From positions 124,001 to 188,000 of the forward strand of contig MTMD02000002.1 in the NCBI GenBank assembly GCA_002010065.2: a stretch of 64,000 nucleotides of DNA, written 5' to 3'. The position numbers and the translations under genes are program-made. The notes below the pieces were generated by a model. That model was not told where the DNA came from. It ran no database searches and saw nothing but the letters and a program-made list of their open reading frames with translations. Positions 1 through 64,000 of the stretch are shown piece by piece; the first letter of the stretch is position 1; the number at the start of each line of letters is the position of its first letter. This DNA is from Candidatus Pyrohabitans jungbluthii. GTDB lineage: Archaea; Hydrothermarchaeota; Hydrothermarchaeia; Hydrothermarchaeales; BMS3B.

Positions 1-536
1 TTGGCGAGATTATTGCGGGCGTCAACTTAGAGGAGAATGAGCACTACTACAACCCGGAGCATGTGCCAGAGGAGGATAAATTCTACGTGCCTATCCAGTG
101 CCAGCAGTGCGAGCGCCCACCCTGTGTGAAGGTGTGCCCAACAAAAGCTACATGGAAGGAGCCTGACGGAATAATCGTGGTGGACTACAACTGGTGCATT
201 GGCTGCAGATTCTGCCTCGCCGCGTGCCCCTACTGGGCTCGCAGGTTTAACTGGAGCGATCCATATTTACCCAAGGAGGAGATCAACCCCAAGATGCACT
301 ACCTGGGCAATCGTATCCGCATGCGTGGCGTTGTGGAAAAGTGCACCTTCTGCATACAGCGCACCAGAGAGGGGCGCTACCCCGCGTGCGTGGAAGCTTG
401 TCCAGTGGGTGCAAGGAAGTTCGGCAACCTGCTTGATCCAGAGAGCGATGTGAGGAAGGTGCTGGAGAAAAAGCGCGTCTTCCGGCTGAAAGAGGAACTC
501 GGAACGCAGCCGAAATTCTTCTACTTCATGGACTGA
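1..536 (+). CDS. 4Fe-4S ferredoxin subunit of a DmsB/PsrB/NrfC-like complex (5' end outside window)
   Basis: The reading frame is open from the left edge (in frame from base 3), so the N terminus is missing; a GTG at 63 is internal. Visible cysteine groups are C-x2-C-x4-C-x3-CP near VPIQCQQCERPPC, C-x2-C-x2-C-x3-CPY at CIGCRFCLAACPY, and C-x2-C ... C-x3-CP at CTFC...CVEACP. This spacing is that of the electron-transfer subunit of the DMSO reductase/polysulfide reductase group, which carries four [4Fe-4S] clusters between a molybdopterin subunit and a membrane subunit. The NrfD-type gene follows directly, so the two form one complex. The catalytic subunit, and hence the substrate, would lie upstream. 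Confidence 0.9.
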   Translation, partial: GEIIAGVNLEENEHYYNPEHVPEEDKFYVPIQCQQCERPPCVKVCPTKATWKEPDGIIVVDYNWCIGCRFCLAACPYWARRFNWSDPYLPKEEINPKMHYLGNRIRMRGVVEKCTFCIQRTREGRYPACVEACPVGARKFGNLLDPESDVRKVLEKKRVFRLKEELGTQPKFFYFMD

Positions 537-546
537 GGTGATGGAG

Positions 547-1815
547 ATGAGCAAGCTAATCGACTTCGTGATAACCTCAATAAAGGTTTCCCTGACAGGA
601 AGCAAGAAGTACTACGCATGGCTGGCGAGTCTGCTCATAATGGTGCTCTTCGGAGCGTTTTCATATTACTACCAGCTCAAATACGGATTGATAATCACCG
701 ACATCCGCGACCAAGTGAGCTGGGGTAGCTACATCGCCAACTTCACATTCCTCGTTGGCGTAGCAGCGGCGGCAGTGATGATCGTCTTGCCTGCGTACAT
801 CTACAACTACAAGGAATTCAAACATATCACCATATTCGGCGAACTCCTCGCTGTTGGAGCTTTGACAATGTGTCTGAGCTTCGTGCTTATTGACCTCGGT
901 AGGATTGACAGGATGCTCCACATCCTGCCCTTCACAGGTACGCCAAACTGGCCTCAGTCCATGCTCACCTGGGACGTGATTGTGCTCAATGGCTACCTGT
1001 TCCTGAACCTGCTAATCCCGGGCTACCTGCTGTACAAAGCCTACGTTCGCGAGCCTCCACGAAAGTGGATTAAGATATTCATCCTCATCTCCATACCCTG
1101 GGCGATAAGCATCCACACAGTTACGGCGTTTCTCTACGGTGGCTTAGCCGCGAGACCCTTCTGGAACACCGCCGTGATGGCTCCGCGATTCCTTGCAAGC
1201 GCGTTTACAGCAGGACCCGCACTGATGATAATTATCCTCCAGATAGTCAGGCGCTACACATGCATTGGCAAGCCCGGGTGTAAGCTCGTTGTGACGGACA
1301 GAGCGCTCTTCACCCTGGCGCACATCGCTTTAATATCCATGCTGGTCAACCTGTTCTTCCTTGGCTCTGAGATTTACACCGTGGGCTACGCCGCAACCTC
1401 ACACCTTGCGCCGCTGAAGTACCTCTTCTTCGGCCTGGAGCACAACGGCGTACACTATGGCAAACTTCAGCCATACATGTGGGCAGCGATTACAATGGAG
1501 ATAATCGCCGCGATCTTGCTGCTCTTCCCGAAGACCCGCAAGAACTTCACAACGCTCAACATAGCCTGCATCTTCGCCTTCCTCGGCATATGGACAGAGA
1601 AGGGTATGGGCCTCATAATACCAGGCTTTATACCCACGCCCATCGGCGAGATATGGGAGTACTATCCCACACTTATGGAGATAATGATAACCCTCGCCGT
1701 GTGGGCTCTTGGTTTTCTGGTGTACACCCTTCTCCTCAAGGTTGCTATAGCGATAGAAGCCGAGGAAGTGGTGCACCCCAGCGCTAAAGACAAAGAGATG
1801 CCTGAGGCGCACTGA
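547..1815 (+). CDS. NrfD/PsrC-type polytopic membrane subunit
   Basis: About 422 residues with roughly ten hydrophobic segments, a typical NrfD/PsrC/DmsC-like quinone-linked membrane anchor that exchanges electrons between the menaquinone pool and the Fe-S subunit encoded just upstream (stop at 536). Features include WGSYIANFTFLVGVAAAA in the first helices and IHTVTAFLYGGLAARPFWN in the middle, typical of the family. GTG at 538 and ATG at 541 and 547 are possible starts; GGTGA at 537-541 lies 5 nt before 547, so 547 is preferred. The direction of electron flow (reductase or oxidase) cannot be told without the catalytic subunit. Confidence 0.9.
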   Translation: MSKLIDFVITSIKVSLTGSKKYYAWLASLLIMVLFGAFSYYYQLKYGLIITDIRDQVSWGSYIANFTFLVGVAAAAVMIVLPAYIYNYKEFKHITIFGELLAVGALTMCLSFVLIDLGRIDRMLHILPFTGTPNWPQSMLTWDVIVLNGYLFLNLLIPGYLLYKAYVREPPRKWIKIFILISIPWAISIHTVTAFLYGGLAARPFWNTAVMAPRFLASAFTAGPALMIIILQIVRRYTCIGKPGCKLVVTDRALFTLAHIALISMLVNLFFLGSEIYTVGYAATSHLAPLKYLFFGLEHNGVHYGKLQPYMWAAITMEIIAAILLLFPKTRKNFTTLNIACIFAFLGIWTEKGMGLIIPGFIPTPIGEIWEYYPTLMEIMITLAVWALGFLVYTLLLKVAIAIEAEEVVHPSAKDKEMPEAH

Positions 1816-1816
1816 G

Positions 1817-1839
1817 TAGGGGCGCCGCACCCGCCCCTA
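1817..1839. terminator. Hairpin between convergent genes
   Basis: TAGGGGCG and CGCCCCTA form a perfect 8-bp stem around a 7-nt loop, starting just after the nrfD-like stop. It sits between convergent genes and may end transcripts or protect 3' ends; there is no long T tract, so this is inference. Confidence 0.45.
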
Positions 1840-1861
1840 TTACCCCATCCTCACTCACCAA

Positions 1862-2209
1862 CTACCATTTAGAGATTGCTTCTTCCACAGCGTTGACCCA
1901 CTGTTTAACGGCGTTGCGCAAAATCTTCTTTGCCTCTTCCTTGGGCACTGCCTCGTAAAGGTATGCTCTTCCCCTCTCCCGTGTAACCACGCGGCGATAG
2001 GCTAAGCCATAGCCAACCAGATTCTGAAGGGCACGCTGCACTAAGCTGCGGCTTTTGCCTATACGCTCGCTGAGTTCAACTGGCGTACCGGGAGCCTTAA
2101 GCAGCTCAAAGTAAAGCTCAGCCTCCAGGGGGCGAAGCCCGAGCAGACACTGCATTACAAAGTCAACACTGGGCTCGCCCGAGCATATCAAGCTTCTCGC
2201 CTCAAACAT
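1862..2209 (-). CDS. Small winged-helix (TrmB/MarR-like) transcriptional regulator
   Basis: About 115 residues. A winged-helix core is visible: LRPLEAELYFELLKAPGTPVELSERIGKS is helix-turn-helix-like, followed by SLVQRALQNLVGYGLAYRR and a wing rich in Arg/Tyr, then a C-terminal helix likely used for dimerisation. A longer reading frame begins at 2254, but the ATG at 2209 has a GAGGT Shine-Dalgarno 7 nt upstream, and the palindrome at 2234-2254 fits an operator in the leader. Divergent from the thioredoxin pair and convergent with the respiratory genes; its targets are unknown but autoregulation is likely. Family-level call only. Confidence 0.75.
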   Translation of the reverse strand: MFEARSLICSGEPSVDFVMQCLLGLRPLEAELYFELLKAPGTPVELSERIGKSRSLVQRALQNLVGYGLAYRRVVTRERGRAYLYEAVPKEEAKKILRNAVKQWVNAVEEAISKW

Positions 2210-2233
2210 CGCCAGACCTCTGTTCCCTATATT

Positions 2234-2254
2234 ATGTTCAAATTTGTTGAACAT
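2234..2254. promoter_or_regulatory. Palindromic operator before the regulator gene
   Basis: Perfect inverted repeat ATGTTCAA-N5-TTGAACAT. It lies between a minus-strand TATA-like TTTAAATATA (about 2261-2271) and the regulator start at 2209, where a bound dimer would block initiation. It could also affect the divergent gene at 2325. Confidence 0.65.
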
Positions 2255-2324
2255 GTTACAATATATTTAAACTCTTGAAAATAATTCCGTGATGAAAGGA
2301 TATATAACTATCGCAGGTGATTGA

Positions 2325-2708
2325 ATGAAGAAGCTTCTAGCGATAAGCCTTGTGCTGCTCATCCTCGCAAGCGGATGCACCAGCAAAGGCGGAGGAGGCA
2401 ATGCCGAGGAGGAGCTTGCAGCGGCGCTGCACTCGGGCAAGCCCACGCTGGTGATGTTTTATGCCACCTGGTGCAATCCGTGCAAGCTGGAAAAGCCGAT
2501 CATAGGCGAGATTCAGCTGGAGTATGGTAGCAGGGTGAACGTTGTTTACGTGGATGTGGACAGGTATCCTAGGCTTGTTTCCCACTACGGCATTCGCGGT
2601 ACGCCCACAATGATGTTCTTCGACTCTAAGGGTAGGCCCGTAAAAACCTTTGTGGGCTACACCCCAAAACCCCAGCTGGTAGCAACCTTAGAAGCGCTGA
2701 TGAGGTGA
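2325..2708 (+). CDS. Thioredoxin-fold lipoprotein
   Basis: 127 residues. A short signal peptide with a lipobox (LILASGC, Cys18) predicts export and lipid anchoring outside the membrane. The mature part is a thioredoxin fold with active site ATWCNPCK and the cis-Pro loop RGTPTMMFF. It would reduce, oxidise or isomerise disulfides of exported proteins, or serve haem/respiratory protein maturation. TATATAAC at 2300-2307 and GGTGA at 2316-2320 precede the ATG. The next gene encodes a second, cytoplasmic thioredoxin, starting 5 nt after this stop. Confidence 0.9.
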   Translation: MKKLLAISLVLLILASGCTSKGGGGNAEEELAAALHSGKPTLVMFYATWCNPCKLEKPIIGEIQLEYGSRVNVVYVDVDRYPRLVSHYGIRGTPTMMFFDSKGRPVKTFVGYTPKPQLVATLEALMR

Positions 2709-2713
2709 TGGCA

Positions 2714-3115
2714 ATGGATGAGATAGAGGCGATAAAGAGGAAGAAGCTTGAGAAAATGCTCCTCCGCGCATCTCAGCCTAAGGTGGAGTACCCCTCCTCC
2801 CCAGTGTATGTGAACGAGGCAACCCTCGCTGAGACTGTGCAGAAGTATCCCTTAGTGCTCGTGGACTTTTACGCCGACTGGTGCCAGCCGTGCAAAATGC
2901 TCGCGCCCATAATCGACGAACTCGCCGCTGAGCTTAAAGGCAAGGTGGTGTTTGCAAAGATAAACGTGGACCAGAATCCCAGGGCGGCGATGCAGTACCA
3001 GGCGATGAGCATACCAACGCTTGTGCTCTTCAAGAACGGCAAACCCGTGGATCGTATGGTCGGAGCCATGCCAAAGCAGATGCTCCTAGCAAGACTAAAG
3101 CGCTTCCTGGGGTAA
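2714..3115 (+). CDS. trxA: Thioredoxin
   Basis: 133 residues, no signal peptide, with an N-terminal basic extension of about 35 residues before a classic thioredoxin domain: active site DWCQPCKMLAPI, cis-Pro loop SIPTLVLFKNG, and the terminal G-A-M-P-K segment. It is a general cytoplasmic disulfide reductase. GTG at 2705 and ATG at 2708 are in frame, but GGTGA at 2704-2708 places the start at ATG 2714 (5-nt spacing). It overlaps the convergent DUF457 gene by 21 bp and follows the lipoprotein thioredoxin, so the pair could act as cytoplasmic and external partners. Confidence 0.92.
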   Translation: MDEIEAIKRKKLEKMLLRASQPKVEYPSSPVYVNEATLAETVQKYPLVLVDFYADWCQPCKMLAPIIDELAAELKGKVVFAKINVDQNPRAAMQYQAMSIPTLVLFKNGKPVDRMVGAMPKQMLLARLKRFLG

Positions 3116-3547
3116 CCTCCTCTTTAGCATGTAAATCCCACCGGCAAGAGGAAAAGCCAGAGTGCACAGCAGGTAAACCTGCCCCGGGGTAAGGATATAG
3201 AGGAGGGGATTGCTCTCAAAGGGGAACAATGGCGTCATATCTTCATAGAGTAGGGAATCCAGAAGCACGTGAGACCAGGTTCCCAAGAGGGCGCCTAGGT
3301 AAAGGCTTGGGAGGTGCTCCCTTCTAAGCAGGTGCATTGTCAGTGCTAAGGCAGCGGCGATCAGCGCAGCTACCGCATACGTGTGGCTCAGCCCGTGAAG
3401 CGCAAAGGGCATGCCCAGAAAGAGCACCACAAAGGGTTGCACATCCAGCACGACGCTTCCTATAAGCAGAGACCCTGCGCTCACCCTCCCCCTGAAAAGC
3501 ACTGCCATGAGTAGCGCAGGCCCAAGGTGGAAGGGTGTAATGGGCAT
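3095..3547 (-). CDS. DUF457/YdjM-like membrane protein
   Basis: 150 residues with about four membrane segments. The opening TPFHLGPALL, HGLSHTY in the middle and GTWSHVLLDSLLYEDMTPLFPF toward the end are the conserved His/Asp pattern of the LexA-regulated, membrane-bound metal-dependent hydrolase-like family (DUF457). The His and Asp residues face the membrane surface in this family and suggest a metal-bound hydrolase, but no substrate is known. It stands alone, convergent with trxA (21-bp overlap) and divergent from phzF. Confidence 0.8.
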   Translation of the reverse strand: MPITPFHLGPALLMAVLFRGRVSAGSLLIGSVVLDVQPFVVLFLGMPFALHGLSHTYAVAALIAAALALTMHLLRREHLPSLYLGALLGTWSHVLLDSLLYEDMTPLFPFESNPLLYILTPGQVYLLCTLAFPLAGGIYMLKRRLPQEAL

Positions 3548-3578
3548 GATTAATATACCACCCAGCCCAACTTAAACC

Positions 3579-4442
3579 ATGCGCTTTTTGCCTTTCTACA
3601 AGGTGAGTGCCTTCTCCAAGAAGCCCTACGCCGGTAACCCCGCGGCAGTGGTGCTGAACGCTGAAGCGCTTGGCGATGATACCATGCTCACTATAGCGCG
3701 CGATGCGAATGTGACAGAGACCTGCTTCCTCTCTACCTCGGAGAAGGCTGACTTTAAGGCGAGGTACTTCACGCCAACGCAGGAGGTTGACCTCTGCGGG
3801 CACGCCACAATCGCAAGCATTCACGTGCTGGTAGAGCAGGGGATAATTAAACCCGAAGATAAGGTGCAGTTAACCCTTGAAACCCTTGCGGGCGTGCTTG
3901 AGGTGGAGGTGGAGAGACGCAGTGATGGCTTTCTGGTATGGCTCACCCAAGCAGAGCCAAGGTTTACTCCTGCGTCCATAGAAAAAAGTGAGGCTGCGTC
4001 GCTGCTGGGAATAAGCGAGCGAAGTCTTGGAGACTTGCCAATAGAGGTAGTTTCCACTGGCTTACCGGCGCTGCTTGTGCATCTCTCGCGGAGAGAGGAG
4101 CTTCTAAGGCTGAAGCCAGATTTTCCGGGCATCGCCCAGGCGTGCGCTCGGGCTAAGGCGGCTGGCATCTATGCCTTCGCCCTCTCAGGCAATGAAGCTG
4201 AAGCGAGGTTCTTTGCGCCCCTCTGTGGCATAGATGAGGACCCGGTCACTGGCACCGCCGCAGGTGCGCTGCTCGCATATCTATTGCGCTATCGCGCGTT
4301 CAAAGGCAGGAGGCTTATAATATCCCAGGGTAAAGTCCTGAGAAGGGAGGGGGAGATTTATGCAGAGCCTTGCGAGGATGGAAGGGTGAGAGTTGGTGGC
4401 TACGCAACCACCTTCCTGCGGGGAGAAATCCTTGTGCCATGA
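3579..4442 (+). CDS. PhzF family isomerase/epimerase-like protein
   Basis: 287 residues, usual family length. Family motifs are the start FYKVSAFSKKPYAGNPAAVVL, ANVTETCFL (with the glutamate that acts as general acid/base in PhzF), TPTQEVDLCGHATIAS, and the second-half FFAPLCGIDEDPVTGTAAGAL. The fold is a duplicated diaminopimelate epimerase-like half. PhzF itself isomerises a chorismate-derived phenazine precursor, but most archaeal and bacterial relatives have unknown substrates and there are no phenazine genes here. The trpD gene follows 53 bp later, a possible hint of a chorismate-related role. Confidence 0.88.
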   Translation: MRFLPFYKVSAFSKKPYAGNPAAVVLNAEALGDDTMLTIARDANVTETCFLSTSEKADFKARYFTPTQEVDLCGHATIASIHVLVEQGIIKPEDKVQLTLETLAGVLEVEVERRSDGFLVWLTQAEPRFTPASIEKSEAASLLGISERSLGDLPIEVVSTGLPALLVHLSRREELLRLKPDFPGIAQACARAKAAGIYAFALSGNEAEARFFAPLCGIDEDPVTGTAAGALLAYLLRYRAFKGRRLIISQGKVLRREGEIYAEPCEDGRVRVGGYATTFLRGEILVP

Positions 4443-4495
4443 TGTTCAAATTTTGTCATCGTCGTCACCCTGTGCACATTCTGCTGGTGGCGATA

Positions 4496-5512
4496 ATGAA
4501 GGAGTTTATTTCAAAGGTTGTTGAAGGCAAGGATTTAAGCGAAGAAGAAGCTACGCAAGCGATGAAGCTCATAATGAGCGGCAAGGCGACGCCTGCTCAG
4601 ATCGCAAGCTTTCTTACCGCCCTTCGCATGAAGGGTGAGACGATCACCGAAATCTCTGCCTTCGCTCGTGTTATGCGCGAGTTTGCAGCGCAGATTAACC
4701 CTCGTGTTGACGGCAGACTTGTGGACACCTGTGGCACCGGTGGAGATAAGGTGAAAACCTTCAACATCTCAACCATAGCCGCCTTCGTTGTCGCTGGCGC
4801 AGGCGTGCCCATAGCCAAGCACGGCAATCGCAGCGTCACCTCGAAGGCGGGGAGTGCAGATCTGCTCGAGGCGCTGGGGGTGAACCTAAACCTCTCACCA
4901 AAGCAGGTAGAGAGCATTATAGAAAACATAGGCATAGGCTTTATGTTCGCTCCCACCTTTCACGGGGCCATGAAGTATGCGATAGGCCCGAGGAAGGAGA
5001 TAGGCATCCGCACGGTGTTCAATGTGCTTGGTCCGCTTACAAACCCCGCCAACGCCCAGGCGCAGGTCCTGGGGGTTTTCGACTCCGCGCTGGTGGAGCC
5101 TCTCGCGCAGGTTCTTGGTCGCCTTGGGGTGGAGCATGCGCTGGTGGTGCACGGCTTAGAAGGCCTGGACGAGATTTCCATCTGCGGAGAAACCTTAGTG
5201 GCGGAGCTCAAAAATGGAAGCGTGGAGACCTACACGCTTTCTCCAGAGGACTTCGGAATAAGGCGCGCCCGCGCCGAGGAGCTCGCTGGCAGAGACGCTC
5301 AGGGGAATGCAGAAATCGCTAAGGCGCTGCTAAAAGATCGCGAAGAGGGAGCGAGGCGCGATATAGTGGTGCTCAATGCGGCGGCGGGTATCTACGTTGG
5401 GGGTAAGGCGAAAAGCATCGACTCAGCTATAGACCAAGCGGAGAAGAGCATAGACTCCGGCGGAGCCTATGAGAAGCTCTTAGCTCTTGTGGAGGCGAGC
5501 AGGCAAAGCTAG
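4496..5512 (+). CDS. trpD: Anthranilate phosphoribosyltransferase
   Basis: 338 residues. It transfers phosphoribose from PRPP to anthranilate in tryptophan synthesis. The glycine-rich PRPP loop DTCGTGGDKVKTFNIST, KHGNRSVTSKAGSADLLEALG and the GIGFMFAPTFHGAMKY segment are diagnostic. A longer frame reaches back to 4370, overlapping phzF, but the ATG at 4496 begins the conserved N-terminal helix MKEFISKVVEGKDL and has GGTGG upstream. Followed after 61 bp by trpF. The other trp genes (trpE, G, C, B, A) are not in the window. Confidence 0.96.
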   Translation: MKEFISKVVEGKDLSEEEATQAMKLIMSGKATPAQIASFLTALRMKGETITEISAFARVMREFAAQINPRVDGRLVDTCGTGGDKVKTFNISTIAAFVVAGAGVPIAKHGNRSVTSKAGSADLLEALGVNLNLSPKQVESIIENIGIGFMFAPTFHGAMKYAIGPRKEIGIRTVFNVLGPLTNPANAQAQVLGVFDSALVEPLAQVLGRLGVEHALVVHGLEGLDEISICGETLVAELKNGSVETYTLSPEDFGIRRARAEELAGRDAQGNAEIAKALLKDREEGARRDIVVLNAAAGIYVGGKAKSIDSAIDQAEKSIDSGGAYEKLLALVEASRQS

Positions 5513-5573
5513 TTTCAAACTTTTCTGACGAGAAGCTACCGCCTTCTTCTGCCGCTGGGCAGGGCTGAAAGGA

Positions 5574-6215
5574 ATGGTTAAGGTAAAGATATGTGGGAAC
5601 ACAAGCATCGCTGACATTGAGTTGGTCTCTGAGCTAGGTGCAGACTTCGCAGGTTTTATAGTTGAGGTGCCCGTGGATACGCCGCGGAAGATTACCCTAG
5701 CTGAGGCTGAGAAGATAATGGAGGAGATGCCCTTTACCACCGCTGGCGTTATGGTTATAATGCCTCAGAGCGTGGAAGAAGCTTTGAACATGTACATGGC
5801 GGTTCGCCCCGACTTCCTTCAACTGCATGGCAACGAGTCTCCAAAGTTCGTGCGGGAGCTTCGCGGCTTGGTGTCGTGCAACATAATCAAAACCATCCAC
5901 GTCAAGGGCGAGGAAAGCATCTCCGAAGCTAAGCGCTACGTCAACTACGTGGATGCGATACTCCTGGACACCCCCTCTCCGCAGCAGGGAGGCTCAGGCA
6001 GGACCCACGACTGGGAGGTCTCGCGAAAAATAGTGGAGAGCATACCCAAGCCCGTGATACTTGCGGGAGGGCTTACCCCTGAGAACGTTGCCGAGGCTAT
6101 TGAGATAGTCAAGCCATACGCAGTGGACGTTTCCAGCGGCGTCGAAGCTGAGCCTGGAAAGAAGGACCCGGAGAAGGTCAGGCGCTTCATTGCCCAGGCA
6201 AAGGGATTGGAATGA
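5574..6215 (+). CDS. trpF: Phosphoribosylanthranilate isomerase
   Basis: 213 residues, a complete TIM barrel. It catalyses the Amadori rearrangement of phosphoribosylanthranilate. The catalytic Cys7 (KICGNTS) and Asp132 (AILLDTPS) are both present, as are the phosphate-binding loops GGSGRTHDW, VILAGGLTPENV and VDVSSGVE. It follows trpD in the same direction and overlaps the next gene by 4 bp (ATGA), so the TrpF-like paralog is translated together with it. Confidence 0.96.
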   Translation: MVKVKICGNTSIADIELVSELGADFAGFIVEVPVDTPRKITLAEAEKIMEEMPFTTAGVMVIMPQSVEEALNMYMAVRPDFLQLHGNESPKFVRELRGLVSCNIIKTIHVKGEESISEAKRYVNYVDAILLDTPSPQQGGSGRTHDWEVSRKIVESIPKPVILAGGLTPENVAEAIEIVKPYAVDVSSGVEAEPGKKDPEKVRRFIAQAKGLE

Positions 6216-6775
6216 CAAAGCTCAAGGTGACTGTCTCCTCCAAGGAGGAGGCGAGACATGCTGTGCCTTTTGCCAGCGCCATAGGGGTTAGCGTAGATGT
6301 TAACAGCAGGGAGAGCATCCTTGCGGCAAGGGAGATATTCGCAAGTCTTCCTATCTTCCTATACACCGTGGCTGAGATTGAGCCGAGATTTGCTGCTCAA
6401 GCAATGCGCGTTTATGAGCTCGCTGCCCCTCACGCACTCGAAATTAGAGGAAGCGAAAAGCCTGAGTACCTCAAAAAACTACGCTCAAAGCTGGGGTGCC
6501 ATGTGATAAAGTCTCTCGAGGGTGGCGACGCAGAGAAGGTCGCGAAGTATGCGGAAGCCTGCGATGCCATCGCCATTAAGCTTGCTAAGCCTGAGGTGGA
6601 ACTTGGGCTCAGGTTGAAGGGCTTGACTCCCAAGCCCGTGATTTTCTCCTTTTACGAGGTTAATGAGAGCGTAGAGGATTTTCTGGCTGAGGTCAAGCCC
6701 TTTGCAATAAGCCTGAGCTTTAAGCAGCTTGCAGGGCAAAGGATTAATAGCCTCCTCGCCAAATTATCTCCATGA
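6212..6775 (+). CDS. TrpF-like paralog without catalytic residues
   Basis: 187 residues. It aligns along most of its length with the TrpF encoded immediately upstream: LEIRGSEKPEYLKKLRSKLGCHVIKS matches LQLHGNESPKFVRELRGLVSCNIIKT, and LTPKPVIFSFYEVNESVEDFLAEVKPFAI matches IPKPVILAGGLTPENVAEAIEIVKPYAV. The catalytic Cys is Thr7 and the catalytic Asp aligns with Lys; the GGSGRTHDW segment and both phosphate loops are gone. The frame is intact and coupled by ATGA overlaps on both sides, so it is expressed. A tandem duplicate kept as a scaffold, TrpF partner or new binding protein is the likeliest reading; isomerase activity is not expected. Confidence 0.8.
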   Translation: MTKLKVTVSSKEEARHAVPFASAIGVSVDVNSRESILAAREIFASLPIFLYTVAEIEPRFAAQAMRVYELAAPHALEIRGSEKPEYLKKLRSKLGCHVIKSLEGGDAEKVAKYAEACDAIAIKLAKPEVELGLRLKGLTPKPVIFSFYEVNESVEDFLAEVKPFAISLSFKQLAGQRINSLLAKLSP

Positions 6776-8142
6776 GGGAACTGTTTTCCTTCCTCTCTGA
6801 GGAGCGCGTTCTCGTTGATAAGGAAGACCTGCTCCTATACTCCTACGACGCAACGCCTTCACGAAGGTATCCCATCGCCGTGGTTAGGCCGGTAAGCACA
6901 GAAGAGGTTGTGGAAATCGTAAAGGTGGCTTCACGAAAGCGAATACCTCTCGTCGCTCGCGGTGCCGGCACGAGCCTGAGCGGTGCCCCACTTCCCTGCG
7001 AGGGCTGCATTGTGGTGGACTTCTCGCTGATGGATGAGATTATTGAAGTGGATGAGGTCAACGCCTTTGTTGCTGTGCAACCCGGCGTGGTGTATGAGGC
7101 GCTTAACCGTGAGCTGGCGAAGCACGGGCTCTTTTTTCCACCTGACCCTGGAAGCGGAAGCGTTTGCACCATCGCGGGCATGGTGGCAATGAACAGCTCA
7201 GGCATACGCGCCGTGAAGTATGGCACCACTCGCGACTACGTTGCCTCGCTTGAGGTTGTGCTCGGCACAGGCAGAGTTGTTAAGCTTGGCGGGAGGTACA
7301 AGAAGAGTTCATCCGGCTACGACCTCAAAAGCCTCTTCGTTGGGAGTGAGGGGACGCTGGGGCTCTTTACAGAGATAGGGCTCCGCGTGATACCTAGGCC
7401 AAACCACCACGCGGCTATGATTGCGCACTTCGACGACTTCACAGAAGCTGGGAAGGCTATAACCCAAGCTATGGCAAAGCGCCTTGACGTGGCTGTGCTG
7501 GAGGTTATGGACTCCCTGGTTGTGGAAGCCGTGGAAAGCTTCTCAGGCATAAACCTGGGCTCAGCCGAGGCTCTCGTCTTAGCTGAGGTTGAGGGCTTTG
7601 ACGCTAACGTTAAGGAGGAGATTCGCAGGATTGCGCAGGTTTTCACCCGGAGAGGGGCGAAGGTGGAGCTTGCCTTCGACGAGGCAGAGATCGCTCGCCT
7701 GTGGCGTGCTCGAAAGGCTGCACTTCCAGCGTTGGCGCGCCTCGCAAGCACACTGCTGCTCGAAGATATCACTGTGCCCGTCTCGGCGCTGCCCGAGATG
7801 ATGCGTAGAATTCGCGGCATTGGCCAGAGGCATAACATTAGAATCGCCACCTTTGGTCACGCTGGAGACGGCAACCTGCACCCAACTTTTCTCGTAGAGA
7901 ACGAGGAGGAGATGCGCAGGGTGAGCGCTGCGATAGAGGAACTGTTCAGGGAGTGCCTCTCTCTCGGGGGCACCCTCTCGGGAGAGCACGGCATTGGCAC
8001 CGAGAAGCGCCGGTATTTCGAGCTTGAGCACGGCTACGCAACGCAGGTAATGCGCGAGATAAAGCGCGCCCTTGACCCAAAGAACATCCTCAACCCAGGA
8101 AAGATTTTTTATGGAAGGCAAGCTTATTTTAAGCTGAGATGA
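6772..8142 (+). CDS. GlcD-type FAD-linked 2-hydroxyacid dehydrogenase
   Basis: 456 residues, usual length for the glycolate oxidase GlcD/D-lactate dehydrogenase family. The FAD-binding PCMH domain shows RGAGTSLSGAPLP and GSVCTIAGMVAMNSSG; the C-terminal substrate domain shows TFGHAGDGNLHP and LGGTLSGEHGIGTEKR. It oxidises a 2-hydroxyacid (D-lactate, glycolate or similar) with flavin. No GlcE or Fe-S GlcF subunit is adjacent, so the electron acceptor is unknown. It overlaps the TrpF-like gene and the QueH-like gene by ATGA, placing a redox enzyme inside the trpF cluster. Confidence 0.93.
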   Translation: MRELFSFLSEERVLVDKEDLLLYSYDATPSRRYPIAVVRPVSTEEVVEIVKVASRKRIPLVARGAGTSLSGAPLPCEGCIVVDFSLMDEIIEVDEVNAFVAVQPGVVYEALNRELAKHGLFFPPDPGSGSVCTIAGMVAMNSSGIRAVKYGTTRDYVASLEVVLGTGRVVKLGGRYKKSSSGYDLKSLFVGSEGTLGLFTEIGLRVIPRPNHHAAMIAHFDDFTEAGKAITQAMAKRLDVAVLEVMDSLVVEAVESFSGINLGSAEALVLAEVEGFDANVKEEIRRIAQVFTRRGAKVELAFDEAEIARLWRARKAALPALARLASTLLLEDITVPVSALPEMMRRIRGIGQRHNIRIATFGHAGDGNLHPTFLVENEEEMRRVSAAIEELFRECLSLGGTLSGEHGIGTEKRRYFELEHGYATQVMREIKRALDPKNILNPGKIFYGRQAYFKLR

Positions 8143-8672
8143 AAAAGAGGCTTCTATTGCATGTGTGCTGCGCTCCAGACGCTACTGTGCCCTACCAGCG
8201 ACTCAAAGATGAGTACGAGGTAATCGCCTTCTTCTACAACCCCAACATCCACGGAGAGGAGGAGTATCAGAAGCGCCTGCACGAGGTGGAGAGGCTTGCG
8301 AAGCTCTGGGACTTCCCTCTAATAGTTGGGGAGTACAACGTGGAGCAGTGGTTCAGCGCAGTTCGAGGCCTTGAGGATGAGCCAGAAGGGGGCAAGCGCT
8401 GCGAGGTGTGCTACTCGCTGCGCTTGGAGGAGACGGCAAAGCTTGCGAAGGAGCTTGGATGCGAGGCTTTTGCAACAGTGCTCACCATAAGCCCCCACAA
8501 GAAGGCGGAGAAAATAAACGCCATAGGTAAAGAAGCAGGCGAAAGACACGGCATCGCTTACCTTGAGTCTGACTTCAAGAAGAAGGATGGGTTTAAAGAG
8601 AGTGTCAGGATAAGCAGAGAGCTTAATCTCTACCGGCAGAACTACTGCGGCTGCAGGTTTTCTATGAGGTAG
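8139..8672 (+). CDS. QueH-like (DUF208) protein
   Basis: 177 residues. The conserved cysteines of the QueH/DUF208 family are all present: HVCCAPD at the N terminus, CEVCYSLRL in the middle, and YCGCRFS at the C terminus; FFYNPNIH and TVLTISPHK are also family motifs. Bacterial QueH reduces epoxyqueuosine to queuosine in tRNA using an [4Fe-4S] cluster and an extra iron. Archaea normally make archaeosine, so the substrate in this organism is uncertain. It is the last gene of the trpD-to-queH run and overlaps glcD by 4 bp. Confidence 0.85.
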   Translation: MKKRLLLHVCCAPDATVPYQRLKDEYEVIAFFYNPNIHGEEEYQKRLHEVERLAKLWDFPLIVGEYNVEQWFSAVRGLEDEPEGGKRCEVCYSLRLEETAKLAKELGCEAFATVLTISPHKKAEKINAIGKEAGERHGIAYLESDFKKKDGFKESVRISRELNLYRQNYCGCRFSMR

Positions 8673-8673
8673 C

Positions 8674-9648
8674 TCATTCTAAAATAGTGGTGTTCCAGGG
8701 CAGGGAGCTGAACTGCACAACCTCGCCTGGCAAGACATCGTGGCGTATTGCTATCTTGTCCTCACCAACGAAAACAACTGTGGAGTTCCACGGATATCCC
8801 ACACTTACGGTATCTCCAGCCTTTAGAAGAAGCTCAAGCGTAATGGTTTCACCAGCCTCGGAGACCCTTGCCTTTATATTCATGCCCGGCAGCTCAACCA
8901 CATCACCCTCGCTGGCAGCCCCGAAAACTGATTCAAACTCCTCCTTTGAGACCACAACAAACCGCTTCAGGTACTCCACGCGGGGGATCTCGTCATATAT
9001 AGGGATTACCGTCACGAGCTCAGGGTTTACATCGCCGTACGCCTCACTCGGGGCAAGGGTAACCGTCTTTGTTTCGTTTATTCTCATCCCGAGCACCGCT
9101 CTTTCAAATCCGCTTATCACCTCGCCACTGCCAAGAGTGAAGGTGAAGGGCTTATAGCTACCACGGAGGTCAAACTCCTGCGCCTTAGGTATACTCTGGT
9201 CCCTCGCTATTTCCTCAATCGTCGTATCGAAGACCTGGCCATTCTCAAGTCTCCCTATATAGTCTACAGTTACGACGTCTCCTTCCTGCGCCACCTTAGG
9301 GTTAGCCACACCCTCACGCGATATATTGAGAAGCCTGACAGTGAAGGTGAGCGTTTTGCCAGCAAGGGGATGGTTATTGTCTATGAAGGCATGTGTGCCA
9401 TTGGTGTAGATCATCACCATGCCAAAGGGGGTCATAACTGTGGTATTCTCCACATTGTGGTGAAGCTTTATTGGGGGCAGCAAGGGCTCAGACTCAGGCG
9501 CCTCCTCCGGAAGTGTTTCCCCCTCAGGCTTTGAGCCAAAGAGGTTGAAAACAACACCGCTCGCCAGGATGCCGCCCACCATTATAACAAGGATGAACCA
9601 CAGCCAAAGGCGGGAGTTCTTCTCGGGTTTATTTCCTTTGCTTCTCAT
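8674..9648 (-). CDS. Membrane-anchored FKBP-type peptidyl-prolyl isomerase
   Basis: 324 residues with one N-terminal membrane segment (LWLWFILVIMVGGILASGVVF), then an acidic Pro-rich linker. The FKBP core is visible as GDVVTVDYIGRLENGQVFDTT ... FTFTLGSGEVISGFERAVLGM ... AYGDVNPELV. Before it, a segment ending NHPLAGKTLTFTVRLL resembles the corresponding tail of SlyD-like FKBPs, and the C-terminal 70 residues are of archaeal long-FKBP type. It probably folds exported proteins. The frame extends to 9702, but the minus-strand TATA box at 9671-9679 lies 23 nt before ATG 9648, so that ATG is the leaderless start. Confidence 0.9.
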   Translation of the reverse strand: MRSKGNKPEKNSRLWLWFILVIMVGGILASGVVFNLFGSKPEGETLPEEAPESEPLLPPIKLHHNVENTTVMTPFGMVMIYTNGTHAFIDNNHPLAGKTLTFTVRLLNISREGVANPKVAQEGDVVTVDYIGRLENGQVFDTTIEEIARDQSIPKAQEFDLRGSYKPFTFTLGSGEVISGFERAVLGMRINETKTVTLAPSEAYGDVNPELVTVIPIYDEIPRVEYLKRFVVVSKEEFESVFGAASEGDVVELPGMNIKARVSEAGETITLELLLKAGDTVSVGYPWNSTVVFVGEDKIAIRHDVLPGEVVQFSSLPWNTTILE

Positions 9649-9671
9649 CGCACAAGCTTGCACGCTGCTCT

Positions 9672-10208
9672 TTATATAGTTTTCCTCGAATTGTTCCCGC
9701 AAGCTCTCGCGTAAAGTTTAGCCACCCCTTCCACGACCTCCTCTACGCTTAGCTTACTGGTGTCCACCATGTAGTCGTGGTTCGCATAGTAAGGGGCGCG
9801 CTGCTCCATGAGCTCCTTTATCCTTCTCAGAGGATTATCTACCCTAAGCAGGGGTCGTGAGGTATCACCGCGAAGGCGCTGGTATATCACCTCGGGCTCA
9901 GCGTGCAGATACACTATAACTCCATTCTTGCGGAGGTTGGAGATGTTCTCCTTGTTGAGCACAACCCCCCCGCCGGTTACTATCACACAGCCTTCGAGCT
10001 TTGAAACCTCCTCCACCACGCGGCGCTCCAGCTCCCGAAAGTGTGGCTCGCCGTGCTTCTGGAAAATTTCCGCAATCTTCATCCCTGCCCTGCGCTCTAT
10101 CTCCTCGTCGGTATCCACGAAGCGCAGCCCGAGCTTAGCTGCCAGAGCTTTGCCCACTGTGCTCTTTCCAGCGCCCATGAATCCTGTGAGTACGAGATTC
10201 TTCTTCAT
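9672..10208 (-). CDS. aroK: Shikimate kinase, bacterial AroK type
   Basis: 178 residues. It phosphorylates shikimate on the way to chorismate. The P-loop GFMGAGKSTVGKALA, the shikimate-binding DTDEEIE, FRELE and GGGVVL, and the lid RLRGDTSRPLL are all those of the bacterial AroK/AroL NMP-kinase fold. Most archaea use an unrelated GHMP-type shikimate kinase, so this suggests acquisition from bacteria. ATG 10208 is chosen over the longer 10232 frame because it starts the conserved MKKNLVLTGFMG. Its TAA stop lies inside the TATA box of the downstream FKBP gene. Divergent from tyrA. Confidence 0.94.
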   Translation of the reverse strand: MKKNLVLTGFMGAGKSTVGKALAAKLGLRFVDTDEEIERRAGMKIAEIFQKHGEPHFRELERRVVEEVSKLEGCVIVTGGGVVLNKENISNLRKNGVIVYLHAEPEVIYQRLRGDTSRPLLRVDNPLRRIKELMEQRAPYYANHDYMVDTSKLSVEEVVEGVAKLYARACGNNSRKTI

Positions 10209-10284
10209 GATTCTTCCCCTTACGCACAGCATTGTAACGAGCTCAATCCCTAAAGCTTTATATTAAGGCGTGCTAAATATTAGC

Positions 10285-11592
10285 ATGGTTAGAGTTGCGA
10301 TAATCGGCGGCAGCGGCGAATTTGGCAGACTTTTTGCGAGAGTTTTCGCCGAGGAGGGGCACGAGGTTGTTATCACGGGCAGAGACCAGGCAAAGGGGGA
10401 GCGAGTAGCTAAGGAGATAGGTGTGCGCTTCTCGCGAGATAACGTCGCTGCCGCGAAGTGGGGGGACATAGTGATAATAAGCGTGTACATAGACAACACT
10501 GTCGAGGTTATAAAGCAGGTGGCGCCGCACGTGCGGGAGGGCTCGCTTCTAATGGATGTCACCAGTGTAAAGGTGGAGCCGTGCAAAGCGATGCTCGCCC
10601 ATGCCAGGCGAGGCGTGGAGATTATAGGCACCCACCCTATGTTCGGACCCCGCGTAACCAGCTTCGAAGGCTTGGTGTTCATCCTCACGCCGTTGCGAGG
10701 AGAGAAGTGGAAGCGCTGGCTTCTCGAGTGGCTGGAGAAGCACAAGGCGAGGGTGATAGTAACCACGCCAGAGGAGCACGACAGAATAATGAGCGTTGTT
10801 CAGTGCCTGACCCACTTCACCTACATAAGCGTAGCCTCAACGCTACGCGAGCTTGGCATTGACGTTAAATACTCCCGCCGCTTTGCCTCGCCGATTTATG
10901 AGCTGATGCTGGACCTTATCGCGCGCATTGTGGGGCAGAACCCCCACCTCTACGCCAGCATACAGATGCACAACCCCCTCGCCACGAAGGTGCACGACAC
11001 CTTCATATCGCAGGCTTCCAAGCTGCGTGGGATAGTCGCAGCCAAAGACAAGCGCGCTTTCGTTGACCTCATGGCCAAGGCAGCGCGTCACATGGGCGAC
11101 GTCGAGGCGGCGATGGGGCGCAGCGACAAAGCTATACACGCGCTGAGCGAGGAGCTCAAAAAGCTCAAGGAGAGCATAGGCAAAGAGGTTGCGCTCCGCC
11201 ACCTCTACTCTGGAGCGGTGCATATGGGCAGGGTGGTGGAGGTTGACCCGGAGAAGGTTACGCTCATAGCAGGCAAGAAAAAGGTAACCCTCAAGATAGC
11301 CAATGTGGAGCTTCTGCCCGAGGAGGAGCTTCTGCGCTACAAAGCTGAGCACCTGCCAAAGGAAAGGCGGGACTTTTCTGTTGTTTTGCCGGAGGGTGCG
11401 GATGAGAAATTTATCGCATCGCTCCTTCGGCACAGCATACGTGGAGCACTCACCTGCGAGGTCATAGACATCTACCGCGGAAAGCAGATTCCCCAGGGAA
11501 TGAAAAGCGTTACCTTCCGCGTGATTGGCGTTGACCTCGACTTTGCACAGGTGGAGCGCTTCCTGCGCGGCATAGGTGGTAGGCTAAGATGA
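10285..11592 (+). CDS. tyrA: Prephenate dehydrogenase with C-terminal FDX-ACB domain
   Basis: 435 residues. Residues 1-270 are prephenate dehydrogenase: NAD-binding AIIGGSGEFGRLFARVF, then the catalytic-His segment IIGTHPMFGPRV and an all-helical dimer domain. It makes 4-hydroxyphenylpyruvate for tyrosine. A small beta-rich linker (about 300-355) leads to a C-terminal domain (about 362-435) whose RRDFSVVLPE, EVIDIYRGKQIPQGMKSVTFRV and final FLRGIGGRLR match the ferredoxin-fold anticodon-binding (FDX-ACB) domain that ends the PheRS beta chain. Its role here is unknown; RNA or amino acid sensing are possibilities. Overlaps the convergent signal peptidase gene by 9 bp. Confidence 0.9.
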   Translation: MVRVAIIGGSGEFGRLFARVFAEEGHEVVITGRDQAKGERVAKEIGVRFSRDNVAAAKWGDIVIISVYIDNTVEVIKQVAPHVREGSLLMDVTSVKVEPCKAMLAHARRGVEIIGTHPMFGPRVTSFEGLVFILTPLRGEKWKRWLLEWLEKHKARVIVTTPEEHDRIMSVVQCLTHFTYISVASTLRELGIDVKYSRRFASPIYELMLDLIARIVGQNPHLYASIQMHNPLATKVHDTFISQASKLRGIVAAKDKRAFVDLMAKAARHMGDVEAAMGRSDKAIHALSEELKKLKESIGKEVALRHLYSGAVHMGRVVEVDPEKVTLIAGKKKVTLKIANVELLPEEELLRYKAEHLPKERRDFSVVLPEGADEKFIASLLRHSIRGALTCEVIDIYRGKQIPQGMKSVTFRVIGVDLDFAQVERFLRGIGGRLR

Positions 11593-12141
11593 GCTCTTCT
11601 TCCTTTCTTTTATGTAATCCTCCACCATGCCAAAGGTGATGAAGAGCAGCAAAACAAGCAGCAGAACCTTTACAAGACCATACTTCGCCGCAAGCTCTGT
11701 GAAGAGCACCTTAACCCAGCCAACTTTGGGTATCCAGAACACCACCTTCCCGCGGAGGTACTGCTCGCTCACCGGCGGGGCTAGCATGACGCGGGGGTCC
11801 TGGTCGGGGTAGGGATTCGTGAGGTTATTGTCGCCCTTGGTTATAAAGTACAGCTTTCCGTCTATCTCCTCAATCGCCACGACGCGGTGCACTACAGGTA
11901 TGTGCTTAAACGGGTTGTAGTAGACTATTATGTCCCCAACCTTCACATCCTCTGGCTCTACTCCCTTTATAACCACAAGGTCGCCCTTGCTGAACGTCGG
12001 TTCCATGCTGCTGCTCACGACCGCCATCACCGGCTTCTCTGCGCCAAGCACTAAGCCCAGGCCAAAGTTTAAGGCAATAGCGAGGATGAGCCCTATTACG
12101 ATGTACCTGCCTGTGTCTAAGAGTTCGCTTTTCACATCCAT
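11584..12141 (-). CDS. Signal peptidase I, archaeal Sec11 type
   Basis: 185 residues with an N-terminal and a C-terminal membrane helix. It removes signal peptides from exported proteins. The catalytic Ser box is SSSMEPTFSKGD, the conserved His is in PVVHRVVAIE (bacterial enzymes have Lys there) and the acidic box is TKGDNN. The longer frame to 12192 overlaps the ligase gene; ATG 12141 starts the conserved MDVKSELLDTG, and a minus-strand TTTAAATATTTTT lies about 35-45 nt upstream. It is placed directly after the NHEJ operon but probably has its own promoter. Confidence 0.92.
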   Translation of the reverse strand: MDVKSELLDTGRYIVIGLILAIALNFGLGLVLGAEKPVMAVVSSSMEPTFSKGDLVVIKGVEPEDVKVGDIIVYYNPFKHIPVVHRVVAIEEIDGKLYFITKGDNNLTNPYPDQDPRVMLAPPVSEQYLRGKVVFWIPKVGWVKVLFTELAAKYGLVKVLLLVLLLFITFGMVEDYIKERKKSSS

Positions 12142-12178
12142 TATTGCTTTACCCGCAAAGATATTCTCTGAAAAATAT

Positions 12179-13123
12179 TTAAAATTCTCCAAGCTGCTCC
12201 ACGCTACACTCGCTTGCGGGCTTATCTAAGCGGAGTCTCACGAAACGGGGCATGCGCAGCCTTAAATCGCGGGTCACCGAGTCGTACGCTATTTCAGCTA
12301 CGAACTCTGGCTTTACAAAGCTCGCCTCCTTCACACCTTCATAGCCAGCCAGCTCCAGAGAGTTCACGCGAAGCTTTTCAAGCTGCTCTCTCAAGCTACG
12401 TAGCGTGGCTTCGTCAAAACCTGTGCCCACCTTGCCCACGTAGCGCAGCTCGTCGCCATGATAGAGCGCAAGTAGGAGCGCCCCAAAGCTCTCCTCTCGC
12501 TCACCTTTGCCTTTTGTGAAGCCTACAATAATGCAGTCCACACTCTTAATCCGCTTTATCTTGAGCCAATCGCTGCTTCGCTTTCCAGGATCGTAGATGC
12601 TCTTCTTCCGCTTCGCCACTATGCCCTCGAGGCCAAGTTTAAGCACAGCCTCGTAGTAAGCCTCGCCGTGCTCCTCAACGAAGTCTGCTATGACTACGTG
12701 TTTCCCCTCCCTCAGCGCTTCCCTCAGCACCTCCTTTCGCTTCATGAGGGGCGTGTTAAGTAGCGACTCGCCTCTATAAGCCAAGATGTCAAACACCACG
12801 TAGCTCGCTGGAAAGCGCTTCGCCAGGTAGGCGACGCGCTCCTGCGGGGCGTTGAGCCTCTCTATCGCAAGCTGAAAGTCTGGCTTGCCCCCGCGAAGCA
12901 CCACAATCTCGCCGTCGAGAATCGCTTTGCTGGAGACCAGCTCCTTGAGCTCCGTAAGCTCCGGAAAGGCTTCGAGCAGCTCATTACCCCGCCTGCTCCT
13001 TATGCTCAGCTTGGTGTCAATATAACTTATGGCGCGAATCCCATCCCACTTAACCTCAAAAATCCAATCGGGCGAAGAAAAGGGCTTTCTTGCTGTCTTT
13101 GCAAGCATCGGTTTAATAAACAT
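12179..13123 (-). CDS. ATP-dependent DNA ligase of the NHEJ (LigD/LigC) type
   Basis: 314 residues, the size of a LigD ligase domain, lacking the N-terminal DNA-binding domain of replicative archaeal ligases. Adenylated lysine Lys25 lies in EVKWDGIR; RSRRGN, ILDGEIVV, FDILAY, GLEGIVAK and SSDWLKIKR are motifs Ia, III, IIIa, IV and V. An OB domain follows with VGKVGTGFDE and the family end FEVAYDSVTRDLRLRMPRF-like segment. It seals breaks held by Ku. It starts 3 bp after the Ku stop and is the last gene of the five-gene operon. Confidence 0.95.
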   Translation of the reverse strand: MFIKPMLAKTARKPFSSPDWIFEVKWDGIRAISYIDTKLSIRSRRGNELLEAFPELTELKELVSSKAILDGEIVVLRGGKPDFQLAIERLNAPQERVAYLAKRFPASYVVFDILAYRGESLLNTPLMKRKEVLREALREGKHVVIADFVEEHGEAYYEAVLKLGLEGIVAKRKKSIYDPGKRSSDWLKIKRIKSVDCIIVGFTKGKGEREESFGALLLALYHGDELRYVGKVGTGFDEATLRSLREQLEKLRVNSLELAGYEGVKEASFVKPEFVAEIAYDSVTRDLRLRMPRFVRLRLDKPASECSVEQLGEF

Positions 13124-13126
13124 CTT

Positions 13127-13924
13127 CTACTCCTGCTTTGCCTTGAGTTCCTCCACAGTCTTTCGCAGGGCTTCCATTAGGCTCTTAACCTCCTCCTTTT
13201 CCGCCTCCTCCACCACGACGACCTCGCCCGCTAGCTTCTTGTTGATAAGCTCCTGAAGCCTCTCCACGTAGGTATCGCGGTAGCTCGCTAAGTCAAACTC
13301 CCCCGAAAGCGCGTCCACTATCGTCGCCGCCAGCTCCAGCTCCTCCTCAGGGGGCTCCTTTATGCCCTGGAGCTCCTCCATGTCCTGTGGACTTACAACC
13401 TCATGAGGATAGTGCAGCGTCGTCGCGATCAGCGCACCCCTGTAGGGGTGTACCAGTACTGGATATTCTTTAGAGCGGAGCGTAAGCCTGCCCGCCCCAG
13501 CTTTGCCCGTGCGCTGAAGGGTATATAAGAGCAGGGCATACGCCTCCTCGCTCTTATCAGGGGTGAGGATGTAGGAGGTGTGGAAGTATATCGGGTCAAC
13601 GCTGGCAAGGTCAACAAACTTCTCAAGGGCTATCTTCTTACTCGAAGCCGGCTTAATAGCCTCAAGCTCTTCTTCCTCAAAGACCACATACTCACCCTTG
13701 CGCACCTCGTAACCTTTAACTATTTCTTCCAGGGGGACCTCCTCACCGCACTTGCTACACACCCGTTTAAATTTTATTGGCGCGTTGTCTCTGCGGTGAA
13801 GCATGCGGAAGGAGAAGACCTTCTCTCGAATCATGGGGTAGAGCTTTACGGGCACGTTGACCAGGCCCACCGTTATACTCCCGCTCCATATCGCCCGCTT
13901 TGGCGGCTTAGCGCTAAGCTCCAT
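13127..13924 (-). CDS. ku: Ku, bacterial-type DNA end-binding protein
   Basis: 265 residues. The start AIWSGSITVGLVNVPVKLYPM and RVCSKCGEEVPLEEIVKGYEV are the conserved N-terminal blocks of the homodimeric bacterial Ku, which encircles DNA ends and recruits LigD. A short acidic and basic C-terminal tail follows the beta-barrel core. It overlaps the polymerase gene by 11 bp and lies 3 bp before the ligase gene, so expression is coupled. Ku is rare in archaea. Confidence 0.96.
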   Translation of the reverse strand: MELSAKPPKRAIWSGSITVGLVNVPVKLYPMIREKVFSFRMLHRRDNAPIKFKRVCSKCGEEVPLEEIVKGYEVRKGEYVVFEEEELEAIKPASSKKIALEKFVDLASVDPIYFHTSYILTPDKSEEAYALLLYTLQRTGKAGAGRLTLRSKEYPVLVHPYRGALIATTLHYPHEVVSPQDMEELQGIKEPPEEELELAATIVDALSGEFDLASYRDTYVERLQELINKKLAGEVVVVEEAEKEEVKSLMEALRKTVEELKAKQE

Positions 13925-14729
13925 ACCTCACCTCCAGCCTCTGAGGCTCAAAGAACCCGCACCAGGGGTCTCCCCTCTCAGGTACAGTATTTATATTCAA
14001 CTCCACAGGTGATAAACCTTTCTCCAGCTCTTCCCAGGCGAGAGGCGTTGAAACCGGCGCCCCTTCCAGGGGGCGCAGTGAGTATGGCGCCGCCATGGTC
14101 TTGCCCACGGCGTTCTGGGCATAGTCTATTTTAACCTCTTTTCTGAGCTTGGCAACGAAGCGCCCAAGCTCGCGCACAAATGCTCGAGTGTCCTTGAAGG
14201 AGTACTCCCTCACAATGGGAATGAGCACATGCAGTCCCCTCTTGCCCGAGGTTTTAACGTAGCTCCTTAACCCAAGCTCCCTCAGCCTGTCGTTAATCAG
14301 AAGCGCCACCTCGCGAGCTTCGGCGAAGCCGGAACCTTGAGCCGGGTCTATGTCTATGAGCACTATATCAGGCTTCTCAAAATCGTCCACCCTTGATAGC
14401 GTGACGTTTATCTCCAAGCTTGCAAGGTTAGCCATCCACAAAAGCGTGTCCAGGTCGTCGCCCACGATGTAGTTAACATAGCGCTTTGCGTGCTCTGAAT
14501 AACGCCTAAATGTTTTCACCCAGCTTGGGGTATGCGAAGGGGCGTCCTTCTCAAAGAAGCCTTTGCCTGCGATGCCATCGGGAAACCGGTGCATAACCAC
14601 AGCTCGCTTCCTAAGGTAGGGCAGCATCTTCGGCGCTACCTTGATGTAGTACTCAATCACCTTCGCTTTGGTAATACCCGGAAAAAGCTCCTTGCTGAGG
14701 TTGGTGAACTTTACCTTAGTCAGCTCCAA
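13914..14729 (-). CDS. LigD-type NHEJ primase-polymerase
   Basis: 271 residues, a stand-alone copy of the polymerase domain of bacterial LigD (archaeo-eukaryotic primase superfamily). The metal-binding D-x-D is in VLIDIDPAQGSG, the conserved Ser/His loop is KTSGKRGLHVLIPI, and IDYAQNAVGKTMAAPYSLRP ends the catalytic core. It fills gaps and adds nucleotides at ends bridged by Ku, preferring ribonucleotides in known relatives. It overlaps the Nudix gene by 14 bp upstream and Ku by 11 bp downstream. Confidence 0.95.
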   Translation of the reverse strand: MELTKVKFTNLSKELFPGITKAKVIEYYIKVAPKMLPYLRKRAVVMHRFPDGIAGKGFFEKDAPSHTPSWVKTFRRYSEHAKRYVNYIVGDDLDTLLWMANLASLEINVTLSRVDDFEKPDIVLIDIDPAQGSGFAEAREVALLINDRLRELGLRSYVKTSGKRGLHVLIPIVREYSFKDTRAFVRELGRFVAKLRKEVKIDYAQNAVGKTMAAPYSLRPLEGAPVSTPLAWEELEKGLSPVELNINTVPERGDPWCGFFEPQRLEVRYGA

Positions 14730-15150
14730 CTTCTATCCCCCTCTCCACTAAAAACTCCCTCGCCGCCTTGAGCACGCGCTTGGCATTGGCATACGTAACC
14801 CTGGCGTATGCCTCCTGGAATGGAAGCCACGCATAGTCCACGTGCTCATAGCTCAGCGTAACCTCGCTGGTTTTAGCCTCCGCCAAGTAGAACACCACCT
14901 CCTTGTATACAAGCTCCCTGCCCGAGCGGTAGAAGTACTCTATCTTCTCCTTGAAGCCGGGGATAATCTCCAGCTCATTTATGCCGGTCTCTTCCTCCGC
15001 CTCCCGGAGAAGCGTTTCAATCTCACTCTCCCCCTCCTCTATATGCCCCTTCACAAAATCCCAGTGGCCTGCGCCGTACTTGAGCAGGAGGTACTCTACC
15101 CTCGAGTTCCTCTTGAATATAACCGCACCCGCACTCTTCTCTCGCCTCAA
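14716..15150 (-). CDS. Nudix hydrolase inside the NHEJ operon
   Basis: 144 residues. The full Nudix box G-x5-E-x7-REAEEETGI is present (GHIEEGESEIETLLREAEEETGI region, about residues 35-57). The opening KSAGAVIFKR and GHWDFVKGHIEEGE resemble diadenosine tetraphosphate hydrolases. It overlaps the 3'-phosphoesterase gene by 4 bp and the polymerase gene by 14 bp, so it is made together with the break-repair proteins. It could remove Ap4A (a by-product of ligase adenylates) or damaged nucleotides that the polymerase might insert; this role is inferred from position only. Confidence 0.92.
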   Translation of the reverse strand: MRREKSAGAVIFKRNSRVEYLLLKYGAGHWDFVKGHIEEGESEIETLLREAEEETGINELEIIPGFKEKIEYFYRSGRELVYKEVVFYLAEAKTSEVTLSYEHVDYAWLPFQEAYARVTYANAKRVLKAAREFLVERGIEVGAD

Positions 15151-15605
15151 TCTTTCTCCTCCTTAGCTTTGAAAAAGAGCCACGCGTTTTCGCCGCCTTT
15201 CTTGAAACGCAGCAGTACGTAGCGTCCCCGCAGCTTCTCGCCCTTTAGGTGAAATACTATCTTCTCATCCTTCCTGCTCTCCAGCTCATAGCTGCCGCGA
15301 TCCCAGATTTTCACCTCACCCGCGCCGTACATACCTTCTGGAATAACCCCCTCGAAGTTTGCGTACTCTAAGGGGTGCTCCTCTGTTTGAATCGCCAGTC
15401 TGCGCACGCCTTGCTCAGTGGGCGGCGGCTTTGGAATCGCCCAGCTTTTGAGCACACCGTCCATAGCCAAGCGAAGGTCATAGTGAAGCCTTCTCGCATG
15501 ATGCTCCTGCACAACAAAGATGTTCTCATGCTTTGCCTTCTCTTTAGGCTCTGGTTCAGGCGTTTTGGAGAAGTCGCGCTTCCGCTGGTATTCTTCAAGG
15601 CTCAT
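15147..15605 (-). CDS. LigD-type 3'-phosphoesterase
   Basis: 152 residues, a stand-alone copy of the LigD phosphoesterase (PE) domain. YQRKRDFSKTPEPEP, EHHARRLHYDLRLAMDGVLKSWAIPKPP (His and Asp metal ligands), and GVIPEGMYGAGEVKIWDRG are the family blocks. It trims 3' phosphates and ribonucleotides at ends before ligation. The longer frame reaches 15785, but MSLEEYQRKRDF at 15605 starts the domain, and a TTAAGTTTTA-like TATA element lies about 25 nt upstream. First gene of the operon and divergent from aroD. Confidence 0.94.
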   Translation of the reverse strand: MSLEEYQRKRDFSKTPEPEPKEKAKHENIFVVQEHHARRLHYDLRLAMDGVLKSWAIPKPPPTEQGVRRLAIQTEEHPLEYANFEGVIPEGMYGAGEVKIWDRGSYELESRKDEKIVFHLKGEKLRGRYVLLRFKKGGENAWLFFKAKEEKD

Positions 15606-15731
15606 TGGTATTGTTTTGTAAGGATAAAACTTAAGGGTAGCGCTTGTGCGGAGTTGCAAGTTGCGATTAAAGTGGGAGAGGTGAGACTTTAAATAACCCT
15701 TTCGCCCAGTAATAAAATGAGGTGGGTGAAA
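15606..15731. promoter_or_regulatory. Divergent promoters of the NHEJ operon and aroDE
   Basis: For the plus strand CTTTAAATAA at 15687-15696 is a TATA box about 25 nt before 15717-15720. For the minus strand a TTAAGTTTTA-like box lies near 15622-15632, placing the start of transcription close to the PE start codon. No repeat suggesting an operator was seen. Confidence 0.55.
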
Positions 15732-16466
15732 ATGGCAAGAATACTCCAGCGAACGCCTGCAGTATGCGCTTCGATAATAGAGCACTCAGTGGACGAGTTT
15801 TTAAACACAGTGCGTTTAGCCAAGGATGCTGATATAATTGAGCTTCGCGCCGATGGGCTGAAGTTTGAGAGCTCAAGCGAAAGAGCTTACGAAGCCGAGG
15901 TTAAAAGACTTCTCAAAAATGTTCGCCTACAGACGGAACTCCCTATAATCCTAACAATACGAAGCGAAAAGGAGGGTGGAGTTTTTCCTGGTAGCGAGAA
16001 GGACATCGCCCTGTGCTTGAAGGAAGGGCTGAGGCAGGCTGACGCCGTGGATGTGGAGCTGCGCATGAATTTAGAGCTTCGCGACGAGATAATTCAGCTG
16101 GCTAAAAGCAGCGACGTTGATGTTATAGTTTCCTTCCACGACTTTAACGAGACACCAGAAGTGGATACGATGTGCGGAATAATTGAGGAGGAGGTTGATG
16201 CTGGCGCGGATATAGCAAAACTTGCAGTAACCGCAAGATCCAAACGCGACGTGGTGAATCTGCTGAAGGTGACGCAGGAGATGAGCGAGCGCCTTGATGT
16301 GCCAATAGTTACCATTTCCCTTGGCGAGCTTGGGAGGGTTACAAGGATCGCAGCACCTATGCTGGGCTCGGCGATAACCTACGGGTATGTGAATCGCGAA
16401 ACCGCGCCGGGACAGCTCAGTGTTAAGGAGCTGAAGCAGATGCTCTCAGCGTTAGGTGGAGCGTAG
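15732..16466 (+). CDS. aroD: Type I 3-dehydroquinate dehydratase
   Basis: 244 residues. It converts 3-dehydroquinate to 3-dehydroshikimate through a Schiff base. The Schiff-base lysine is in ADIAKLAVTAR, the catalytic His in VSFHDFNETP, and IELRADGL and PMLGSAITYGYV are further substrate loops. In-frame ATG codons lie at 15717 and 15732; GAGGTG at 15719-15724 favours 15732, while the TATA box position would also fit a leaderless start at 15717. The aroE start codon directly follows its stop. Confidence 0.94.
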   Translation: MARILQRTPAVCASIIEHSVDEFLNTVRLAKDADIIELRADGLKFESSSERAYEAEVKRLLKNVRLQTELPIILTIRSEKEGGVFPGSEKDIALCLKEGLRQADAVDVELRMNLELRDEIIQLAKSSDVDVIVSFHDFNETPEVDTMCGIIEEEVDAGADIAKLAVTARSKRDVVNLLKVTQEMSERLDVPIVTISLGELGRVTRIAAPMLGSAITYGYVNRETAPGQLSVKELKQMLSALGGA

Positions 16467-17330
16467 ATGGTGGACGCAAAGACAAAGGTTTTCGCCGTCA
16501 TTGGCTCCCCAGTGGAGCACAGCCTCTCTCCGCAAATGCACAATGCTAGCTTTGCAGAGCTCAAGCTAAACTGCATATACGTGGCTCACCGCGTGGAAGG
16601 GCATGAGCTCCGCGACGCCATCGCAGGCTTTAAGGCGCTTAAGTACGGGGGCGTTAATGTTACGCTGCCCCACAAGCAAGAGGTTATCCCCTACCTGGAC
16701 GAGGTGAGCGAAGAGGCTAGAGCGATAGGTGCGGTCAACACCATAGAGTTCCGCGAGGGCAAAGCGATAGGGCACAATACCGACGGCGTGGGAGCGCTTA
16801 ACGCGCTAATAGAGGCAGGGGTGGAGCCGAGAGGTAAGCGCGTGCTTATCCTGGGCTCTGGTGGTGCCGCTCGAGCAATAGCCATGACCCTCGCTATTCG
16901 TGGAGGGGTGGCTGGCATCACCCTGCTCGGCAGAACCCAGGCGAAAGTTCTGGCATTGGCGAGAGATGTGGAGCGCGCCGGAAAGGTGAGGGTCAGCGCC
17001 AAGAGCCTCGCTGAAGTAGACCTGCGCAGCACCGTGGAGGAGCACGAGATAGTGATACACGCAACACCTGTAGGCATGCATCCCCGCGCTGAGGAGACGC
17101 TTCTCAGGGCGGAGCATCTCACCTCTCAGCCGGCGGTAATGGATATAGTTTACATCCCCAGAGAAACCCTGCTTCTGAAGGAGGCAAAAAAGGCGGGGTG
17201 CAAGGCTATAGACGGCGTGGGCATGCTGGTTCATCAGGGCGCTGAGGCGGAAAGAATCTGGCTTGGCGTGGAGCCGAGCATTGAAGCCATGCGTAGGGCT
17301 GTGTTAGAGGCACTTGGGGAGGAGGGATAG
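16467..17330 (+). CDS. aroE: Shikimate dehydrogenase
   Basis: 287 residues. It reduces 3-dehydroshikimate to shikimate with NADPH. Substrate-binding GSPVEHSLSPQMHNASF, the catalytic Lys/Asp pair in NVTLPHKQEV and GHNTDGVGA, the dinucleotide loop ILGSGGAARAIA, and the final DGVGMLVHQGAEAERIW are all present. No gap separates it from aroD, so the two are co-translated; aroK at 9.7-10.2 kb and tyrA at 10.3 kb continue the same pathway elsewhere in the window. Confidence 0.96.
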   Translation: MVDAKTKVFAVIGSPVEHSLSPQMHNASFAELKLNCIYVAHRVEGHELRDAIAGFKALKYGGVNVTLPHKQEVIPYLDEVSEEARAIGAVNTIEFREGKAIGHNTDGVGALNALIEAGVEPRGKRVLILGSGGAARAIAMTLAIRGGVAGITLLGRTQAKVLALARDVERAGKVRVSAKSLAEVDLRSTVEEHEIVIHATPVGMHPRAEETLLRAEHLTSQPAVMDIVYIPRETLLLKEAKKAGCKAIDGVGMLVHQGAEAERIWLGVEPSIEAMRRAVLEALGEEG

Positions 17331-17337
17331 CGAAATC

Positions 17338-18558
17338 ATGCACAGCAAAGAGGCTGTTGCCCACCTTCTCTACTTTATTAAAGAAAAAGACGATGAGATT
17401 AAGAACACCTGGCACGCGATAACACAACTGCTCAAAGAAGGGCGGGAGGAGAGGATTTTTGAGGAGTACAACCAGCTAACTTTGGTGAGAGCCTTTCATG
17501 CCCCGAGGGCGAAAGCCTCTCTCTACATCCGTGGGGATGTGGTTGTGCTCCAGATCCTCATATTATCCCCTGAGGAGGACATAAGTTTATCAAAAAGGCT
17601 GAAAGACGCCGCTTTGGAGGAGATGTCCCTATTTCTCGGCGAGACTGTCATATTTATCTCAGAGGATAAGGAAAAGATAAAGAGGCTATATGGGGGCATT
17701 ACTTGGAGGAAATGTGAACTCTTGCAGGGAGAGCTTTACCTTCTGGAAAGAGAGAAGGACAGGGAGAGCTACCTTCTATTATCTCCTCTGCCGGAGCAGG
17801 ACTTCTTCATTAAATTTGTTTATATTGACCTGCTGAGCAGAAAGATTTCCAGGGAGGCAGAGCTTTTTCTTGAGCAACGGCAGGCAATAAGGCTGAAGAG
17901 GAAGGAGTTTGAAAAAGAGGCTTCACAGCTCCTGGGTGAGAAGTGCTGCGACTTGGAGGCTTTTGAGAAGGTTGTTGAAAAGCTGAGCTTCATCTACATT
18001 GAGCTTGCCCAGTACCTGGAGTGGGTGAGCTCAACAATAACAACACTGAGAGAGGATATACACGAGCTTGAGGAGGAGATTAAGGGCTTGATAACAGGCG
18101 AAGATGAGATTTTTTCAGAGAGACTAAATAGCTACGCCTATGCTCTTGATGTTTTAATGTACGAGAGGGAGAATTTCATCCTAGCTCAGGAAAAGGTGAA
18201 GAACGCCATAGATGTGATTAGAATGAAGATTTCAATTGAAAGGGGCAGAGAGACAATAGAACTTCAGCATGAGAGCATCTCCCTCCAGGTGGCCGCGGGC
18301 TTTATTGAGTTTATTGTTGTGTTCTATTACACCCTCAACTCATGGAAGATTCTCGCAGGAAAAGTCTTCTCTACCCTTTCACCGGGGGTTATTCTGATAA
18401 CTTTGACTGCCTTCTCCTCTTCGGTGGTGCTCTTCACCCATGCGGTTGCCACCGCGCGAAAGGAGAAAAAGAGGTTTACCGCTGAGATGGCAGCCTCGCT
18501 GGGGTTAATTCTCCTCTTCACCTCGCTGATGTTCCTCCTCACCCTCAAAAGCCTTTGA
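17338..18558 (+). CDS. Unrecognised protein with coiled coil and C-terminal membrane helices
   Basis: About 406 residues; I do not recognise the family. The first 200 residues are soluble and mixed alpha/beta. Residues about 200-320 are highly charged and helical, likely a coiled coil (KRKEFEKEASQLL, REDIHELEEEIKGLI, IERGRETIELQ). Three hydrophobic segments follow: FIEFIVVFYYTL, GVILITLTAFSSSVVLFTHAV and AASLGLILLFTSLMFLLTL. This arrangement recalls CorA-like channels or membrane sensors, but no GMN motif is present. Start 17338 has GGAGGGA about 12 nt upstream. It overlaps the convergent ferritin-like gene by 14 bp and follows aroE by 7 bp. Confidence 0.7.
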   Translation: MHSKEAVAHLLYFIKEKDDEIKNTWHAITQLLKEGREERIFEEYNQLTLVRAFHAPRAKASLYIRGDVVVLQILILSPEEDISLSKRLKDAALEEMSLFLGETVIFISEDKEKIKRLYGGITWRKCELLQGELYLLEREKDRESYLLLSPLPEQDFFIKFVYIDLLSRKISREAELFLEQRQAIRLKRKEFEKEASQLLGEKCCDLEAFEKVVEKLSFIYIELAQYLEWVSSTITTLREDIHELEEEIKGLITGEDEIFSERLNSYAYALDVLMYERENFILAQEKVKNAIDVIRMKISIERGRETIELQHESISLQVAAGFIEFIVVFYYTLNSWKILAGKVFSTLSPGVILITLTAFSSSVVLFTHAVATARKEKKRFTAEMAASLGLILLFTSLMFLLTLKSL

Positions 18559-18778
18559 GCAACTTCAGCGTCTTGAGCCTCTCCCTGAGAAGCTGCTCAT
18601 GCCTCTCCTCATCCTTGACCAGCTGCTCAAAGAAAACCTTGGTCTCGGGGTCTTTTGCCTCCTGCGCTGCCCTCCTGTAGCGCTCCTGGGAGGTCTTCTC
18701 GCTCTCTATCGCCTCTTCCACTATACGCAGAAGCTCGTCGCTCACGTTACCACCAGGAAACCTTTTCAGAGAAGGCAT
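18545..18778 (-). CDS. Half-size ferritin-like (rubrerythrin-type) protein
   Basis: 77 residues, essentially two helices: ELLRIVEEAIESEKTSQERYRRAAQEA and DPETKVFFEQLVKDEERHEQLLRERL. The E-x6-Y spacing and the DEERH motif are those of one half of a rubrerythrin four-helix bundle, so a dimer would be needed to form the di-iron site. A GTG at 18745 with GGTGG upstream is an alternative start. Last gene of the livHM-cupin-MBL run, 22 bp after the MBL gene; a peroxide-protection or iron role is plausible but not shown. Confidence 0.75.
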   Translation of the reverse strand: MPSLKRFPGGNVSDELLRIVEEAIESEKTSQERYRRAAQEAKDPETKVFFEQLVKDEERHEQLLRERLKTLKLLKGF

Positions 18779-18800
18779 TGGCTAACATCTTGAAGTGGTC

Positions 18801-19514
18801 TTAAATCTTCACCGTCTCTAAGTCTCCAGGCACGAGTATGCTGTCAAAAATCTCCCTGGCTTTTTCAACTTCCTCTTCGCTGAGCCCGCGGTACAGGTGC
18901 ACCAGCGCCAAAAGCTTAACCTTCGCTTTCTTTGCAAGCTGCGCCGCAAGCACAGGCGAAGAATGCGTGGCAGCACCTCCTCCGTAAGCCTCAGCCACCA
19001 GAAGGTCTGAGCCGGAGGCAAGCTTAGCCAACTCTTCGGTGGGTGCTCCGTCGCCCACGTAGGTTAGCTTCTTCCTCCTCTTAACTGAAATTGCAAGCGC
19101 TGACAGCGAATGCTGTGTTGGTGCAAACTCAAGCTCATAGCCATGCAGCTTAACCTTCTCCCCTGCCTCAACAAAGTTAACCTCATACGGAAGCTCCTCC
19201 AAGCTCTTGCGGTAGGAGAGGTAGAGAAGCTCCTGGGTAACTCTGCTAAGCCCCTCTGGACCGAGAAGGGTTAGAGGCTCCTCTCTGCCATCTTCTCGCG
19301 CTGCAAGAAGAAGCGCTGGCAAGCCCAAAAAGTGGTCGCCGTGGAAATGGCTGATAAACACCAGCTTGATCTTCGCCAGATCCGCGCCAAGCTTTCTGAG
19401 CTGGAGCAGAGCGTGGGGTCCGCAATCCAGGAGAAGCTCGCGGTTTACGAGCAGCGCTGTGTTAGCGCTCGCCCCGAAAGCCTCACCCACGCCGAGAAAA
19501 GCGACCTCCATCAT
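18801..19514 (-). CDS. RNase Z-like metallo-beta-lactamase fold hydrolase
   Basis: About 237 residues. The zinc motif is FISHFHGDHFLGLPALLLA, with further ligands in APTQHSLSA, YVGDGAPTEEL and HSSPVLAAQLAK. The topology matches the RNase Z/ElaC-like branch, but it is shorter than true tRNase Z (about 300 residues) and lacks an obvious exosite arm, so a different phosphodiester or other substrate is possible. The start ATG overlaps the cupin stop by 1 nt (TAATG); ATG 19511 is equally possible. The start region reads VAFLGVGEAFG in place of the usual FLGTG. Confidence 0.82.
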   Translation of the reverse strand: MMEVAFLGVGEAFGASANTALLVNRELLLDCGPHALLQLRKLGADLAKIKLVFISHFHGDHFLGLPALLLAAREDGREEPLTLLGPEGLSRVTQELLYLSYRKSLEELPYEVNFVEAGEKVKLHGYELEFAPTQHSLSALAISVKRRKKLTYVGDGAPTEELAKLASGSDLLVAEAYGGGAATHSSPVLAAQLAKKAKVKLLALVHLYRGLSEEEVEKAREIFDSILVPGDLETVKI

Positions 19515-19855
19515 TACACCCACACGCTGTCCTCGCCGTGGTAGTTGAGCTTGAGCACAAGCAGCTCAAAAGCTTCGTCGCTTGCCCTGTTGTCCACAGA
19601 ATGTATATCTCCAGGACGGCACACATAAGCTTCTCCCTGCTTAGCTTCGTAAACCTCCTCACCTATTCTCAGCTTTGCCTTTCCACGGAGGATGTAGTAA
19701 AACTCCGTCTGTCGCTTGTGGTAATGCTCCCCCACCGCCTTTCCTGCTGGCACCTGCACAACCTGCACAAGGATGCCTTCTCCAAGCTCTCCCTGAGTGA
19801 GAATGCGCTTTCTGTAATTTCCCCTGTCAATCCAGCCTCTACGCTCGAGTTTCAT
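19514..19855 (-). CDS. Single-domain cupin (left arm)
   Basis: 113 residues. The cupin metal motifs are GEHYHKRQTEFYYILRG (two His and Glu) and PGDIHSVDN (third His). It could be a sugar or small-molecule isomerase, dioxygenase or binding protein; the substrate is unknown. It overlaps livM by 4 bp (ATGA) and the MBL gene by 1 nt, so it is part of the leftward transporter operon. A second cupin ends the rightward arm at 24650. Confidence 0.85.
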   Translation of the reverse strand: MKLERRGWIDRGNYRKRILTQGELGEGILVQVVQVPAGKAVGEHYHKRQTEFYYILRGKAKLRIGEEVYEAKQGEAYVCRPGDIHSVDNRASDEAFELLVLKLNYHGEDSVWV

Positions 19856-20910
19856 CTCCCCGATGTTTCTTTGGCTTTTTGTTTAAGTGCATGCTTTATC
19901 GGAGGCGTCATCGTTACTGGCTTCTCTTTTATAAGCCCGTCGGGCTTATAGTATAGGATGAGCAGCATGAGCACCCCAAAGAGAATGTATTCAAGCCACG
20001 TTGCCTCGAAGGGAAGGTGCAGCGTAGACTTTATTTCAAACTTGTAAACAATAAGTAGCACCTTTACAATGACAAAAGAAAACACACCAAGGACAACGCC
20101 TCTGTTATTTCCCATGCCCCCCAGCAGCAGCATGAGGAATGGGAAGAATGTCCAATCAACCCTAAAGAATGTGGAGGCTATGACGTTAACGCTGTAAAGG
20201 GAGTAAAAGGCTCCTGCTATGGCTGCAATAGCAGAGCCCAATGCTACAGTTTTTATCCTCAGCACAAGTATGTTCTTTCCAAAAGCCTTAACCACATCTT
20301 CGTTCTCCCTCATAGCCTTTAAAAGCCTGCCGTAAGGCGAGGTGAGGAGCCTCTCCACAAAGAGGTAGACCAGCAGGGCGATACCCACGCCAAGAAGGGC
20401 AAACGCCAAGAACCTCCTCTCCCCAGGCACGAAGGCGAGCACATCCGGAATACTGACGCCGTAGTATCCTCCTATAATGGAAGTGTTGTAGTTTGAGACC
20501 AGGAATAAAACCTCACTTATTGCGAGGAGGGTTATCGCGAGGTAGTCTTGGCGAAGCTTTGCACTGGGAAGAATAAACAGGGCGCCGGTAACAGCGCCCA
20601 TAAGCGCCGCTATCAATAAACACAAAACAAGAATACCCAGCCCAAGCAGGGGATTTTGTGAGATCATCGCATTTACTGTACTCTTGAGAGTTCCGCTTGT
20701 CTCTATAATTCCTCTCCCCTCGATTCCTAATAGTAGGATGAGAATCCTGTTAACCACTCCTCCAACTGCTATGGCACCAATGAGCACAGCTAAAGCGCGA
20801 CCAAAATTTGGTATCCCGGCATAGCCGTACTCTATGTTAAGGCTCAAAGCCACTATTAGATATATGGAAAACCAGAGGATTATGTCTAGGAGGAGGTACT
20901 CCTGCGCCAT
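19852..20910 (-). CDS. livM: Branched-chain amino acid type ABC permease LivM
   Basis: 352 residues, about nine membrane helices. SLNIEYGYAGIPNFGRALAVLIGA and LRQDYLAITLLAISEVL are characteristic of LivM, as is GSAIAAIAGAFYSLY. With LivH it forms the membrane channel of a class 4 amino acid importer. The frame can start at 20925, but GGAGG lies 8 nt before ATG 20910. It overlaps livH by 25 bp and the cupin gene by 4 bp. The solute (branched-chain amino acids, amides, or other small compounds) cannot be assigned from the permease. Confidence 0.94.
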   Translation of the reverse strand: MAQEYLLLDIILWFSIYLIVALSLNIEYGYAGIPNFGRALAVLIGAIAVGGVVNRILILLLGIEGRGIIETSGTLKSTVNAMISQNPLLGLGILVLCLLIAALMGAVTGALFILPSAKLRQDYLAITLLAISEVLFLVSNYNTSIIGGYYGVSIPDVLAFVPGERRFLAFALLGVGIALLVYLFVERLLTSPYGRLLKAMRENEDVVKAFGKNILVLRIKTVALGSAIAAIAGAFYSLYSVNVIASTFFRVDWTFFPFLMLLLGGMGNNRGVVLGVFSFVIVKVLLIVYKFEIKSTLHLPFEATWLEYILFGVLMLLILYYKPDGLIKEKPVTMTPPIKHALKQKAKETSGR

Positions 20911-21809
20911 GTCATTTTCCTCCATATATCCAGCCCTGCGATTCCCTTGGGGCTGACTATTAAGGCGATTATAAGTACTATGAGGGAAACAACCTTGCTA
21001 TATAGCAGTATAGAGGGACCCAGTGGCTTTGAAAGGTAGAAGGTTATTAGTGATTCAGACATCCCTATAATATAACCTCCAATCAAGGCTCCGTATATGC
21101 TTCCCAGCCCTCCAACTATGCTTGCGGCAAAGATTGAAACTATTATTATCGCCCCAGTTGCAGGAACAATCTCTTGCCGGAAGGGAAGCAGACTCCCAGC
21201 TACCGCGGCGAGGGAGCCAGAGAGAAACCAAGAAAAGAGGCGGGTGTATTCCACGTTTACCCCCATTATCTCAGCAAGGGCAGGATTTTCCATGGAGGCG
21301 CGCAGAGCAATTCCAAATTTAGTCTTATAAAGGAGTAGAAACAATGCAAAAAGTATAAGGAGAATGACTGCGCTTGAAACCACGAGTATCGCATCCAAGC
21401 CAGCGAGCTTAAAATCCATTGGCGTAAAAATGAACTTTTTTGTTCCCTTGCTGGTTATCCCTGCCAGAGTGTCTGAATATGCTCCCAACACTCCCAAAAG
21501 AATCAAATCTACAGCGAGGGTTGCTATCATCAGCGTGACTACCATTGCCTCCTTTCTAATCATAGGTTTTAGCACTAGGGTATAGATTGCAATTCCAAGG
21601 CCTCCTCCGAGGATAAAGGATACGGGAAGGGAATAGTACGGGTGGATGTTGAAGAGGAGCCAGAGGGATAGGGAGACGAAAGACCCAAAAATTGCCATGC
21701 TTCCCTGAGCAAAATTGGGTACGCCAGTAGTTATGTAAGTGATGGTTAAACCGATGCTGAGAAGAACCAGGAGGTTGGAGTAAACAATCGCTCCTTCCAA
21801 AACAGCCAT
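20886..21809 (-). CDS. livH: Branched-chain amino acid type ABC permease LivH
   Basis: 307 residues with about eight membrane helices. IGLTITYITTGVPNFAQGSMAIFG, ALRASMENPALAEIMGVNVEYTR (the EAA-like loop contacting the ATPases) and FAASIVGGLGSIYGALIGGYIIG are family hallmarks. ATG 21809 has GAGGT just upstream; the longer frame to 21965 would run through the divergent promoter and is rejected. It opens the leftward operon livH-livM-cupin-MBL-ferritin-like and is divergent from livJ. Confidence 0.95.
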   Translation of the reverse strand: MAVLEGAIVYSNLLVLLSIGLTITYITTGVPNFAQGSMAIFGSFVSLSLWLLFNIHPYYSLPVSFILGGGLGIAIYTLVLKPMIRKEAMVVTLMIATLAVDLILLGVLGAYSDTLAGITSKGTKKFIFTPMDFKLAGLDAILVVSSAVILLILFALFLLLYKTKFGIALRASMENPALAEIMGVNVEYTRLFSWFLSGSLAAVAGSLLPFRQEIVPATGAIIIVSIFAASIVGGLGSIYGALIGGYIIGMSESLITFYLSKPLGPSILLYSKVVSLIVLIIALIVSPKGIAGLDIWRKMTWRRSTSS

Positions 21810-21897
21810 GGATACCTCATCAACCTTAAAGTTTATATACTTTATCTTAAAACAGAATGATGGAGATTCTAAAAATCTAAAAGAGGAGGTACAGACT
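21810..21897. promoter_or_regulatory. Divergent liv promoter region
   Basis: An 88-bp region between livH and livJ. The AT-rich core TTTATATACTTTAT around 21831-21844 reads as a TATA box on both strands, so both arms share one control point. GGAGGT at 21884-21890 is the livJ Shine-Dalgarno. Confidence 0.6.
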
Positions 21898-23214
21898 ATG
21901 AACAGGGGCTGGTTTAAACTTTTTGGTATTTTACTGATTGCGGCGATTCTATTTTCTGGGTGCACCCAGCCAGCGGAGAAAGCTGCTCCGGCACCTGCAG
22001 AAAAACCTCAGGAAACGGCTGCTCCTGCACCGACAGAGGTGAATATTCCCCTGGGGGTGCTTGTTGATCTTTCCGGACCGCTAACAACTTATGGTGAGGA
22101 CATTAAGACTACCGTCACCATCGCCAGCGAGAAGATAAATGAGCACTTTGAAAAGGCTGGCAAGCCATACAGGGTCAAGATATACGTAGAAGACACGAAG
22201 GTGGATCCGAAGATAGCCCTAGACAAGGTCATGGCTCTCCACAGCAAGGGTGTTAAGCTTATCGTGGGTCCAATGGGCAGTGGAGAGGTGAAGAACGTTA
22301 TTGAGTATGTGAGATCCAACAAGATTATCATAGCCTCCCCGTCTTCCACGGCGGACCCCAAGTACATAGGCGTTACCTCCCCAGAGGAAAAGAAGTATGT
22401 CTTCAGGTTCGTGGCTACTGATTCCTTCCAGACAAAAGCCATCGCCAAGCTTGCCCAGGAGCTCGGGGTTAAGGCAGTGGTTATAACCTACATCGGCAAC
22501 GCCTGGGGCAAAGGCTTAGAGGAGTTCGGCCGGGCAGAGTTTGAAAAGCTTGGAATAGAGGTTAGGAGTTCTGTGGAGTATCCTGACCCGCCACCCGCTG
22601 ACTTTACGCCCTATATAGCCACTGTAGAAGAGGCGGTAAACGACCTTCTAAAGAGCTACAGCAAGGATGAGGTTGCAGTGGTGACTTTCGGCTACGAGGA
22701 AGTTGCGACGATGCTGGCACAGGTCAAGAGCGATTCCGTGCTGCTCAGCGTAAAATGGATTGGCTGCGACGGCACTGCTAAGAGCAAGAAGGTTGTGGAG
22801 GATGTACCAGACAAGGCGAGTAAAATCATGCTCTACAGCACCGTCTCAGAGACAAGAGGTGGAAAAGCCTATGAGGAGCTCAGCAAGGTATACGCAGAGC
22901 GTACCGGCGGCAAGACTCCAATCAGCTATGGATTGAATGCCTACGATGCCGCCTGGGTCTTAGCCCTGTCGTTTGCTGAAGTTTACGACAAGCTCGGTAA
23001 GTACGACGCCGATGCTATGGCGGAGACTATCCCTGAGGTCGCTGAGAAGTACAGTAAGGGCGAGTATGGCGTAGAGCCGGTGAGTGGCGAGGTTAAGTTC
23101 GATGAGTACAATGACAGAGTCGGTTCTGAGTACAGAATCTACGCAGTTAAGGAGGGAAGCTGGACTGAAGTTGGAGTATGGAAATTCGCAACCAACTCCA
23201 TCGAGTGGAGCTAG
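21898..23214 (+). CDS. livJ: LivJ-type solute-binding lipoprotein
   Basis: 438 residues. A signal peptide with lipobox (LFSGC, Cys19) and a Pro/Ala linker rich in APAPAE precede the periplasmic-binding type 1 domain: IPLGVLVDLSGPLTTYGED, YVEDTKVDPKIALDKVMAL, GVKLIVGPMGSGEV and GLNAYDAAWVLALS. It captures the transporter's solute outside the cell. The conserved Ser-Gly-Pro and Asp positions are those of amino acid or amide binders, but the ligand is not decided. Transcribed with livG, livF and the second cupin. Confidence 0.94.
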   Translation: MNRGWFKLFGILLIAAILFSGCTQPAEKAAPAPAEKPQETAAPAPTEVNIPLGVLVDLSGPLTTYGEDIKTTVTIASEKINEHFEKAGKPYRVKIYVEDTKVDPKIALDKVMALHSKGVKLIVGPMGSGEVKNVIEYVRSNKIIIASPSSTADPKYIGVTSPEEKKYVFRFVATDSFQTKAIAKLAQELGVKAVVITYIGNAWGKGLEEFGRAEFEKLGIEVRSSVEYPDPPPADFTPYIATVEEAVNDLLKSYSKDEVAVVTFGYEEVATMLAQVKSDSVLLSVKWIGCDGTAKSKKVVEDVPDKASKIMLYSTVSETRGGKAYEELSKVYAERTGGKTPISYGLNAYDAAWVLALSFAEVYDKLGKYDADAMAETIPEVAEKYSKGEYGVEPVSGEVKFDEYNDRVGSEYRIYAVKEGSWTEVGVWKFATNSIEWS

Positions 23215-23962
23215 TGCACTGGTTACGCAGAGACTTACAAAAAACTTCGGTGGACTCAGAGCCCTAGATGGGGTGAGCATAGATGTAGCCAAGGGAAGCA
23301 TAACCCTTGTGATCGGACCCAACGGAAGCGGCAAAACTACGCTGATAAACGTGGTTACAGGGTTTCTCAGCGCCGACGATGGTAAAGTAGTCTTTGAGGG
23401 CAGAGACATAACAAACAAACCACCCCACGAGATATTCCAGATGGGGGTTGTCAGGACATTCCAGAACCCCCATCCCCTTAAAAAATTAGCAGTTCTTGAA
23501 AACCTGCTAATAGCAGAACCTGGCTATGGAGAGAGTGTTCTTCAGAGCTTTACCAGAAGATGGGTCGACAAAGAGGAAAGGCTGGTCAAAAAAGCCTTTG
23601 ATATTTTAAATTTTTTGGGGATAGAACACCTCTGGGACGAGCAGGCGATGAATCTCAGTGGTGGTCAGCTTAGACTCCTTGAGATAGGCAGGGCTTTAAT
23701 GTGTGATGCCAAACTGATTATTATGGACGAACCCATTGCTGGAGTTGCCCCTGCCTTGTCCCACAGCATTCTCAAAAAACTTAAAGAGCTTACAAAAAGT
23801 GGTATTTCCTTCCTTATCGTGGAGCACAGGCTGGATATAATCCTAGACTATGTAGACTGGGTCTACGTCATGGCAAACGGAAGAATTGTTGCAGAGGGTA
23901 AAAGTGACGAAATACTTAAAAATCCAAAAGTTATCGAGGTGTATCTGGGTGCTCAGGGCTAA
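23171..23962 (+). CDS. livG: ABC transporter ATPase LivG
   Basis: The conserved domain begins at [20 protein letters not shown]; Walker [11 protein letters not shown], signature [15 protein letters not shown], Walker [12 protein letters not shown] and switch His in VEHRLD are intact. It powers the importer with LivF. The start is uncertain: there is no ATG or GTG near the domain. TTG 23171 (overlap of 44 bp with livJ) is listed; CTG 23219, 5 nt after the livJ stop and with GTGGAG upstream, would give the usual 248 residues. ATG codons farther upstream seem too long. Confidence 0.9.
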
Positions 23963-24653
23963 GAATCTTTCTGCAGGGTACAAGGAGCTTCACATACTCT
24001 TCGACATAAACGCCAAAGTGGAGAAGGGCAGGATAACAACCATAGCAGGCCCTAACGGCAGTGGCAAGAGCACCTTTTTAAAGTCTCTGTTTGGTTTGGC
24101 CACTATTCATTCGGGGAAGGTAGTTTACAAGGGAAGGGATATAACGCCCACTCCCCCTCATGACAGAACCAAGATGGGCATTGCATACCTGCCTCAGGTT
24201 GAGAATGTTTTCACAAATCTCACCGTTGAAGAGAACCTTAAAATAGCTGGCTACACCTTGGAAAATGGGGAGTATGAGGACAGGAGAGAGCTTGCCCTTA
24301 GTGTCTTTCCAGAACTGGAGAAAAGGCTTAAACAGAAGGCTGGCACTCTTAGCGGGGGGGAGAGGCAGTTTTTAGCCATTGCCACTGCCTTAATAAGGAA
24401 GGCGGAACTTCTAATGCTCGACGAACCCACTGCAATGCTCTCGCCAAAGTTTGCAAACAATATTTTTAACAAAATACTGGATTTAAAAGACAAGCTCGGG
24501 CTCACAATACTCCTTGTTGAGCAGAATATTAAAAAGGCACTGGAAATAAGCGACGACGCCTACATGCTCGCCAGCGGCAGAGTTGTTTTTGAGGGCAAAG
24601 CTGAAGAGTTGCTGGAGCATGAGAAATTTGGGGAGTTTTGCATAGGGGTATGA
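23949..24653 (+). CDS. livF: ABC transporter ATPase LivF
   Basis: 234 residues, the typical LivF length. Walker [13 protein letters not shown]-loop [10 protein letters not shown], signature [15 protein letters not shown], Walker [12 protein letters not shown] and the switch VEQNIKKAL are complete. GTG 23949 has GAGGTG 7 nt upstream and begins [11 protein letters not shown], as in the family. It overlaps livG by 14 bp and the cupin gene by 4 bp. Confidence 0.95.
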
Positions 24654-25054
24654 TTCTGAGAAACCGCCGCATGGTTAGGGCTTTTGTTACAAAGGACGGC
24701 TCCGAGGTTTACGAGCTGCTTCATCCGAAAAATTCCAGAGTGCGGAGGCTGAGCATCGCAGAGGCAGTGGTCAAGCCAGGAAGCGCAACCAAAGAGCACT
24801 TCCACCGCACTAGTGAAGAGGTGTACTACATCCTCAGCGGGGAGGGAGAGATGTACATCAACGAAGAAAAAGCCTATGTGCAGGCTGGAGATGTGGTGCT
24901 CATTCCAGCAGGAGCGAGGCATTACGTGGTGAACACAGGCAATGAAGAGCTCGTTATACTCTGCGCCTCTTCTCCGCCATACTCGCATGAGGATACGGAG
25001 CTGGTTACGCCCGCCGCCCAATCCTCTTCACCACATAGCTCGGGAGACTCCTGA
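24650..25054 (+). CDS. Single-domain cupin (right arm)
   Basis: 134 residues. Metal motifs [17 protein letters not shown] and [10 protein letters not shown] match the cupin fold and resemble the cupin ending the left liv arm (shared EH-x-H, E-x-YYIL-x-G). Such small cupins are often annotated as mannose-6-phosphate isomerase-like, but the substrate is unknown. It overlaps livF by ATGA, so it belongs to the transporter operon. The last 50 bp overlap the convergent geranylgeranyl reductase gene; the tail after [11 protein letters not shown] is low-complexity Ser. Confidence 0.85.
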
Positions 25055-26165
25055 GGCTGAACGCGAGGGCACGCCTTAGGATTACCCTCGGCCTTGGCTC
25101 GCCCCCGCCAAGGGCGGAGATGACGCTTAGCAGAACATCGCTGTTCTTAAAGAGGTGGTAGGAAAAGTCCAAGTTGAAGTAGAAGAGCTTCCCCAAGTAG
25201 AGCATTGCCCTGAGGTCTGGCAGAAGCTCGCGGTCGCAGAAGCTCTGATAGGCAAGCAGACTCTTCTCTTTGCCGTTTAGCACTTCGCTAACAAACTGCG
25301 CCGCTTTTATGCCTGAGAGGGCGGCATAGTAAGTGCCCTCACCCGAGAGGGGATCCACGAAGCCGGCAGCATCGCCTGCGAGGGCGGCACGTGGAGCGGC
25401 GACTTTACGCCTTATGCCGCCCATGGGTATGAGGTGCGCCTTCGCCGGTGGGAGCTCTGAAGCCTTGACATATGGAAGCGTTGAGGCGAAGCTTTCCAGG
25501 CGGGAGACTATGCTCTCCCCCAGCCTAGATGCAAGCTCTGCAACGCCTATGGTGGCGCCTTCACGTTTGGGAAAGGCCCAGGTGTAGGAGAAGCTCGCAT
25601 GCCCAAAGTGGATCTCCATGGCATCCAAGCCCAGCCCGGGAATCTCATACTCCGCTGCCACGCCGAGCTCGCGTGAGGGAAACCTCCATCCAAAGAAGTG
25701 CTTTCTCACGACGCTGCTCACGCCATCGCAGCCTATCACAAAGCGTGAGCTAACTTCACCATGCTCCGTCTCAAGAAGGCACTTACCATGTTCCAGCTTT
25801 ATTCCCCTAACCCGCGTGGCGTCCCTAATCTCAGTACCTGCACGCTCGGCTTCCTTCGCTAAGGCGTAGTCGAGGACATCTCGATAAGTAGTGAGGATAT
25901 CACCTCTCGCTACGTCTATCTCCCTTTCTGCGCCGGGTATCTTCACCCTAACCTTCCTGACCTCATGGAACAGCTTTGTCGGGAGCCTCATCCCCTCGCC
26001 GGCTAGAAGCTCCATTGTTTTACGCGTCACAGCGCCGCCGCACAGCTTGTACCTGGGCAGCGCCTCTTTCTCAAGCAGCACAACGCTAAGCCCGCGTTTC
26101 GCCGCTGCATAGGCTGCGCACGAGCCGGCGACGCCAGCACCAACCACAGCCACGTCGTAGAGCAT
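25005..26165 (-). CDS. Geranylgeranyl reductase family flavoprotein
   Basis: 386 residues. The FAD-binding VAVVGAGVAGSCAAYAAAKRGLSVVLLEK, PRYKLCGGA, the YDVL-type helix, VIGCDGVSSVVRKH and GDAAGFVDPLSGEGTYYAALSG are diagnostic. In archaea, members saturate the geranylgeranyl chains of ether lipids or reduce quinone side chains. ATG 26165 starts the Rossmann fold; the longer frame to 26255 is an extension into the next gene. Convergent with the cupin and divergent from yjbQ, with only 37 bp between the start codons. Confidence 0.92.
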   Translation of the reverse strand: MLYDVAVVGAGVAGSCAAYAAAKRGLSVVLLEKEALPRYKLCGGAVTRKTMELLAGEGMRLPTKLFHEVRKVRVKIPGAEREIDVARGDILTTYRDVLDYALAKEAERAGTEIRDATRVRGIKLEHGKCLLETEHGEVSSRFVIGCDGVSSVVRKHFFGWRFPSRELGVAAEYEIPGLGLDAMEIHFGHASFSYTWAFPKREGATIGVAELASRLGESIVSRLESFASTLPYVKASELPPAKAHLIPMGGIRRKVAAPRAALAGDAAGFVDPLSGEGTYYAALSGIKAAQFVSEVLNGKEKSLLAYQSFCDRELLPDLRAMLYLGKLFYFNLDFSYHLFKNSDVLLSVISALGGGEPRPRVILRRALAFSLRSLPSYVVKRIGRRA

Positions 26166-26202
26166 GGAAAGGCTTAATACTTCCCAGAATAAATTTGCTT
26201 CG

Positions 26203-26604
26203 ATGATTAAGAGGTATACAATAAGAACTAGGAAAGATGTGGAGCTCATCGACATTACCAGAGAAGTCGCTGAGGCGGTTGCCGAGGCTAAAGTGGAGCA
26301 TGGCTTAGCCAGCGTTTACACGAAGCACACCACAACGGCGATATTCATAAACGAGGCTGAAAGCGGGCTTCTTCAAGACTACCTCACGCTCCTCGAGAAG
26401 CTCGTGCCTGCGCACGGGGGTTACGCCCATGATAGAATAGACAGCAACGCCCATGCGCACCTGCGCAGCATGCTTCTCGGAAGCGGCGTAACCCTTCCTG
26501 TGATTGAAGGAAAACCAGCGCTGGGCACATGGCAGCGCATTCTCTTCGCTGAGCTTGATGGACCAAGACAGAGGAGCTTTCTGGTCAGCGTAGTGAAAGC
26601 CTAA
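26203..26604 (+). CDS. YjbQ/UPF0047 family protein
   Basis: 133 residues. YTKHTTTAIFINEAESGL, HDRIDSNAHAHLRSMLLGS and GTWQRILFAELDGPR carry the conserved His, Asp and Arg residues of this family. A weak thiamine phosphate synthase activity has been reported for some members, but the physiological role is unclear. Start at MIKRYTI (26203) rather than 26164, because the shorter form begins at the conserved strand. The HD-domain gene follows after 48 bp. Confidence 0.9.
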   Translation: MIKRYTIRTRKDVELIDITREVAEAVAEAKVEHGLASVYTKHTTTAIFINEAESGLLQDYLTLLEKLVPAHGGYAHDRIDSNAHAHLRSMLLGSGVTLPVIEGKPALGTWQRILFAELDGPRQRSFLVSVVKA

Positions 26605-26652
26605 GCCTCCGAGAAGCTTAAAAAGGCTGAAGAGAATTTATATTCGAGTTGT

Positions 26653-27849
26653 ATGTCAACAAAGGTTATACGTGACCCGATTCACGGAGATATCTTCCTT
26701 ACAGAGCTTGAACTGAGGATTGTAGATACCCCAGAGTTCCAGAGGCTACGCAGGATAAAGCAGCTGGGAATGACCTACTTGGTTTACCCCAGCGCCAACC
26801 ACACGCGCTTTGAGCACTCCCTGGGTGCCCTTCACCTCGCTGGAAGACTTGCTTCAAGGCTCAGGTTAAGCGAGGAGGAGACAACGCTTGTGCGCATAGC
26901 CTCGCTGCTACATGATTTGGGTCACGGGCCGCTTTCGCATACAAGCGAGGAGCTTCTCGCGAGGTACCTCAACGCCTCCCACGAGAGCATAACCGCTGAG
27001 ACAATAAAAAGCTCCACCATCGCGGAGGTGCTCACAGAAGCAGGGATTAACCCGGAACGCATTGTGGAGATAATCTCAGGCGACGCAAGCTACCTAAGCA
27101 GGATTGTGAGCGGGGAGTTTGACATCGACAGGATGGATTACCTCGTGAGGGATGCGCACCACACCGGTGTGGGCTACGGCATTATAGATTTAGACAGGCT
27201 GATAAACACCATAGAAATCAAGGACAACCTGCTTGTGGTTAATGAGCGTGGGTTGCGCGCCGTTGAAGGCTTGCTCGTAGCCAGGTTTCTGATGATACCC
27301 ACAGTTTACCTGCACCACGCCTCGCGCATCGCCGACGCCATGTTTTTGAAGGCAACTGAGGTGGCGATAGAGCAGGGGGAGCTTGAGTTTCAGCGCTTGA
27401 TAAGGATGGACGATTACGAGGTGATGAGCTTCTTCCGCTCTTCTCGCGGCTATGTGCGCGATATTGGTGAGCGCTTTGACCAGCGCAGGCTTTTCAAGAA
27501 GGCTCTGGTGAAGGGCTGGCACGACCTGACGCCCACGCTGCGGGAGCACGTGCTTGCGCTGCGCCATGAGGTGAAGAAGCTCTCGCGCATAGAGAGGGAG
27601 CTTGCCGAGGACGCTGGCATAGACTACGGCTACGTGCTTCTCGACGTGCCACCTGAGCCCAGCTACCGCGAGCTTGACGCGCTGATTGCTGAGGAGGGCG
27701 AGATAAAGCGCATCGAAGAGGTCTCTCCCCTCGTGGGTGTGCTCAAGGTTGCGCAGAAGAGTCACTGGAGCCTGGGGATCTACGCGCCTAAGGAACATCT
27801 CGAAAAGGTTAAGCGAGTGGCAGCGAACCTGGAGAGTTATGTTGATTAA
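26653..27849 (+). CDS. HD-domain phosphohydrolase (dGTPase/SAMHD1-like)
   Basis: 398 residues. The start IRDPIHGDIFLTELELRIVDTPEFQRLRRIKQLG, HTRFEHSLGA, LLHDLGHGPLSHTSE and GEFDIDRMDYLVRDAHHTGVGYG supply the His, HD and Asp metal ligands of the COG1078 branch that includes SAMHD1. The expected role is hydrolysis of dNTPs to nucleosides and triphosphate, helping to set nucleotide pools. The gene has its own TATA-like TTTATATT at about 26638-26645. Confidence 0.93.
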   Translation: MSTKVIRDPIHGDIFLTELELRIVDTPEFQRLRRIKQLGMTYLVYPSANHTRFEHSLGALHLAGRLASRLRLSEEETTLVRIASLLHDLGHGPLSHTSEELLARYLNASHESITAETIKSSTIAEVLTEAGINPERIVEIISGDASYLSRIVSGEFDIDRMDYLVRDAHHTGVGYGIIDLDRLINTIEIKDNLLVVNERGLRAVEGLLVARFLMIPTVYLHHASRIADAMFLKATEVAIEQGELEFQRLIRMDDYEVMSFFRSSRGYVRDIGERFDQRRLFKKALVKGWHDLTPTLREHVLALRHEVKKLSRIERELAEDAGIDYGYVLLDVPPEPSYRELDALIAEEGEIKRIEEVSPLVGVLKVAQKSHWSLGIYAPKEHLEKVKRVAANLESYVD

Positions 27850-27857
27850 TTTCTGAA

Positions 27858-27897
27858 AAATAACTAAGTTATTTGTGCAAGATTGCAGAAAATCTTG
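27858..27897. promoter_or_regulatory. Palindrome and hairpin between HD gene and lipoprotein gene
   Basis: Two neighbouring symmetric elements: AAATAACT-A-AGTTATTT at 27858-27874 and CAAGATT-N6-AATCTTG at 27878-27897. They follow the HD-gene stop by 8 nt. The first could be an operator, the second a hairpin at the transcript end. The rest of the gap (27898-27958) holds only T-rich sequence and the start region of the lipoprotein gene. Confidence 0.5.
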
Positions 27898-27958
27898 TAT
27901 TCCTTCCCATTTTCTAGACGTAACAAGCCTTTACCTCGTTATGCCTGAGCGATGATGC

Positions 27959-28687
27959 ATGAAGCGCCTTGTCCTTGTGCTTCTACTGCTTATCCCGGGT
28001 TGCTTCCAGGAAGAGAAGCCCCTGCTTCTCGTTGACTACGCCCATGGCGAGATTTTCCCGCCTTTAGATCCCCGAGACCTTGGGTATGCTACGCTTGATA
28101 CGGTGTTTAAGGAAGCTGGCTACGAGGTCAGGGTTATCTCAGAGCCTCTCACCGCTAAGGAGCTGCGCAGAGCCAAGGTGTACCTGCTTGCAGGACCCAT
28201 GAACGAGCTGAGCGAGGAGGAGCGCAGCGCACTTAGAGATTTCGTTGAGCGGGGCGGTAAAGTCGTTGTGCTGGTGCACATCGCTTCGCCGCTAAGGAAA
28301 TTTCTAGAGGAGTACAACATTACCCTGGGCTGGGTGGTGGCGGAGCATGAGAACACCCTAGGTAGAGCCCAGGATTTCATGGTTAGGAACGTAGGAGAAG
28401 GAGAGCTTTTCGAGGGCGTGGGCTCGCTTTCATTCTACGGCGCTTTCTCTGTGCGCGCGCCCGAGAGCTATGCCTTCACTTCCCCCAGAGCCTGGGAGGA
28501 TTTGAATCTTAACGGTGTCTGGGAGGAGGGCGAGCCTCGGGGCAAGTTTGCGCTCATTGGTATGGCGAATTACGGAAAGGGCTACATCTTGGTTTTAGGC
28601 GATGACGCCACGCTGGCGAACCGTTTCATAGGCGAGGAGGATAACTTTAAACTTGCCAGGAATCTCGCGGAGTGGGGGCTCACGTGA
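27959..28687 (+). CDS. Lipoprotein with DUF4350/GATase-like fold
   Basis: 242 residues. The signal peptide MKRLVLVLLLLIPGC has a lipobox cysteine at 15. The mature part reads LLVDYAHGE, VYLLAGPMNELSEEERSALRDFVERGGKVVVLVHI and LVLGDDATLANRFIGEEDN, which resembles the glutamine-amidotransferase-like beta/alpha fold of DUF4350 and related surface proteins. No catalytic Cys is evident, so it is probably a binding or scaffolding lipoprotein. It overlaps the convergent PolD DP2 gene by 8 bp. Confidence 0.75.
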   Translation: MKRLVLVLLLLIPGCFQEEKPLLLVDYAHGEIFPPLDPRDLGYATLDTVFKEAGYEVRVISEPLTAKELRRAKVYLLAGPMNELSEEERSALRDFVERGGKVVVLVHIASPLRKFLEEYNITLGWVVAEHENTLGRAQDFMVRNVGEGELFEGVGSLSFYGAFSVRAPESYAFTSPRAWEDLNLNGVWEEGEPRGKFALIGMANYGKGYILVLGDDATLANRFIGEEDNFKLARNLAEWGLT

Positions 28688-31600
28688 AGAAATCTTTTAT
28701 GCTTTTCTGCTCCACGCTCTCATCGATAAATATGCTCTCAATGCTCATACGCAGTATCTTAACGCGCTGCTTCAGGTAGTCCTCCAGCGCGTACTTATCC
28801 AGAAGATTCTCGGTTACGCTGAGGTACTTCTCAACACTTCCCCTCGCCACAGTTAAAACAAGCTTACCACCGCAGCGACGGCAGCGCCCCAGCAGAGGGA
28901 CGCGGCGATACTTCGCATTGCAGTTTACACAGCGCACCTTCTGCGTGGCAAAGGCGCGCAGGTTTCCTGCCAGGTCTGGCAAGAAGTGGCTCTCTATCAC
29001 CCGCCTAGCAACGTCACGCTCGTCTACGCTGCGCAGCTTCTTAGCAAGAGAAAGCTGCTTCTCCAGCTTGTCCACCATCTCCTTTAGCGTCTTGTACGCT
29101 GAGACGGTAACGCCAGCGGAGATGTCGCTGGTATCGTGGGTAAAGCGCAGCCCGTAGTACGCCTCTCGCCTGCCCAAACGCTGCCTCACCGTCTCTATCT
29201 CCCCCTCAAACTCCTGGGGCTTAGCAAGGCGCAGCGTGGCCTCGTAAAACTCTATGGGGTAGCGCTCCACTATGTCTATGTTGTGCGCCTCGCCATCCAC
29301 CTCGCTGGGGTCGAGGCGGGTGGTTAGAACCAGAGGGGCGTCCATCGTACCGCCGCGCGTCGCTGGCAAAAAGGCCCGAGAGAAGTTGAGAAAGGCGTCC
29401 ATCATCAGAAAAACGCTATCTTCGTCGCCGTCGCAGTTGCGACGCTTCGCTGCGTGGAAGTATGGGTGAGCATAGCCCACGCTGGCACGGGAGAAGCCCA
29501 CGATGCGCCCCAGTATCGCCGCCGAGGTATGGGGAGCCAGGCCAAAAACTAGGTGGCCAAGCAGGTCTTCTTTAGTGGTGGCGTTGTAGTAGGGCTCAAG
29601 CCCATAAAAATCCTCGAGAAGTTCGTCCACAAACTTAGCAACGCGCAGCAGGTATTCAGCACCGCTCTCAGGCAGAATTATATCCTGGGGGAATAGCTCC
29701 ACAATCTGCTCCTCGCTCTCCAGTGGCTTGCCCATATAATCGTGAGTGTAGCCCAGCTCCCGCATTTTCTCAACGCTTACACCTATCTCCCTAGGCCTAA
29801 CGTGGGTTACCGGCACGTCCGTGGCGTCGAAGCGCGCTGTGCCGTCTTTGAATACAAAAACTTCATTTCTGGAGCGCAGGATGCCCTTCTCCAGAGCCTC
29901 CGGTATCTTGTAGCTGGAGGTCATGCCTATGACGCCTTTCAGGTCGTTGGATGTGCTTCCAACGCGGCGTTCCGCCTCGGCAAGAAGCTTCTTCAGCTCA
30001 ATCTCCCGCTCAGAGTAGTATGCCAGCCTTCCATTGCACTTCGGGCAGGAGTCGCGCTCATCCTCTGCGACAAAGCCGCAGGAGGAGCAAACCCTGCGAA
30101 GCCTCGTATTGCCTCCGCAGCGGGGGCAGCGTGAGAAGATGCTCACCTCTCCACAGCTTTCGCACTCGCGGTAAGCGACCTCCACACTTATCTTACCAGC
30201 CTGGGCAGCCTTCTTCACATCGCGCGTCTTGCCTCCGTGCTGCCCGATGGGAAAGAGAACGTTAACCGGAGGAGACATCTTGCGCTCTTTGGCTTTTTCT
30301 GGCCTGCCCATACGCGCGCCGATGTATGTGGGCGCCTTCTCGCGCACTTTTATGCCAAAGGAATTCACCAGCTCCATGACGCTGCCCGCGCGCTCATACG
30401 CTTGAGAAAAGCGCTCCAGGCTTGAGCCCAGGCAGTAGAGAAGCGCCTTGTACTCGTTGAGAACAACCTTGCCCTCAACAACGCGGTGAGGTATGCAAAG
30501 AAGCTCTAAAACGCGCTTCTCTGGGCTCATCTCCAGGACAAGAGCGTCGCCTTGGGTTTTCCCTGTGAAAAGCCACTCAGCGAGAGCCTTTAAATCCTCC
30601 TTGGTAACGTCGTGGTAGAAGTAGGTATAGCGAGGGTGCAGGGGTATACCCAGCTTCTGGCTTAGCTCCAGCGCCTCTTCCTCGGTGGGCACATGTGAGG
30701 GGTCGAGGAAGTGGCTGTATTCAGCGTGCTCTTCGCCCTTCAACGCCTGCTCCAGCTCCTGCACCCACCACTCCTCGCAGTAGCCCGCTGGTACAAGAGG
30801 ATGGTTGTTCTCCAGGAAGTCGCCATAGTTCACCAAGATATCGCCCAGGAATAAAATCTCCTCTACCTGGTCTTTAATCTCCTGAGCCTGCTCAATGGTG
30901 GAGACGCGAACAACACTGCCGTCGTGCAGCTTCACCACAGGCCCTTCGATAGTGTCGCACGGCGTTACAGCGGTGCCCTTGCCTGGGCGCTCTGTTTTCA
31001 TCTGCGTCCCAATGGCTATGAAGCCACCAGTTATAACCATCGTCGCTGGATGAATAGCCATACTTGCGAAGCCAGAGGCTCTACTTCTGCCGTAGCGCAG
31101 CCTGAAGCCACCTTTCGCTGAGGGATGCGCAAGCACAGGTCTTCCCGCGACCAGATCTTTAATATACTTAAAGTTGGGCTTTACCTCAGTATCGCCGCTC
31201 TCCTCCTTCTTCTCCATTTTACCCGAAACTAGCTCAGCCAACCACTCCCAGCCTTCAAAATTAAGCTTACGCACATACTTGAGCACTTTCGGCGCCTTCT
31301 GGAGCAACCCCTCTGCGAGAACGAGCACCGCTCCACCGCGAAGCTGATTGGTTTCAACGCGTGGCAGGTCACGGTAGCCTGCTACCTCCACCTTGTCGGT
31401 GGGCTCGCCCGTGACTTCCACAGGCAGAGAGCGAATCGCCTTGCGCACCTCCTCAGCCTTGGGATAGTACTGCAGGCGAGCAGCTTCATGGTGGTACAGG
31501 TCAACCTCCTCCACGAAGCGCTCCACCTCATCTTCAGTCGCTAAGTAGCGCTCAAGACCGAGAGCCTGCCTTATGGCGTCGCCCACGAGCACCGCCAATG

Positions 31601-32048
31601 CCTGAGCAGAGCCGCCAGCCGAGCGTATTGGGCCAGCGAAGTAAATCGCCAAATACTCGCTTCCATCAGCATTCTTCTTTATCTTCACCTTAACTATGCC
31701 CTCAAGGGGCGCGGCCACTATACCTTCGGTGAGAATAGCAAGAGCTGTGCGCAGCGCCTGCTCAGCCGCAGCTTCCCTCGAATCGAAGCGTCCAAACTTG
31801 CCCTCTACTATCTCCCTGGCTATGGTTATCGCCGCCTCCTCAGCGCTCATCTTTGAGCAAAGCTCGCGGATGCGCGGAGCCACGCCTCTGGGTCCTACCA
31901 ATCCCTCAACGCGCTCTGCCATGTCTTTGGCGAGGGGGATTTCTACCTCTAACGAGGGGTCATAGCCCAGCTTTCTTGCTTCCCGCGCTATCTTTAACCC
32001 CTCTTTAACCTTCTCCTCAAGCAGAGAAAAGTACTCATCTATCTCCAT
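28680..32048 (-). CDS. polC: DNA polymerase D large subunit DP2
   Basis: 1122 residues, the catalytic subunit of the archaeal replicative polymerase. The Asp-rich site is in RRNCDGDEDSVFLM (about residues 865-875), followed by LPATRGGTMDAPLVLT. Zinc modules with C-x2-C pairs lie at about 625-673 (CESCGEV...CPRCGG...CSSCG...CPKC) and about 1037-1060 (CVNC...CRRCGG). The C terminus ends with a PIP-box, QKSIKDFF, for binding the PCNA clamp. No intein interrupts it. It starts 8 bp after the DP1 stop, so both subunits come from one transcript. Confidence 0.98.
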   Translation of the reverse strand: MEIDEYFSLLEEKVKEGLKIAREARKLGYDPSLEVEIPLAKDMAERVEGLVGPRGVAPRIRELCSKMSAEEAAITIAREIVEGKFGRFDSREAAAEQALRTALAILTEGIVAAPLEGIVKVKIKKNADGSEYLAIYFAGPIRSAGGSAQALAVLVGDAIRQALGLERYLATEDEVERFVEEVDLYHHEAARLQYYPKAEEVRKAIRSLPVEVTGEPTDKVEVAGYRDLPRVETNQLRGGAVLVLAEGLLQKAPKVLKYVRKLNFEGWEWLAELVSGKMEKKEESGDTEVKPNFKYIKDLVAGRPVLAHPSAKGGFRLRYGRSRASGFASMAIHPATMVITGGFIAIGTQMKTERPGKGTAVTPCDTIEGPVVKLHDGSVVRVSTIEQAQEIKDQVEEILFLGDILVNYGDFLENNHPLVPAGYCEEWWVQELEQALKGEEHAEYSHFLDPSHVPTEEEALELSQKLGIPLHPRYTYFYHDVTKEDLKALAEWLFTGKTQGDALVLEMSPEKRVLELLCIPHRVVEGKVVLNEYKALLYCLGSSLERFSQAYERAGSVMELVNSFGIKVREKAPTYIGARMGRPEKAKERKMSPPVNVLFPIGQHGGKTRDVKKAAQAGKISVEVAYRECESCGEVSIFSRCPRCGGNTRLRRVCSSCGFVAEDERDSCPKCNGRLAYYSEREIELKKLLAEAERRVGSTSNDLKGVIGMTSSYKIPEALEKGILRSRNEVFVFKDGTARFDATDVPVTHVRPREIGVSVEKMRELGYTHDYMGKPLESEEQIVELFPQDIILPESGAEYLLRVAKFVDELLEDFYGLEPYYNATTKEDLLGHLVFGLAPHTSAAILGRIVGFSRASVGYAHPYFHAAKRRNCDGDEDSVFLMMDAFLNFSRAFLPATRGGTMDAPLVLTTRLDPSEVDGEAHNIDIVERYPIEFYEATLRLAKPQEFEGEIETVRQRLGRREAYYGLRFTHDTSDISAGVTVSAYKTLKEMVDKLEKQLSLAKKLRSVDERDVARRVIESHFLPDLAGNLRAFATQKVRCVNCNAKYRRVPLLGRCRRCGGKLVLTVARGSVEKYLSVTENLLDKYALEDYLKQRVKILRMSIESIFIDESVEQKSIKDFFT

Positions 32049-32056
32049 AGTACTCC

Positions 32057-33589
32057 CTAACTGAACCTCATAATAGTGGTGCGCATGTTCTGCAGGTCTA
32101 TGATTGGTATCCTCCCAGGCGTGGGGTGGATGTTCATCTTCTTCTGAAAGCTGGTCTGCTCCTGGAAGGTGCCCGAGTTCACCAGAATGGTGCCCCTGTA
32201 GTTAGCCACCTCTGTGGTGTGGACATGCCCCGCGTGGAGTATATCAGGAGGCTCCTCCAGTAAGAGGTAGTCGAAGAGTTCTGGGGCAAGGGGAACGCGA
32301 CCGCCGTAGATTGGCGAGAGGTGACGCTTTCTGAGCAGCGCCTGCATCGCCTTGGCTGGCGAGGAATAGCTCAGCCCGGGTATACTCGCTATGATGTCGT
32401 CAAGACTTCTGCCGTGATAACTCACAACTTCAACGCCGTGAATGGTGGCAAAACAGGGATTACCCACCATGTGGATGCGAGGGTCCTCGTAGAGCATGGG
32501 AGCAAACTCCTCTTCGATCGCCGGCTGCGGCTCCGCTTGCCTTGCAGCGTCGTGGTTTCCGGGCGTGATGATTATCTCTATGTGCTCGGGAACGCGCTCA
32601 ATAAACCTGGTGAAAGCAGCGTACTGCTCGTGTATGTCTTTAATAACCAGCTCATCCTTCTGCTCTGGATAGATTCCCACTCCGTCGACGAGATCGCCGC
32701 CGATAACAAGGTACTTAACCCGGGAGGCAAGCTCCCTCTGGCGAGGCGTGCCCAGCTCTCCTGCAAGCCATTTAATAAAACGCGCAAAAGTGTCTTCGAG
32801 AAACTGAGTGCTCCCCACGTGAATGTCCGAGATCATAGCCACCGCCACCGGCTCCTCACTCTTCCTGGGCTCGCGGTTCACCGGCACATCTGGAAAGAAA
32901 ATCTCATTTGCTATAACCATATCAAACCCATTGGGCATAAACCCGGCTACGCCTATCACCTCATCCTTTGTTATCTCCTTTGCCTCTTCGAGAAGCTCTC
33001 TATCTTGGCTGCGGATGAGCACAGGTATCACGCCAGTTGGATCCTCAAGCTCCAGTATTAGGTTCCCCTTCTTGCTTGTGCGAATGTCAGTAACCATGCC
33101 GATGAACTTAACCTCCCCTGAGTAGCGGGAGCTTTTAATGAGCTCAATCACCACGCTCTCCTTGAGAGCCGTGCGGGATTTGAGCAGCTTGGCAAGGCGC
33201 TCAAAGCGGTTGTTGAAATAGCTCACAAAGCTTTCAATGCTCCCCTCACAGTAGGATTTTTTTGTAATATCCCGCTCGCGCTTTATCTTGAGATTTGAAT
33301 CGTATTCCTGAGAAAGTCGCCGCTTGGAGCGTTTGAGTACGACTCGACAATCTCTTGGAGATTGCCTTCGGCTTCCTTCACCTACGTTCGGGAAGTCCAC
33401 CTCTTCCTTTTCTTTTACTTTCCTGAGTTTGTCAATGGTTAAAACGCTTGCAGATTCTTCTCTGGCGATATTGATTAATCTGTTTATCACCTCCTCCCTG
33501 TTTGGACTCCTTTTTATCTCCGCCAGAACCTCAGGGTGAAGGTTGACCCCGCACTCCACAAATTTCGAAACTATCTCAGCATCATCCAT
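32057..33589 (-). CDS. polB: DNA polymerase D small subunit DP1 (proofreading exonuclease)
   Basis: 510 residues. An N-terminal helical region of about 130 residues and an OB fold (KFIGMVTDIRTSKKGNLILELEDPTGVIPVLI) precede the Mre11-like phosphoesterase domain with MISDIHVGST, YLVIGGDLVDGVG, ITPGNHDAA, VVSYHGRSLDD and LHAGHVHTTEV. This is the 3'-5' proofreading nuclease of PolD. It has its own promoter: a minus-strand TATA (CTTATATAG) near 33613-33622, and a GAGGG site before the ATG. It lies between orc1/cdc6 and DP2, as in other euryarchaea. Confidence 0.97.
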   Translation of the reverse strand: MDDAEIVSKFVECGVNLHPEVLAEIKRSPNREEVINRLINIAREESASVLTIDKLRKVKEKEEVDFPNVGEGSRRQSPRDCRVVLKRSKRRLSQEYDSNLKIKRERDITKKSYCEGSIESFVSYFNNRFERLAKLLKSRTALKESVVIELIKSSRYSGEVKFIGMVTDIRTSKKGNLILELEDPTGVIPVLIRSQDRELLEEAKEITKDEVIGVAGFMPNGFDMVIANEIFFPDVPVNREPRKSEEPVAVAMISDIHVGSTQFLEDTFARFIKWLAGELGTPRQRELASRVKYLVIGGDLVDGVGIYPEQKDELVIKDIHEQYAAFTRFIERVPEHIEIIITPGNHDAARQAEPQPAIEEEFAPMLYEDPRIHMVGNPCFATIHGVEVVSYHGRSLDDIIASIPGLSYSSPAKAMQALLRKRHLSPIYGGRVPLAPELFDYLLLEEPPDILHAGHVHTTEVANYRGTILVNSGTFQEQTSFQKKMNIHPTPGRIPIIDLQNMRTTIMRFS

Positions 33590-33656
33590 ATCTTTTTAAC
33601 CCTCTTGTGTGAGCTCTATATAAGGTGAATGGGAGCACCATAAAAGTGAAAAGAAA

Positions 33657-34892
33657 TCATATTAGCCTGGTCTGAGTAAGAGTGAACTTGGACAGGCTGC
33701 GCAGGCGTATATCCTCTTCAACCACGCGTTTTATGTCCTTCAGCGGTACTTCAAGCTTTATCTCGCGGGTTCTTCCATACCTGCCTTTGCTTATAACAGT
33801 GGAGTTTAATATGCCAAGCATATCCAGCTCGGAAATTAAATCTGAAATCCTCCTCTGGGTAAGCGAGTCTATGGAAACTGCCCTGCATAGGCTCTTATAA
33901 ACCTGATAGATCTTGCCTGTGGTTATGAATTTAGTGCCCCGCTCTTCGAGGAGTATAACCGCGTAGAGCAGGACCTTTGACTGCGTTGGTAAGGTGCGCA
34001 CCGCCTCGACGACGTTATCCCGCTCTATCTTCTCATTGGCTTTGCGCACGTGTATCTCGGTTATTATCTCCGCATTCTCCCTCTCCGCCACTTCTCCGCT
34101 CACTCTGAGAAGGTCAAGGGCACGACGAGCATCACCATGCTCTCTAGCGGCAAGAGCAGCGCAAAGGGGAATTACATACTCGTCCAGAACCCCTGGCTCA
34201 AAGGCAAGCTCGGCTCGTTGCTTGAGTATATCCTCCAGCTGCTTGGCATTGTACGGCTTGAAGATTATCTCCTCCTCACCCAAAGAGCTCTGCACCCTGG
34301 TATCGAGGTAGCTTGTAAACTTTAAGTTGTTGGAGATTCCTATTATGCTCACCCTTGCGCGCTGAAGCTCAGAATTTATTCTCGTCAAGTTGTAGAGCAC
34401 CCGGTCGCCGCCCTTGGAAACGAGACGATCAATTTCATCAAGGATAATTATCACATTCTGCCTCCTCTCATCCACTGCTTCTTTAAATGCTGCATAAACT
34501 TTATCAGTGGGCCAGCCTGTGAAGGGCACATTTTCTCCAAAATGCTTAGCTAGGTTTGCAAGAACGCGATATTGAGTATCTGTAACCTCGCAGTTTAAAT
34601 AAACAGTAGAGATGGGAACTCCATACTTTTTACCAGTTTCTCTTAACCCTCTGCATATAAATTTAGAAACGATTGTTTTACCTGTGCCGCTTTTACCGTA
34701 AATAAGAATGTTTGATGGCGTTTCTCCCTTCAGTGCTGGAGCAAGAATAGTTGCAAGAGCATTTATTTCCTCTTCCCTGTGAGGGAGCTCATCGGGAGTA
34801 TAACTGTGCCTCAACGCTTCTTTGTTTTTGAACAGAGGTTGACGATGAAGGAAAGATTCAAAAATCCGTGCAAATGAATTCCTGACCTCCAT
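33657..34892 (-). CDS. cdc6: Orc1/Cdc6 replication initiator
   Basis: 411 residues. It binds ORB sites and loads the MCM helicase. The AAA+ ATPase has Walker A LIYGKSGTGKTIVSKF, Walker B VIIILDEIDRLV and sensor SIIGISNN; sensor 2 is in ARRALDLLRVSGE; the C-terminal winged helix reads RISDLISELDMLGILNS. A TTG-initiated frame starts at 34943, but ATG 34892 begins MEVRNSFARIF and gives the usual N-terminal length before LFKNKEALRHSYTPDELPHRE. The gene faces away from the adjacent origin. Confidence 0.96.
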   Translation of the reverse strand: MEVRNSFARIFESFLHRQPLFKNKEALRHSYTPDELPHREEEINALATILAPALKGETPSNILIYGKSGTGKTIVSKFICRGLRETGKKYGVPISTVYLNCEVTDTQYRVLANLAKHFGENVPFTGWPTDKVYAAFKEAVDERRQNVIIILDEIDRLVSKGGDRVLYNLTRINSELQRARVSIIGISNNLKFTSYLDTRVQSSLGEEEIIFKPYNAKQLEDILKQRAELAFEPGVLDEYVIPLCAALAAREHGDARRALDLLRVSGEVAERENAEIITEIHVRKANEKIERDNVVEAVRTLPTQSKVLLYAVILLEERGTKFITTGKIYQVYKSLCRAVSIDSLTQRRISDLISELDMLGILNSTVISKGRYGRTREIKLEVPLKDIKRVVEEDIRLRSLSKFTLTQTRLI

Positions 34893-34985
34893 ATCCACAA
34901 GCTCCTCAACGTCCACTTGAAATAAAGGTTCGGGGCAAACCAACTAAGTATAATACATCAGTCGTATTTAATATTTTTGAGTTCT

Positions 34986-35006
34986 CACCCTGTCTTTCCA
35001 CTGGAA
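34986..35006 (-). repeat. Degenerate mini-ORB near the cdc6 promoter
   Basis: On the minus strand it reads TTCCAGTGGAAAGACAGGGT, retaining the dyad TTCCAGTGGAA and the G-rich tail of the archaeal origin recognition box. It is just upstream of the cdc6 TATA region, so Cdc6 could bind there to limit its own expression. Confidence 0.65.
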
Positions 35007-35107
35007 TTTTATTATAGATAGTAATAATGCTTAAATATTAAACAAATTTCTATTATAAATCATGATAAAATACAAAAATACAAAAATTTTTTCACCCTAA
35101 TAATAGA

Positions 35108-35129
35108 GACCCCTTTATTTCCTGTGGAA
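35108..35129 (-). repeat. ORB element 1
   Basis: On the minus strand: TTCCACAGGAAATAAAGGGG followed by TC. It has the partial dyad and the G-string of archaeal origin recognition boxes. It differs at only two of 22 positions from the element at 35418, in opposite orientation. Confidence 0.85.
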
Positions 35130-35417
35130 TGTTTAGCTGTAACTTAGACAGGAGAATTAAGGTTATTTGGCGATATTGGAATTACAACGTCAATGTAGTA
35201 ATTATGCAAAATTATAGTGAAAGTTTTTACGGATAGATATGTGAGAATTCTTTTGCTTTTACTATTTTATAGAATCACTAAATTATGTAATTATTTGAAA
35301 AATACTTATAAATCTTAGTTATTTTCAAATCGTAAAACTTTTATACTATTAATGCCATAGTAACACTGAATACTTCTCGTCAAATATTATTGTAATAATT
35401 AAATTTTCCTTTTTGCC

Positions 35418-35439
35418 TTCCATAGGAAATAAAGGGGTG
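35418..35439 (+). repeat. ORB element 2
   Basis: On the plus strand: TTCCATAGGAAATAAAGGGG followed by TG. It is the inverted partner of the element at 35108-35129. Both G-strings point away from the AT-rich centre. It lies 59 bp before the herA start. Confidence 0.85.
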
Positions 35440-35497
35440 TCACTATAACCTTGGCAAGATTTATCTATGCATGAAGCGAAAGCTAAATTGAGGTAAT

Positions 35498-37030
35498 ATG
35501 ACCAAGATTGTGGGAATGATTTTTGGTGAGGTTGGATATGGCGATTTCAATTTCCTTGTAGCCAGAGATGCAAACCTCGAGAAGGGTGAATATGTCAAAG
35601 TAAATCATGAGAAGTATGGCTGGGTTCTTGCTCAGGTTCGCACAATTAAGCGTTATAATGAGCTTTATTCTCTCAATGCAATTACAGGCACTTCTATACC
35701 CAAGGCTCAGGAAGAGCGCATAATCGCCAACGCAAAGGTTATAGGCTACATTGACAAAGATGGCCTTCTCAAGACGCCAAAGATACCCTTCAGACCTGGG
35801 GAGAAAATATACGAGGCAGATGCTGGAATAATACGAAAGTCGCTCAAACTCGAGCAGAAGAATGGTATTTACCTTGGCCTGCTTGAAGGGCACAGCAGAA
35901 AGATACCAGTGTATCTCAACCCCAACAAGCTCATCCAGAAGCACATCGCCGTGCTGGCGAAGACGGGTGCAGGTAAGAGCTACACCGTTGGCGTTCTAAT
36001 TGAAGAGCTTATTGAGAAAAAGGTGCCAGTTGTCATAATAGATCCGCATGGAGAGTACTCTGCCCTTCGCTACCCTAACGACAGTCCAAGAGAGCTATCT
36101 TTGATGGAGCATTACGGAGTCACCCCCAAGGGTTATGATAGCGTGGTGGAGTACACCCCAAATCAGAGTATCAACCCTCAGGCTGATCGCAAGCTGAGCC
36201 TTGACATTACCCGCTTTACCATAAATGACTTCATTGAAATGCTCCCCACGAAGATTACAGACTCTCAGAAGGGCATACTGTTTGAGGCTCTTAAGGTCGT
36301 GGAGACCTACGGGAGTTACACCCTTGAGGATATTATACGGGTGATTCATGAGCATGAGAGCAAGGCGAAGTGGAATCTCATCACAAGCTTAGAGATGCTG
36401 CGAGAGAGTAAGATCTTTGAAGGCACCCCTGTTAAGACCTCTGAGCTGGTGCGTAGGGGTGTTACCTCCATAATAAACCTCCGCGGAGTTCAGCCTGAGA
36501 TTCAGGATATCGTTGTGTCTCGCATAGCTACTGAGATCTTCGAAGACAGAAAGCGGGGCAAGGTTCCACCCCTGCTCTTCCTGATAGAGGAGGCGCACAA
36601 CTTCGCACCAGAGCGTGGCTTTGGTGCTAAGGCTTCCAACAAGATTATTAGAACAATAGCCAGCGAGGGTAGAAAGTTCGGAATGGGTCTGTGCGTAGTA
36701 ACGCAGCGCCCGGCGAGAATCGATAAGAGCGTCCTCAGCCAGTGCAATACCCAGATTATACTCAAGGTCACCAATCCCAACGATTTAAAGGCGATAAGCC
36801 AGAGCATCGAAGGCTTTACCTCAGATCTAGAAGAGGAGATAAAGCAGCTGGAGCCTGGAGAGGCTCTTGTTGTTGGCGATGTGGTGGAGCAGCCTATATT
36901 TGTGGATGTGCGCGTCAAGCGCTCCCGGCATGGCGGGGCGAGCGTTGAGGTTGTGCGCGAGAGGCGTGGCAAACGGGTGAAAAAGACAGGCTTCGACTCC
37001 TTGCTAAGGCGAATTTTCTCTCGGTATTAG
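35498..37030 (+). CDS. herA: HerA-like DNA-translocating ATPase
   Basis: 510 residues. The N-terminal HAS-barrel (VGMIFGEVGYGDFNFLV, GEYVKVNHEKYGWVLAQV) precedes a FtsK/HerA-type ATPase: Walker A LAKTGAGKSYTVGVLIEEL, DPHGEYS, Walker B LLFLIEEAHNFAPE, and the arginine-finger region VVTQRPARID. HerA is a hexameric DNA pump that with NurA, Mre11 and Rad50 resects double-strand breaks; those partners are not next to it. Instead it is directly beside the origin. GAGGTAAT precedes the ATG. A close relative with another role in replication is possible. Confidence 0.92.
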   Translation: MTKIVGMIFGEVGYGDFNFLVARDANLEKGEYVKVNHEKYGWVLAQVRTIKRYNELYSLNAITGTSIPKAQEERIIANAKVIGYIDKDGLLKTPKIPFRPGEKIYEADAGIIRKSLKLEQKNGIYLGLLEGHSRKIPVYLNPNKLIQKHIAVLAKTGAGKSYTVGVLIEELIEKKVPVVIIDPHGEYSALRYPNDSPRELSLMEHYGVTPKGYDSVVEYTPNQSINPQADRKLSLDITRFTINDFIEMLPTKITDSQKGILFEALKVVETYGSYTLEDIIRVIHEHESKAKWNLITSLEMLRESKIFEGTPVKTSELVRRGVTSIINLRGVQPEIQDIVVSRIATEIFEDRKRGKVPPLLFLIEEAHNFAPERGFGAKASNKIIRTIASEGRKFGMGLCVVTQRPARIDKSVLSQCNTQIILKVTNPNDLKAISQSIEGFTSDLEEEIKQLEPGEALVVGDVVEQPIFVDVRVKRSRHGGASVEVVRERRGKRVKKTGFDSLLRRIFSRY

Positions 37031-37034
37031 GGAA

Positions 37035-37802
37035 ATGGAAGTGAAGGTTGGTTGCTGCGGCTTTCCGGGAGGGATGAAGAAGTACTTCCAGGAGTTCAGC
37101 CTGGCTGAGATTCAGAAGACCTTCTATTCCCTACCGAAAATTGGCACAGCGGAGAGGTGGCGCAGCCAGGCTGGCGAAGACTTCGAGTTCACCCTCAAGG
37201 CGTGGCAGCTTATTACTCACCCGCCAAGCAGCCCGACCTACAGGAAGGCGGGAATTGAGGTTAAAGATAAGGAGAAGTACGGTTTCTTTAAAGCCACCGA
37301 CGAGGTGCTTTCAGCTTGGGAAAAAACAAGGGAGATAGCAGAAGCTCTGCGAGCGAGCGTAGTGGTATTTCAATGCCCTCCAAGCTTTACTCAAACCCAG
37401 GAAAACCTCTCAAACCTTAAAAACTTCTTTAGCAGTATAGAAAGGGGTAATCTAACCCTCGCGATAGAACTCCGCGCCCCATGGGATCGTGAACTTTTGG
37501 CTAATCTATGCGAAGAGTTTGAGCTGGTGCACTGCGTTGACCCTCTTCGCGAGGAGCCGGTGACATCAAAGCTAGCGTACTTCCGTCTGCATGGGAGCTA
37601 CCATCATGGAAGGATAAACTACAAACACAGGTATACTGATGAGGAGTTGAGAGGAGTGCTTGAAAAGGTACTTAGCTTTGAGGTTGCGTATGTGCTCTTC
37701 AACAATATCTACATGGGGGAGGATGCGAAACGGTTTATGGAGCTGTTAAGAGGGAGGGGATATCTGAAGAATACCCAGCAAATTTTTATTCCACAACCAT
37801 AA
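37035..37802 (+). CDS. DUF72 (YecE-like) protein
   Basis: 255 residues. VGCCGFPGGMKKYFQEF, FEFTLKAWQLITHPPSSPTYRK, VFQCPPSFTQTQENLSNLKNFF, AIELRAPWDRELLANLCEE and YFRLHGS are blocks of the DUF72 TIM-barrel family. Its molecular function is unknown; its conserved acidic and aromatic pocket suggests an enzyme. It starts 4 bp after the herA stop and is likely co-transcribed with it. Confidence 0.92.
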   Translation: MEVKVGCCGFPGGMKKYFQEFSLAEIQKTFYSLPKIGTAERWRSQAGEDFEFTLKAWQLITHPPSSPTYRKAGIEVKDKEKYGFFKATDEVLSAWEKTREIAEALRASVVVFQCPPSFTQTQENLSNLKNFFSSIERGNLTLAIELRAPWDRELLANLCEEFELVHCVDPLREEPVTSKLAYFRLHGSYHHGRINYKHRYTDEELRGVLEKVLSFEVAYVLFNNIYMGEDAKRFMELLRGRGYLKNTQQIFIPQP

Positions 37803-37811
37803 GTAAGAGCC

Positions 37812-38246
37812 ATGAACAGATTCATTCTCCTTTGGATACTCATTGCCATGAGCGCCTGCGTGGGCTCTAGCTACTCTGGTGAGGTTTCAAAGGCGGAGGA
37901 GCTGATTTCCCAAGCTACCAACATGTGGGGAGATATAATCTCCAGCGACGACTATGCAAAGATTATCAAAACCTGCGATGTCAAGGCTGAGGTGGATGCA
38001 AAGGCGATGAAGCACCTCGAGAAGGCAGCGCAGCTTGCGAAGAGCGATGAAGAGAGGCTGTATGCCCAGTACCTTCTGAATTACGTGGAGAGCTCGGCAA
38101 AGGCTACGCAAAAGTACCGTGAGTACGCTGAGCTTATGCTCAACGGAGATGAAAACAGAGCCAATATCGCCGCACTTGAAGCAAACAGCTACCTAGAGGA
38201 GGCAATAGCCTGGAAGAAGCGCGCAGCCCAGCTCAAGCCTCAGTAG
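37812..38246 (+). CDS. Small helical lipoprotein
   Basis: 144 residues. The signal peptide MNRFILLWILIAMSAC has a lipobox cysteine at 16. The mature protein is almost wholly helical with short repeated patterns (AKAMKHLEKAAQLAKS, ANSYLEEAIAWKKRAAQL), suggesting TPR-like or helical-bundle packing. I do not recognise the family. It follows the DUF72 gene by 9 bp and overlaps the convergent flavoprotein gene by 7 bp. Confidence 0.75.
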   Translation: MNRFILLWILIAMSACVGSSYSGEVSKAEELISQATNMWGDIISSDDYAKIIKTCDVKAEVDAKAMKHLEKAAQLAKSDEERLYAQYLLNYVESSAKATQKYREYAELMLNGDENRANIAALEANSYLEEAIAWKKRAAQLKPQ

Positions 38247-39478
38247 CCTGCCCTTATGTGGCGTAACGCCTCTTCGACGCCCGCGGCTATGCCATCGGTC
38301 TCCATCCATCCTTCTGGTTTAACAGCGTCGCCCACCAAGTAGAGGCCCTCTACGGGCGTCGCCGGTGAAAGGTGCGTACCGCTGGGTGCGCGGTTCACAG
38401 GCCATGAGTTGCGGTAAACCTGCACCGCCAGCACGCGGCAATACTTCTTAAACTCAGGGAATAGTCTGTGCAGGTCTTTTAAACCCAGCTCAATCTCCCG
38501 CTTTACGTCTGCGCCCTCGGCTAGGCGCTGGTGGGACATGAGCAGGTGTTCACCTTGAGGAGCCAGCGAGGGATCTGCATTGGTCACCTCGTTTATCCCA
38601 TTTATCCTCTCCGCCTCTGGGGTAAAGAGCACACCACTGTGCCCGAGCATCGCCTTTTTGCACGCGACACTTATCTTGATACCAGCCGCGCCTTTGATGC
38701 GCGACACAGCGCGGGCATACTCCCGGGGCAAAATCTCCTGCGCCAGTTCCGCTGTTATCTTAGGCCCTGCGTTGCTGACCACTATGTCATAGCTCCGCTT
38801 CTCCTTCGCCACCACCTCAAAGGCTCTGCCGTTCTGCTTTATCGCAATAACCTTCTGCTTCAGGTAAAGCTCTCCCCCCTCGCTCTGAAGCACCTCCACC
38901 AATGCTCGGGTTACGCCACCGCATCCCCCAACAGGTATGCCGGGACCTCCAAGCTTGTTGATGTTTTTGGTCTGAGCGATTACCTCCTTCGCAGGCACCT
39001 CACTCGCCTTCAAGCTGAGACTCCAGCCTGTGAAGGAATCGGCTATCTTAAACACAAGCTCATTCTTAATCTGCTTTTCGAGCCACGAACGATAGCTCTC
39101 GTCGCTGGTAGCTTTGCCCAGCTTGAGCATCGCTATAATTTTAGTTATCTTGAGCTTGTCGCGCAGGGAGAAGAGCGAGGGCAACTCCTCGTACTCATAA
39201 TCCTTACCAGCGATGCGGAACATAGCTTGAGGCTGTGAGGGGATTATCTCCACGCCTGCGCCAAGCTGGCGAAGCATCCTGCCAAGAGGACCGCGTTCCC
39301 GATGAGGAATCATGTGCAGCGCTCCCGTGGAGAGCTGATAGCCCCTGTAATCTAAATTCGTAAAGCGCCCGCCCGCGTAGGGAAGCTTCTCGTAGACCTC
39401 TACCTCGAAGCCTTCCTTAGCGAGGTTTGCCGCCGCCAGCAAGCCGCCCAAGCCGGCACCTATAACACATGCACGCAA
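38240..39478 (-). CDS. Phytoene desaturase-like FAD oxidoreductase
   Basis: 412 residues. The N-terminal Rossmann motif is ACVIGAGLGGLLAAANLAKEGFEVEVYEK followed by PYAGGRF; the C terminus has GLYLVGDAVKPEGWMETDGIAAGVEEA. This places it in the carotenoid desaturase/amine oxidase-like superfamily (CrtI/COG1233). Archaeal members can act on isoprenoids or lipids; the substrate here is open. TTG 39478, with GAGGAGGG upstream, begins MRACVIGAG; a longer frame to 39541 would overlap the ferredoxin. It starts 2 nt after the ferredoxin stop, so the ferredoxin is a likely electron partner. Confidence 0.88.
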   Translation of the reverse strand: MRACVIGAGLGGLLAAANLAKEGFEVEVYEKLPYAGGRFTNLDYRGYQLSTGALHMIPHRERGPLGRMLRQLGAGVEIIPSQPQAMFRIAGKDYEYEELPSLFSLRDKLKITKIIAMLKLGKATSDESYRSWLEKQIKNELVFKIADSFTGWSLSLKASEVPAKEVIAQTKNINKLGGPGIPVGGCGGVTRALVEVLQSEGGELYLKQKVIAIKQNGRAFEVVAKEKRSYDIVVSNAGPKITAELAQEILPREYARAVSRIKGAAGIKISVACKKAMLGHSGVLFTPEAERINGINEVTNADPSLAPQGEHLLMSHQRLAEGADVKREIELGLKDLHRLFPEFKKYCRVLAVQVYRNSWPVNRAPSGTHLSPATPVEGLYLVGDAVKPEGWMETDGIAAGVEEALRHIRAGY

Positions 39479-39480
39479 GC

Positions 39481-39645
39481 TCAGCCCTCCTCTATGGCAT
39501 CGTTTGGGCAGTAGGCCACGCAGAGCCCGCAGTTCTTGCACCTCTCGCGGTCTATCTCTGCAACGCCATAAACGGTAATAGCCTCATTCGGGCAGAAGGG
39601 CATGCATGCAGCGCAGCCTACGCATCGCTCCTCGCGCACAAGCAT
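39481..39645 (-). CDS. Small 2[4Fe-4S] ferredoxin
   Basis: 54 residues. Two clusters are predicted by CVGCAACMPFCPNEAI and CKNCGLCVAYCPNDAI, a typical clostridial-type ferredoxin. The frame continues to 39726, but a minus-strand TATA box (AAATATTTAT, about 39666-39676) lies about 25 nt before ATG 39645, which is therefore the probable start. It is co-transcribed with the flavoprotein that follows. Confidence 0.88.
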   Translation of the reverse strand: MLVREERCVGCAACMPFCPNEAITVYGVAEIDRERCKNCGLCVAYCPNDAIEEG

Positions 39646-39763
39646 GCTCCAGCTTCTCCCGTGGCGGGATAAATATTTTTGGGTTACCTGCATTTTCGAG
39701 TGGGGCAGGCACAGCAACCTTTTCATTAGTTATCCATTAAATATCAATTACAGGTAATGGAAA

Positions 39764-39955
39764 ATGAAGAAAAACTACGTTACCATAAGCATACCCCGCG
39801 AGCTTTATGAGAAAGTGGCTGAGATGATTAAGGATACCGGCTTCCGCTCGCCCACGGAGTTCATAATATTTACCCTGCGCTTATTGCTCATGGAGCGCAG
39901 TGAGCGCAAGGTGATTGAAGGACTGCGCGCTCTGGGGTACTTAAAGGAGGAATAG
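39764..39955 (+). CDS. Ribbon-helix-helix (CopG-like) DNA-binding protein
   Basis: 63 residues. The strand YVTISIPRELYEKV followed by MIKDTGFRSPTEFIIFTLRLLLM fits the ribbon-helix-helix fold, where the strands of a dimer insert in the major groove. It starts a tight operon with an alkaline phosphatase-fold protein and a PAPS reductase-fold protein (gap of 2 nt), and is a probable autoregulator of it. Confidence 0.85.
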   Translation: MKKNYVTISIPRELYEKVAEMIKDTGFRSPTEFIIFTLRLLLMERSERKVIEGLRALGYLKEE

Positions 39956-39957
39956 CT

Positions 39958-40719
39958 ATGCTCATAATAGGCGTTGACTCCGCTACGTGGGATGTTATCC
40001 TGCCTAACATAGACAGGCTGCCGAATTTTAAGAGGCTTATGGAGGAGGGCGAATATTCGACTATTCACCTCAACCAGAAGCCCTGGTCTCCTGAGGTGTG
40101 GTGCTCCATGTTCACTGGGCTAACGCCGGAGGAGCACGGGCACCACGATTTTGTCGTCGATGGCGAGATTGTGCGCAGAGAGGATATTAAGGCGGAGTTT
40201 ATATGGGACCTGCTTGACAGAGCCGGGGTAAGTGTGAAGGCGCTCAACGTACCCTTCATTGTGCCGCCGTACAACTTCAATGTGGACTTCACGCCAGTGG
40301 CGGGAGGCGTGCCCGTAGAGGTGGACGAACTCCTAGAGGAGATTGAAAAGGTTACGGAAAAAGCGCTTGAAGTTCTTCGCAACGATAAGCCTGAGGTTTT
40401 CATTGTCGCTTACACAGCGCTGGACAAGCTTTCCCATCTCCACTGGGGCGAGCCAGTGCTGGTGGACTTCTATGAGAAGGTGGACGAGGCGATAGGCAAG
40501 CTTCTGCCCTATGACGATGAGGTTCTGGTTATCTCTGACCACGGCTTCTGCGACTACGATGCCGCGCCCATACGCACTCTTCCCAGAAGAACGCCCAAGG
40601 GGGAGATCAAGGGGGACCACCATCCGGATGCGATTCTGATAAAGAAGAACATACCCTGCGATATTACCCAGCCTATAGACGTTTTCCGCTGCATTAAAGC
40701 GCGCTACCTAGGTGATTGA
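39958..40719 (+). CDS. Type I phosphodiesterase/nucleotide pyrophosphatase family protein
   Basis: 253 residues, short for this alkaline-phosphatase superfamily. Metal-site residues are visible in IIGVDSATWDVI (first Asp and the nucleophile Thr), VAYTALDKLSHLHWG, LVISDHGF and KGDHHPDAI. SPEVWCSMFTGLTPEEHGHHD is a family block. It probably hydrolyses a phosphodiester or nucleotide phosphate. It lies between the RHH regulator and the PAPS reductase-like gene with almost no gaps, so the substrate may be a nucleotide sulfate or its product. Confidence 0.87.
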   Translation: MLIIGVDSATWDVILPNIDRLPNFKRLMEEGEYSTIHLNQKPWSPEVWCSMFTGLTPEEHGHHDFVVDGEIVRREDIKAEFIWDLLDRAGVSVKALNVPFIVPPYNFNVDFTPVAGGVPVEVDELLEEIEKVTEKALEVLRNDKPEVFIVAYTALDKLSHLHWGEPVLVDFYEKVDEAIGKLLPYDDEVLVISDHGFCDYDAAPIRTLPRRTPKGEIKGDHHPDAILIKKNIPCDITQPIDVFRCIKARYLGD

Positions 40720-41529
40720 ATGGACGAGGAGATAATGGCGCTGCCAATAGAGAAGAAGATAGAGAAGAGCAAAGCGGTGATAGCCGAGGCTATAGAGCGC
40801 TATGGCGATAAGCTGGTCGCGGCGTTTACGGGAGGCAAGGACTCTACGCTAATGCTGTGGCTGACCAAGCAGGTTTGCGAGGAGCAGGGGTACGAGATGC
40901 CAGAGTGTATGTTCATAAATGAGGGCAGCGTTTTTGAAGAGGTGCTCGACTACGTGGAGAGGATGCGCAGAGAGTGGGGCTTAGTTATTCACGAGGTTAA
41001 GAACGAAGACGTGCTCAACCAGGTCACCAAGGTGGGCGATATTGTTTACGTGGCAAAGCTCAATGAGCGCAACCGCAAGGAGCTTGAAAAGATAGGCTTT
41101 CGTGGCGAAAGCTTTGTTTTCAACCCTGAAAGCTTCGAGGGCAACCATCTGATGAAGACCGTGGCGATGAACATGTTCATAGAGGAGCGGGGCATACAAG
41201 CGGTTATGACGGGCATTCGCTGGGATGAGCAGGAGGCGAGAAGGGACGAGGTGTACTTCTCACCTCGTAACGATCCTCCACACATGCGAGTGCACCCGAT
41301 ACTCCACTTCCGCGAGCGCGAGGTGTGGCAGGTGCTTCGAAGTAACCGCGTACCTGTGAATGAGCTCTATGCAAAGGGATACCGCAGTCTCGGAGCGAAA
41401 GCGACGACGCAGCCGGTGAGCGATAAGCCTGCGTGGGAGCAGGATTTCGACTCCATACCTGAGCGCGCTGGGAGAGCTCAAGACAAAGAGGGGATAATGA
41501 AACGCCTGCGAGATTTGGGGTACATGTAG
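40720..41529 (+). CDS. PAPS reductase-family (PP-loop) protein
   Basis: 269 residues. The PP-loop AAFTGGKDSTLMLWLTKQ binds the nucleotide; MFINEGSVFEEVLDYVERM, MTGIRWDEQEARRDEVYF, and VHPILHFREREVWQVLRSN are the blocks of the PAPS reductase/CysH and CysD superfamily. A GYRSLGAKATTQPV segment resembles the C-terminal part of CysH, but no CGLH motif is evident, so it may not be a sulfite-forming reductase. The start codon follows directly on the stop of the phosphodiesterase gene, with GGTGA upstream. Confidence 0.87.
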   Translation: MDEEIMALPIEKKIEKSKAVIAEAIERYGDKLVAAFTGGKDSTLMLWLTKQVCEEQGYEMPECMFINEGSVFEEVLDYVERMRREWGLVIHEVKNEDVLNQVTKVGDIVYVAKLNERNRKELEKIGFRGESFVFNPESFEGNHLMKTVAMNMFIEERGIQAVMTGIRWDEQEARRDEVYFSPRNDPPHMRVHPILHFREREVWQVLRSNRVPVNELYAKGYRSLGAKATTQPVSDKPAWEQDFDSIPERAGRAQDKEGIMKRLRDLGYM

Positions 41530-41598
41530 GAATTACTTCTCAGAGCTAAAAATCGGAAGTCTTATATTGCGCCATACCAAGTTTATGGGGAGGAGGTA

Positions 41599-42570
41599 GT
41601 GGTTATTTTAAAGCTCGGCAATGGCATCGAGATCACCATAGGCGGCGAGAAGCTATACCTGGACCCGAGGCGTGCAGAAGGTACGAGCTTTATCTCCCAC
41701 GCCCATGCCGACCACTCTCCGCGAAGCGTCGAGGGGGAGGTTCTCCTTTCCTCAGCTACAGCCAAGCTTATGCGCAAGCGCGTCGAAGGCAAGAACCTTG
41801 AGATGGGAAAAGCCTACGAAATGCGCGACTTTACCCTTCGCGTCGTGGCGTCTGGGCACATCCTTGGCGCGAGTCAGCTTGTGATGGAAAACGGTTTTAA
41901 GGTTGTATATACCGGCGATTTGCACCTTGAGGGTGGTGCCACATGCGGCGCTGCCAAGGTGGAGCGCTGTGACATTTTAATAATCGAGTCCACCTTCGGT
42001 AGCCCCCATTATGAGTTTCCTCCCCGCGAGGAGGTGATTGCAGAACTCAAGGACTGGGTGGAGGCGCAGCATTCCCGCGGCAGGCTTCCGGTAGTGCTGG
42101 GCTATTCCTTGGGCAAGGCTCAGGAGCTGACATATTACCTGTCGAGGGATTTCTCGGTTGAGGTTCACCCCACAATTTATGAGAACAACCGCAAATATGA
42201 AGCTCTGGGCGTAGCCCTTGGTGAGTATCGCCTGTTTTCCAGCGAAAGCCGCGAGGACAAGGTGGTGATCTTCCCTCCAGCGGCACGCAAGGCAAAGATT
42301 CTGGAAAAGCTCAATTGCAGCTTCGCCTTCATGAGCGGGTGGGCTGTCCACGACGCTACCCGCTTTAGGCTTAGGGTGGACGAGGCGCTGCCGCTGAGCG
42401 ACCACAGCGATTTTTATTCTCTGCTGCGCTACGTAGAGAAGGCTTCGCCCCAGGTGGTTTACACGGTGCACGGCTTCGCCAGCGAGTTCGCAGAGGAGCT
42501 TCGAGCTAGAGGATTTTACGCCGAGGCGCTCGAGGAAAAGAAGCTACGTACGTTGGAGGAGTACCTTTAG
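41599..42570 (+). CDS. Metallo-beta-lactamase exonuclease-like protein
   Basis: 323 residues. ISHAHADHSPRS is the zinc motif, YTGDLHLEGGATCGAA supplies further ligands, LIIESTFGSPHYEFPP is typical of the beta-CASP-like mRNA 3'-end processing and SNM1-like branch, and LPLSDHSDFYSLLRYVEKASPQVVYTVHG is the C-terminal metal segment. Homologs act on RNA or DNA ends, and some are linked with DNA ligases. GTG 41599 is the start, with GGAGGT unusually close (1-2 nt); no better start was seen. Confidence 0.88.
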   Translation: MVILKLGNGIEITIGGEKLYLDPRRAEGTSFISHAHADHSPRSVEGEVLLSSATAKLMRKRVEGKNLEMGKAYEMRDFTLRVVASGHILGASQLVMENGFKVVYTGDLHLEGGATCGAAKVERCDILIIESTFGSPHYEFPPREEVIAELKDWVEAQHSRGRLPVVLGYSLGKAQELTYYLSRDFSVEVHPTIYENNRKYEALGVALGEYRLFSSESREDKVVIFPPAARKAKILEKLNCSFAFMSGWAVHDATRFRLRVDEALPLSDHSDFYSLLRYVEKASPQVVYTVHGFASEFAEELRARGFYAEALEEKKLRTLEEYL

Positions 42571-43095
42571 CTACAGCTCATAAAGCTCGCGATTTATCCT
42601 GGGCAGCATCGCCATGAGCACTGCCTGCTTCGTAAGCTCCTTTCTGCTCAGCTTCCCTTTGCTCAAGAAGCCTATGGCGCCGCCCTTCCTGCCTATGTTC
42701 CTGATCCCACTCAGCTCCTCCATAACCTCCCCCACCTCTCTTCCGCGAAGCACCTGGCGGATAACACTGGGCGGGTACTCAAAGCCAGAGCCAGCGCCGA
42801 GGGTAATAACCTCCCCATCGCTAATTGCGCAGAACTGCACATCCATATAACCTGTGATCGCGAAGGGTACCTCCACCAACCCTGCCTCAATTCCTACGCC
42901 AAGCTCCCCATGCTTAAGTGCAGCCCTAGCACGGTTCACTGCACCACGCACCGTCTCTTCCATACCAAGAGGCTGAGCGCTAACCTTTGAGCTCACCTCA
43001 ACCCCAAAAACCTCAATCTCAGGGTAAAACTCCCTCAGCACTTCCTCCACCGCTCTTACCTTCACCGGATTAGTTGAACCCACAGCTACGCGCAT
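42571..43095 (-). CDS. Non-canonical purine NTP phosphatase (ITP/XTP; DUF84)
   Basis: 174 residues. [53 protein letters not shown] and [17 protein letters not shown] are the conserved blocks of the YjjX/DUF84 family, which hydrolyses inosine and xanthosine triphosphates to protect nucleic acids. It overlaps coaD by 10 bp, so the two genes are co-translated. Confidence 0.94.
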
Positions 43096-43541
43096 AGCAG
43101 CACTCCCTCGCGGTCTATCTCTCCTCGCCTGATTCGCCGCGAAGATATGGGCTTACCGTCCTGGGCGAGGAGGAGTGGCACCAGGATTATCTCCAGCTCT
43201 CTTAGCCCGCGCTGGCGTCGGCGCTGGTTAATCTCCTCCGCTCTGGCAAGGGTTTCCTCAGTCACCACAATAGCCTCGAGCTCCGCGTCGCTCACCGCGG
43301 GTCCATAGTAATCGTCGAGCCTCACTATCTCCGCCCGCTCGGCAAAGCCCTCCTCCATGAGAAAGCGCTGTAGCTCCGCCAGCCTCTTCTCGTAGCTCTC
43401 TGCCCCCTTTGGCTTGGCAATCGCATCGCTGGTTAGCCCAATGAGCACCCTTTCGCCCGAGGTAAAGGCAACCCTGAGAAGCTCTCTATGGCCAGCGTGC
43501 AACCTGTCGAAGGTTCCACCCACCGCCACTTTCCTGAACAT
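43086..43541 (-). CDS. coaD: Phosphopantetheine adenylyltransferase, archaeal type
   Basis: 151 residues. The nucleotidyltransferase motif is [16 protein letters not shown] and the C-terminal [15 protein letters not shown] binds the triphosphate. It makes dephospho-CoA from phosphopantetheine and ATP. Archaeal enzymes of this length belong to the COG1019 group, distinct from bacterial CoaD. First gene of a two-gene operon with the NTP phosphatase. Confidence 0.94.
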
Positions 43542-43583
43542 CGCTTAAACTCTTGCGGTGGGATTAATAACTTTATTGCTTCG

Positions 43584-43614
43584 AAAAAAAGAGGTCAGCG
43601 CGGGATGCGCTGAC
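43584..43614 (-). terminator. Intrinsic-type terminator after the cytochrome b gene
   Basis: On the minus strand, GTCAGCGC-N5-GCGCTGAC forms a perfect 8-bp stem (43594-43614) overlapping the last base of the stop codon, followed by CTCTTTTTTTC (7 T in a row). This resembles a bacterial-type terminator. Archaeal termination usually needs only the T tract. Confidence 0.7.
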
Positions 43615-44864
43615 TAATGGAAGATGTGGGGGATTATTTCACCTGCCGCCGCCCAGTAGGATATCGCTAGCATGAAGAAAGCCCCCGCATAGTATAGCAG
43701 CTCGCCCGCGCGCGCCTTCTTATCGCCGCGTAGTGGAAGCCGCTCCACCACGTAGGGGAATATCAGCAGCGGGAGAAAAGCCAGCACTGGCATGACCACC
43801 ATGGTTGTGGCACCGAACAGGTTTTCCCCGGTGACCAGGAAGTATATTGGCCATGGCGGCTTGGTTACCTCTATCCCTGCGACAGTATGCTCTCCTTCTA
43901 ACCCCTGAATAAAGGGTGCCTCCATGAAAAGGCTCTGCATCACCAGGAAGACTGTGAGCACCGCTGAATAGACGACAGCCTTCTTCCAGCGCCTCTGCAC
44001 CTGAAGGTAAACCTTCCTCATGAGCACGTGGGGTGCGGTTAACAGGAGAATTGCAAAGGTTGTCAAGCCTATGTGGAAGGCGGTAAGCTTCATCACTGCA
44101 AGGTCGCCGGAGAAGAAGTTTGACACGTAGCTGCCCAGAGGCACCAGGCTGAAGGCGTACATCATGTGTTCAAAGCCCTCAAGGGACTCCTGGTCAGCTC
44201 TCATGAAGGTCCCGGCAAGGAAGCTCAGCCAGCTGATAATCAGAAGCAGTGCGCCTGTAACCCAGATTATCTTGCGCTTACCTAAGTAGGTTCTCGTGGA
44301 AATAGCGCGCGCAGAGTGCAGCATCATCAGGAACAAAAAGAGCTCGCTGGACCAGTTGTGGAGGTTTCTGAAGAAGGCAAGCGTTGCGTCTTGGGTAATA
44401 GCTTCAACGCTGTGGTACGCTTCCGTGGGCAGAGGCTTGTAGAAGAAGGTTATTATTATCCCCGAAGGGATTACTAGGCCAAGGAAGATAATGGCGGTGA
44501 CAGTACCGAGAGTGTACCAGTCTATCGCAGATTTGAGCTTCTCGCTTACCCCTTTTACCCTCGCAAAGGACAGGTAAACCAGGGCAAAGAGCAGCGCGAA
44601 TATGACGAACCTTATCTTGTCCACCTTTGCCTTTGCGTAGGCCTCCTCCATTACCCTTTCCATGTACTCCTCCAGTTCATGTTCATCCACCTCCTCACCA
44701 GGCTCCAAGCCTATATACCCTATTCTGGGTTCCCCGTGACCATGTTCTTCAACATCACCCTCCTCATGATGTTCCTCACCCTCCTCATGCGCCCCAGTTG
44801 CGTAGGCTGCAGGCAGGGCGAGGAGTACCATAATAGCCAGCAGGACCACTACTACCTTTCTCAT
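43614..44864 (-). CDS. Cytochrome b6-like diheme protein with His-rich N terminus
   Basis: 416 residues. A cleavable signal (MRKVVVVLLAIMVLLALPAAYATG) is followed by a His/Glu-rich tract at about 26-44 and an acidic linker. The membrane part has His169/His183 (HNWSSELFLFLMMLH, 14 apart) and His264/His279 (HIGLTTFAILLLTAPH, 15 apart), the exact heme-ligand spacing of cytochrome b6. It would transfer electrons from quinol. There is no Rieske gene next to it, so its partner is unknown. GGAGGT lies 6 nt before the ATG. Divergent from a small membrane protein and a winged-helix protein. Confidence 0.88.
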   Translation of the reverse strand: MRKVVVVLLAIMVLLALPAAYATGAHEEGEEHHEEGDVEEHGHGEPRIGYIGLEPGEEVDEHELEEYMERVMEEAYAKAKVDKIRFVIFALLFALVYLSFARVKGVSEKLKSAIDWYTLGTVTAIIFLGLVIPSGIIITFFYKPLPTEAYHSVEAITQDATLAFFRNLHNWSSELFLFLMMLHSARAISTRTYLGKRKIIWVTGALLLIISWLSFLAGTFMRADQESLEGFEHMMYAFSLVPLGSYVSNFFSGDLAVMKLTAFHIGLTTFAILLLTAPHVLMRKVYLQVQRRWKKAVVYSAVLTVFLVMQSLFMEAPFIQGLEGEHTVAGIEVTKPPWPIYFLVTGENLFGATTMVVMPVLAFLPLLIFPYVVERLPLRGDKKARAGELLYYAGAFFMLAISYWAAAGEIIPHIFH

Positions 44865-44980
44865 CCATCGACCTCCTTTCTGACTCTGTTAATGATACGT
44901 AGATGTTAATATAATGTTACCTTAATGAAGCAATATTGTTATATATTGGCTACGCCAGATACACTCTGAGGTGTTAGAAG
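44865..44980. promoter_or_regulatory. Divergent promoter of cytochrome b and small membrane protein genes
   Basis: A TATA-like GTTATATATT at 44938-44947 lies 34 nt before the plus-strand ATG, whose GAGGTG is at 44968-44973. For the minus strand the TTAATATAATGTTACC stretch near 44909-44924 is the likely promoter. Loose direct repeats of ATGTTA-type sequence occur, but no clear operator. Confidence 0.45.
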
Positions 44981-45289
44981 ATGGATGTGGACGGCCTGCT
45001 AATTTCTCTCACTGTCCTTGTTTCCCTCAGCTTTCTGGCGGCAGTTTACTTTTCCGTCAAGCTCTCCAGAGAAACAAGGTATGAGCGCTACTGGCTTGCT
45101 CTCGCACTGGCTGCCTTTCTGCTGGCGATCCACCACTGGTTGGCGCTACCCTGGGAGTTTCACCTGATTTCAGAGAGTCTCCTGCACAATCTTGAGCAGT
45201 TCACCGCTCTTTTCGGTGCTTCTCTCTTCGCCTACGCTGTGTACGGGCTTTATTCTTCAATGAAAAGAATAAGGGAAAAGCTGGAGTAA
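44981..45289 (+). CDS. Small three-helix membrane protein
   Basis: 102 residues with three hydrophobic segments (LLISLTVLVSLSFLAAVYFSV, WLALALAAFLLAIHHWLALPW, FTALFGASLFAYAVYGLY). I do not recognise the family. The gene faces the cytochrome b gene across a shared promoter and its stop is 1 nt before the winged-helix gene, so it may be a membrane sensor or helper for that regulator or for the cytochrome. This role is inference from position. Confidence 0.75.
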   Translation: MDVDGLLISLTVLVSLSFLAAVYFSVKLSRETRYERYWLALALAAFLLAIHHWLALPWEFHLISESLLHNLEQFTALFGASLFAYAVYGLYSSMKRIREKLE

Positions 45290-45290
45290 A

Positions 45291-45575
45291 ATGCTGCCAA
45301 AGTCGGTGCTCTTCTACTGGAGCAAAGGAGCAGAGACGAGGAGGAAGATACTGAAGATAATCCACACCAGGGGGGAGAAGGGTGAGCCCAGCTTTCTTAA
45401 TGTTATCGCCAGCGAGCTTGGCATAACCCATGCGGCGGCGAAGAAACACCTCGACCTCTTAGTGGAGGAGGGCTACATAGAGCAGATAAACCCCGGCGGA
45501 AAGCCAGTCTATCTCAGGCTGACGGAGAAAGGAAAAGAGGTGGTAGAGGAGTTCTTGGGCGAGGCAGATCGCTAA
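45291..45575 (+). CDS. Winged-helix regulator (ArsR/MarR-like)
   Basis: 94 residues. ETRRKILKIIHTRGEKGEPSFLNVIASELGITHAAAKKHLDLLVEEGYIEQ is a clear helix-turn-helix with recognition helix, and the wing is PVYLRLTEKGKEVVEEFL. It lacks metal-binding cysteines. It is transcribed with the small membrane protein (ATG 1 nt after that stop), so it may regulate the divergent cytochrome b gene. It overlaps the convergent thioredoxin-fold gene by 4 bp. Confidence 0.85.
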   Translation: MLPKSVLFYWSKGAETRRKILKIIHTRGEKGEPSFLNVIASELGITHAAAKKHLDLLVEEGYIEQINPGGKPVYLRLTEKGKEVVEEFLGEADR

Positions 45576-46033
45576 AATTTGCTCTGACTCTCTTTTACAG
45601 CCTCTAAGGCCTGGAGAAATGTATTCTCATCCATAAAGCCCACGATGCTGCCCAGCTTTTTCCCGTCGTGGGTCAGAAACACGAAAGTTGGTGTGCCCCT
45701 AACCTCGTAGCTGAAAACAAGCTCGCGGTTTTCGCTCTTGTCTATGTCTATGGCGACAGCCACGAAGTCTCTGTTGAGGGTATCCTTCACCCTCTGCTTG
45801 GGAAGAACCTCAGATTCAAACTTCCTGCACCAGCCGCAGGAGTCGATTCTGAAGTAGAGGAGCACAGGTTTTGAGGTTTTGCTCGCGTAGCTTAGGGCCT
45901 CTTCGTATGAGGTGTAGAACACAGCCCCGGAGAAGTTCCTGATTTTCTTGGGTGCCTCTTCCGTAGCCTCCGCCGCAGATTCTAGGCAACCAATAGCCAA
46001 AGTGAGCAGCACAGCTATAGCCCATCGCCTCAT
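45572..46033 (-). CDS. Thioredoxin-fold lipoprotein (CGWC type)
   Basis: About 153 residues. The signal peptide has the lipobox LAIGC. The thioredoxin domain carries active site SCGWCRKFESEVL, with NRDFVAVAIDIDK and the cis-Pro loop RGTPTFVFLTHDGK; the CGWC site is typical of thioredoxin_7-like thiol:disulfide proteins. It would act outside the membrane, perhaps in cytochrome maturation. ATG 46033 is favoured over GTG 46048 since GGAGAG precedes it. Confidence 0.88.
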   Translation of the reverse strand: MRRWAIAVLLTLAIGCLESAAEATEEAPKKIRNFSGAVFYTSYEEALSYASKTSKPVLLYFRIDSCGWCRKFESEVLPKQRVKDTLNRDFVAVAIDIDKSENRELVFSYEVRGTPTFVFLTHDGKKLGSIVGFMDENTFLQALEAVKESQSKF

Positions 46034-46097
46034 TGGAGCTCTCCTCACCCTTTACAACCTCTCAGGGAACTTATCAGGATTTTCTCAAATCATGCCA

Positions 46098-46124
46098 AAT
46101 TTCTGCCAGAAATGGGCAGAAATT
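46098..46124. promoter_or_regulatory. Inverted repeat before the 58-aa gene
   Basis: AATTTCTGCC-N7-GGCAGAAATT is a perfect 10-bp inverted repeat. A third copy of the arm (GCCAGAAATT) lies at 46141-46150. The plus-strand TATA-like TTTATGATA follows at about 46127-46135, so this is a candidate operator for the gene starting at 46156. Confidence 0.6.
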
Positions 46125-46155
46125 CTTTTATGATATGAGCGCCAGAAATTAAAAT

Positions 46156-46332
46156 ATGAAAAAGCGGAAGCCCATCAAGGACATGTTCCTGGACATAGCG
46201 GAGGAGTGGGAAAAGTACTGGCGCGATGAGATTGGCTTCTACGACTTCCTCAACGAGTATGTGGAGATAGATGATGACCTGCGCACCTACGTTATAAAGA
46301 GGAGGAAGAAGAAGCCAGAGGAGGAGTTGTGA
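46156..46332 (+). CDS. Small charged protein, 58 residues
   Basis: ATG 46156, TGA 46330-46332. The sequence starts MKKRKPIKDMFLDIAEEWEK and ends VIKRRKKKPEEEL: a basic start, an acidic/aromatic helical middle (YWRDEIGFYDFLNEY) and a Lys/Arg-rich stretch. The TATA-like element about 25 nt upstream predicts a leaderless transcript. I do not recognise it. It precedes a phosphoesterase gene by 37 bp and may be a DNA- or RNA-contacting peptide, which is inference from charge only. Confidence 0.7.
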   Translation: MKKRKPIKDMFLDIAEEWEKYWRDEIGFYDFLNEYVEIDDDLRTYVIKRRKKKPEEEL

Positions 46333-46369
46333 GGGAGAAGATTATTAACTCTGTAGCGTAGCTAAGAAC

Positions 46370-47107
46370 ATGGAGATTTTCACAGGCGTTGAGATACTCT
46401 GCCCCTACCCTGCGCTTTATCTTGAAGATATAAAGGCAGTGGTTATTGCAGACCTTCATCTGGGATACGAGGGGATAATGGCGGAGCAGGGCATATTTAT
46501 GCCCAAGACGCAGTTCAGGAAGGAGCAGGAGATGCTCGAGAGTATCGCAGGTCTAAAGCATGCGGAGCGGGTGATTATTAACGGCGATGTTAAGCACGAG
46601 TTCAGTGAGACCAGCTACCACGAGTTTCGCGAGGTTGGTGAGCTTTTTGAGATTCTGCGAAGGCACTTTAGAGAGGTGCATGTGGTGAAGGGCAACCATG
46701 ACAACTTCATCATCTACGTTACCCGGAAGCATGGCATAGCCCTGCACGAGGAGCTTATGCTTGGCAAGTACCACTTCTTCCACGGGCACCGCATGCCGCG
46801 CGAAGCTGAGGCGGAGTTTTTGGTTATGGGCCACGAGCACCCTGCCATAGCGCTCTACGACGAGATTGGGGTTAAGGAAAAGGTTAAGTGCTTTTTATAC
46901 GGTGAGGCTGGCGGAAAAAAGCTGGTGGTGCTGCCTGCGTTTTCCCCGCTTGCGTACGGCAGCGATGTCAACCAGGTGCCAAAGAGCGAGCTTCTCTCCC
47001 CCCTTCTGCGCAGCATCGACGTGGATAAGCTTAACGTTGTGGCGGTGAGTGAAGAGGCGGGTTGCTTGCCCTTTGCACAGCTTGGGGAGCTGCGCAGGTT
47101 TGCGTGA
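46370..47107 (+). CDS. Metallophosphoesterase (SbcD-related archaeal type)
   Basis: 245 residues. VVIADLHLGYEG, VIINGDVKHEF, VVKGNHDNF and FFHGHRMPRE...VMGHEHPAI are the five calcineurin-type metal motifs. The family is related to SbcD/Mre11 nucleases but lacks their accessory domain. In other archaea it is a neighbour of the Lhr helicase; here it follows the 58-aa gene. Substrate unknown. Confidence 0.9.
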   Translation: MEIFTGVEILCPYPALYLEDIKAVVIADLHLGYEGIMAEQGIFMPKTQFRKEQEMLESIAGLKHAERVIINGDVKHEFSETSYHEFREVGELFEILRRHFREVHVVKGNHDNFIIYVTRKHGIALHEELMLGKYHFFHGHRMPREAEAEFLVMGHEHPAIALYDEIGVKEKVKCFLYGEAGGKKLVVLPAFSPLAYGSDVNQVPKSELLSPLLRSIDVDKLNVVAVSEEAGCLPFAQLGELRRFA

Positions 47108-47108
47108 A

Positions 47109-48038
47109 TCACTTTCTCCCAACCACAACGCGGCTCTCGCTCAGCTCAATCCTCTCAAACTGTTTAAACCCTGCCTCGCGAAGCCATGCTTCGACTTCGC
47201 TCCACGAGTAGGTTCTGCCTTCGCTGCTGAGGAGCATGTGGAGCGCAAATATCGCCGCTTCTCTCGGCGCCACCTTGGAGTCGTCGAGTATATAATCGTG
47301 GACTATCACCACGCCGCCCTCTGCTAAGGCGTCGTAAACGCGCCTGAAGAGCTTGCGGTTCTGTGCCTCGCTGAGAAAGTGGATTATGTTGGAGACCAGC
47401 GCTGCATCGTAACCCTTGCCAAAATCATCGCGAAGGAAGTCCGCCTCAAGCACGCGAATGCCAGTGACGCCCTTTCTTTTGAGAATCTCTCTCGTAGCGC
47501 TTGCTGTTTCGGGCAGCTCAACTATCGTCGCAGCCAGGCGGTAGCGCTGTGCGAAGGCTATCGCGTAGGCGCCTGAGCCCCCACCTAGGTCAACCAGGCT
47601 GCGCTTTCCCTCAAGGTTTACAGCTCTTGCAAGCTCATATGCGCGTGTCGCTGCAGTGCTGTCTAAAGCCAGAAGAAAAGCAAGCCTGTCCTCTTCCTCT
47701 GGTGCATGCCAGAATATCGCTTCCTCAAGCTTTGCCCACTTTGCAAAGCCCCTGTTCGCATGCTTCAACCAGTAGCCTAGGTAATCGCTGCTTGAGCTTA
47801 CCAAGTACCTGCTGGCTTCGGGAGAGTTTCTGTACCTATCCCCAGTCTTCTCTATAAAACCAAGCGCTACCAGTGCATTGAGCAGAAGCTCTAGGGCGCG
47901 GGGTTCCGCTTTTAGTGCTTTAGCCAATTCTAAAGTGGAGCGCGGCTCTTCCAGGTAGTCGAAGAGGTTGTAGGCTGCCGCTACGAGCAGAATCTTCGAC
48001 TCGCGGTAGGCAGCGCCCAGCTCTATTATTCTCTCCAT
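47109..48038 (-). CDS. SAM-dependent methyltransferase with N-terminal dimerisation domain
   Basis: 309 residues. The N-terminal winged-helix dimer domain (RESKILLVAAAYNLFDYLEEPRSTLELAKAL) and the Rossmann core with SLVDLGGGSGAYAIAFAQRY, RVLEADFLRD and ALVSNIIHFLSE are those of the plant-type O-methyltransferase/hydroxyneurosporene methyltransferase group. The substrate is unknown; members methylate hydroxyl or thiol groups of small molecules. ATG 48038 lies 1 nt past the ilvD stop, so it is translated after ilvD. Confidence 0.88.
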   Translation of the reverse strand: MERIIELGAAYRESKILLVAAAYNLFDYLEEPRSTLELAKALKAEPRALELLLNALVALGFIEKTGDRYRNSPEASRYLVSSSSDYLGYWLKHANRGFAKWAKLEEAIFWHAPEEEDRLAFLLALDSTAATRAYELARAVNLEGKRSLVDLGGGSGAYAIAFAQRYRLAATIVELPETASATREILKRKGVTGIRVLEADFLRDDFGKGYDAALVSNIIHFLSEAQNRKLFRRVYDALAEGGVVIVHDYILDDSKVAPREAAIFALHMLLSSEGRTYSWSEVEAWLREAGFKQFERIELSESRVVVGRK

Positions 48039-48039
48039 A

Positions 48040-49701
48040 TCACAATATCGCGCCCATATCCGCACTGCTCACGCTGCGGCGGTAGCTCTCAAGGTAGCTC
48101 CTTCTTGCCTCTGTGCGAGGAGGCTGCCATTCCTGCTTTCTCCTCTCCAGCTCTTCCTCGTCCACGAGAAGGTTGAGCTTCCGCGCTGGTATGTCTATCT
48201 CAACAATATCGCCATCCTTAACCAGGGCTATGGGGCCACCTTCGTAAGCCTCCGGCGACACGTGACCTATGCAAGGACCTCGAGTACCGCCCGAGAAGCG
48301 TCCGTCGGTTATTAAAGCCACGCTGTCGCTGAGCCCCATGCCCGCGATTATAGACGTAGCGGCAAGCATCTCCCGCATTCCGGGACCGCCCTTCGGGCCC
48401 TCGTAGCGTATTATCACCACGTCGCCGGGCTTAATCTCATCGTTGAGAATCGCCTTTACCGCCGCCTCTTCGCCGTCGAAAACTCGAGCAGGGCCGCGAT
48501 GCTTGAGCATCTTCTCACTTACGGCGGTCTGTTTCACCACACTTCCGCGAGGAGCGAGGCTGCCTTTTAGCACTGCAATGCCACCTTCGCTGTGATAGGG
48601 ATTGCTCGGATCGCGGATGACCTCGCGGTTCTTCTCTGGGTTGACTATCCTCACGTGCTTTAGATTCTCCTCCAGCGTTGAGCCCGTGACTGTGAGCACA
48701 TCCAGGTTGAGCTTATCCTTTATTTTAAGCATAACTGCAGGTATGCCACCAGCTTGGTCCAGGTCGAGCATGAAGTGCTCCCCTCCCGGCCTGAGGCTGG
48801 TGAGGTGAGGCGTCTCTCTGGAAATCTTATCAAAAGCATCCAGTGGAAGCTCCACACCTGCCTCCCTCGCAATCGCAGGCAGGTGAAGCGCGGTGTTGGT
48901 AGAGCCGCCTATTGCCATGTCTATGCGTATCGCATTTTCAAACGCCTTCTCAGTCATTATCTCCCTTGCTGATATGCCGCGTTCCAGAAGCTCCATAACC
49001 TTCATTCCGCTCAGCTTTGCGATGCGCAGCTTCTTAGCGTCAACAGCATGGGCGGTACCACACCCTGGCAAGCTCATACCCAGCGCTTCGGTAACGCACG
49101 CCATTGTGTTGGCGGTGAACAAGCCAGCGCATGATCCCGGGCCAGGGCACGCGAGGTTTTCGAGGTCATTAAGCTGCTCCTCGGTTATCTTCCCGGCCTT
49201 GAACTCGCCAACAGCCTCGAATACAGAAATTAAATCCACATTTTTATCTCCCACGAAGCCCGGGCACATGGCGCCGCCTGTCACGACGATGCTGGGGAGG
49301 TTGAGCCTAGCAGCGGCCATCAGGTGCCCAGGCACAATCTTGTCACAGGTTGGTATGAAGACCAAAGCGTCGAAGCGATAGGCTTGGGCAACCAGCTCTA
49401 TGCTTGCGGCAATCACCTCGCGCGAAGGCAGAGAGTAACGCATGCCCTCATGCCCCATTGCAATGCCGTCACATATCCCTATGGTGTTGAACTCGAAGGG
49501 CACACCCCCTGCTAAGCGAACCCCCGCCTTGACCGCGTCTGCTATCTTGTCAAGATGCACATGCCCGGGAATGAGCTCATTCCAGGAGTTAACAATGCCC
49601 ACGAAGGGTCTATCTATCTCTTCATCGGTTATCCCCATAGCCCTGAGCAGGCTTCTGTGAGGCGCCCTCTCCAGCCCTTTCTTCACGGCATCGCTCCTCA
49701 T
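48040..49701 (-). CDS. ilvD: Dihydroxyacid dehydratase
   Basis: 553 residues. It dehydrates dihydroxyisovalerate and dihydroxymethylvalerate in valine and isoleucine synthesis. The Fe-S ligands are in [11 protein letters not shown] and [38 protein letters not shown] is the C-terminal signature. GGAAGGTGG precedes the ATG. It is divergent from the surface protein gene and followed directly by the methyltransferase. Confidence 0.96.
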
Positions 49702-49835
49702 AGTATACCACCTTCCTATAACCCTCGCGTAACAAGCGATAAACTTTATATATGCACCCCGGTGCTAGTTTTATTGATTGATATGGAAATTGCGTCTAAA
49801 AATAAATGCTATGCGTCTCCGCTAAGGTGAGAAAG
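49702..49835. promoter_or_regulatory. Divergent promoter of ilvD and the surface protein gene
   Basis: A TATATAA/TTATATA core at about 49745-49753 can serve both strands. The plus-strand leader has GGTGA at 49825-49829, the Shine-Dalgarno of the surface protein GTG start at 49836. The minus-strand leader has GGAAGGTGG before the ilvD ATG. Confidence 0.5.
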
Positions 49836-52800
49836 GTGAATAAGGTTTATGCCGGGCTCGTATTCATCGTAATTGCTGCTTTAATCTCAATAACTTCAGC
49901 TCAAACAGAATGGCTTACGCTAGAAGAGGTTGTAATAAATCTTGGCACTACAGATGAGGTTGGAGTGGGACAGATTTTACGGGTTGATGTGGTGGTCAGC
50001 AGCTATGGTGCTCCTCAGCCTGTAAATGCGACAATTGGTGTGGACATCTACAATTCTTCAGGATACGTTACAAGCTTTCCAAACCAGACTGCGGAGATAT
50101 CACAGGACAGCAATGTAACTTTCACATTTAGTGCGAGTGTCGCATTGAGCACAGGTTACTACACCGCTCAGGCTTTTGTTGTGTATGATCAGAATGGAAC
50201 AAATAAAACACTGCTCAAAAATGCCAGCTTTAAGGTCGTAAATTTATCGGCAGTCTCTCTGGGCATAGATCACGAAGATGTGGCAGCGGGAGAAACAGCC
50301 ACCTTCCTTCAAACAATAAATAACAATGGCATTGTACCTGCTAATGCTACCGTTAAAGTCTGGATAGAATATGATGACCCCTCAACTACATACGTAGACC
50401 GCATAATGGCAACAGAGCCACCCGCCACTAAAACAATACAAAACAATACCGTTGGTGTGGTAAATGTTTTATGGGCAGTGCCAGAAGATTTAACGAGCTG
50501 TGACTACACCAATAGCAGCCGTTATAGTGTTTATTCCACCTGGAAATATGGTACTGCACCGGATTTTGTCTATGCAAATTCCTTGGCTAATTTTAATGTA
50601 TCTTACGTTGTGGTGGATACAGAAATTTTGCAGGGTGGTTACTCCCACTCAGGCCTTGACCAGACGGAGGCTGCCCCTGGAGGTGAGGTTTCGGGAGATA
50701 TAGAGCTTTTGAACAGGGGATATTATTCCACAGTTATTCATGAAGTAAGGGCATGGGTAGAGGATAGCGCTGGTAACAAAGTCACAGACCTCTCTCCTAC
50801 CGATTTTACTTTAAATATTGTGAATAATGGATATAAAGATGTTGTTCTTCCTGGACACAATGCTAGCTGCTCGGAGGTGAGTAGCAATACTACAATTGCC
50901 CACCAAGGTGCACTAGAGTTTCCATTTAAAGGCACACTACCTCCAAACCTTCCGTTAAATGATAGCTATAAGGTTGTCTTTGCTATAGACTATGGTGTGC
51001 CAAGGGATAAGCTCATGGGCAACCCGTGGAACATCTTGCAGAACTACTCTTTTGAGATAGTCAAGGCGGAGGTGACCAATGTCACAGCGCGTTCAGAGGT
51101 CGCTCCCGGTGCAACTCAGACTATAACAACTTCTATTAAGAATGTCGGTGTAAACACAATTGACAGTGCTAGTGTGATTGTAGAGATTCGCAATCCTTCA
51201 AACGCAGAAGTTAAGAACTTTACAGACACAATTCAGAATCTTGCTGAGGGAGATACCGTTAACCTTTCCTATAACTGGGATGTGCCAAGCAATCTAGAAC
51301 TAGGAACTTACATTGTTTCTTCGCGAGTACATTACGCTACTGGCGTTTATCACAACCTCTCCACCACATTTAATGTGGTGAGGTTTAGTGTGCTAAACAT
51401 AAGTTCTTCGCCTGTAGCTCCGTACGAATCCACAAATGTAACAGTTAAGATGGAGAATCAGGGACCAACGAATGCAACTCTGGAGCTACTGGGTGTGAAG
51501 GTAAAAGCAGATAAGACGGTGGACTTAGGGACAATAACCAACAGAGTAATACCTGCTGGAAGTACAGAACCTCTGAACTTTACATACTACTTTGACCCAG
51601 AAGGCATGAGCAATGGAACATTTAGCATCGAAGCCAACATCACCTACGGGGGTATATCTTATCCAAAATCCTCGAACATAACCCTCCTCCCCGTTGGCAT
51701 AAAATCCTTTTCTCTCCCGGACTACGGGGTAACCAATATCAGCTTCGACTTTAACGTTACTCTTCACAACATCGCGGGCAGCGCGGTGAGCGTATTCCTG
51801 AACCTCACCGTCAACGGGAGCACTTACAACTCCACCATTTTAAGCGTACCCGCAAACTCCACGCTTACTCACACCTTCCCGATAAACCTAACATCTTCGG
51901 GCAGCTACAATATAACCATCTATGCCAATTACTCCTCCCTGCCAGGAAGGCTCTCAAGGAGTGGTGTTATAACGATTTACGACGCTGGAGTGGAGCTTTC
52001 CCTAGCATCCAGCGACATAACTTACACCCCAGCGTCGCCAAAGCAGGGGGATACCATAACCATCTCTGCGATTGTGCACAACACTGGCGACATCGATGCC
52101 AGCAACGTGGTGGTGGAGTTTCTGCTCGACTCTGCGAGCTATGCAAACAAAACCATAAGCATATCCGCCAACTCTAACGCAACCATTAACTTCACTTGGT
52201 CGAATGCTGCCTCAGGTGCGCACACAGTAACAATAAGGGCTGACCCGCTAAACGCCTTCGGTGAGAAGAACGAAAGTGACAACGCGGCGAGCATCTCTGT
52301 GAGCGTTGCTTCGTCGGCGCAAACGCCAGGTGGCGGCGGAGGTGGCGGTCCGGGAGTAGAGCCTGCCTTCGAAGAGGGCCTTAACGAGGTTACCACAAAA
52401 TCGCTCCTCCAAGCGGTGAAGGAAAAGCGCCTCGAAAATGCGCGGTTCTATCATGCGGAGGAGCCGCTTCTTCCTGTGTTGGCGGTTCTAGGCTACAATC
52501 CAGCGCCAGATAGTATTAGAGAGAAGCTCACCAGGGTTGAGCCCGTAACCGGCGATGTCTATGCTATAGCTGCAGAGCTTGCGGTGGAGAAGTACACCCG
52601 CCTAACCTATCCGAATACTGTGGTCGTAGCCAGGGGCGACATACCCGCGGATGCGATTGCGGCTATAGCTTATGCGAAGAGCAACCGCATACCAGTGCTC
52701 CTCACTAAACCTGGAGACCTGCCAGAGGCGACGCTTCTCGCCTTGGAGAAATTCTCCCCACGCAGGATAATAATCCTGGGCGGAGAGAAGGCGGTTTCGC

Positions 52801-53408
52801 GAGAGGTGGAGGAGCAGCTTGCCTCCATAGCAAGTGTTGAGCGCATCGCCGGCGATACGCGCTACGAGACTGCAGTGAAGCTGGCGGAACTCACCAAGGG
52901 TTACGACACCATTGTAGTTACCAATGGAGAGGCGCCGAGCAGCGATGCGGTGTTTCTCGCAGCTATGTACAGGGCGCCTGTGGTGTATGTGAAGGGCAAC
53001 GAGGTGCCAGAGGTTACGGCGGATTTCCTCGTTAACCACAGAGTTACGCCGAAATTCAGACCCGTAAAGCTGCTTTTAGTAGGGGTTAACGCCTCGCTGA
53101 AAGAGCAGATTTTCGGGCTCATACTCTCCCCCCATCTCAGCGGCGAGGTTGTGGTCACTGTGGTAAACGAGGACGACGACAGGCTCTACGTCGAGGTGTA
53201 CGTGGGTAGCATACCTCGCGGAGAGTTCATAAACTCCGGCTCCAGCTACACATACAAGCCCTTTAAGCTTAAGCCAGGCGAGTACAAGGTGAAACTTAGG
53301 TGGCTCGACCCAGATAAGCTTGAGTTCAACTATCAGGAAACTAAGGTCTCTGTAAATCCGGCGGAGCGCACAGAAATAACCCTGAGGGTGCCAAGAATCA
53401 CCCCATAG
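49836..53408 (+). CDS. Large secreted surface protein with CARDB-like repeats and CWB2-like domain
   Basis: 1190 residues. GTG 49836 has GGTGA at 49825-49829 and begins a signal peptide, MNKVYAGLVFIVIAALISITSA. Residues to about 825 hold repeated CARDB/Ig-like beta-sandwich domains with many N-x-S/T sites (VINLGTTDEVGVGQILRVDVVV; TPASPKQGDTITISAIVHNTGDIDASNVVVEFLL). A Gly7 linker at about 832 leads to a cell-wall-binding repeat 2-like domain (about 918-1088; IIILGGEKAVSREVEEQL, RIAGDTRYETAVKLAEL) and a C-terminal beta domain. No C-terminal membrane anchor was seen. The first half is AT-rich, the last 580 residues GC-rich. Confidence 0.88.
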   Translation: MNKVYAGLVFIVIAALISITSAQTEWLTLEEVVINLGTTDEVGVGQILRVDVVVSSYGAPQPVNATIGVDIYNSSGYVTSFPNQTAEISQDSNVTFTFSASVALSTGYYTAQAFVVYDQNGTNKTLLKNASFKVVNLSAVSLGIDHEDVAAGETATFLQTINNNGIVPANATVKVWIEYDDPSTTYVDRIMATEPPATKTIQNNTVGVVNVLWAVPEDLTSCDYTNSSRYSVYSTWKYGTAPDFVYANSLANFNVSYVVVDTEILQGGYSHSGLDQTEAAPGGEVSGDIELLNRGYYSTVIHEVRAWVEDSAGNKVTDLSPTDFTLNIVNNGYKDVVLPGHNASCSEVSSNTTIAHQGALEFPFKGTLPPNLPLNDSYKVVFAIDYGVPRDKLMGNPWNILQNYSFEIVKAEVTNVTARSEVAPGATQTITTSIKNVGVNTIDSASVIVEIRNPSNAEVKNFTDTIQNLAEGDTVNLSYNWDVPSNLELGTYIVSSRVHYATGVYHNLSTTFNVVRFSVLNISSSPVAPYESTNVTVKMENQGPTNATLELLGVKVKADKTVDLGTITNRVIPAGSTEPLNFTYYFDPEGMSNGTFSIEANITYGGISYPKSSNITLLPVGIKSFSLPDYGVTNISFDFNVTLHNIAGSAVSVFLNLTVNGSTYNSTILSVPANSTLTHTFPINLTSSGSYNITIYANYSSLPGRLSRSGVITIYDAGVELSLASSDITYTPASPKQGDTITISAIVHNTGDIDASNVVVEFLLDSASYANKTISISANSNATINFTWSNAASGAHTVTIRADPLNAFGEKNESDNAASISVSVASSAQTPGGGGGGGPGVEPAFEEGLNEVTTKSLLQAVKEKRLENARFYHAEEPLLPVLAVLGYNPAPDSIREKLTRVEPVTGDVYAIAAELAVEKYTRLTYPNTVVVARGDIPADAIAAIAYAKSNRIPVLLTKPGDLPEATLLALEKFSPRRIIILGGEKAVSREVEEQLASIASVERIAGDTRYETAVKLAELTKGYDTIVVTNGEAPSSDAVFLAAMYRAPVVYVKGNEVPEVTADFLVNHRVTPKFRPVKLLLVGVNASLKEQIFGLILSPHLSGEVVVTVVNEDDDRLYVEVYVGSIPRGEFINSGSSYTYKPFKLKPGEYKVKLRWLDPDKLEFNYQETKVSVNPAERTEITLRVPRITP

Positions 53409-53413
53409 CCTCT

Positions 53414-54685
53414 CTACTTTTTGGGTATCTTCGCCTTCTCGTACGCTGAGAGGTTGTTCAGCGGCTTTGTGGCATCGAAGCCGAGCTTTGTTGTTAGCCC
53501 TGTTTTACCGGCGCTCGGGTCCAGGGAGGAGCCTCGCACCGAGCGAAGCATGACCAGGTCGCGATCGCCCTGGAAGCGCGTGGCTATGGCAAACTCCACC
53601 TCTTCGCTGCTGAAGATGTCAATATCGTCGTCTACAACCACCACGTGCTTCATGCTGGGGTGCCCTTCAAAGGCGGCGAGAATCGCCTTCTTGGCGTCTT
53701 CCTCGCCCCGCTTTTCTATAGCCACGACTCCATGAAGCCAGCTGCAGCCTCCCGGAGTGAGCACTACATTCTTCACCCTGGCCACCTTAGCGACGGAGGC
53801 GAAGATCCTTGGTTCTTGAGGCATGCCCATTAGCAAGCGGTGCTCCACACTGCTTGGAAGCAGAGCATGGTATATGGCATCGCGGCGATGGTAAATTCCT
53901 GTAACTTCCACCACGGGCTGCTTTCTCACGATGTCGTAGGTTCCGGTAATGTCTGTGAAAGGACCCTCGTCCACGCGCTCATGGGGTAAAATCCTGCCCT
54001 CTATAACAATCTCGGCATTCGCAGGAATCTCCAGATCGACAGTCTTGCACTTTGCCAGCTCAATGGGCTCGCCCAGGAGAGCGGAAGCCAGGCAGAGTTC
54101 GTCCTGGTTTATTCCGAAAGAGTAGCTCGAGGCGAAGAGCAAAGCGGGATGCATTCCTATTACTATAGCTACCTCAAGGGCCTCGCCCTTGGCTTCTGCT
54201 TTCTTGTAGTACTCATATAGATGGCGCTCAACCAGGCGAATAGCTAGGCGATGCCCGTCGAGCACAAGCATTCGGTGTACGCTTGCATTGCGACCGTGCT
54301 CCTCATCTTTGGCAATTACTACGCCTGAGGTTATGTACCTGCCAGCGTCCTTCTCAAAGTGCTTAAGTATGGGAAGCTCATCTAAGCTTGAGCATCGCCT
54401 CTCGTACACAGGTGCATTATCCACAAGACTAAACTCTCCTTCACAGCGCTTCGCCGCTTCTGTTACGTGGTGGATGTAGTTCTCTTTGGTCGTGCCCAGA
54501 GCTTCGCACATGCGCTCCCGCGAGGTTACGAGGTTGCCAACCACGGGAAGCTTGCTCCCCTTAACCCGCTGAAACAGGATGGTCTTTCGTGGGTTCTCGT
54601 GCAACATTGCGCTGATCTCATACTCGGGGTCTACCTCCTCCTCTACCACAAGGTCAGCCTTTAAAAAATCCCGCAGGTCTTTCAT
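53414..54685 (-). CDS. ubiD: UbiD family (de)carboxylase
   Basis: 423 residues. The family segments are FQRVKGSKLPVVGNLVTSRERM, HPALLFASSYSFGINQDEL, RILPHERVDEGPFTDITGTY and GCSWLHGVVAIEKRGEEDAKKAILAAF; the conserved Glu-x-Glu and Arg of the prFMN site are in the second half. It decarboxylates or carboxylates aromatic or alpha,beta-unsaturated acids with prenylated FMN. ATG 54685 (GGGGAGG upstream) overlaps ubiX by 4 bp. Confidence 0.94.
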   Translation of the reverse strand: MKDLRDFLKADLVVEEEVDPEYEISAMLHENPRKTILFQRVKGSKLPVVGNLVTSRERMCEALGTTKENYIHHVTEAAKRCEGEFSLVDNAPVYERRCSSLDELPILKHFEKDAGRYITSGVVIAKDEEHGRNASVHRMLVLDGHRLAIRLVERHLYEYYKKAEAKGEALEVAIVIGMHPALLFASSYSFGINQDELCLASALLGEPIELAKCKTVDLEIPANAEIVIEGRILPHERVDEGPFTDITGTYDIVRKQPVVEVTGIYHRRDAIYHALLPSSVEHRLLMGMPQEPRIFASVAKVARVKNVVLTPGGCSWLHGVVAIEKRGEEDAKKAILAAFEGHPSMKHVVVVDDDIDIFSSEEVEFAIATRFQGDRDLVMLRSVRGSSLDPSAGKTGLTTKLGFDATKPLNNLSAYEKAKIPKK

Positions 54686-55227
54686 TCGCCTCCCCACCTA
54701 GCATAGAGGTTGTTCTGTATTCCCAGAGCGTCGAGCACCTTGCCTGCGATGAAGCTGAGCATGTCGTCTATGCTTTTCGGACGGTGGTAGAAGGCGGGCA
54801 TCGCAGGCAGGATAACAGCGCCCAGCCTAGCGAGCTTAAGCATATTCTCAAGGTGAATCGCATTAAGCGGCGTCTCTCGAGGCACGAGCACAAGCCTGCG
54901 GCACTCCTTTAACATTACATCAGCGCTGCGCGTTATTAAATTAGAGGCATAGCCACTCGCAATGGCTGCGAGGGTTTTCATGCTGCAGGGTATTATAACC
55001 ATCGCATCAACGCGGAAGGAGCCGCTGGAGAAGGGTGCCTCTATCTCGTGCTCAGAGTAACATCGCTCTAGATCAAGCTTAGCATCGCCCACCTCATGTT
55101 TGAGGATCTTTTTCGCAGCATCGCTGATTACGCATTCGTAGCTTATATTCAACTCCTCCAGCGCCTCGAGAAAGCGCAGCGCATACGCCACGCCGCTTGC
55201 TCCGGTTATGGCCACGAGAACCTTCAT
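54682..55227 (-). CDS. ubiX: Flavin prenyltransferase UbiX
   Basis: 181 residues. VAITGASGVAYALRFLEAL, IIPCSMKTLAAIASGYASNLITRSADVMLKECRRLVLVPRETPL and AVILPAMPAFYHRP are the UbiX motifs. It makes prFMN from FMNH2 and dimethylallyl phosphate for UbiD. It overlaps ubiD by ATGA, so the enzyme and its cofactor maker are produced together. Confidence 0.95.
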   Translation of the reverse strand: MKVLVAITGASGVAYALRFLEALEELNISYECVISDAAKKILKHEVGDAKLDLERCYSEHEIEAPFSSGSFRVDAMVIIPCSMKTLAAIASGYASNLITRSADVMLKECRRLVLVPRETPLNAIHLENMLKLARLGAVILPAMPAFYHRPKSIDDMLSFIAGKVLDALGIQNNLYARWGGE

Positions 55228-55283
55228 AGGTTAAGCATGGGCGCGGGAATTTTTATAGGTTTTGGGATACATTTAAATTCAGG

Positions 55284-56474
55284 ATGCATCGCAGAATAGA
55301 GAAGCTGGTAACGCTGCTGCAGGAGGCAGGGGTTGAGTGCTGCATTATATCCAAGCCCGAGAATGTTTACTACTTCACTGGCGTATTCCCCATAGAGGCT
55401 TCCTTCCTCCTTGTTTCTACGAAGCGTGAGCCTGCGCTTCTTGTAGCGCCTTCAAGCTACCCCGAGGCTGAGGAACGCTCCTGCGTTGAGGTTATCAAAG
55501 GCGAACTGAACACCATTGCGGCGCTGAAGAGGGCACTACACCGGAGAGGATGCATGCCTGAGAAGAGCGGTGTTTTGCTGAGGGACTTTCTCAGAGCGGT
55601 GAGGAAAAAGCCCCTGGGGATAGAGGGAGATTATCTCCCTGCAGAGGTTGCGAGGAAGCTCGAGACGAAGTGGCTGGACATCTCGCCGCTCATCAGCGAG
55701 TTGCGCATGGTGAAGGATAGAGAGGAGATTGCTACAATAACTCGGGCGGTAAAAGCCTCTGAAGAAGCCTTGCGCAGGGTTTCGCAGAGCATAGCCCCGC
55801 GCATGCCTGAGCGCGAGCTTTCTGGCATGCTTGACCTTGAGCTCAAGCGCTTGGGCGCTGACCAGACAAAGGCGAGGGTGCGCTCCGGCAAAAACTCAGC
55901 CAAGCCATTTTCAAAGGAGATGAGCGGGAAGGTCGGTAAGGGCGCGCTGCTAATAGACTACGGCGGAGCCTTTGAGCACTACTGGACAGACCTCACGCGG
56001 ACCTTCCACGTGGGCAGGGTGAGCCCTTCATACGAAGAGGTTTATGAGTGCATACTGGAAGCGAAAAGGGCGGCGCTTCGGGAGATCGGCGCTGGTAAGG
56101 AAATCGCTGTAGTAGAGCATGCTGTGAGGGAGGTTTTCAGGGAGCACTCGCTTGAGAAGCATATAGTCTATACGCCTGGGCACGGCGTTGGCCTTGAGGT
56201 GCACGAATTGCCTGTGATAACCTCGCAAAAGCTCAGGGAGGAGCCACCAGTACCAAGAGGAAGCACAGACGCGGAGAGGCTGTACCGCACCATGGCGCGG
56301 CTCTTTATCCGCGAAGAAAAGCCGGTTTTCCAGGAAAACATGGTGCTTACGATTGAACCAGGCTTGTATTTCAATGACTTCGGGGTCAGGGTGGAGGACA
56401 TGGTTCTTGTGAAGCACTGTGCTAAGCTGCTCTCCCGCTTTCCCGATGAGCTGGAGGACGTGACCATAGCCTAA
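55284..56474 (+). CDS. M24 family metallopeptidase (Xaa-Pro aminopeptidase-like)
   Basis: 396 residues. A creatinase-like N-terminal domain (SKPENVYYFTGVFPIEASFLLV) precedes the pita-bread domain with ligands in LLIDYGGAFEHYWTDLTRTFHVG (two Asp), YTPGHGVGLEVHE (His), LTIEPGLYF (Glu) and GVRVEDMVLV (Glu). It probably removes N-terminal residues before proline. An insertion of about 45 residues between HELPVITS and QENMVLTIEPG is longer than in standard PepQ/PepP enzymes. Convergent overlap of 4 bp with the DUF2156-like gene. Confidence 0.9.
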   Translation: MHRRIEKLVTLLQEAGVECCIISKPENVYYFTGVFPIEASFLLVSTKREPALLVAPSSYPEAEERSCVEVIKGELNTIAALKRALHRRGCMPEKSGVLLRDFLRAVRKKPLGIEGDYLPAEVARKLETKWLDISPLISELRMVKDREEIATITRAVKASEEALRRVSQSIAPRMPERELSGMLDLELKRLGADQTKARVRSGKNSAKPFSKEMSGKVGKGALLIDYGGAFEHYWTDLTRTFHVGRVSPSYEEVYECILEAKRAALREIGAGKEIAVVEHAVREVFREHSLEKHIVYTPGHGVGLEVHELPVITSQKLREEPPVPRGSTDAERLYRTMARLFIREEKPVFQENMVLTIEPGLYFNDFGVRVEDMVLVKHCAKLLSRFPDELEDVTIA

Positions 56475-57304
56475 ATCCCCATCCTCCTGTAGCTCGCCAC
56501 CATGTTCGCCAGCTCACAGTCATAGGAGCAGAACTCGTATTTCAGCCATCGCTTCGCCCCCCACTTCTCTTTAAACCTCGCCACGCCGCTGTTTATTCCA
56601 AGCCCCAGGTTAAGATACCGCTTCCCTCGCTCCTTTGCCTCGCGGATAAACTCGCCTAGCAGGAGGTCGCTTGCTCCAGGCACGTAATTCTTGCGGGAGA
56701 TAAAGTTGAACATGTAGAAGGCAAACTCGCCATGCGAAAAGTCGAAGATGCTGAAGGCGACAAGCTCCCGCTTTTGCCTCGCCTCTAAAAGGAGCGCCTC
56801 GCCGCGGGAAGCGTAGCTCTCAAGTTTTTCAAACACCCCCTGCTTGCTCTCATCTATGCCCCGCCTTAGGAATTCTTCAACCAGGGCAAAGTGCTCCTCG
56901 CCAAACTCGCCTTTCTTCACCTCAAGCCTCTTATAGGCGCTCTTCAGTGTGCTCCTCAGCTTCTTACTTAGCTTAAGCTTCTCCAGGTCCAGAAGGTAGT
57001 AGCAGTCGCTTTCTTTTTTGAGTATAGCAAGCGGCTCCACATCAATTGAGCGAGGCGAGATCACCCCCACCTGTTCTGGCTCAAACTTCTCCACAGCTTC
57101 GTTAAGGGCCTGGCTAAGAGCAGCCATTTCAAACTCTCTTCCGAGAGGGTAGCCTATGAAGCTGAGTTTGCCCTCGCTGAAGTAGCACAGGTAGTCGGCG
57201 ATAAGGCAGGGCTCCGCTCCGGAAATCGATGTGAAGTAGTGCACCAGGTGCTCTGGTATGTAGGCGCGCTGAAGCACATAATGTCTTTCCGAAGCGCTCA
57301 GCAT
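56471..57304 (-). CDS. DUF2156-like GNAT-fold protein
   Basis: About 277 residues. YLCYFSEGKLSFIGYPLG, SIDVEPLAIL, LRSTLKSAYKRLEVKKGEFG, ALLLEARQKRELVAFSIFDFSHGEFAFYMFNFISRKNYVPGASDLLLGEFI and YLNLGLGINSGVARFKEKWGA resemble the C-terminal acyl-transfer domain of lysyl-phosphatidylglycerol synthases (DUF2156), folded as two GNAT units. Its acyl donor is unknown; modification of membrane lipid or a peptide is possible. The frame extends to 57475 past the radical SAM start; ATG 57304 is chosen. Confidence 0.8.
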   Translation of the reverse strand: MLSASERHYVLQRAYIPEHLVHYFTSISGAEPCLIADYLCYFSEGKLSFIGYPLGREFEMAALSQALNEAVEKFEPEQVGVISPRSIDVEPLAILKKESDCYYLLDLEKLKLSKKLRSTLKSAYKRLEVKKGEFGEEHFALVEEFLRRGIDESKQGVFEKLESYASRGEALLLEARQKRELVAFSIFDFSHGEFAFYMFNFISRKNYVPGASDLLLGEFIREAKERGKRYLNLGLGINSGVARFKEKWGAKRWLKYEFCSYDCELANMVASYRRMGI

Positions 57305-57365
57305 AAGAACAGAGCAAAGATTCGCAAGCTCAGAGTTATTGCTGTTACTATAATCTTCTAATAAG

Positions 57366-58508
57366 ATGGGAATACTCGATAGGCTTTTTGGAAGGCGCTC
57401 GCAGAGCAAGAAGAGAAGCAGGAGATTTGACGCCTTCCAGATAGAGCCCACCTCGCGTTGCAACCTGCGCTGCAAAATGTGCCCCCGCTCGAGGTATGCG
57501 AAACACTGGCGCGTGGGCGACCTTGCTATTGAGCTCTTTGAAGAGATGAGCGCTGATTTTCATTTAGCCAGGCATGTGCATCTCCAGGGCTGGGGCGAGC
57601 CGCTGCTCCATGAAAATATAGTGGAGATGGTCAGCATAGCAAAGCAGAAGGGCTGTGCAGTGGGGCTAACTACAAATGCAACTCTGCTTGAGAGCGACTT
57701 GGCGAGGGAGCTTGTAAGGGCAGGTCTCGACGTGGCGGGAATTTCAATAGCTGGTGCCACTGAGGGGACGCATGCTAGCATAAGGGTGGGCTCCTCCCTG
57801 GAGGAGGTTGTTGAGGGTGTAAGAAACCTGATTGAGGCGAGAAAAAGCTTTGCCTCGCGAAAACCCAGGATAGTGCTATCATTCATGCTCACTACTCTGA
57901 GTGTTGGGGAGCTACCCAAGGCGGTAAGGCTTGCCTCTGAGCTGGGCGTGGACGAACTCGTGGCGACCAATCTGGACTACCCCTGCGATGAGCTTGGCGA
58001 CTCCCTGCGAGTATTCTCATGCACTAAAGCAGAGGCGGAGCACCACCAGCGCCTGGCGGAGGCTAAGGCATTGGCAGCAAAGCTTAAGCTCAGCTTTAGG
58101 CATTACCCCCTTGAAATGGAGGAGCTTCTGGTGTGCGAACTCGACCCCACGAAAAACCTCTTCATAGCCCATGATGGCGCGCTTGGACCATGCGTTTACC
58201 TGAACCAGACGCGTGGCGATGGCGAAATACCACGCATATTCTGCGGCAAAAACTATACCATCAGGCGCCTTTACTTCGGCAACGCTTGTGAGGAGGGTAT
58301 TGCTGGAATACTTGAAAAACCTGTCTGGAGGGAGTTTACACAGGTTTTTAGAAGAAGGAAGGAGATATATACGCAGGCTTTTGGTGCCCTATCCTCTGAG
58401 CTCAGCTTTGCTGACCTAAAGGAGGCTGAAGAATGTGTAGAAAGGCTTCTGAGCCGGAATCCCCTTCCGGAGACCTGCGCCACCTGCTACAAGGCGTATG
58501 GAATATGA
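57366..58508 (+). CDS. Radical SAM enzyme with SPASM-like C terminus
   Basis: 380 residues. The SAM-binding cluster is CNLRCKMC (Cys32, Cys36, Cys39), followed by HLQGWGEPLLHENIVEMV and GLTTNATLLESDLARELV. Several C-terminal cysteines (GPCVYL, IFCGKN, GNACEE, ETCATCY) suggest one or two auxiliary clusters as in SPASM/twitch enzymes such as those modifying peptides or cofactors. No precursor peptide was seen. The SRPBCC gene follows; an ATG at 58498 would overlap the stop. Confidence 0.9.
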   Translation: MGILDRLFGRRSQSKKRSRRFDAFQIEPTSRCNLRCKMCPRSRYAKHWRVGDLAIELFEEMSADFHLARHVHLQGWGEPLLHENIVEMVSIAKQKGCAVGLTTNATLLESDLARELVRAGLDVAGISIAGATEGTHASIRVGSSLEEVVEGVRNLIEARKSFASRKPRIVLSFMLTTLSVGELPKAVRLASELGVDELVATNLDYPCDELGDSLRVFSCTKAEAEHHQRLAEAKALAAKLKLSFRHYPLEMEELLVCELDPTKNLFIAHDGALGPCVYLNQTRGDGEIPRIFCGKNYTIRRLYFGNACEEGIAGILEKPVWREFTQVFRRRKEIYTQAFGALSSELSFADLKEAEECVERLLSRNPLPETCATCYKAYGI

Positions 58509-58533
58509 CAAGGTTAATTTTTTACCATTGGTT

Positions 58534-59103
58534 ATGCAGATAACCAAGAGTATCTACATATTTGCACCACCAGAGGTCGTATTCAGGACCATATCTAATG
58601 TTCCCCTCAGACTGAGCCTCAATCCCTTCTGGCGAGTGGTGGAGGTCAGGAAGCTCACGCCAGGGAAGCTTTCCAAGGGGACAAGGTTCAGAATAAGGCT
58701 CAGAACCAGCGAGGGAGAGGTTACATACACCAGCGAGTGCATTGAGGTGGAGGAGAACAGGAAGATACGCAGCAGAGCTATAGAGGCTGGGTTTGAGGTG
58801 CTTCTATCTGTGAGAGAGGTCGCCGGAGGCACACTGCTCACCCACACGGAGATGCTCAAGAATGGTGGAGAAAAGCTGAAAGGCATAGCGGAGGAGATTC
58901 TCGAAGCGTGGCTGGAGAATGTTAAGCGCTACTCTGAACTCAGGAACTCCAGGCTTAATTTCCTTATACCAATTGTAAGGCGCTGGCTCGCTATAAACCC
59001 CCGCGATAGGGAGCTCCTTAAAGCTGTACTCCTGCTTGATCTCAGTGTAACCATCGCAGGCTTTGCAGCGCTCCTTATCGCAAGAGTTCTCTTCACCATC
59101 TAA
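58534..59103 (+). CDS. Tail-anchored SRPBCC (START-like) protein 1
   Basis: About 189 residues. ITKSIYIFAPPEVVFRTISNVPLRLSLNPFWRVVEV and the GTLLTHTEMLKNGGE strand, followed by a long C-terminal helix, form a helix-grip fold that binds small hydrophobic molecules. A hydrophobic helix near the end (DLSVTIAGFAALLIARVLF) probably anchors it in the membrane. ATG 58498 is an alternative start overlapping the radical SAM stop; ATG 58534 matches the start of the paralog at 59137. Confidence 0.82.
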   Translation: MQITKSIYIFAPPEVVFRTISNVPLRLSLNPFWRVVEVRKLTPGKLSKGTRFRIRLRTSEGEVTYTSECIEVEENRKIRSRAIEAGFEVLLSVREVAGGTLLTHTEMLKNGGEKLKGIAEEILEAWLENVKRYSELRNSRLNFLIPIVRRWLAINPRDRELLKAVLLLDLSVTIAGFAALLIARVLFTI

Positions 59104-59136
59104 ACCTTTTTATTCTCGGGCAGAAATCTATAATCC

Positions 59137-59715
59137 ATGCGGGAAGTATATGTGGAGGAGAGGGTACGTGCTCCTCCTGAGAAGGTTCGCATGCTCATTA
59201 TGGACTTTGAGAGGTGGCTTCGCTTTAACCCGGCATGGTATGAGCTTGAGATTCTGACACGCGAGCCGAAGGTGGATAAAGGCGCTGGAATAAAGGTGAA
59301 GATGTCCTTTGAGGGGGAGGAAAAGAAGTTTCAGAAGGTAAAATTTTCTGTGGAGGAGGCATCTCCAGATAAGGTGGTCTATGCGCTCTCCAACGGCAAG
59401 CGGATTGAGCTCAGCATACGCAACGAAGGCGACGTAACCCTGCTCAGTCACAGGGAGACTCTGCACGCGAGTGAGAGCGAGGAAGAGAAGGAGGAGGAGG
59501 TCAAGCACTGGTTGGCTGCAATAAAGCACTACGCAGAGCTTAAAAACACACCCCTTGCAAAGCTCTCCAGGTTTTTCATAGACCGCGTTCTTCTAAGAAT
59601 GAACCCCATGCAGAGAAGAATCACAGTGCTTATAATCCTCCTACAGGCAGGGCTCCTCGCCACGGCCTTATTTGCTCTCCTCGTAATTTACGTTAAGCAC
59701 AGATTCAACCTTTAA
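59137..59715 (+). CDS. Tail-anchored SRPBCC (START-like) protein 2
   Basis: 192 residues. It is a paralog of the gene just upstream: VYVEERVRAPPEKVRMLIMDFERWLRFNPAWYELEIL, DVTLLSHRETLHAS, a long acidic helix, ATRRFLIDRVLLRMNPMQR-like segment and a C-terminal membrane helix (ITVLIILLQAGLLATALFALLVIYV). CTTTTTATT about 25-30 nt upstream gives a leaderless start. Hydrophobic ligand binding at the membrane is the likely function; the ligand is unknown. It overlaps the convergent uspA gene by 11 bp. Confidence 0.84.
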   Translation: MREVYVEERVRAPPEKVRMLIMDFERWLRFNPAWYELEILTREPKVDKGAGIKVKMSFEGEEKKFQKVKFSVEEASPDKVVYALSNGKRIELSIRNEGDVTLLSHRETLHASESEEEKEEEVKHWLAAIKHYAELKNTPLAKLSRFFIDRVLLRMNPMQRRITVLIILLQAGLLATALFALLVIYVKHRFNL

Positions 59716-60160
59716 CCACAAGCAGGGGAGTGCTAATTTTTTCCAGCACCTTCTCGGGCGTGCGGTAAGATTTGAGGCGCTCAAGCTTGCTTTTATAGCT
59801 TTTGCCTCCCAGGATTACCAGGTCGTAGTCGCCAGAGTTGACCTCTGCAAGTATCTCCTTAGCTGGAGTACCCTCCCTTATCCTTATCTTTGCCTCTACC
59901 CCATTTTCCTCAGCCTTTTTGAGGAATCTCGAGACGATCTCTTCTGCCTGCTTACTTAGCTCCCCCTTAACGTAGCTTATGTACTCGTCCCTGCCAGCGG
60001 CGAATATCTCGTGTGAGATGTTTCTGCTCAATAACCACTGATCTATGACATGAAGGGCATAAAGCTCTGCATTCGCAAGCTTTGCAAGAGAAATAGCATA
60101 CCCCTCAGCTTTTTCGGTATGCTCCTCTCCGTCTATGCAGAGAAGTATCTTCCTGAGCAT
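59705..60160 (-). CDS. Universal stress protein A family
   Basis: 151 residues. KILLCIDGEEHTEKAEGYAISLAKLANAELYALHVID begins the fold, and DLVILGGKSYKSKLERLKSYRTPEKVLEKISTPLLVVKG ends it. The usual ATP-binding G-x2-G-x9-GS loop is altered to GGKSYKS, so nucleotide binding is uncertain. It ends the leftward operon formed by the YeiH-type transporter and the 64-aa membrane protein, and may regulate that transporter. Confidence 0.9.
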   Translation of the reverse strand: MLRKILLCIDGEEHTEKAEGYAISLAKLANAELYALHVIDQWLLSRNISHEIFAAGRDEYISYVKGELSKQAEEIVSRFLKKAEENGVEAKIRIREGTPAKEILAEVNSGDYDLVILGGKSYKSKLERLKSYRTPEKVLEKISTPLLVVKG

Positions 60161-60191
60161 AAAAATATAAAATAAAAAGGGATGGGGGCGC

Positions 60192-60386
60192 TCAGGCTAA
60201 TATGTGTGCCGGCGCCTTTACGAGTGCAGAGAGTTCCTTGGGGGAGTAGCCAGCTGCCACCAGTATGAGGACTATCACTATGGTTAACCCTGCAACTATC
60301 AGCGCACCTATGTCCTCGCGGCGCTCTGACATGAAGATTTCTCTGTCCTTGGCTTCAAGTTCTTCCACTCTTGCCTCTTCAGCCAT
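60192..60386 (-). CDS. Small single-span membrane protein
   Basis: 64 residues with an acidic N-terminal half (EEARVEELEAKDREIF) and one membrane helix (IGALIVAGLTIVIVLILVAAGY). It lies between the YeiH-type transporter (13 bp downstream of that stop) and uspA. It is probably an accessory subunit or regulator of the transporter; the family is not one I recognise. Confidence 0.75.
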   Translation of the reverse strand: MAEEARVEELEAKDREIFMSERREDIGALIVAGLTIVIVLILVAAGYSPKELSALVKAPAHILA

Positions 60387-60399
60387 CTTTCACACCCCC

Positions 60400-61554
60400 T
60401 TACGCACCTGCCGCAGCCATGCCTGCGAAGAAGTCCGCGCCAAGAGCAAGAATCACCAGTAGAGAGACGCCTGCCTTGAAGAGCGCTGCAACCACGCCGA
60501 TCACAAAGGCGGTACCACCAGCCTTCTTCATCTGCTGAACATCTATGTTGAGACCGATGCCAGCGAAGCCTATAGCGAAGAACCACTTCATCAGGTCCTT
60601 GCCCAGAAGCTGAGCCATGGGCGACCTCTTTCCTAATTCTGCAGCCGTTCCGAAAACGCCCAGACTGTTTAATATAACCACTGCAAAGAAGCCGAGAACG
60701 AACACTGGGAACTTCTCTTTGATGACGCCCCAGACGTCAACTTTCCCAGCTTCTTTGCCAGCGGGGCGAACGATGTAGAACCAGATGCCGAAGAGCACTA
60801 TGATGGGTATGAAGACCACTCTCACTATGTTGACTATTGTTGCGCTGAGCAGGGCTGCGTTGCCAGTGAACCAGGAGTCGTAGAGCGCAGCAGCAGCCGT
60901 GAGCTGGGCGGTGTTAAGTATAGCGGTAGCCACCCATGCGCCAAACATCTCCTGGGTCATTCCAAGGGCTCTGCCTATGAAAGGCAGCGTGAACAGCATC
61001 ACCGTTCCGAAGAGCAGTATAGTGGCTATAGCATAGAACAGATCTCTCGGTCTCGAGCGCACCACTGGCGACATCGCTATAATCGCCGAGACACCACAGA
61101 TACCTACACCAGCGCCCATTATACCGGCAAGGGAGTCAGGGACGCCAAAGCGCTTGCCCAGGGTCATCACCATTACCGCTGTACCGAAGACGAAGATAAT
61201 CACCATGAGCGTCGCAGGTCCGGTAGCTCTGACCACGTCACCCCACATGTAGTGAGCACCCAGAAGGATAATACCCGGCTTGATTATCGGTCTTGCGATG
61301 TTCACACCGTTCTGCAGCACCTTGGGTATGCCCACCGTGTTCCTGATTATCATACCTCCCAGCAGGAGTATGATGACGTAGCTGGCGAAGCCGCTCTGCT
61401 TGAGAACCTTCCAGAAGCCGCCGCCCTTTGCCAGTTGCCCTACCAGAGCTTCGATGTTCATTGCAATTATAGCAAATATAATACATGCTATTAGACCGGG
61501 TAGCCAGCCCATAAACTCTTCTGCAGTTGGCCATAGCCTCTTATACTGCGCCAT
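60400..61554 (-). CDS. YeiH-family (UPF0324) putative sulfate exporter/sulfonate-linked transporter
   Basis: 384 residues, about ten membrane helices. SYVIILLLGGMIIRNTVGIP, IKPGIILLGAHY, AGVGICGVSAIIAMSPVV and FAIGFAGIGLNIDVQQMKKAGG are family blocks of the Cons_hypoth698/UPF0324 group, thought to export sulfate or handle organosulfonates in some bacteria. GGAGGTGG precedes the ATG. It is followed by a tiny membrane protein and UspA. The transported ion in this organism is not known. Confidence 0.9.
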   Translation of the reverse strand: MAQYKRLWPTAEEFMGWLPGLIACIIFAIIAMNIEALVGQLAKGGGFWKVLKQSGFASYVIILLLGGMIIRNTVGIPKVLQNGVNIARPIIKPGIILLGAHYMWGDVVRATGPATLMVIIFVFGTAVMVMTLGKRFGVPDSLAGIMGAGVGICGVSAIIAMSPVVRSRPRDLFYAIATILLFGTVMLFTLPFIGRALGMTQEMFGAWVATAILNTAQLTAAAALYDSWFTGNAALLSATIVNIVRVVFIPIIVLFGIWFYIVRPAGKEAGKVDVWGVIKEKFPVFVLGFFAVVILNSLGVFGTAAELGKRSPMAQLLGKDLMKWFFAIGFAGIGLNIDVQQMKKAGGTAFVIGVVAALFKAGVSLLVILALGADFFAGMAAAGA

Positions 61555-61566
61555 AACTCCACCTCC

Positions 61567-61747
61567 TTACCTAACCACATATACGGAACATTCCGCCTTC
61601 TCCGCCATCTCGCTGAAGACACTGCCCACTATTATCCCAAAAGTTTACAGTCACTTTTGCCCCGAAGGTCTCTGCAAACTCTGCCACCCCTTCGACGGCT
61701 CTATTGGTGTTTTCTGAGCCGTCGGTAATTACAAGTATCTTCTCCAA
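61567..61747 (-). pseudogene. Decayed UspA-like gene
   Basis: TTG 61747, with GGAGGTGAT just upstream, begins MEKILVITDGSENTNRAVEG and continues to AKVTV, a clear UspA N terminus of about 35 residues. A second frame then reads IIVGSVFSEMAEKAECSVYVVR to a TAA at 61567, the UspA C terminus. About 80 middle residues and the correct frame are missing, so an internal deletion with frameshift is inferred. The first frame alone would give a 58-residue peptide. It stands between the promoter and the transporter gene. Confidence 0.75.
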
Positions 61748-61973
61748 CTAATCACCTCCTCTATATCCTCCAAATCTATTTTAGCTCCCCCCGGTATATA
61801 AAGCCTTTTCGGAGTTTTGCAAAAATTGCACATAATTTGCAAAACCGTATTTTAAATGATTTTAATTTTTTTAAGACCCATGAAAATCCACTTTAATTTC
61901 TCGAAGTCCTAGAATATAATAAAGTTTCTGAAGGGTCGGTATTTTTATATACCCTGCACTGCGAGTAATTCCC
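61748..61973. promoter_or_regulatory. Divergent promoter region of the usp/YeiH operon and argB
   Basis: 226 bp, very AT-rich. For the minus strand the TATA box CTTTATATA lies at 61794-61802 and GGAGGTGAT is at 61751-61760. For argB the TATA box TTTTTATATA at about 61942-61951 is 23 nt before the ATG, so that transcript is leaderless. The strong inverted repeat at 61814-61845 is listed separately. I saw nothing else in the gap. Confidence 0.65.
61814..61845. promoter_or_regulatory. Inverted-repeat operator upstream of the usp/YeiH promoter
   Basis: Perfect 10-bp arms GTTTTGCAAA and TTTGCAAAAC separated by 12 bp. A further TTGCA lies in the spacer. The element is 12 bp beyond the minus-strand TATA box, a position suited to an activator or to a repressor that blocks TFB/TBP binding. 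Confidence 0.7.
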
Positions 61974-62867
61974 ATGACTCTGCGGGAAAACAACTTGGGC
62001 GAGGTGCTTGCCCAGGCTCTGCCCTACATTGAAAAATTCTATGGTCACTACGTGGTTATCAAGTACGGCGGGCACGCGATGTTGGACGAGGAAGCTAAAG
62101 CGTGGACCATTCGCGATACTATACTCCTGCGCTATGTGGGCATGAAGCCTGTGGTGGTGCACGGCGGCGGCCCCGAGATAACTAGGGCGATGGAGAAGAT
62201 GGGAAAGACGCCTCGCTTCGTCGCTGGTTTGCGCTATACCGACGAGGAGACTCTGGATATAGTGAAGATGGTGCTGGTGGGCAAGATAAACACAGAGCTT
62301 GTTTCCATGTTCAATGCTCAAGGGTGTAAGGCTGTGGGGCTCTCTGGCAAAGATGGAAGCCTCATCGTTGCAAGAAAGCGAGCAAGCATGCTTGTGAGAG
62401 AAGGAGGCGAGGAGAAGGAGGTGGACCTGGGCTTAGTGGGTGAGACGGAGCGGGTTAACCCTGAGATAATTCACATCCTGAGCGAGCGAGGGTACATCCC
62501 TGTGATCTCCCCCATAGGTTTGAGCCACGATGGGACAAGCCTGAACCTCAATGCAGATACCGTCGCTGGCGACATCGCAGCTTCGCTCAAGGCAAAGAAG
62601 CTTATAATCCTCACCGACGTGCCGGGCGTGCTGCGCGACCTGAGCGATGAGTCGAGTGTGATAAGAGAGCTGAAAACCACCCAGATTAAGGGCCTGATAA
62701 AGAGGGGGATAATCAAGGGCTCCATGCTGCCCAAGGTTGAAGCGTGTAAGCGCGCTCTCCTTGGCGGGGTTGAGAAGGCGCACATCATAGACGGTCGCCT
62801 CAAGCACGCGATTCTGCTGGAGCTGTTCACCGATGAGGGTATAGGCACGATGATCGTCAAGGGCTGA
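61974..62867 (+). CDS. argB: Acetylglutamate kinase
   Basis: 297 residues. It phosphorylates N-acetylglutamate in arginine synthesis. VVIKYGGHAMLDEE, VVHGGGPEI, VGLSGKDGSLI, NADTVAGDIAASLKAKKLIILTDVPGV and KGSMLPKVEACKRALLGGVEKAHIIDGR are the ATP and substrate segments. TruD starts 1 nt after the stop, so the genes are co-transcribed. No other arg genes are in the window. Confidence 0.96.
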   Translation: MTLRENNLGEVLAQALPYIEKFYGHYVVIKYGGHAMLDEEAKAWTIRDTILLRYVGMKPVVVHGGGPEITRAMEKMGKTPRFVAGLRYTDEETLDIVKMVLVGKINTELVSMFNAQGCKAVGLSGKDGSLIVARKRASMLVREGGEEKEVDLGLVGETERVNPEIIHILSERGYIPVISPIGLSHDGTSLNLNADTVAGDIAASLKAKKLIILTDVPGVLRDLSDESSVIRELKTTQIKGLIKRGIIKGSMLPKVEACKRALLGGVEKAHIIDGRLKHAILLELFTDEGIGTMIVKG

Positions 62868-62868
62868 G

Positions 62869-64000
62869 ATGATAAGAGAAAAGAGGCTCTACAAGCTGCG
62901 CTCCCGCGATGAAGATTTTGTTGTGGAGGAGCTTATCGACCTGCCGCAGGTAGAGGATGGACGCTACGCTCTTTACCGAATGACAAAGCGCAAGCTCACA
63001 ACGCTTGAGGCGCTGAAGATTCTGGCGAGAAGGAAACGTGTACCTTTGAGCAGGATATCCTATGCGGGCTTGAAGGACAAGCACGGCATAGCGGTGCAGC
63101 ACCTCTCCTCGCCGAGAGAGTATGACCTCAGCATTGAGGAGAGGAACTTTAGGGTGGAGTTTCTCTACTACACCGACGAGAGGCTCCGCCTTGGCATGCA
63201 TCTCGGCAATCGCTTCACCATAACTTTGCGTAAGGTGCGCCGTCCTGCGTACAGAAAATTCCTCGCCAACGTGCCGCGCTTCCAGGAGGCGGAGATACCC
63301 AACTACTACGACAGCCAGCGCTTTGGCTCGCTTCGCGGCGCTCAGCGCTTCCTTGCGGAGGAGGTTATGAGGGGCAACTATGAGGAGGCGTTGAAGCTTC
63401 ACCTGACATCAGCGTATCGCAAGCAGAAGAGCTACATTAAGAGGATAAAGCGCTTCATCGCCGAGCAGTGGGGCGACTGGACTAAGTGCAGGAAATTCCT
63501 GGAGCAGGAGCGGCGCTATGAGAATTTTTTAGAGATAGTTGCCTTTCTGGAGAAGAGCGAAGATTTCGTGGGTGCCCTGCGCTTAATACCTGAGCAGCTG
63601 CGCATGCTTTACGCTGCGAGCTATCAGAGCTTTCTGTGGAATGAGGCGCTGAAGCGCATGCTTCTCTCGGCGCTGGGGAAGGAGGCGCTGGAGGAAGTTG
63701 AGTACCTTGCGGGGAGCCTTTACTTTCCGAAGGGAGAGCATGTCCACGCCCTGCGGGAAGCTCTCCCTAAGCCTAAGCTGGAGATGCCCTGTCCAGAGAG
63801 CAAGGAGCGCATATACAGGGTGCTCCTGAGAGAACGCGGGCTAAGGCTTAGAGACATGCGCAGACTTGAGAAGCTTGGCATGCCTATAGCGAGGAATGAG
63901 CGCAACCTGCTTTTTTCAGCAAGGGAGCTTTGCATCAAGGAGAAAGGCGTTGAGGGTAACTACCCGTGGCTCACCCTCAGCTTCTGGCTACCGCCTGGAA
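62869..64000 (+). CDS. truD: tRNA pseudouridine synthase TruD (3' end outside window)
   Basis: ATG 62869 opens a frame that remains open to the window edge (377 codons). YAGLKDKHGIAVQHLSS holds the catalytic Asp, GNRFTITLRKVR, NYYDSQRFGS and LYAASYQSFLWNEAL are TruD/Pus7 family blocks, and the last residues YPWLTLSFWLPPG lie near the usual C terminus. It makes pseudouridine 13 in tRNA or related positions. Directly downstream of argB. Confidence 0.95.
   Translation, partial: MIREKRLYKLRSRDEDFVVEELIDLPQVEDGRYALYRMTKRKLTTLEALKILARRKRVPLSRISYAGLKDKHGIAVQHLSSPREYDLSIEERNFRVEFLYYTDERLRLGMHLGNRFTITLRKVRRPAYRKFLANVPRFQEAEIPNYYDSQRFGSLRGAQRFLAEEVMRGNYEEALKLHLTSAYRKQKSYIKRIKRFIAEQWGDWTKCRKFLEQERRYENFLEIVAFLEKSEDFVGALRLIPEQLRMLYAASYQSFLWNEALKRMLLSALGKEALEEVEYLAGSLYFPKGEHVHALREALPKPKLEMPCPESKERIYRVLLRERGLRLRDMRRLEKLGMPIARNERNLLFSARELCIKEKGVEGNYPWLTLSFWLPPG

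Follow-up and report, generated by a model that had tools for sequence, protein, structure and literature searches.

What would a domain resembling the anticodon-binding part of phenylalanyl-tRNA synthetase (PheRS) do at the C-terminus of an enzyme of tyrosine biosynthesis? This question is raised by tyrA, a gene for a prephenate dehydrogenase (TyrA) of the PRK08655 type, which occupies positions 10285–11592 of the forward strand in the window, the term used here for the whole stretch of 64,000 nucleotides of Candidatus Pyrohabitans jungbluthii that was analyzed.

Domain organization of TyrA and identity of its C-terminus

The ORF starts with an ATG at 10285, ends with a stop codon at 11590–11592, and encodes a protein of 435 amino acids. 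The NCBIfam model NF006408, named prephenate dehydrogenase, matched residues 3–435 with a score of 519.7 bits against a cut-off of 422, and because this match runs the full length, the C-terminal extension belongs to a modelled family. The catalytic core, which spans residues 17–264, was found to be intact, with Pfam matches far above the cut-offs to the nucleotide-binding domain PDH_N (residues 17–159, positions 10333–10761 of the forward strand; PF02153, E = 2.2e-31) and to the dimerization domain PDH_C (residues 161–264, positions 10765–11076, same strand; PF20463, E = 2.5e-25), and H117, Q173, and H177 were invariant in 42 relatives. From the PDH_N and PDH_C domains, the protein is predicted to be an archaeal TyrA, and it was the sole PDH_C protein as well as the sole FDX-ACB (ferredoxin-fold anticodon-binding) protein detected in the genome. 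The 3' end of tyrA (11584–11592), including the codon for the terminal Arg, was also observed to share 9 bases with a signal peptidase ORF that runs convergently.

Beyond the core, an SH3/Sm-like barrel (residues about 301–343, positions 11185–11313, forward strand), which was delineated by the strands of an AlphaFold2 model and by weak matches to the RimP SH3 domain in 4 of 42 TyrA C-termini, is followed by an FDX-ACB domain (residues about 357–435, positions 11353–11589, forward strand), which was delineated by PF03147, the relatives, and the same model. The PF03147 match covered residues 357–414 and profile positions 3–61 of 94, with an E-value of 8.7e-8 and a score of 32.9 bits, the gathering score being 31.1 bits. 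Our alignment comprised the C-termini of 42 TyrA proteins. These came from Hydrothermarchaeota, the phylum to which Methanothermococcus belongs, and Diapherotrites, plus a genome that stands by itself in its phylum. Of these C-termini, 41 matched PF03147 and none matched an ACT profile, both at E-values up to 0.01. The profile of these C-termini retrieved PheRS beta chains from the PDB with a best E-value of 2.3e-5 and no other family at E < 0.05, and a profile built earlier from ten of them matched bacterial PheT ORFs at about 27–51 bits. Chance similarity to FDX-ACB was rejected on these profile matches in both directions, and an ACT identity on the lack of an ACT match in the 42 members.

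The AlphaFold2 model of the C-terminus had a mean pLDDT of 91.8, with the FDX-ACB part mostly above 90, and consisted of a five-stranded small barrel (strands 23–28, 34–42, 46–51, 54–59, and 63–65 in the numbering of this model), a helix, and then a strand-helix-strand-strand-helix order of elements, which is ferredoxin-like. A Foldseek search with this model returned many PheRS beta chains (2rhs with an E-value of 5.7e-5, as well as 2iy5, 7ka0, and others), and MscS was also among the top matches. MscS combines an Sm-like barrel with a ferredoxin-like domain, and its kinship was dismissed as fold resemblance, with 41 of 42 sequences matching FDX-ACB and none matching an MscS family. The full-length model had a pLDDT of 93.1, and its core was closest to TyrA of H. 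influenzae (2pv7, TMt of 0.89). Taken together, the profile matches and models indicate that the C-terminal extension consists of an SH3/Sm-like barrel and, after it, a domain that is truly homologous to FDX-ACB of PheRS beta. The preliminary description, in which the gene was read as a fusion of prephenate dehydrogenase and FDX-ACB with a PheRS-beta-like C-terminus, is thus borne out with respect to the ORF, the Pfam score, the relatives, and the structure comparison, and the C-terminal motifs that it quoted are present in the translation.

Retention of the residues that read G34 in PheRS

In human mitochondrial PheRS (hmit-PheRS), the residues that recognize G34 of tRNA-Phe are Asp364 (N1 and N2), Phe366 (stacking), Ser375 (O6), and Arg414 (N7), the counterpart of Phe366 in T. 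thermophilus PheRS being Tyr731, and the substitution Asp364Gly in the human enzyme brings aminoacylation below detection (PMC7540514). Alignment to T. thermophilus PheRS placed its residues 729 (Asp), 731 (Tyr), and 742 (Ser) at D395, Y397, and S408 of TyrA, and the near-terminal Arg of PheRS at R435, which is the C-terminal residue. Among 55 TyrA domains, the position of D395 (11467–11469), which corresponds to hmit-PheRS Asp364, was occupied by Asp in 50, Glu in 4, and Ser in 1, and that of Y397 (11473–11475), which corresponds to Phe366, by Tyr in 52 and Phe in 3. Ser was present at the position of S408 (11506–11508), the equivalent of Ser375, in 54 of the 55, and Arg at that of R435 (11587–11589), the equivalent of Arg414, in all 55, all four codons being on the forward strand. 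The complete set of four was found in 49/55 domains, or in 53/55 when Glu, which occurs at this position also in some bacterial PheT, was counted for Asp.

When the 81 domain positions were ranked by weighted conservation over the 42 TyrA, D395, Y397, S408, and R435 took ranks 10, 3, 9, and 1, respectively. If four positions were picked at random, the naive probability of all of them falling in the top ten would be 1.3e-4, a value that makes the case look stronger than it is, as conserved positions occur in clusters. For the positions conserved in PheT, defined by a conservation of 70% or more among the PheT sampled, mean retention in TyrA was 93% for the four G34 contacts and 56% for the other 15. 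Furthermore, the alignment indicated that D, Y, S, and R are retained in five loci (L123–L127) in which the P-x-G-x-K part of the loop is altered, and that the contacts are likewise retained in two others (L142 and L147) in which the loop between the G34 residues is altered. D363, S365, K407, T410, and G431 were conserved equally to the pocket residues, and therefore part of the conservation is structural. As judged by these alignments, the G34 residues are selectively retained, while neighboring residues conserved in PheRS have drifted. This retention of the pocket is the main new evidence, and it argues for continued use of the domain on a guanine, most simply one in RNA. The idea that the domain couples aromatic amino acid supply to the state of tRNA(Phe/Tyr), which had been raised in the preliminary description, is strengthened at the level of sequence because all four G34 residues of PheRS are kept.

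Distribution, genomic context, and the tRNA background

The archaeal sampling covered Hydrothermarchaeota, the Methanothermococcus phylum, Diapherotrites, and the lone genome, with other phyla serving as controls only. In Hydrothermarchaeota, FDX-ACB was present in 19/23 genomes (13/14 of good quality), and, fragments aside, the ORFs that carried it were of the length of TyrA. In the phylum around Methanothermococcus, 29/36 genomes contained a TyrA scoring above the full-length cut-off, and in Diapherotrites 6/87 contained one that matched the model over nearly its full length. Among the archaeal control genomes, only Methanocaldococcus jannaschii had an FDX-ACB match; none was found in Haloferax volcanii, Sulfolobus acidocaldarius, or Methanosarcina acetivorans. 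The closest named relatives were Candidatus Pyrohabitans sp. JdFR-17, with 95% identity in the C-terminus, and other Hydrothermarchaeota. The earlier impression that FDX-ACB is unusual on a TyrA does not hold, given the full-length NCBIfam models, the naming of the extension as 'REG' in 2005, and its wide presence in Hydrothermarchaeota, the Methanococcus-related phylum, and some DPANN.

In a tree of the domain, the TyrA sequences were separated from bacterial PheT by a branch with an SH-aLRT support of 99%, although the tree had only 93 columns with unsure inner forks, and the PheT sample was biased to Elusimicrobia, Bacillota, and Planctomycetota. This separation from the sampled PheT argues against recent capture of a bacterial PheT domain in this lineage, as far as the few columns allow, and the pattern is consistent with one fusion followed by descent. 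Three Methanococcus-related genomes (G052–G054) had no FDX-ACB match, their TyrA stopping directly after the barrel, which is probably the result of one event of loss. H313 of the barrel (11221–11223) was invariant in the TyrA bearing FDX-ACB and was Tyr in all three without it, and this replacement hints that the barrel and FDX-ACB may work together.

Around tyrA were trpD, trpF, a glcD-like gene, a QueH family gene, aroK, the signal peptidase gene, genes for Ku and of the LigD type, aroD, and aroE. In three relatives (L031, L035, and L036), aroD and aroE are found upstream of tyrA and share its strand, which places tyrA among genes of the aromatic pathway. An ORF of 187 amino acids between trpF and the glcD-like gene (6212–6775, forward strand) resembled a degenerate copy of TrpF by eye, and no match to it was found in Pfam or NCBIfam. 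On the reverse strand at 12179–15785 of the window, we also noted a cluster of the bacterial NHEJ type, in which Ku, a LigD primase-polymerase, and an ATP-dependent ligase are separate genes accompanied by NUDIX-like and phosphoesterase-like ORFs (both named by eye), and which adjoins tyrA in two relatives too (L022 and L023).

With respect to tRNA, the PheRS beta of the genome itself is a 550-residue protein of the archaeal type that matches the whole archaeal model, and FDX-ACB was absent from it in the profile search. The possibility that the TyrA domain is a missing part of the archaeal PheRS is therefore unsupported. The genome encodes tRNA-Phe with the anticodon GAA and tRNA-Tyr with GUA, but 15 of its tRNA species carry G34, and recognition through the pocket would therefore not suffice to single out Phe or Tyr. 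Genes for queuosine were also present: a QueH family gene at 8139–8672 of the window (forward strand), QueA just upstream of the window (G000:C2:121685–122674), and a bacterial-type tRNA-guanine(34) transglycosylase (Tgt) over the cut-off at G000:C2:385651–386727, in addition to a longer TGT of archaeal size. This gene set predicts the occurrence of queuosine at tRNA position 34 in Candidatus Pyrohabitans jungbluthii. Queuosine has no N7; if it is present at position 34 of tRNA-Tyr, the contact of Arg with N7 would be lost there and tRNA-Phe may be the favored ligand. An article whose text does not contain the word Hydrothermarchaeota described queuosine genes in 34 archaeal genomes (PMC8204110).

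Possible function of the C-terminal module and related systems

The best explanation, to which we assign a probability of about 50%, is that this protein is a TyrA with an RNA-binding regulatory module that most likely senses a G34-bearing tRNA, that of Phe or Tyr. In such a mechanism, the FDX-ACB domain would bind the anticodon loop of tRNA-Phe (GAA) and/or tRNA-Tyr (GUA), the barrel would add contacts to RNA or relay a signal, and the binding or release of the tRNA would change the activity or location of TyrA. The response to tRNA could thereby tie the supply of tyrosine to the demand of translation. More tentatively, from the same conserved residues and the queuosine genes, the archaeal TyrA may be tRNA-responsive in the sense that it reads G34 of tRNA-Phe and/or tRNA-Tyr through an anticodon pocket of synthetase origin and tunes the synthesis of tyrosine according to how tRNA is charged or used, with tRNA-Phe favored here if tRNA-Tyr carries queuosine.

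FDX-ACB and ACT share a common ferredoxin-like topology, and a serious rival, which we nevertheless consider unlikely, is that the domain has taken on an ACT-like role in which it senses tyrosine (or phenylalanine) allosterically and has lost its contact with RNA. In other lineages, TyrA bears ACT, as in B. anthracis (5uyy, with L-tyrosine; 7mqv is the version without ACT). Tyrosine is reported to inhibit prephenate dehydrogenase of M. maripaludis, an effect that is cited and ascribed to REG by Song et al, 2005 (PMC1173090) and that can be explained by small-molecule allostery, which counts against the reading of tRNA. However, the catalytic core can also be the site of inhibitor action (PMC1173090), the scan that gave 41 FDX-ACB matches among 42 members gave none for ACT, and conservation falls on the guanine-reading residues, not on an ACT ligand site. 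The existence of three Methanococcus-related TyrA without FDX-ACB also counts against the reading of tRNA, and it would be in keeping with a structural relic that aids only folding or oligomerization, the conservation reflecting constraints of the fold, as may the equal conservation of several residues outside the contacts. This is improbable in view of the invariance of an Arg that ends the protein or lies close to its end (55/55) and the persistence of D, Y, and S despite the changed loop between them.

The same pocket conservation could also be accounted for by binding of an mRNA or its leader, in which TyrA would repress its own or another aro/trp transcript through a hairpin resembling an anticodon loop. 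The location of tyrA near aromatic-pathway genes in several relatives would suit such repression, but the neighbors of tyrA vary between groups and the pocket does not, and we regard it as still more doubtful than a structural relic. The least probable alternative is that the old G34 pocket senses a free guanine nucleotide. The guanine base itself is contacted by the four kept residues (PMC7540514), but no phosphate-binding motif was noticed and no precedent was found. Sensing of a G34-bearing tRNA is the reading that we prefer.

The combination of TyrA and FDX-ACB is already known as an architecture, and the protein is an ordinary member of its family with a testable prediction. Song et al introduced the name 'REG' for the C-terminal extension found in several archaeal TyrA, related it to COG4937, and predicted it to be regulatory (PMC1173090), the only article in which our literature search found COG4937. 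The same search found no link of FDX-ACB or an anticodon-binding domain to prephenate dehydrogenase, and database entries may already name the domain. Newer COG lists presumably name the REG/COG4937 domain as well. From our analysis, a specific biochemical role that is open to test, and at low cost, as the prediction rests on four residues, can be proposed for this predicted regulatory extension. If tRNA is bound, an enzyme of amino-acid biosynthesis would be linked directly to a tRNA anticodon in archaea whose PheRS is without the domain, and this would be an example of synthetase parts reused in metabolic control.

Among known systems, the archaeal TyrA-REG proteins (PRK08655; NCBIfam NF006407 to NF006411; COG4937) represent the same family over the full length, and in the literature searched on them the extension is called only a predicted regulatory domain, with neither its anticodon-binding identity nor its intact G34 pocket found to be discussed. 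TyrA with an ACT domain (B. anthracis 5uyy) is similar in joining a dehydrogenase core to a C-terminal ferredoxin-like domain, whereas the archaeal members scanned had no ACT match. The FDX-ACB domain of bacterial PheRS beta and mitochondrial PheRS (PF03147) is homologous to that of TyrA and has the same four G34 residues, but in TyrA it is fused to a dehydrogenase instead of a synthetase and has, by alignment, a shorter segment connecting the third strand to the last helix.

Follow-up and report, generated by a model that had tools for sequence, protein, structure and literature searches.

The archaeo-prokaryotic NHEJ operon of Methanocella paludicola encodes a phosphoesterase (PE), a primase-polymerase (Pol) and a ligase as separate proteins in one operon with Ku (PMC4797286). 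Ku itself was found in 10 of 243 archaea in an earlier survey (PMC7719229). A second group of enzymes relevant to the locus described here is the asymmetric Ap4A hydrolases, represented by human NUDT2 and Aquifex aq_158; ApnA hydrolases are marked by a tyrosine that lies downstream of the Nudix box and contacts the X-moiety (PMC5389931). T4 DNA ligase, which uses ligase-AMP and an NTP, and human ligase III are listed amongst the producers of Ap4A, and Ap4N is raised after DNA damage as well as on depletion of aprataxin, XRCC1 or similar repair proteins (PMC7705103).

The window analysed herein is a 64,000-nucleotide stretch of DNA from Candidatus Pyrohabitans jungbluthii (GCA_002010065.2 MTMD02000002.1:124001-188000), a heat-loving member of the Hydrothermarchaeota that is closely related to Candidatus Pyrohabitans sp. 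JdFR-17 and to Hydrothermarchaeota MAGs. On its minus strand, from 15605 to 12179, the sequence reads in transcription order as genes for PE, a Nudix hydrolase, a primase-polymerase, Ku and a LigD-type ligase. A first-pass annotation had described this region as a complete five-gene split-LigD NHEJ operon whose genes overlap or lie within 3 bp of one another, and this description was borne out, as all five genes were recovered with their motifs intact. The PE and Nudix genes overlap by 4 nt (TTGA, with the TTG start of Nudix on the stop of PE), Nudix and Pol by 14 nt, and Pol and Ku by 11 nt, while a 3-nt gap separates Ku from the ligase. Together with their retention across the genus, these junctions place the split-LigD NHEJ genes in one operon, and the five genes are probably co-transcribed. 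The TTG start of Nudix is preceded by a GGAGGAG Shine-Dalgarno-like motif, and three relatives within the genus encode methionine (ATG) at that site. As there is no Shine-Dalgarno sequence in front of PE and a TA-rich stretch lies ~30 bp upstream of it, the operon likely starts as a leaderless transcript from the 111-bp divergent region (15606..15716) that separates it from aroD and that probably holds the promoters of both sides. The operon is flanked by divergent aroD and aroE genes and, downstream, by genes for a signal peptidase, prephenate dehydrogenase and shikimate kinase. No RNA families were found in the window.

Families were assigned using Pfam and NCBIfam profiles with curated cutoffs where given, and the strong matches obtained for all five proteins bear out the first-pass view that each call was well supported; relatives of all five have solved structures in the PDB, and the catalytic motifs are intact throughout. 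The 152-aa PE (15147..15605, minus strand, as are the other four genes) is predicted to be a standalone LigD-type 3'-phosphoesterase (LigD_N, E 7e-41; LigD_PE_dom, above cutoff; PDB 3p43, E 8e-57). Its six catalytic residues, H35, H41, D43, R45, H77 and Y81, correspond to those of the Methanocella PE at a constant offset of 5, and it carries an N-terminal extension, SLEEYQRKRDFSKTPEP, of a kind that has been tied to 3'-phosphatase activity (PMC4797286). The 271-aa Pol (13914..14729) is a LigD-type primase-polymerase with DID (126-128) and IDY (201-203) motifs; it exceeds the Pfam LigD_Prim-Pol cutoff (257 versus 27; E 3e-76), falls just under the TIGR02778 cutoff (213.0 versus 214.7), and has as its best PDB match the NHEJ polymerase 5dmu (E 4.5e-48). 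Both PE and Pol have close relatives, by sequence and motif, in Methanocella paludicola; a search for viral relatives of Pol returned a single weak, partial match in viral contigs. The 265-aa Ku (13127..13924; PF02735, E 2e-45) is of the bacterial single-domain type, exceeds the Ku_bact cutoff (277 bits versus 150), and is encoded by the only Ku gene matched in the genome. The 314-aa ATP-dependent ligase (12179..13123) matches TIGR02779 (NHEJ_ligase_lig, E 1e-83, above cutoff), has the active site KWDG at residues 25-28 and is devoid of an N-terminal DNA-binding domain. With a LigD-type ligase, a PrimPol and a PE that all retain their catalytic residues, the locus is, judged from its sequence, a complete archaeo-prokaryotic (split LigD) NHEJ operon that encodes Ku, PrimPol, PE and ligase separately. 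It departs from the Methanocella system in that a Nudix gene is placed between PE and Pol, whereas PMC4797286 mentions no such gene, and no report of NHEJ operons with a Nudix gene was found in the literature searched, most subscription journals being outside that search.

The product of this additional gene (14716..15150; 144 aa; PF00293, E 1.6e-17) contains an exact Nudix box, GX5EX7REUXEEXGU, at residues 35-57, and in sequence comparison with the PDB it matches Ap4A hydrolases best, first the human enzyme (E 5e-21) and then those of Aquifex and C. elegans. In our alignment Y72 coincides with Y82 of human NUDT2, and this residue is at least 90% conserved amongst 28 relatives. An AlphaFold2 model (pLDDT 95, pTM 0.89) returned Ap4A hydrolases as all of its top 17 PDB fold matches (human, Aquifex, C. 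elegans, Chlamydia CT771 and the malaria parasite), with a TM score of 0.84 and ~36% identity in the structural alignment to the human enzyme. The protein is thus assigned, on the basis of sequence, specificity tyrosine and predicted fold, as a NUDT2-type Ap4A hydrolase, and its predicted activity is the hydrolysis of Ap4A to ATP and AMP, which agrees with the removal of Ap4A proposed for it in the first-pass annotation. Unlike human NUDT2 and Aquifex aq_158, this putative hydrolase is encoded inside a DNA repair operon. The genome has two Nudix genes in all, and the operonic one alone is NUDT2-like.

Gene order was kept in all five of the genus genomes examined, with the same flanks wherever the contig reaches them, which argues that the arrangement is more than chance. 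Two of the five are partly readable: the contig of G002 breaks off within Ku, and in G001 the position of PE is occupied by 100 N, so that the apparent gap between aroD and Nudix in the latter corresponds to this run and no deletion of PE is shown. Pairwise dN/dS within the genus was 0.06-0.14 for Nudix, indicating strong purifying selection, and was similar to the values for the other operon genes (PE, 0.04-0.07; Pol, 0.11-0.15; Ku, 0.02-0.16; ligase, 0.10-0.18); Nudix is therefore a working gene. Two sister genera, g2 and g3, possess PE and neither Ku nor a NUDT2-type Nudix. Nudix and Ku thus appear or vanish together within the family, yet this pattern represents one evolutionary event. We also looked for a clean empty site between the signal peptidase gene and aroD in the sister genera, but the aro cluster is rearranged there and insertion is not demonstrable.

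Conservation of the Ku-Nudix neighbourhood was tested in archaea and plasmids. Ku is present in 22 of 394 archaeal genomes and in six of the 23 from the phylum, namely all five genus members plus G012, which represents another family in the same order. The NHEJ genes of G012 are adjacent, in the order Pol-Ku-[Lig::PE], and their products are 61% (Ku), 55% (Pol), 56% (ligase) and 65% (PE) identical to those of the operon studied here; however, ligase and PE form one 463-aa protein in G012 and its locus contains no Nudix gene. Amongst the other sixteen archaeal genomes with Ku, the locus mostly consists of Ku and ligase alone, PE is absent from the operon, and Pol occurs at the Ku locus of G235 only, as two fragments. 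The full four-gene NHEJ set is rare even amongst archaea that bear Ku, in agreement with PMC7719229. The expectation of the first-pass annotation that the neighbourhood would be conserved in relatives consequently holds within the genus but not beyond it, as Nudix is operonic with Ku in none of the 17 further archaeal genomes that have Ku, some of their loci being cut by contig ends; the one hint in its favour outside the genus is a pair of PE and Nudix genes in a relative that has no Ku (G011). A candidate second neighbourhood in G057 was rejected, since its Nudix belongs to a different subfamily, lies 1.3 kb away and is separated from the ligase by a gene on the opposite strand. NUDT2-like Nudix genes (E <= 1e-20) and PE genes were identified in 64 and 96 of the 394 genomes, respectively, and the former are common amongst archaea that lack Ku. 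In counts that carry no correction for the relatedness of genomes, Nudix co-occurred in the 389 archaeal genomes outside the genus with Ku in 2 (2.6 expected, p = 1) and with PE in 11 (14 expected, p = 0.41); Ku and PE, with the genus likewise left out, co-occurred in 8 (4.0 expected, p = 0.036).

The distribution of PE points to a history outside NHEJ. Phylogenetically, the PEs of the genus cluster with standalone PEs from its sister genera (9 rows, 100/98), which implies that PE is native to the family and assigns the operon PE to the family's own standalone lineage. Of 81 PE loci, 15 have a co-directional endonuclease III gene immediately upstream of PE, and two have a uracil-DNA glycosylase gene there. 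These standalone proteins belong to the same PE family as that of the operon, but they accompany base-excision genes and have no Ku. Based on such neighbourhoods, the archaeal PE looks like a 3'-end cleaner of base-excision or single-strand-break repair that was drawn into NHEJ, through an operon in the genus and through fusion in G012; no published statement that archaeal PE was recruited from base excision was found in the literature searched. In the genus, what had seemed to be longer open frames for endonuclease III proved to be an ordinary 218-aa gene. The Ku-less G011 has the order AP endonuclease (divergent), PE, Nudix and queH, with PE and Nudix 1 bp apart; their order and strand match those of the studied operon. 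By a rough estimate (~2 neighbour slots per ~1,200 genes, in ~10 other archaeal genomes with both genes), an adjacency of this type has a ~1% probability of arising by chance and so deserves notice. In the Nudix tree, the G011 and G016 proteins are sisters (98/86); in G016 the gene is also near queH, and PE is on another contig. A pair shared ancestrally across the order was considered and set aside, because the tree is unresolved and G011 groups with a genome in which the two genes are apart. Pairs in G322 and G135 were likewise discarded, as they involve a different Nudix subfamily and a PE that itself lies behind endonuclease III, and plasmids yielded no neighbourhoods of PE and Nudix.

We give roughly even odds (about 0.5) to the interpretation that this is a known split NHEJ operon with which one genus co-expresses its genome's only NUDT2-type hydrolase, an enzyme that would clear dinucleoside polyphosphates and thus act on nucleotides rather than on the DNA end. 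Ku would hold the DNA ends, PE would clean 3' ends, Pol would fill in with ribonucleotides, and the ligase would seal the break. As an ATP-dependent enzyme, the ligase may also make dinucleoside polyphosphates if ligase-AMP passes its AMP to an NTP rather than to the 5' phosphate of DNA, and Nudix would hydrolyse these in the surroundings of the repair reaction. The tie between the Ap4A activity of Nudix and the operon ligase is one that we infer. Operon structure, family identity, uniqueness of the gene in the genome, its retention in the operon in five of five genus genomes, a dN/dS similar to that of its operon neighbours, the Ap4A production listed for T4 DNA ligase and human ligase III, the rise of Ap4N after DNA damage, and the lack of both Ku and Nudix in g2 and g3 support this interpretation; the lack of association of Nudix with Ku or PE in the 389 genomes, the other archaeal Ku loci that have no Nudix, and the derivation of the genus pairing from one event count against it.

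The lack of co-occurrence also favours an alternative in which Nudix is the ordinary archaeal Ap4A-type hydrolase with a general housekeeping role, brought into the operon on a single occasion before the genus diversified and retained by its overlaps, with no function in end joining. Relatives at 52-62% identity are found far from NHEJ genes in many archaea and some bacteria, the Nudix gene of G012 lies 470 kb from its NHEJ genes, and the genes near queH in G011 and G016 have a neighbour unrelated to repair. Such a passenger would nevertheless be expected neither inside the operon, overlapped on both sides, nor to be missing along with Ku from two sister genera, and we regard this explanation as rather unlikely, albeit the strongest of the competitors. 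The direct part in end joining that had initially been suggested for Nudix is supported only in part: the gene is intact and internal to the operon, but the argument from tight packing is not supported, the neighbourhood being confined to one genus amongst the archaea examined and no association with Ku having been detected.

Less probable still is that Nudix acts on 5' ends, by taking AMP off the 5'-adenylated DNA that a failed ligation leaves behind or by trimming 5'-triphosphate or Np4-capped RNA, while PE attends to the 3' end. Human NUDT2 trims PPP-RNA to P-RNA (PMC8616924), so the family is able to act on polynucleotide 5' ends, and PE is followed by Nudix in G011 as well, beside the divergent AP endonuclease. 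The adjacencies in G011 and in the genus may, however, be independent, given the G016 relationship, and PE and Nudix do not co-occur in general. In eukaryotes, moreover, adenylated DNA is left to the HIT-type aprataxin. A more elaborate version appears slightly more doubtful again: Nudix would be the fifth factor of NHEJ, one that acts on ends by 5' decapping (App-DNA, App-RNA or ppp-RNA to 5'-phosphate) in partnership with PE, and the two would have formed a pair in single-strand or base-excision repair, as in G011, before they joined Pol, Ku and ligase. Least probable, in our estimation, is a MutT-like cleaner of the nucleotide pool that removes oxidised NTPs. The preference of NHEJ Pol for ribonucleotides (PMC4797286) would give such an enzyme a purpose, and weak matches to the MutT and MutT1 models were obtained, but every MutT-type match (23-36 bits) was far below its cutoff (98-475) and the nearest proteins in both sequence and fold are Ap4A hydrolases; the 8-oxo-NTP cleaning initially proposed as an option thus fits less well than Ap4A removal.

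We place the operon with the known split-LigD type, as a variant at genus level whose Ap4A link is open to test. In human cells Ap4A rises upon DNA damage, and DNA ligases are able to synthesise it, but the literature searched revealed no genetic connection of an end-joining ligase with an Ap4A hydrolase. The present operon brings a ligase of this kind and a predicted Ap4A-type hydrolase together. Its five small proteins should constitute a heat-stable system that can be rebuilt, which makes the question of Ap4A and the ligase directly testable. Lastly, the data presented here suggest that archaeal NHEJ can employ a PE recruited from base excision.

Adjoining aroE in the window is a forward-strand ORF of 414 aa (17314-18558) that is kept beside aroE across the genus, with 70-78% identity, and for which a Pfam search returned no match.

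Two Ku-bearing genomes exhibit variations in the end-joining genes. In G012, from another family of the same order, Ku and a separate polymerase gene adjoin a 463-aa fusion protein (L095:7502-8893) whose ligase part precedes its LigD-type 3'-phosphoesterase (PE) part. In G235, Ku and ligase adjoin an NHEJ polymerase that is split between two frames (L103:3133-4038), reflecting either decay or a sequencing error.

In the Ku-less Hydrothermarchaeota relative G011, PE and a NUDT2-like Nudix gene are separated by 1 bp and followed by queH, with an AP endonuclease divergent from the pair (L098:2335-4501). Two other archaeal genomes, both with endonuclease III upstream of PE, encode a DUF2267 protein directly after it (L168:3729-4121 and L174:794-1189), the junction being a 4-nt overlap or 6 bp.

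Endonuclease III lies directly upstream of a standalone archaeal LigD-type PE in 15 of the 81 PE loci (L154, L163, L168, L170, L174, L175, L184, L192, L194, L198, L201, L208, L211, L217 and L222); the two genes frequently overlap, and Ku is absent from most of these cases. Uracil-DNA glycosylase takes the place of endonuclease III at L200 and L221. That these base-excision genes adjoin PE suggests a base-excision role for the archaeal enzyme.
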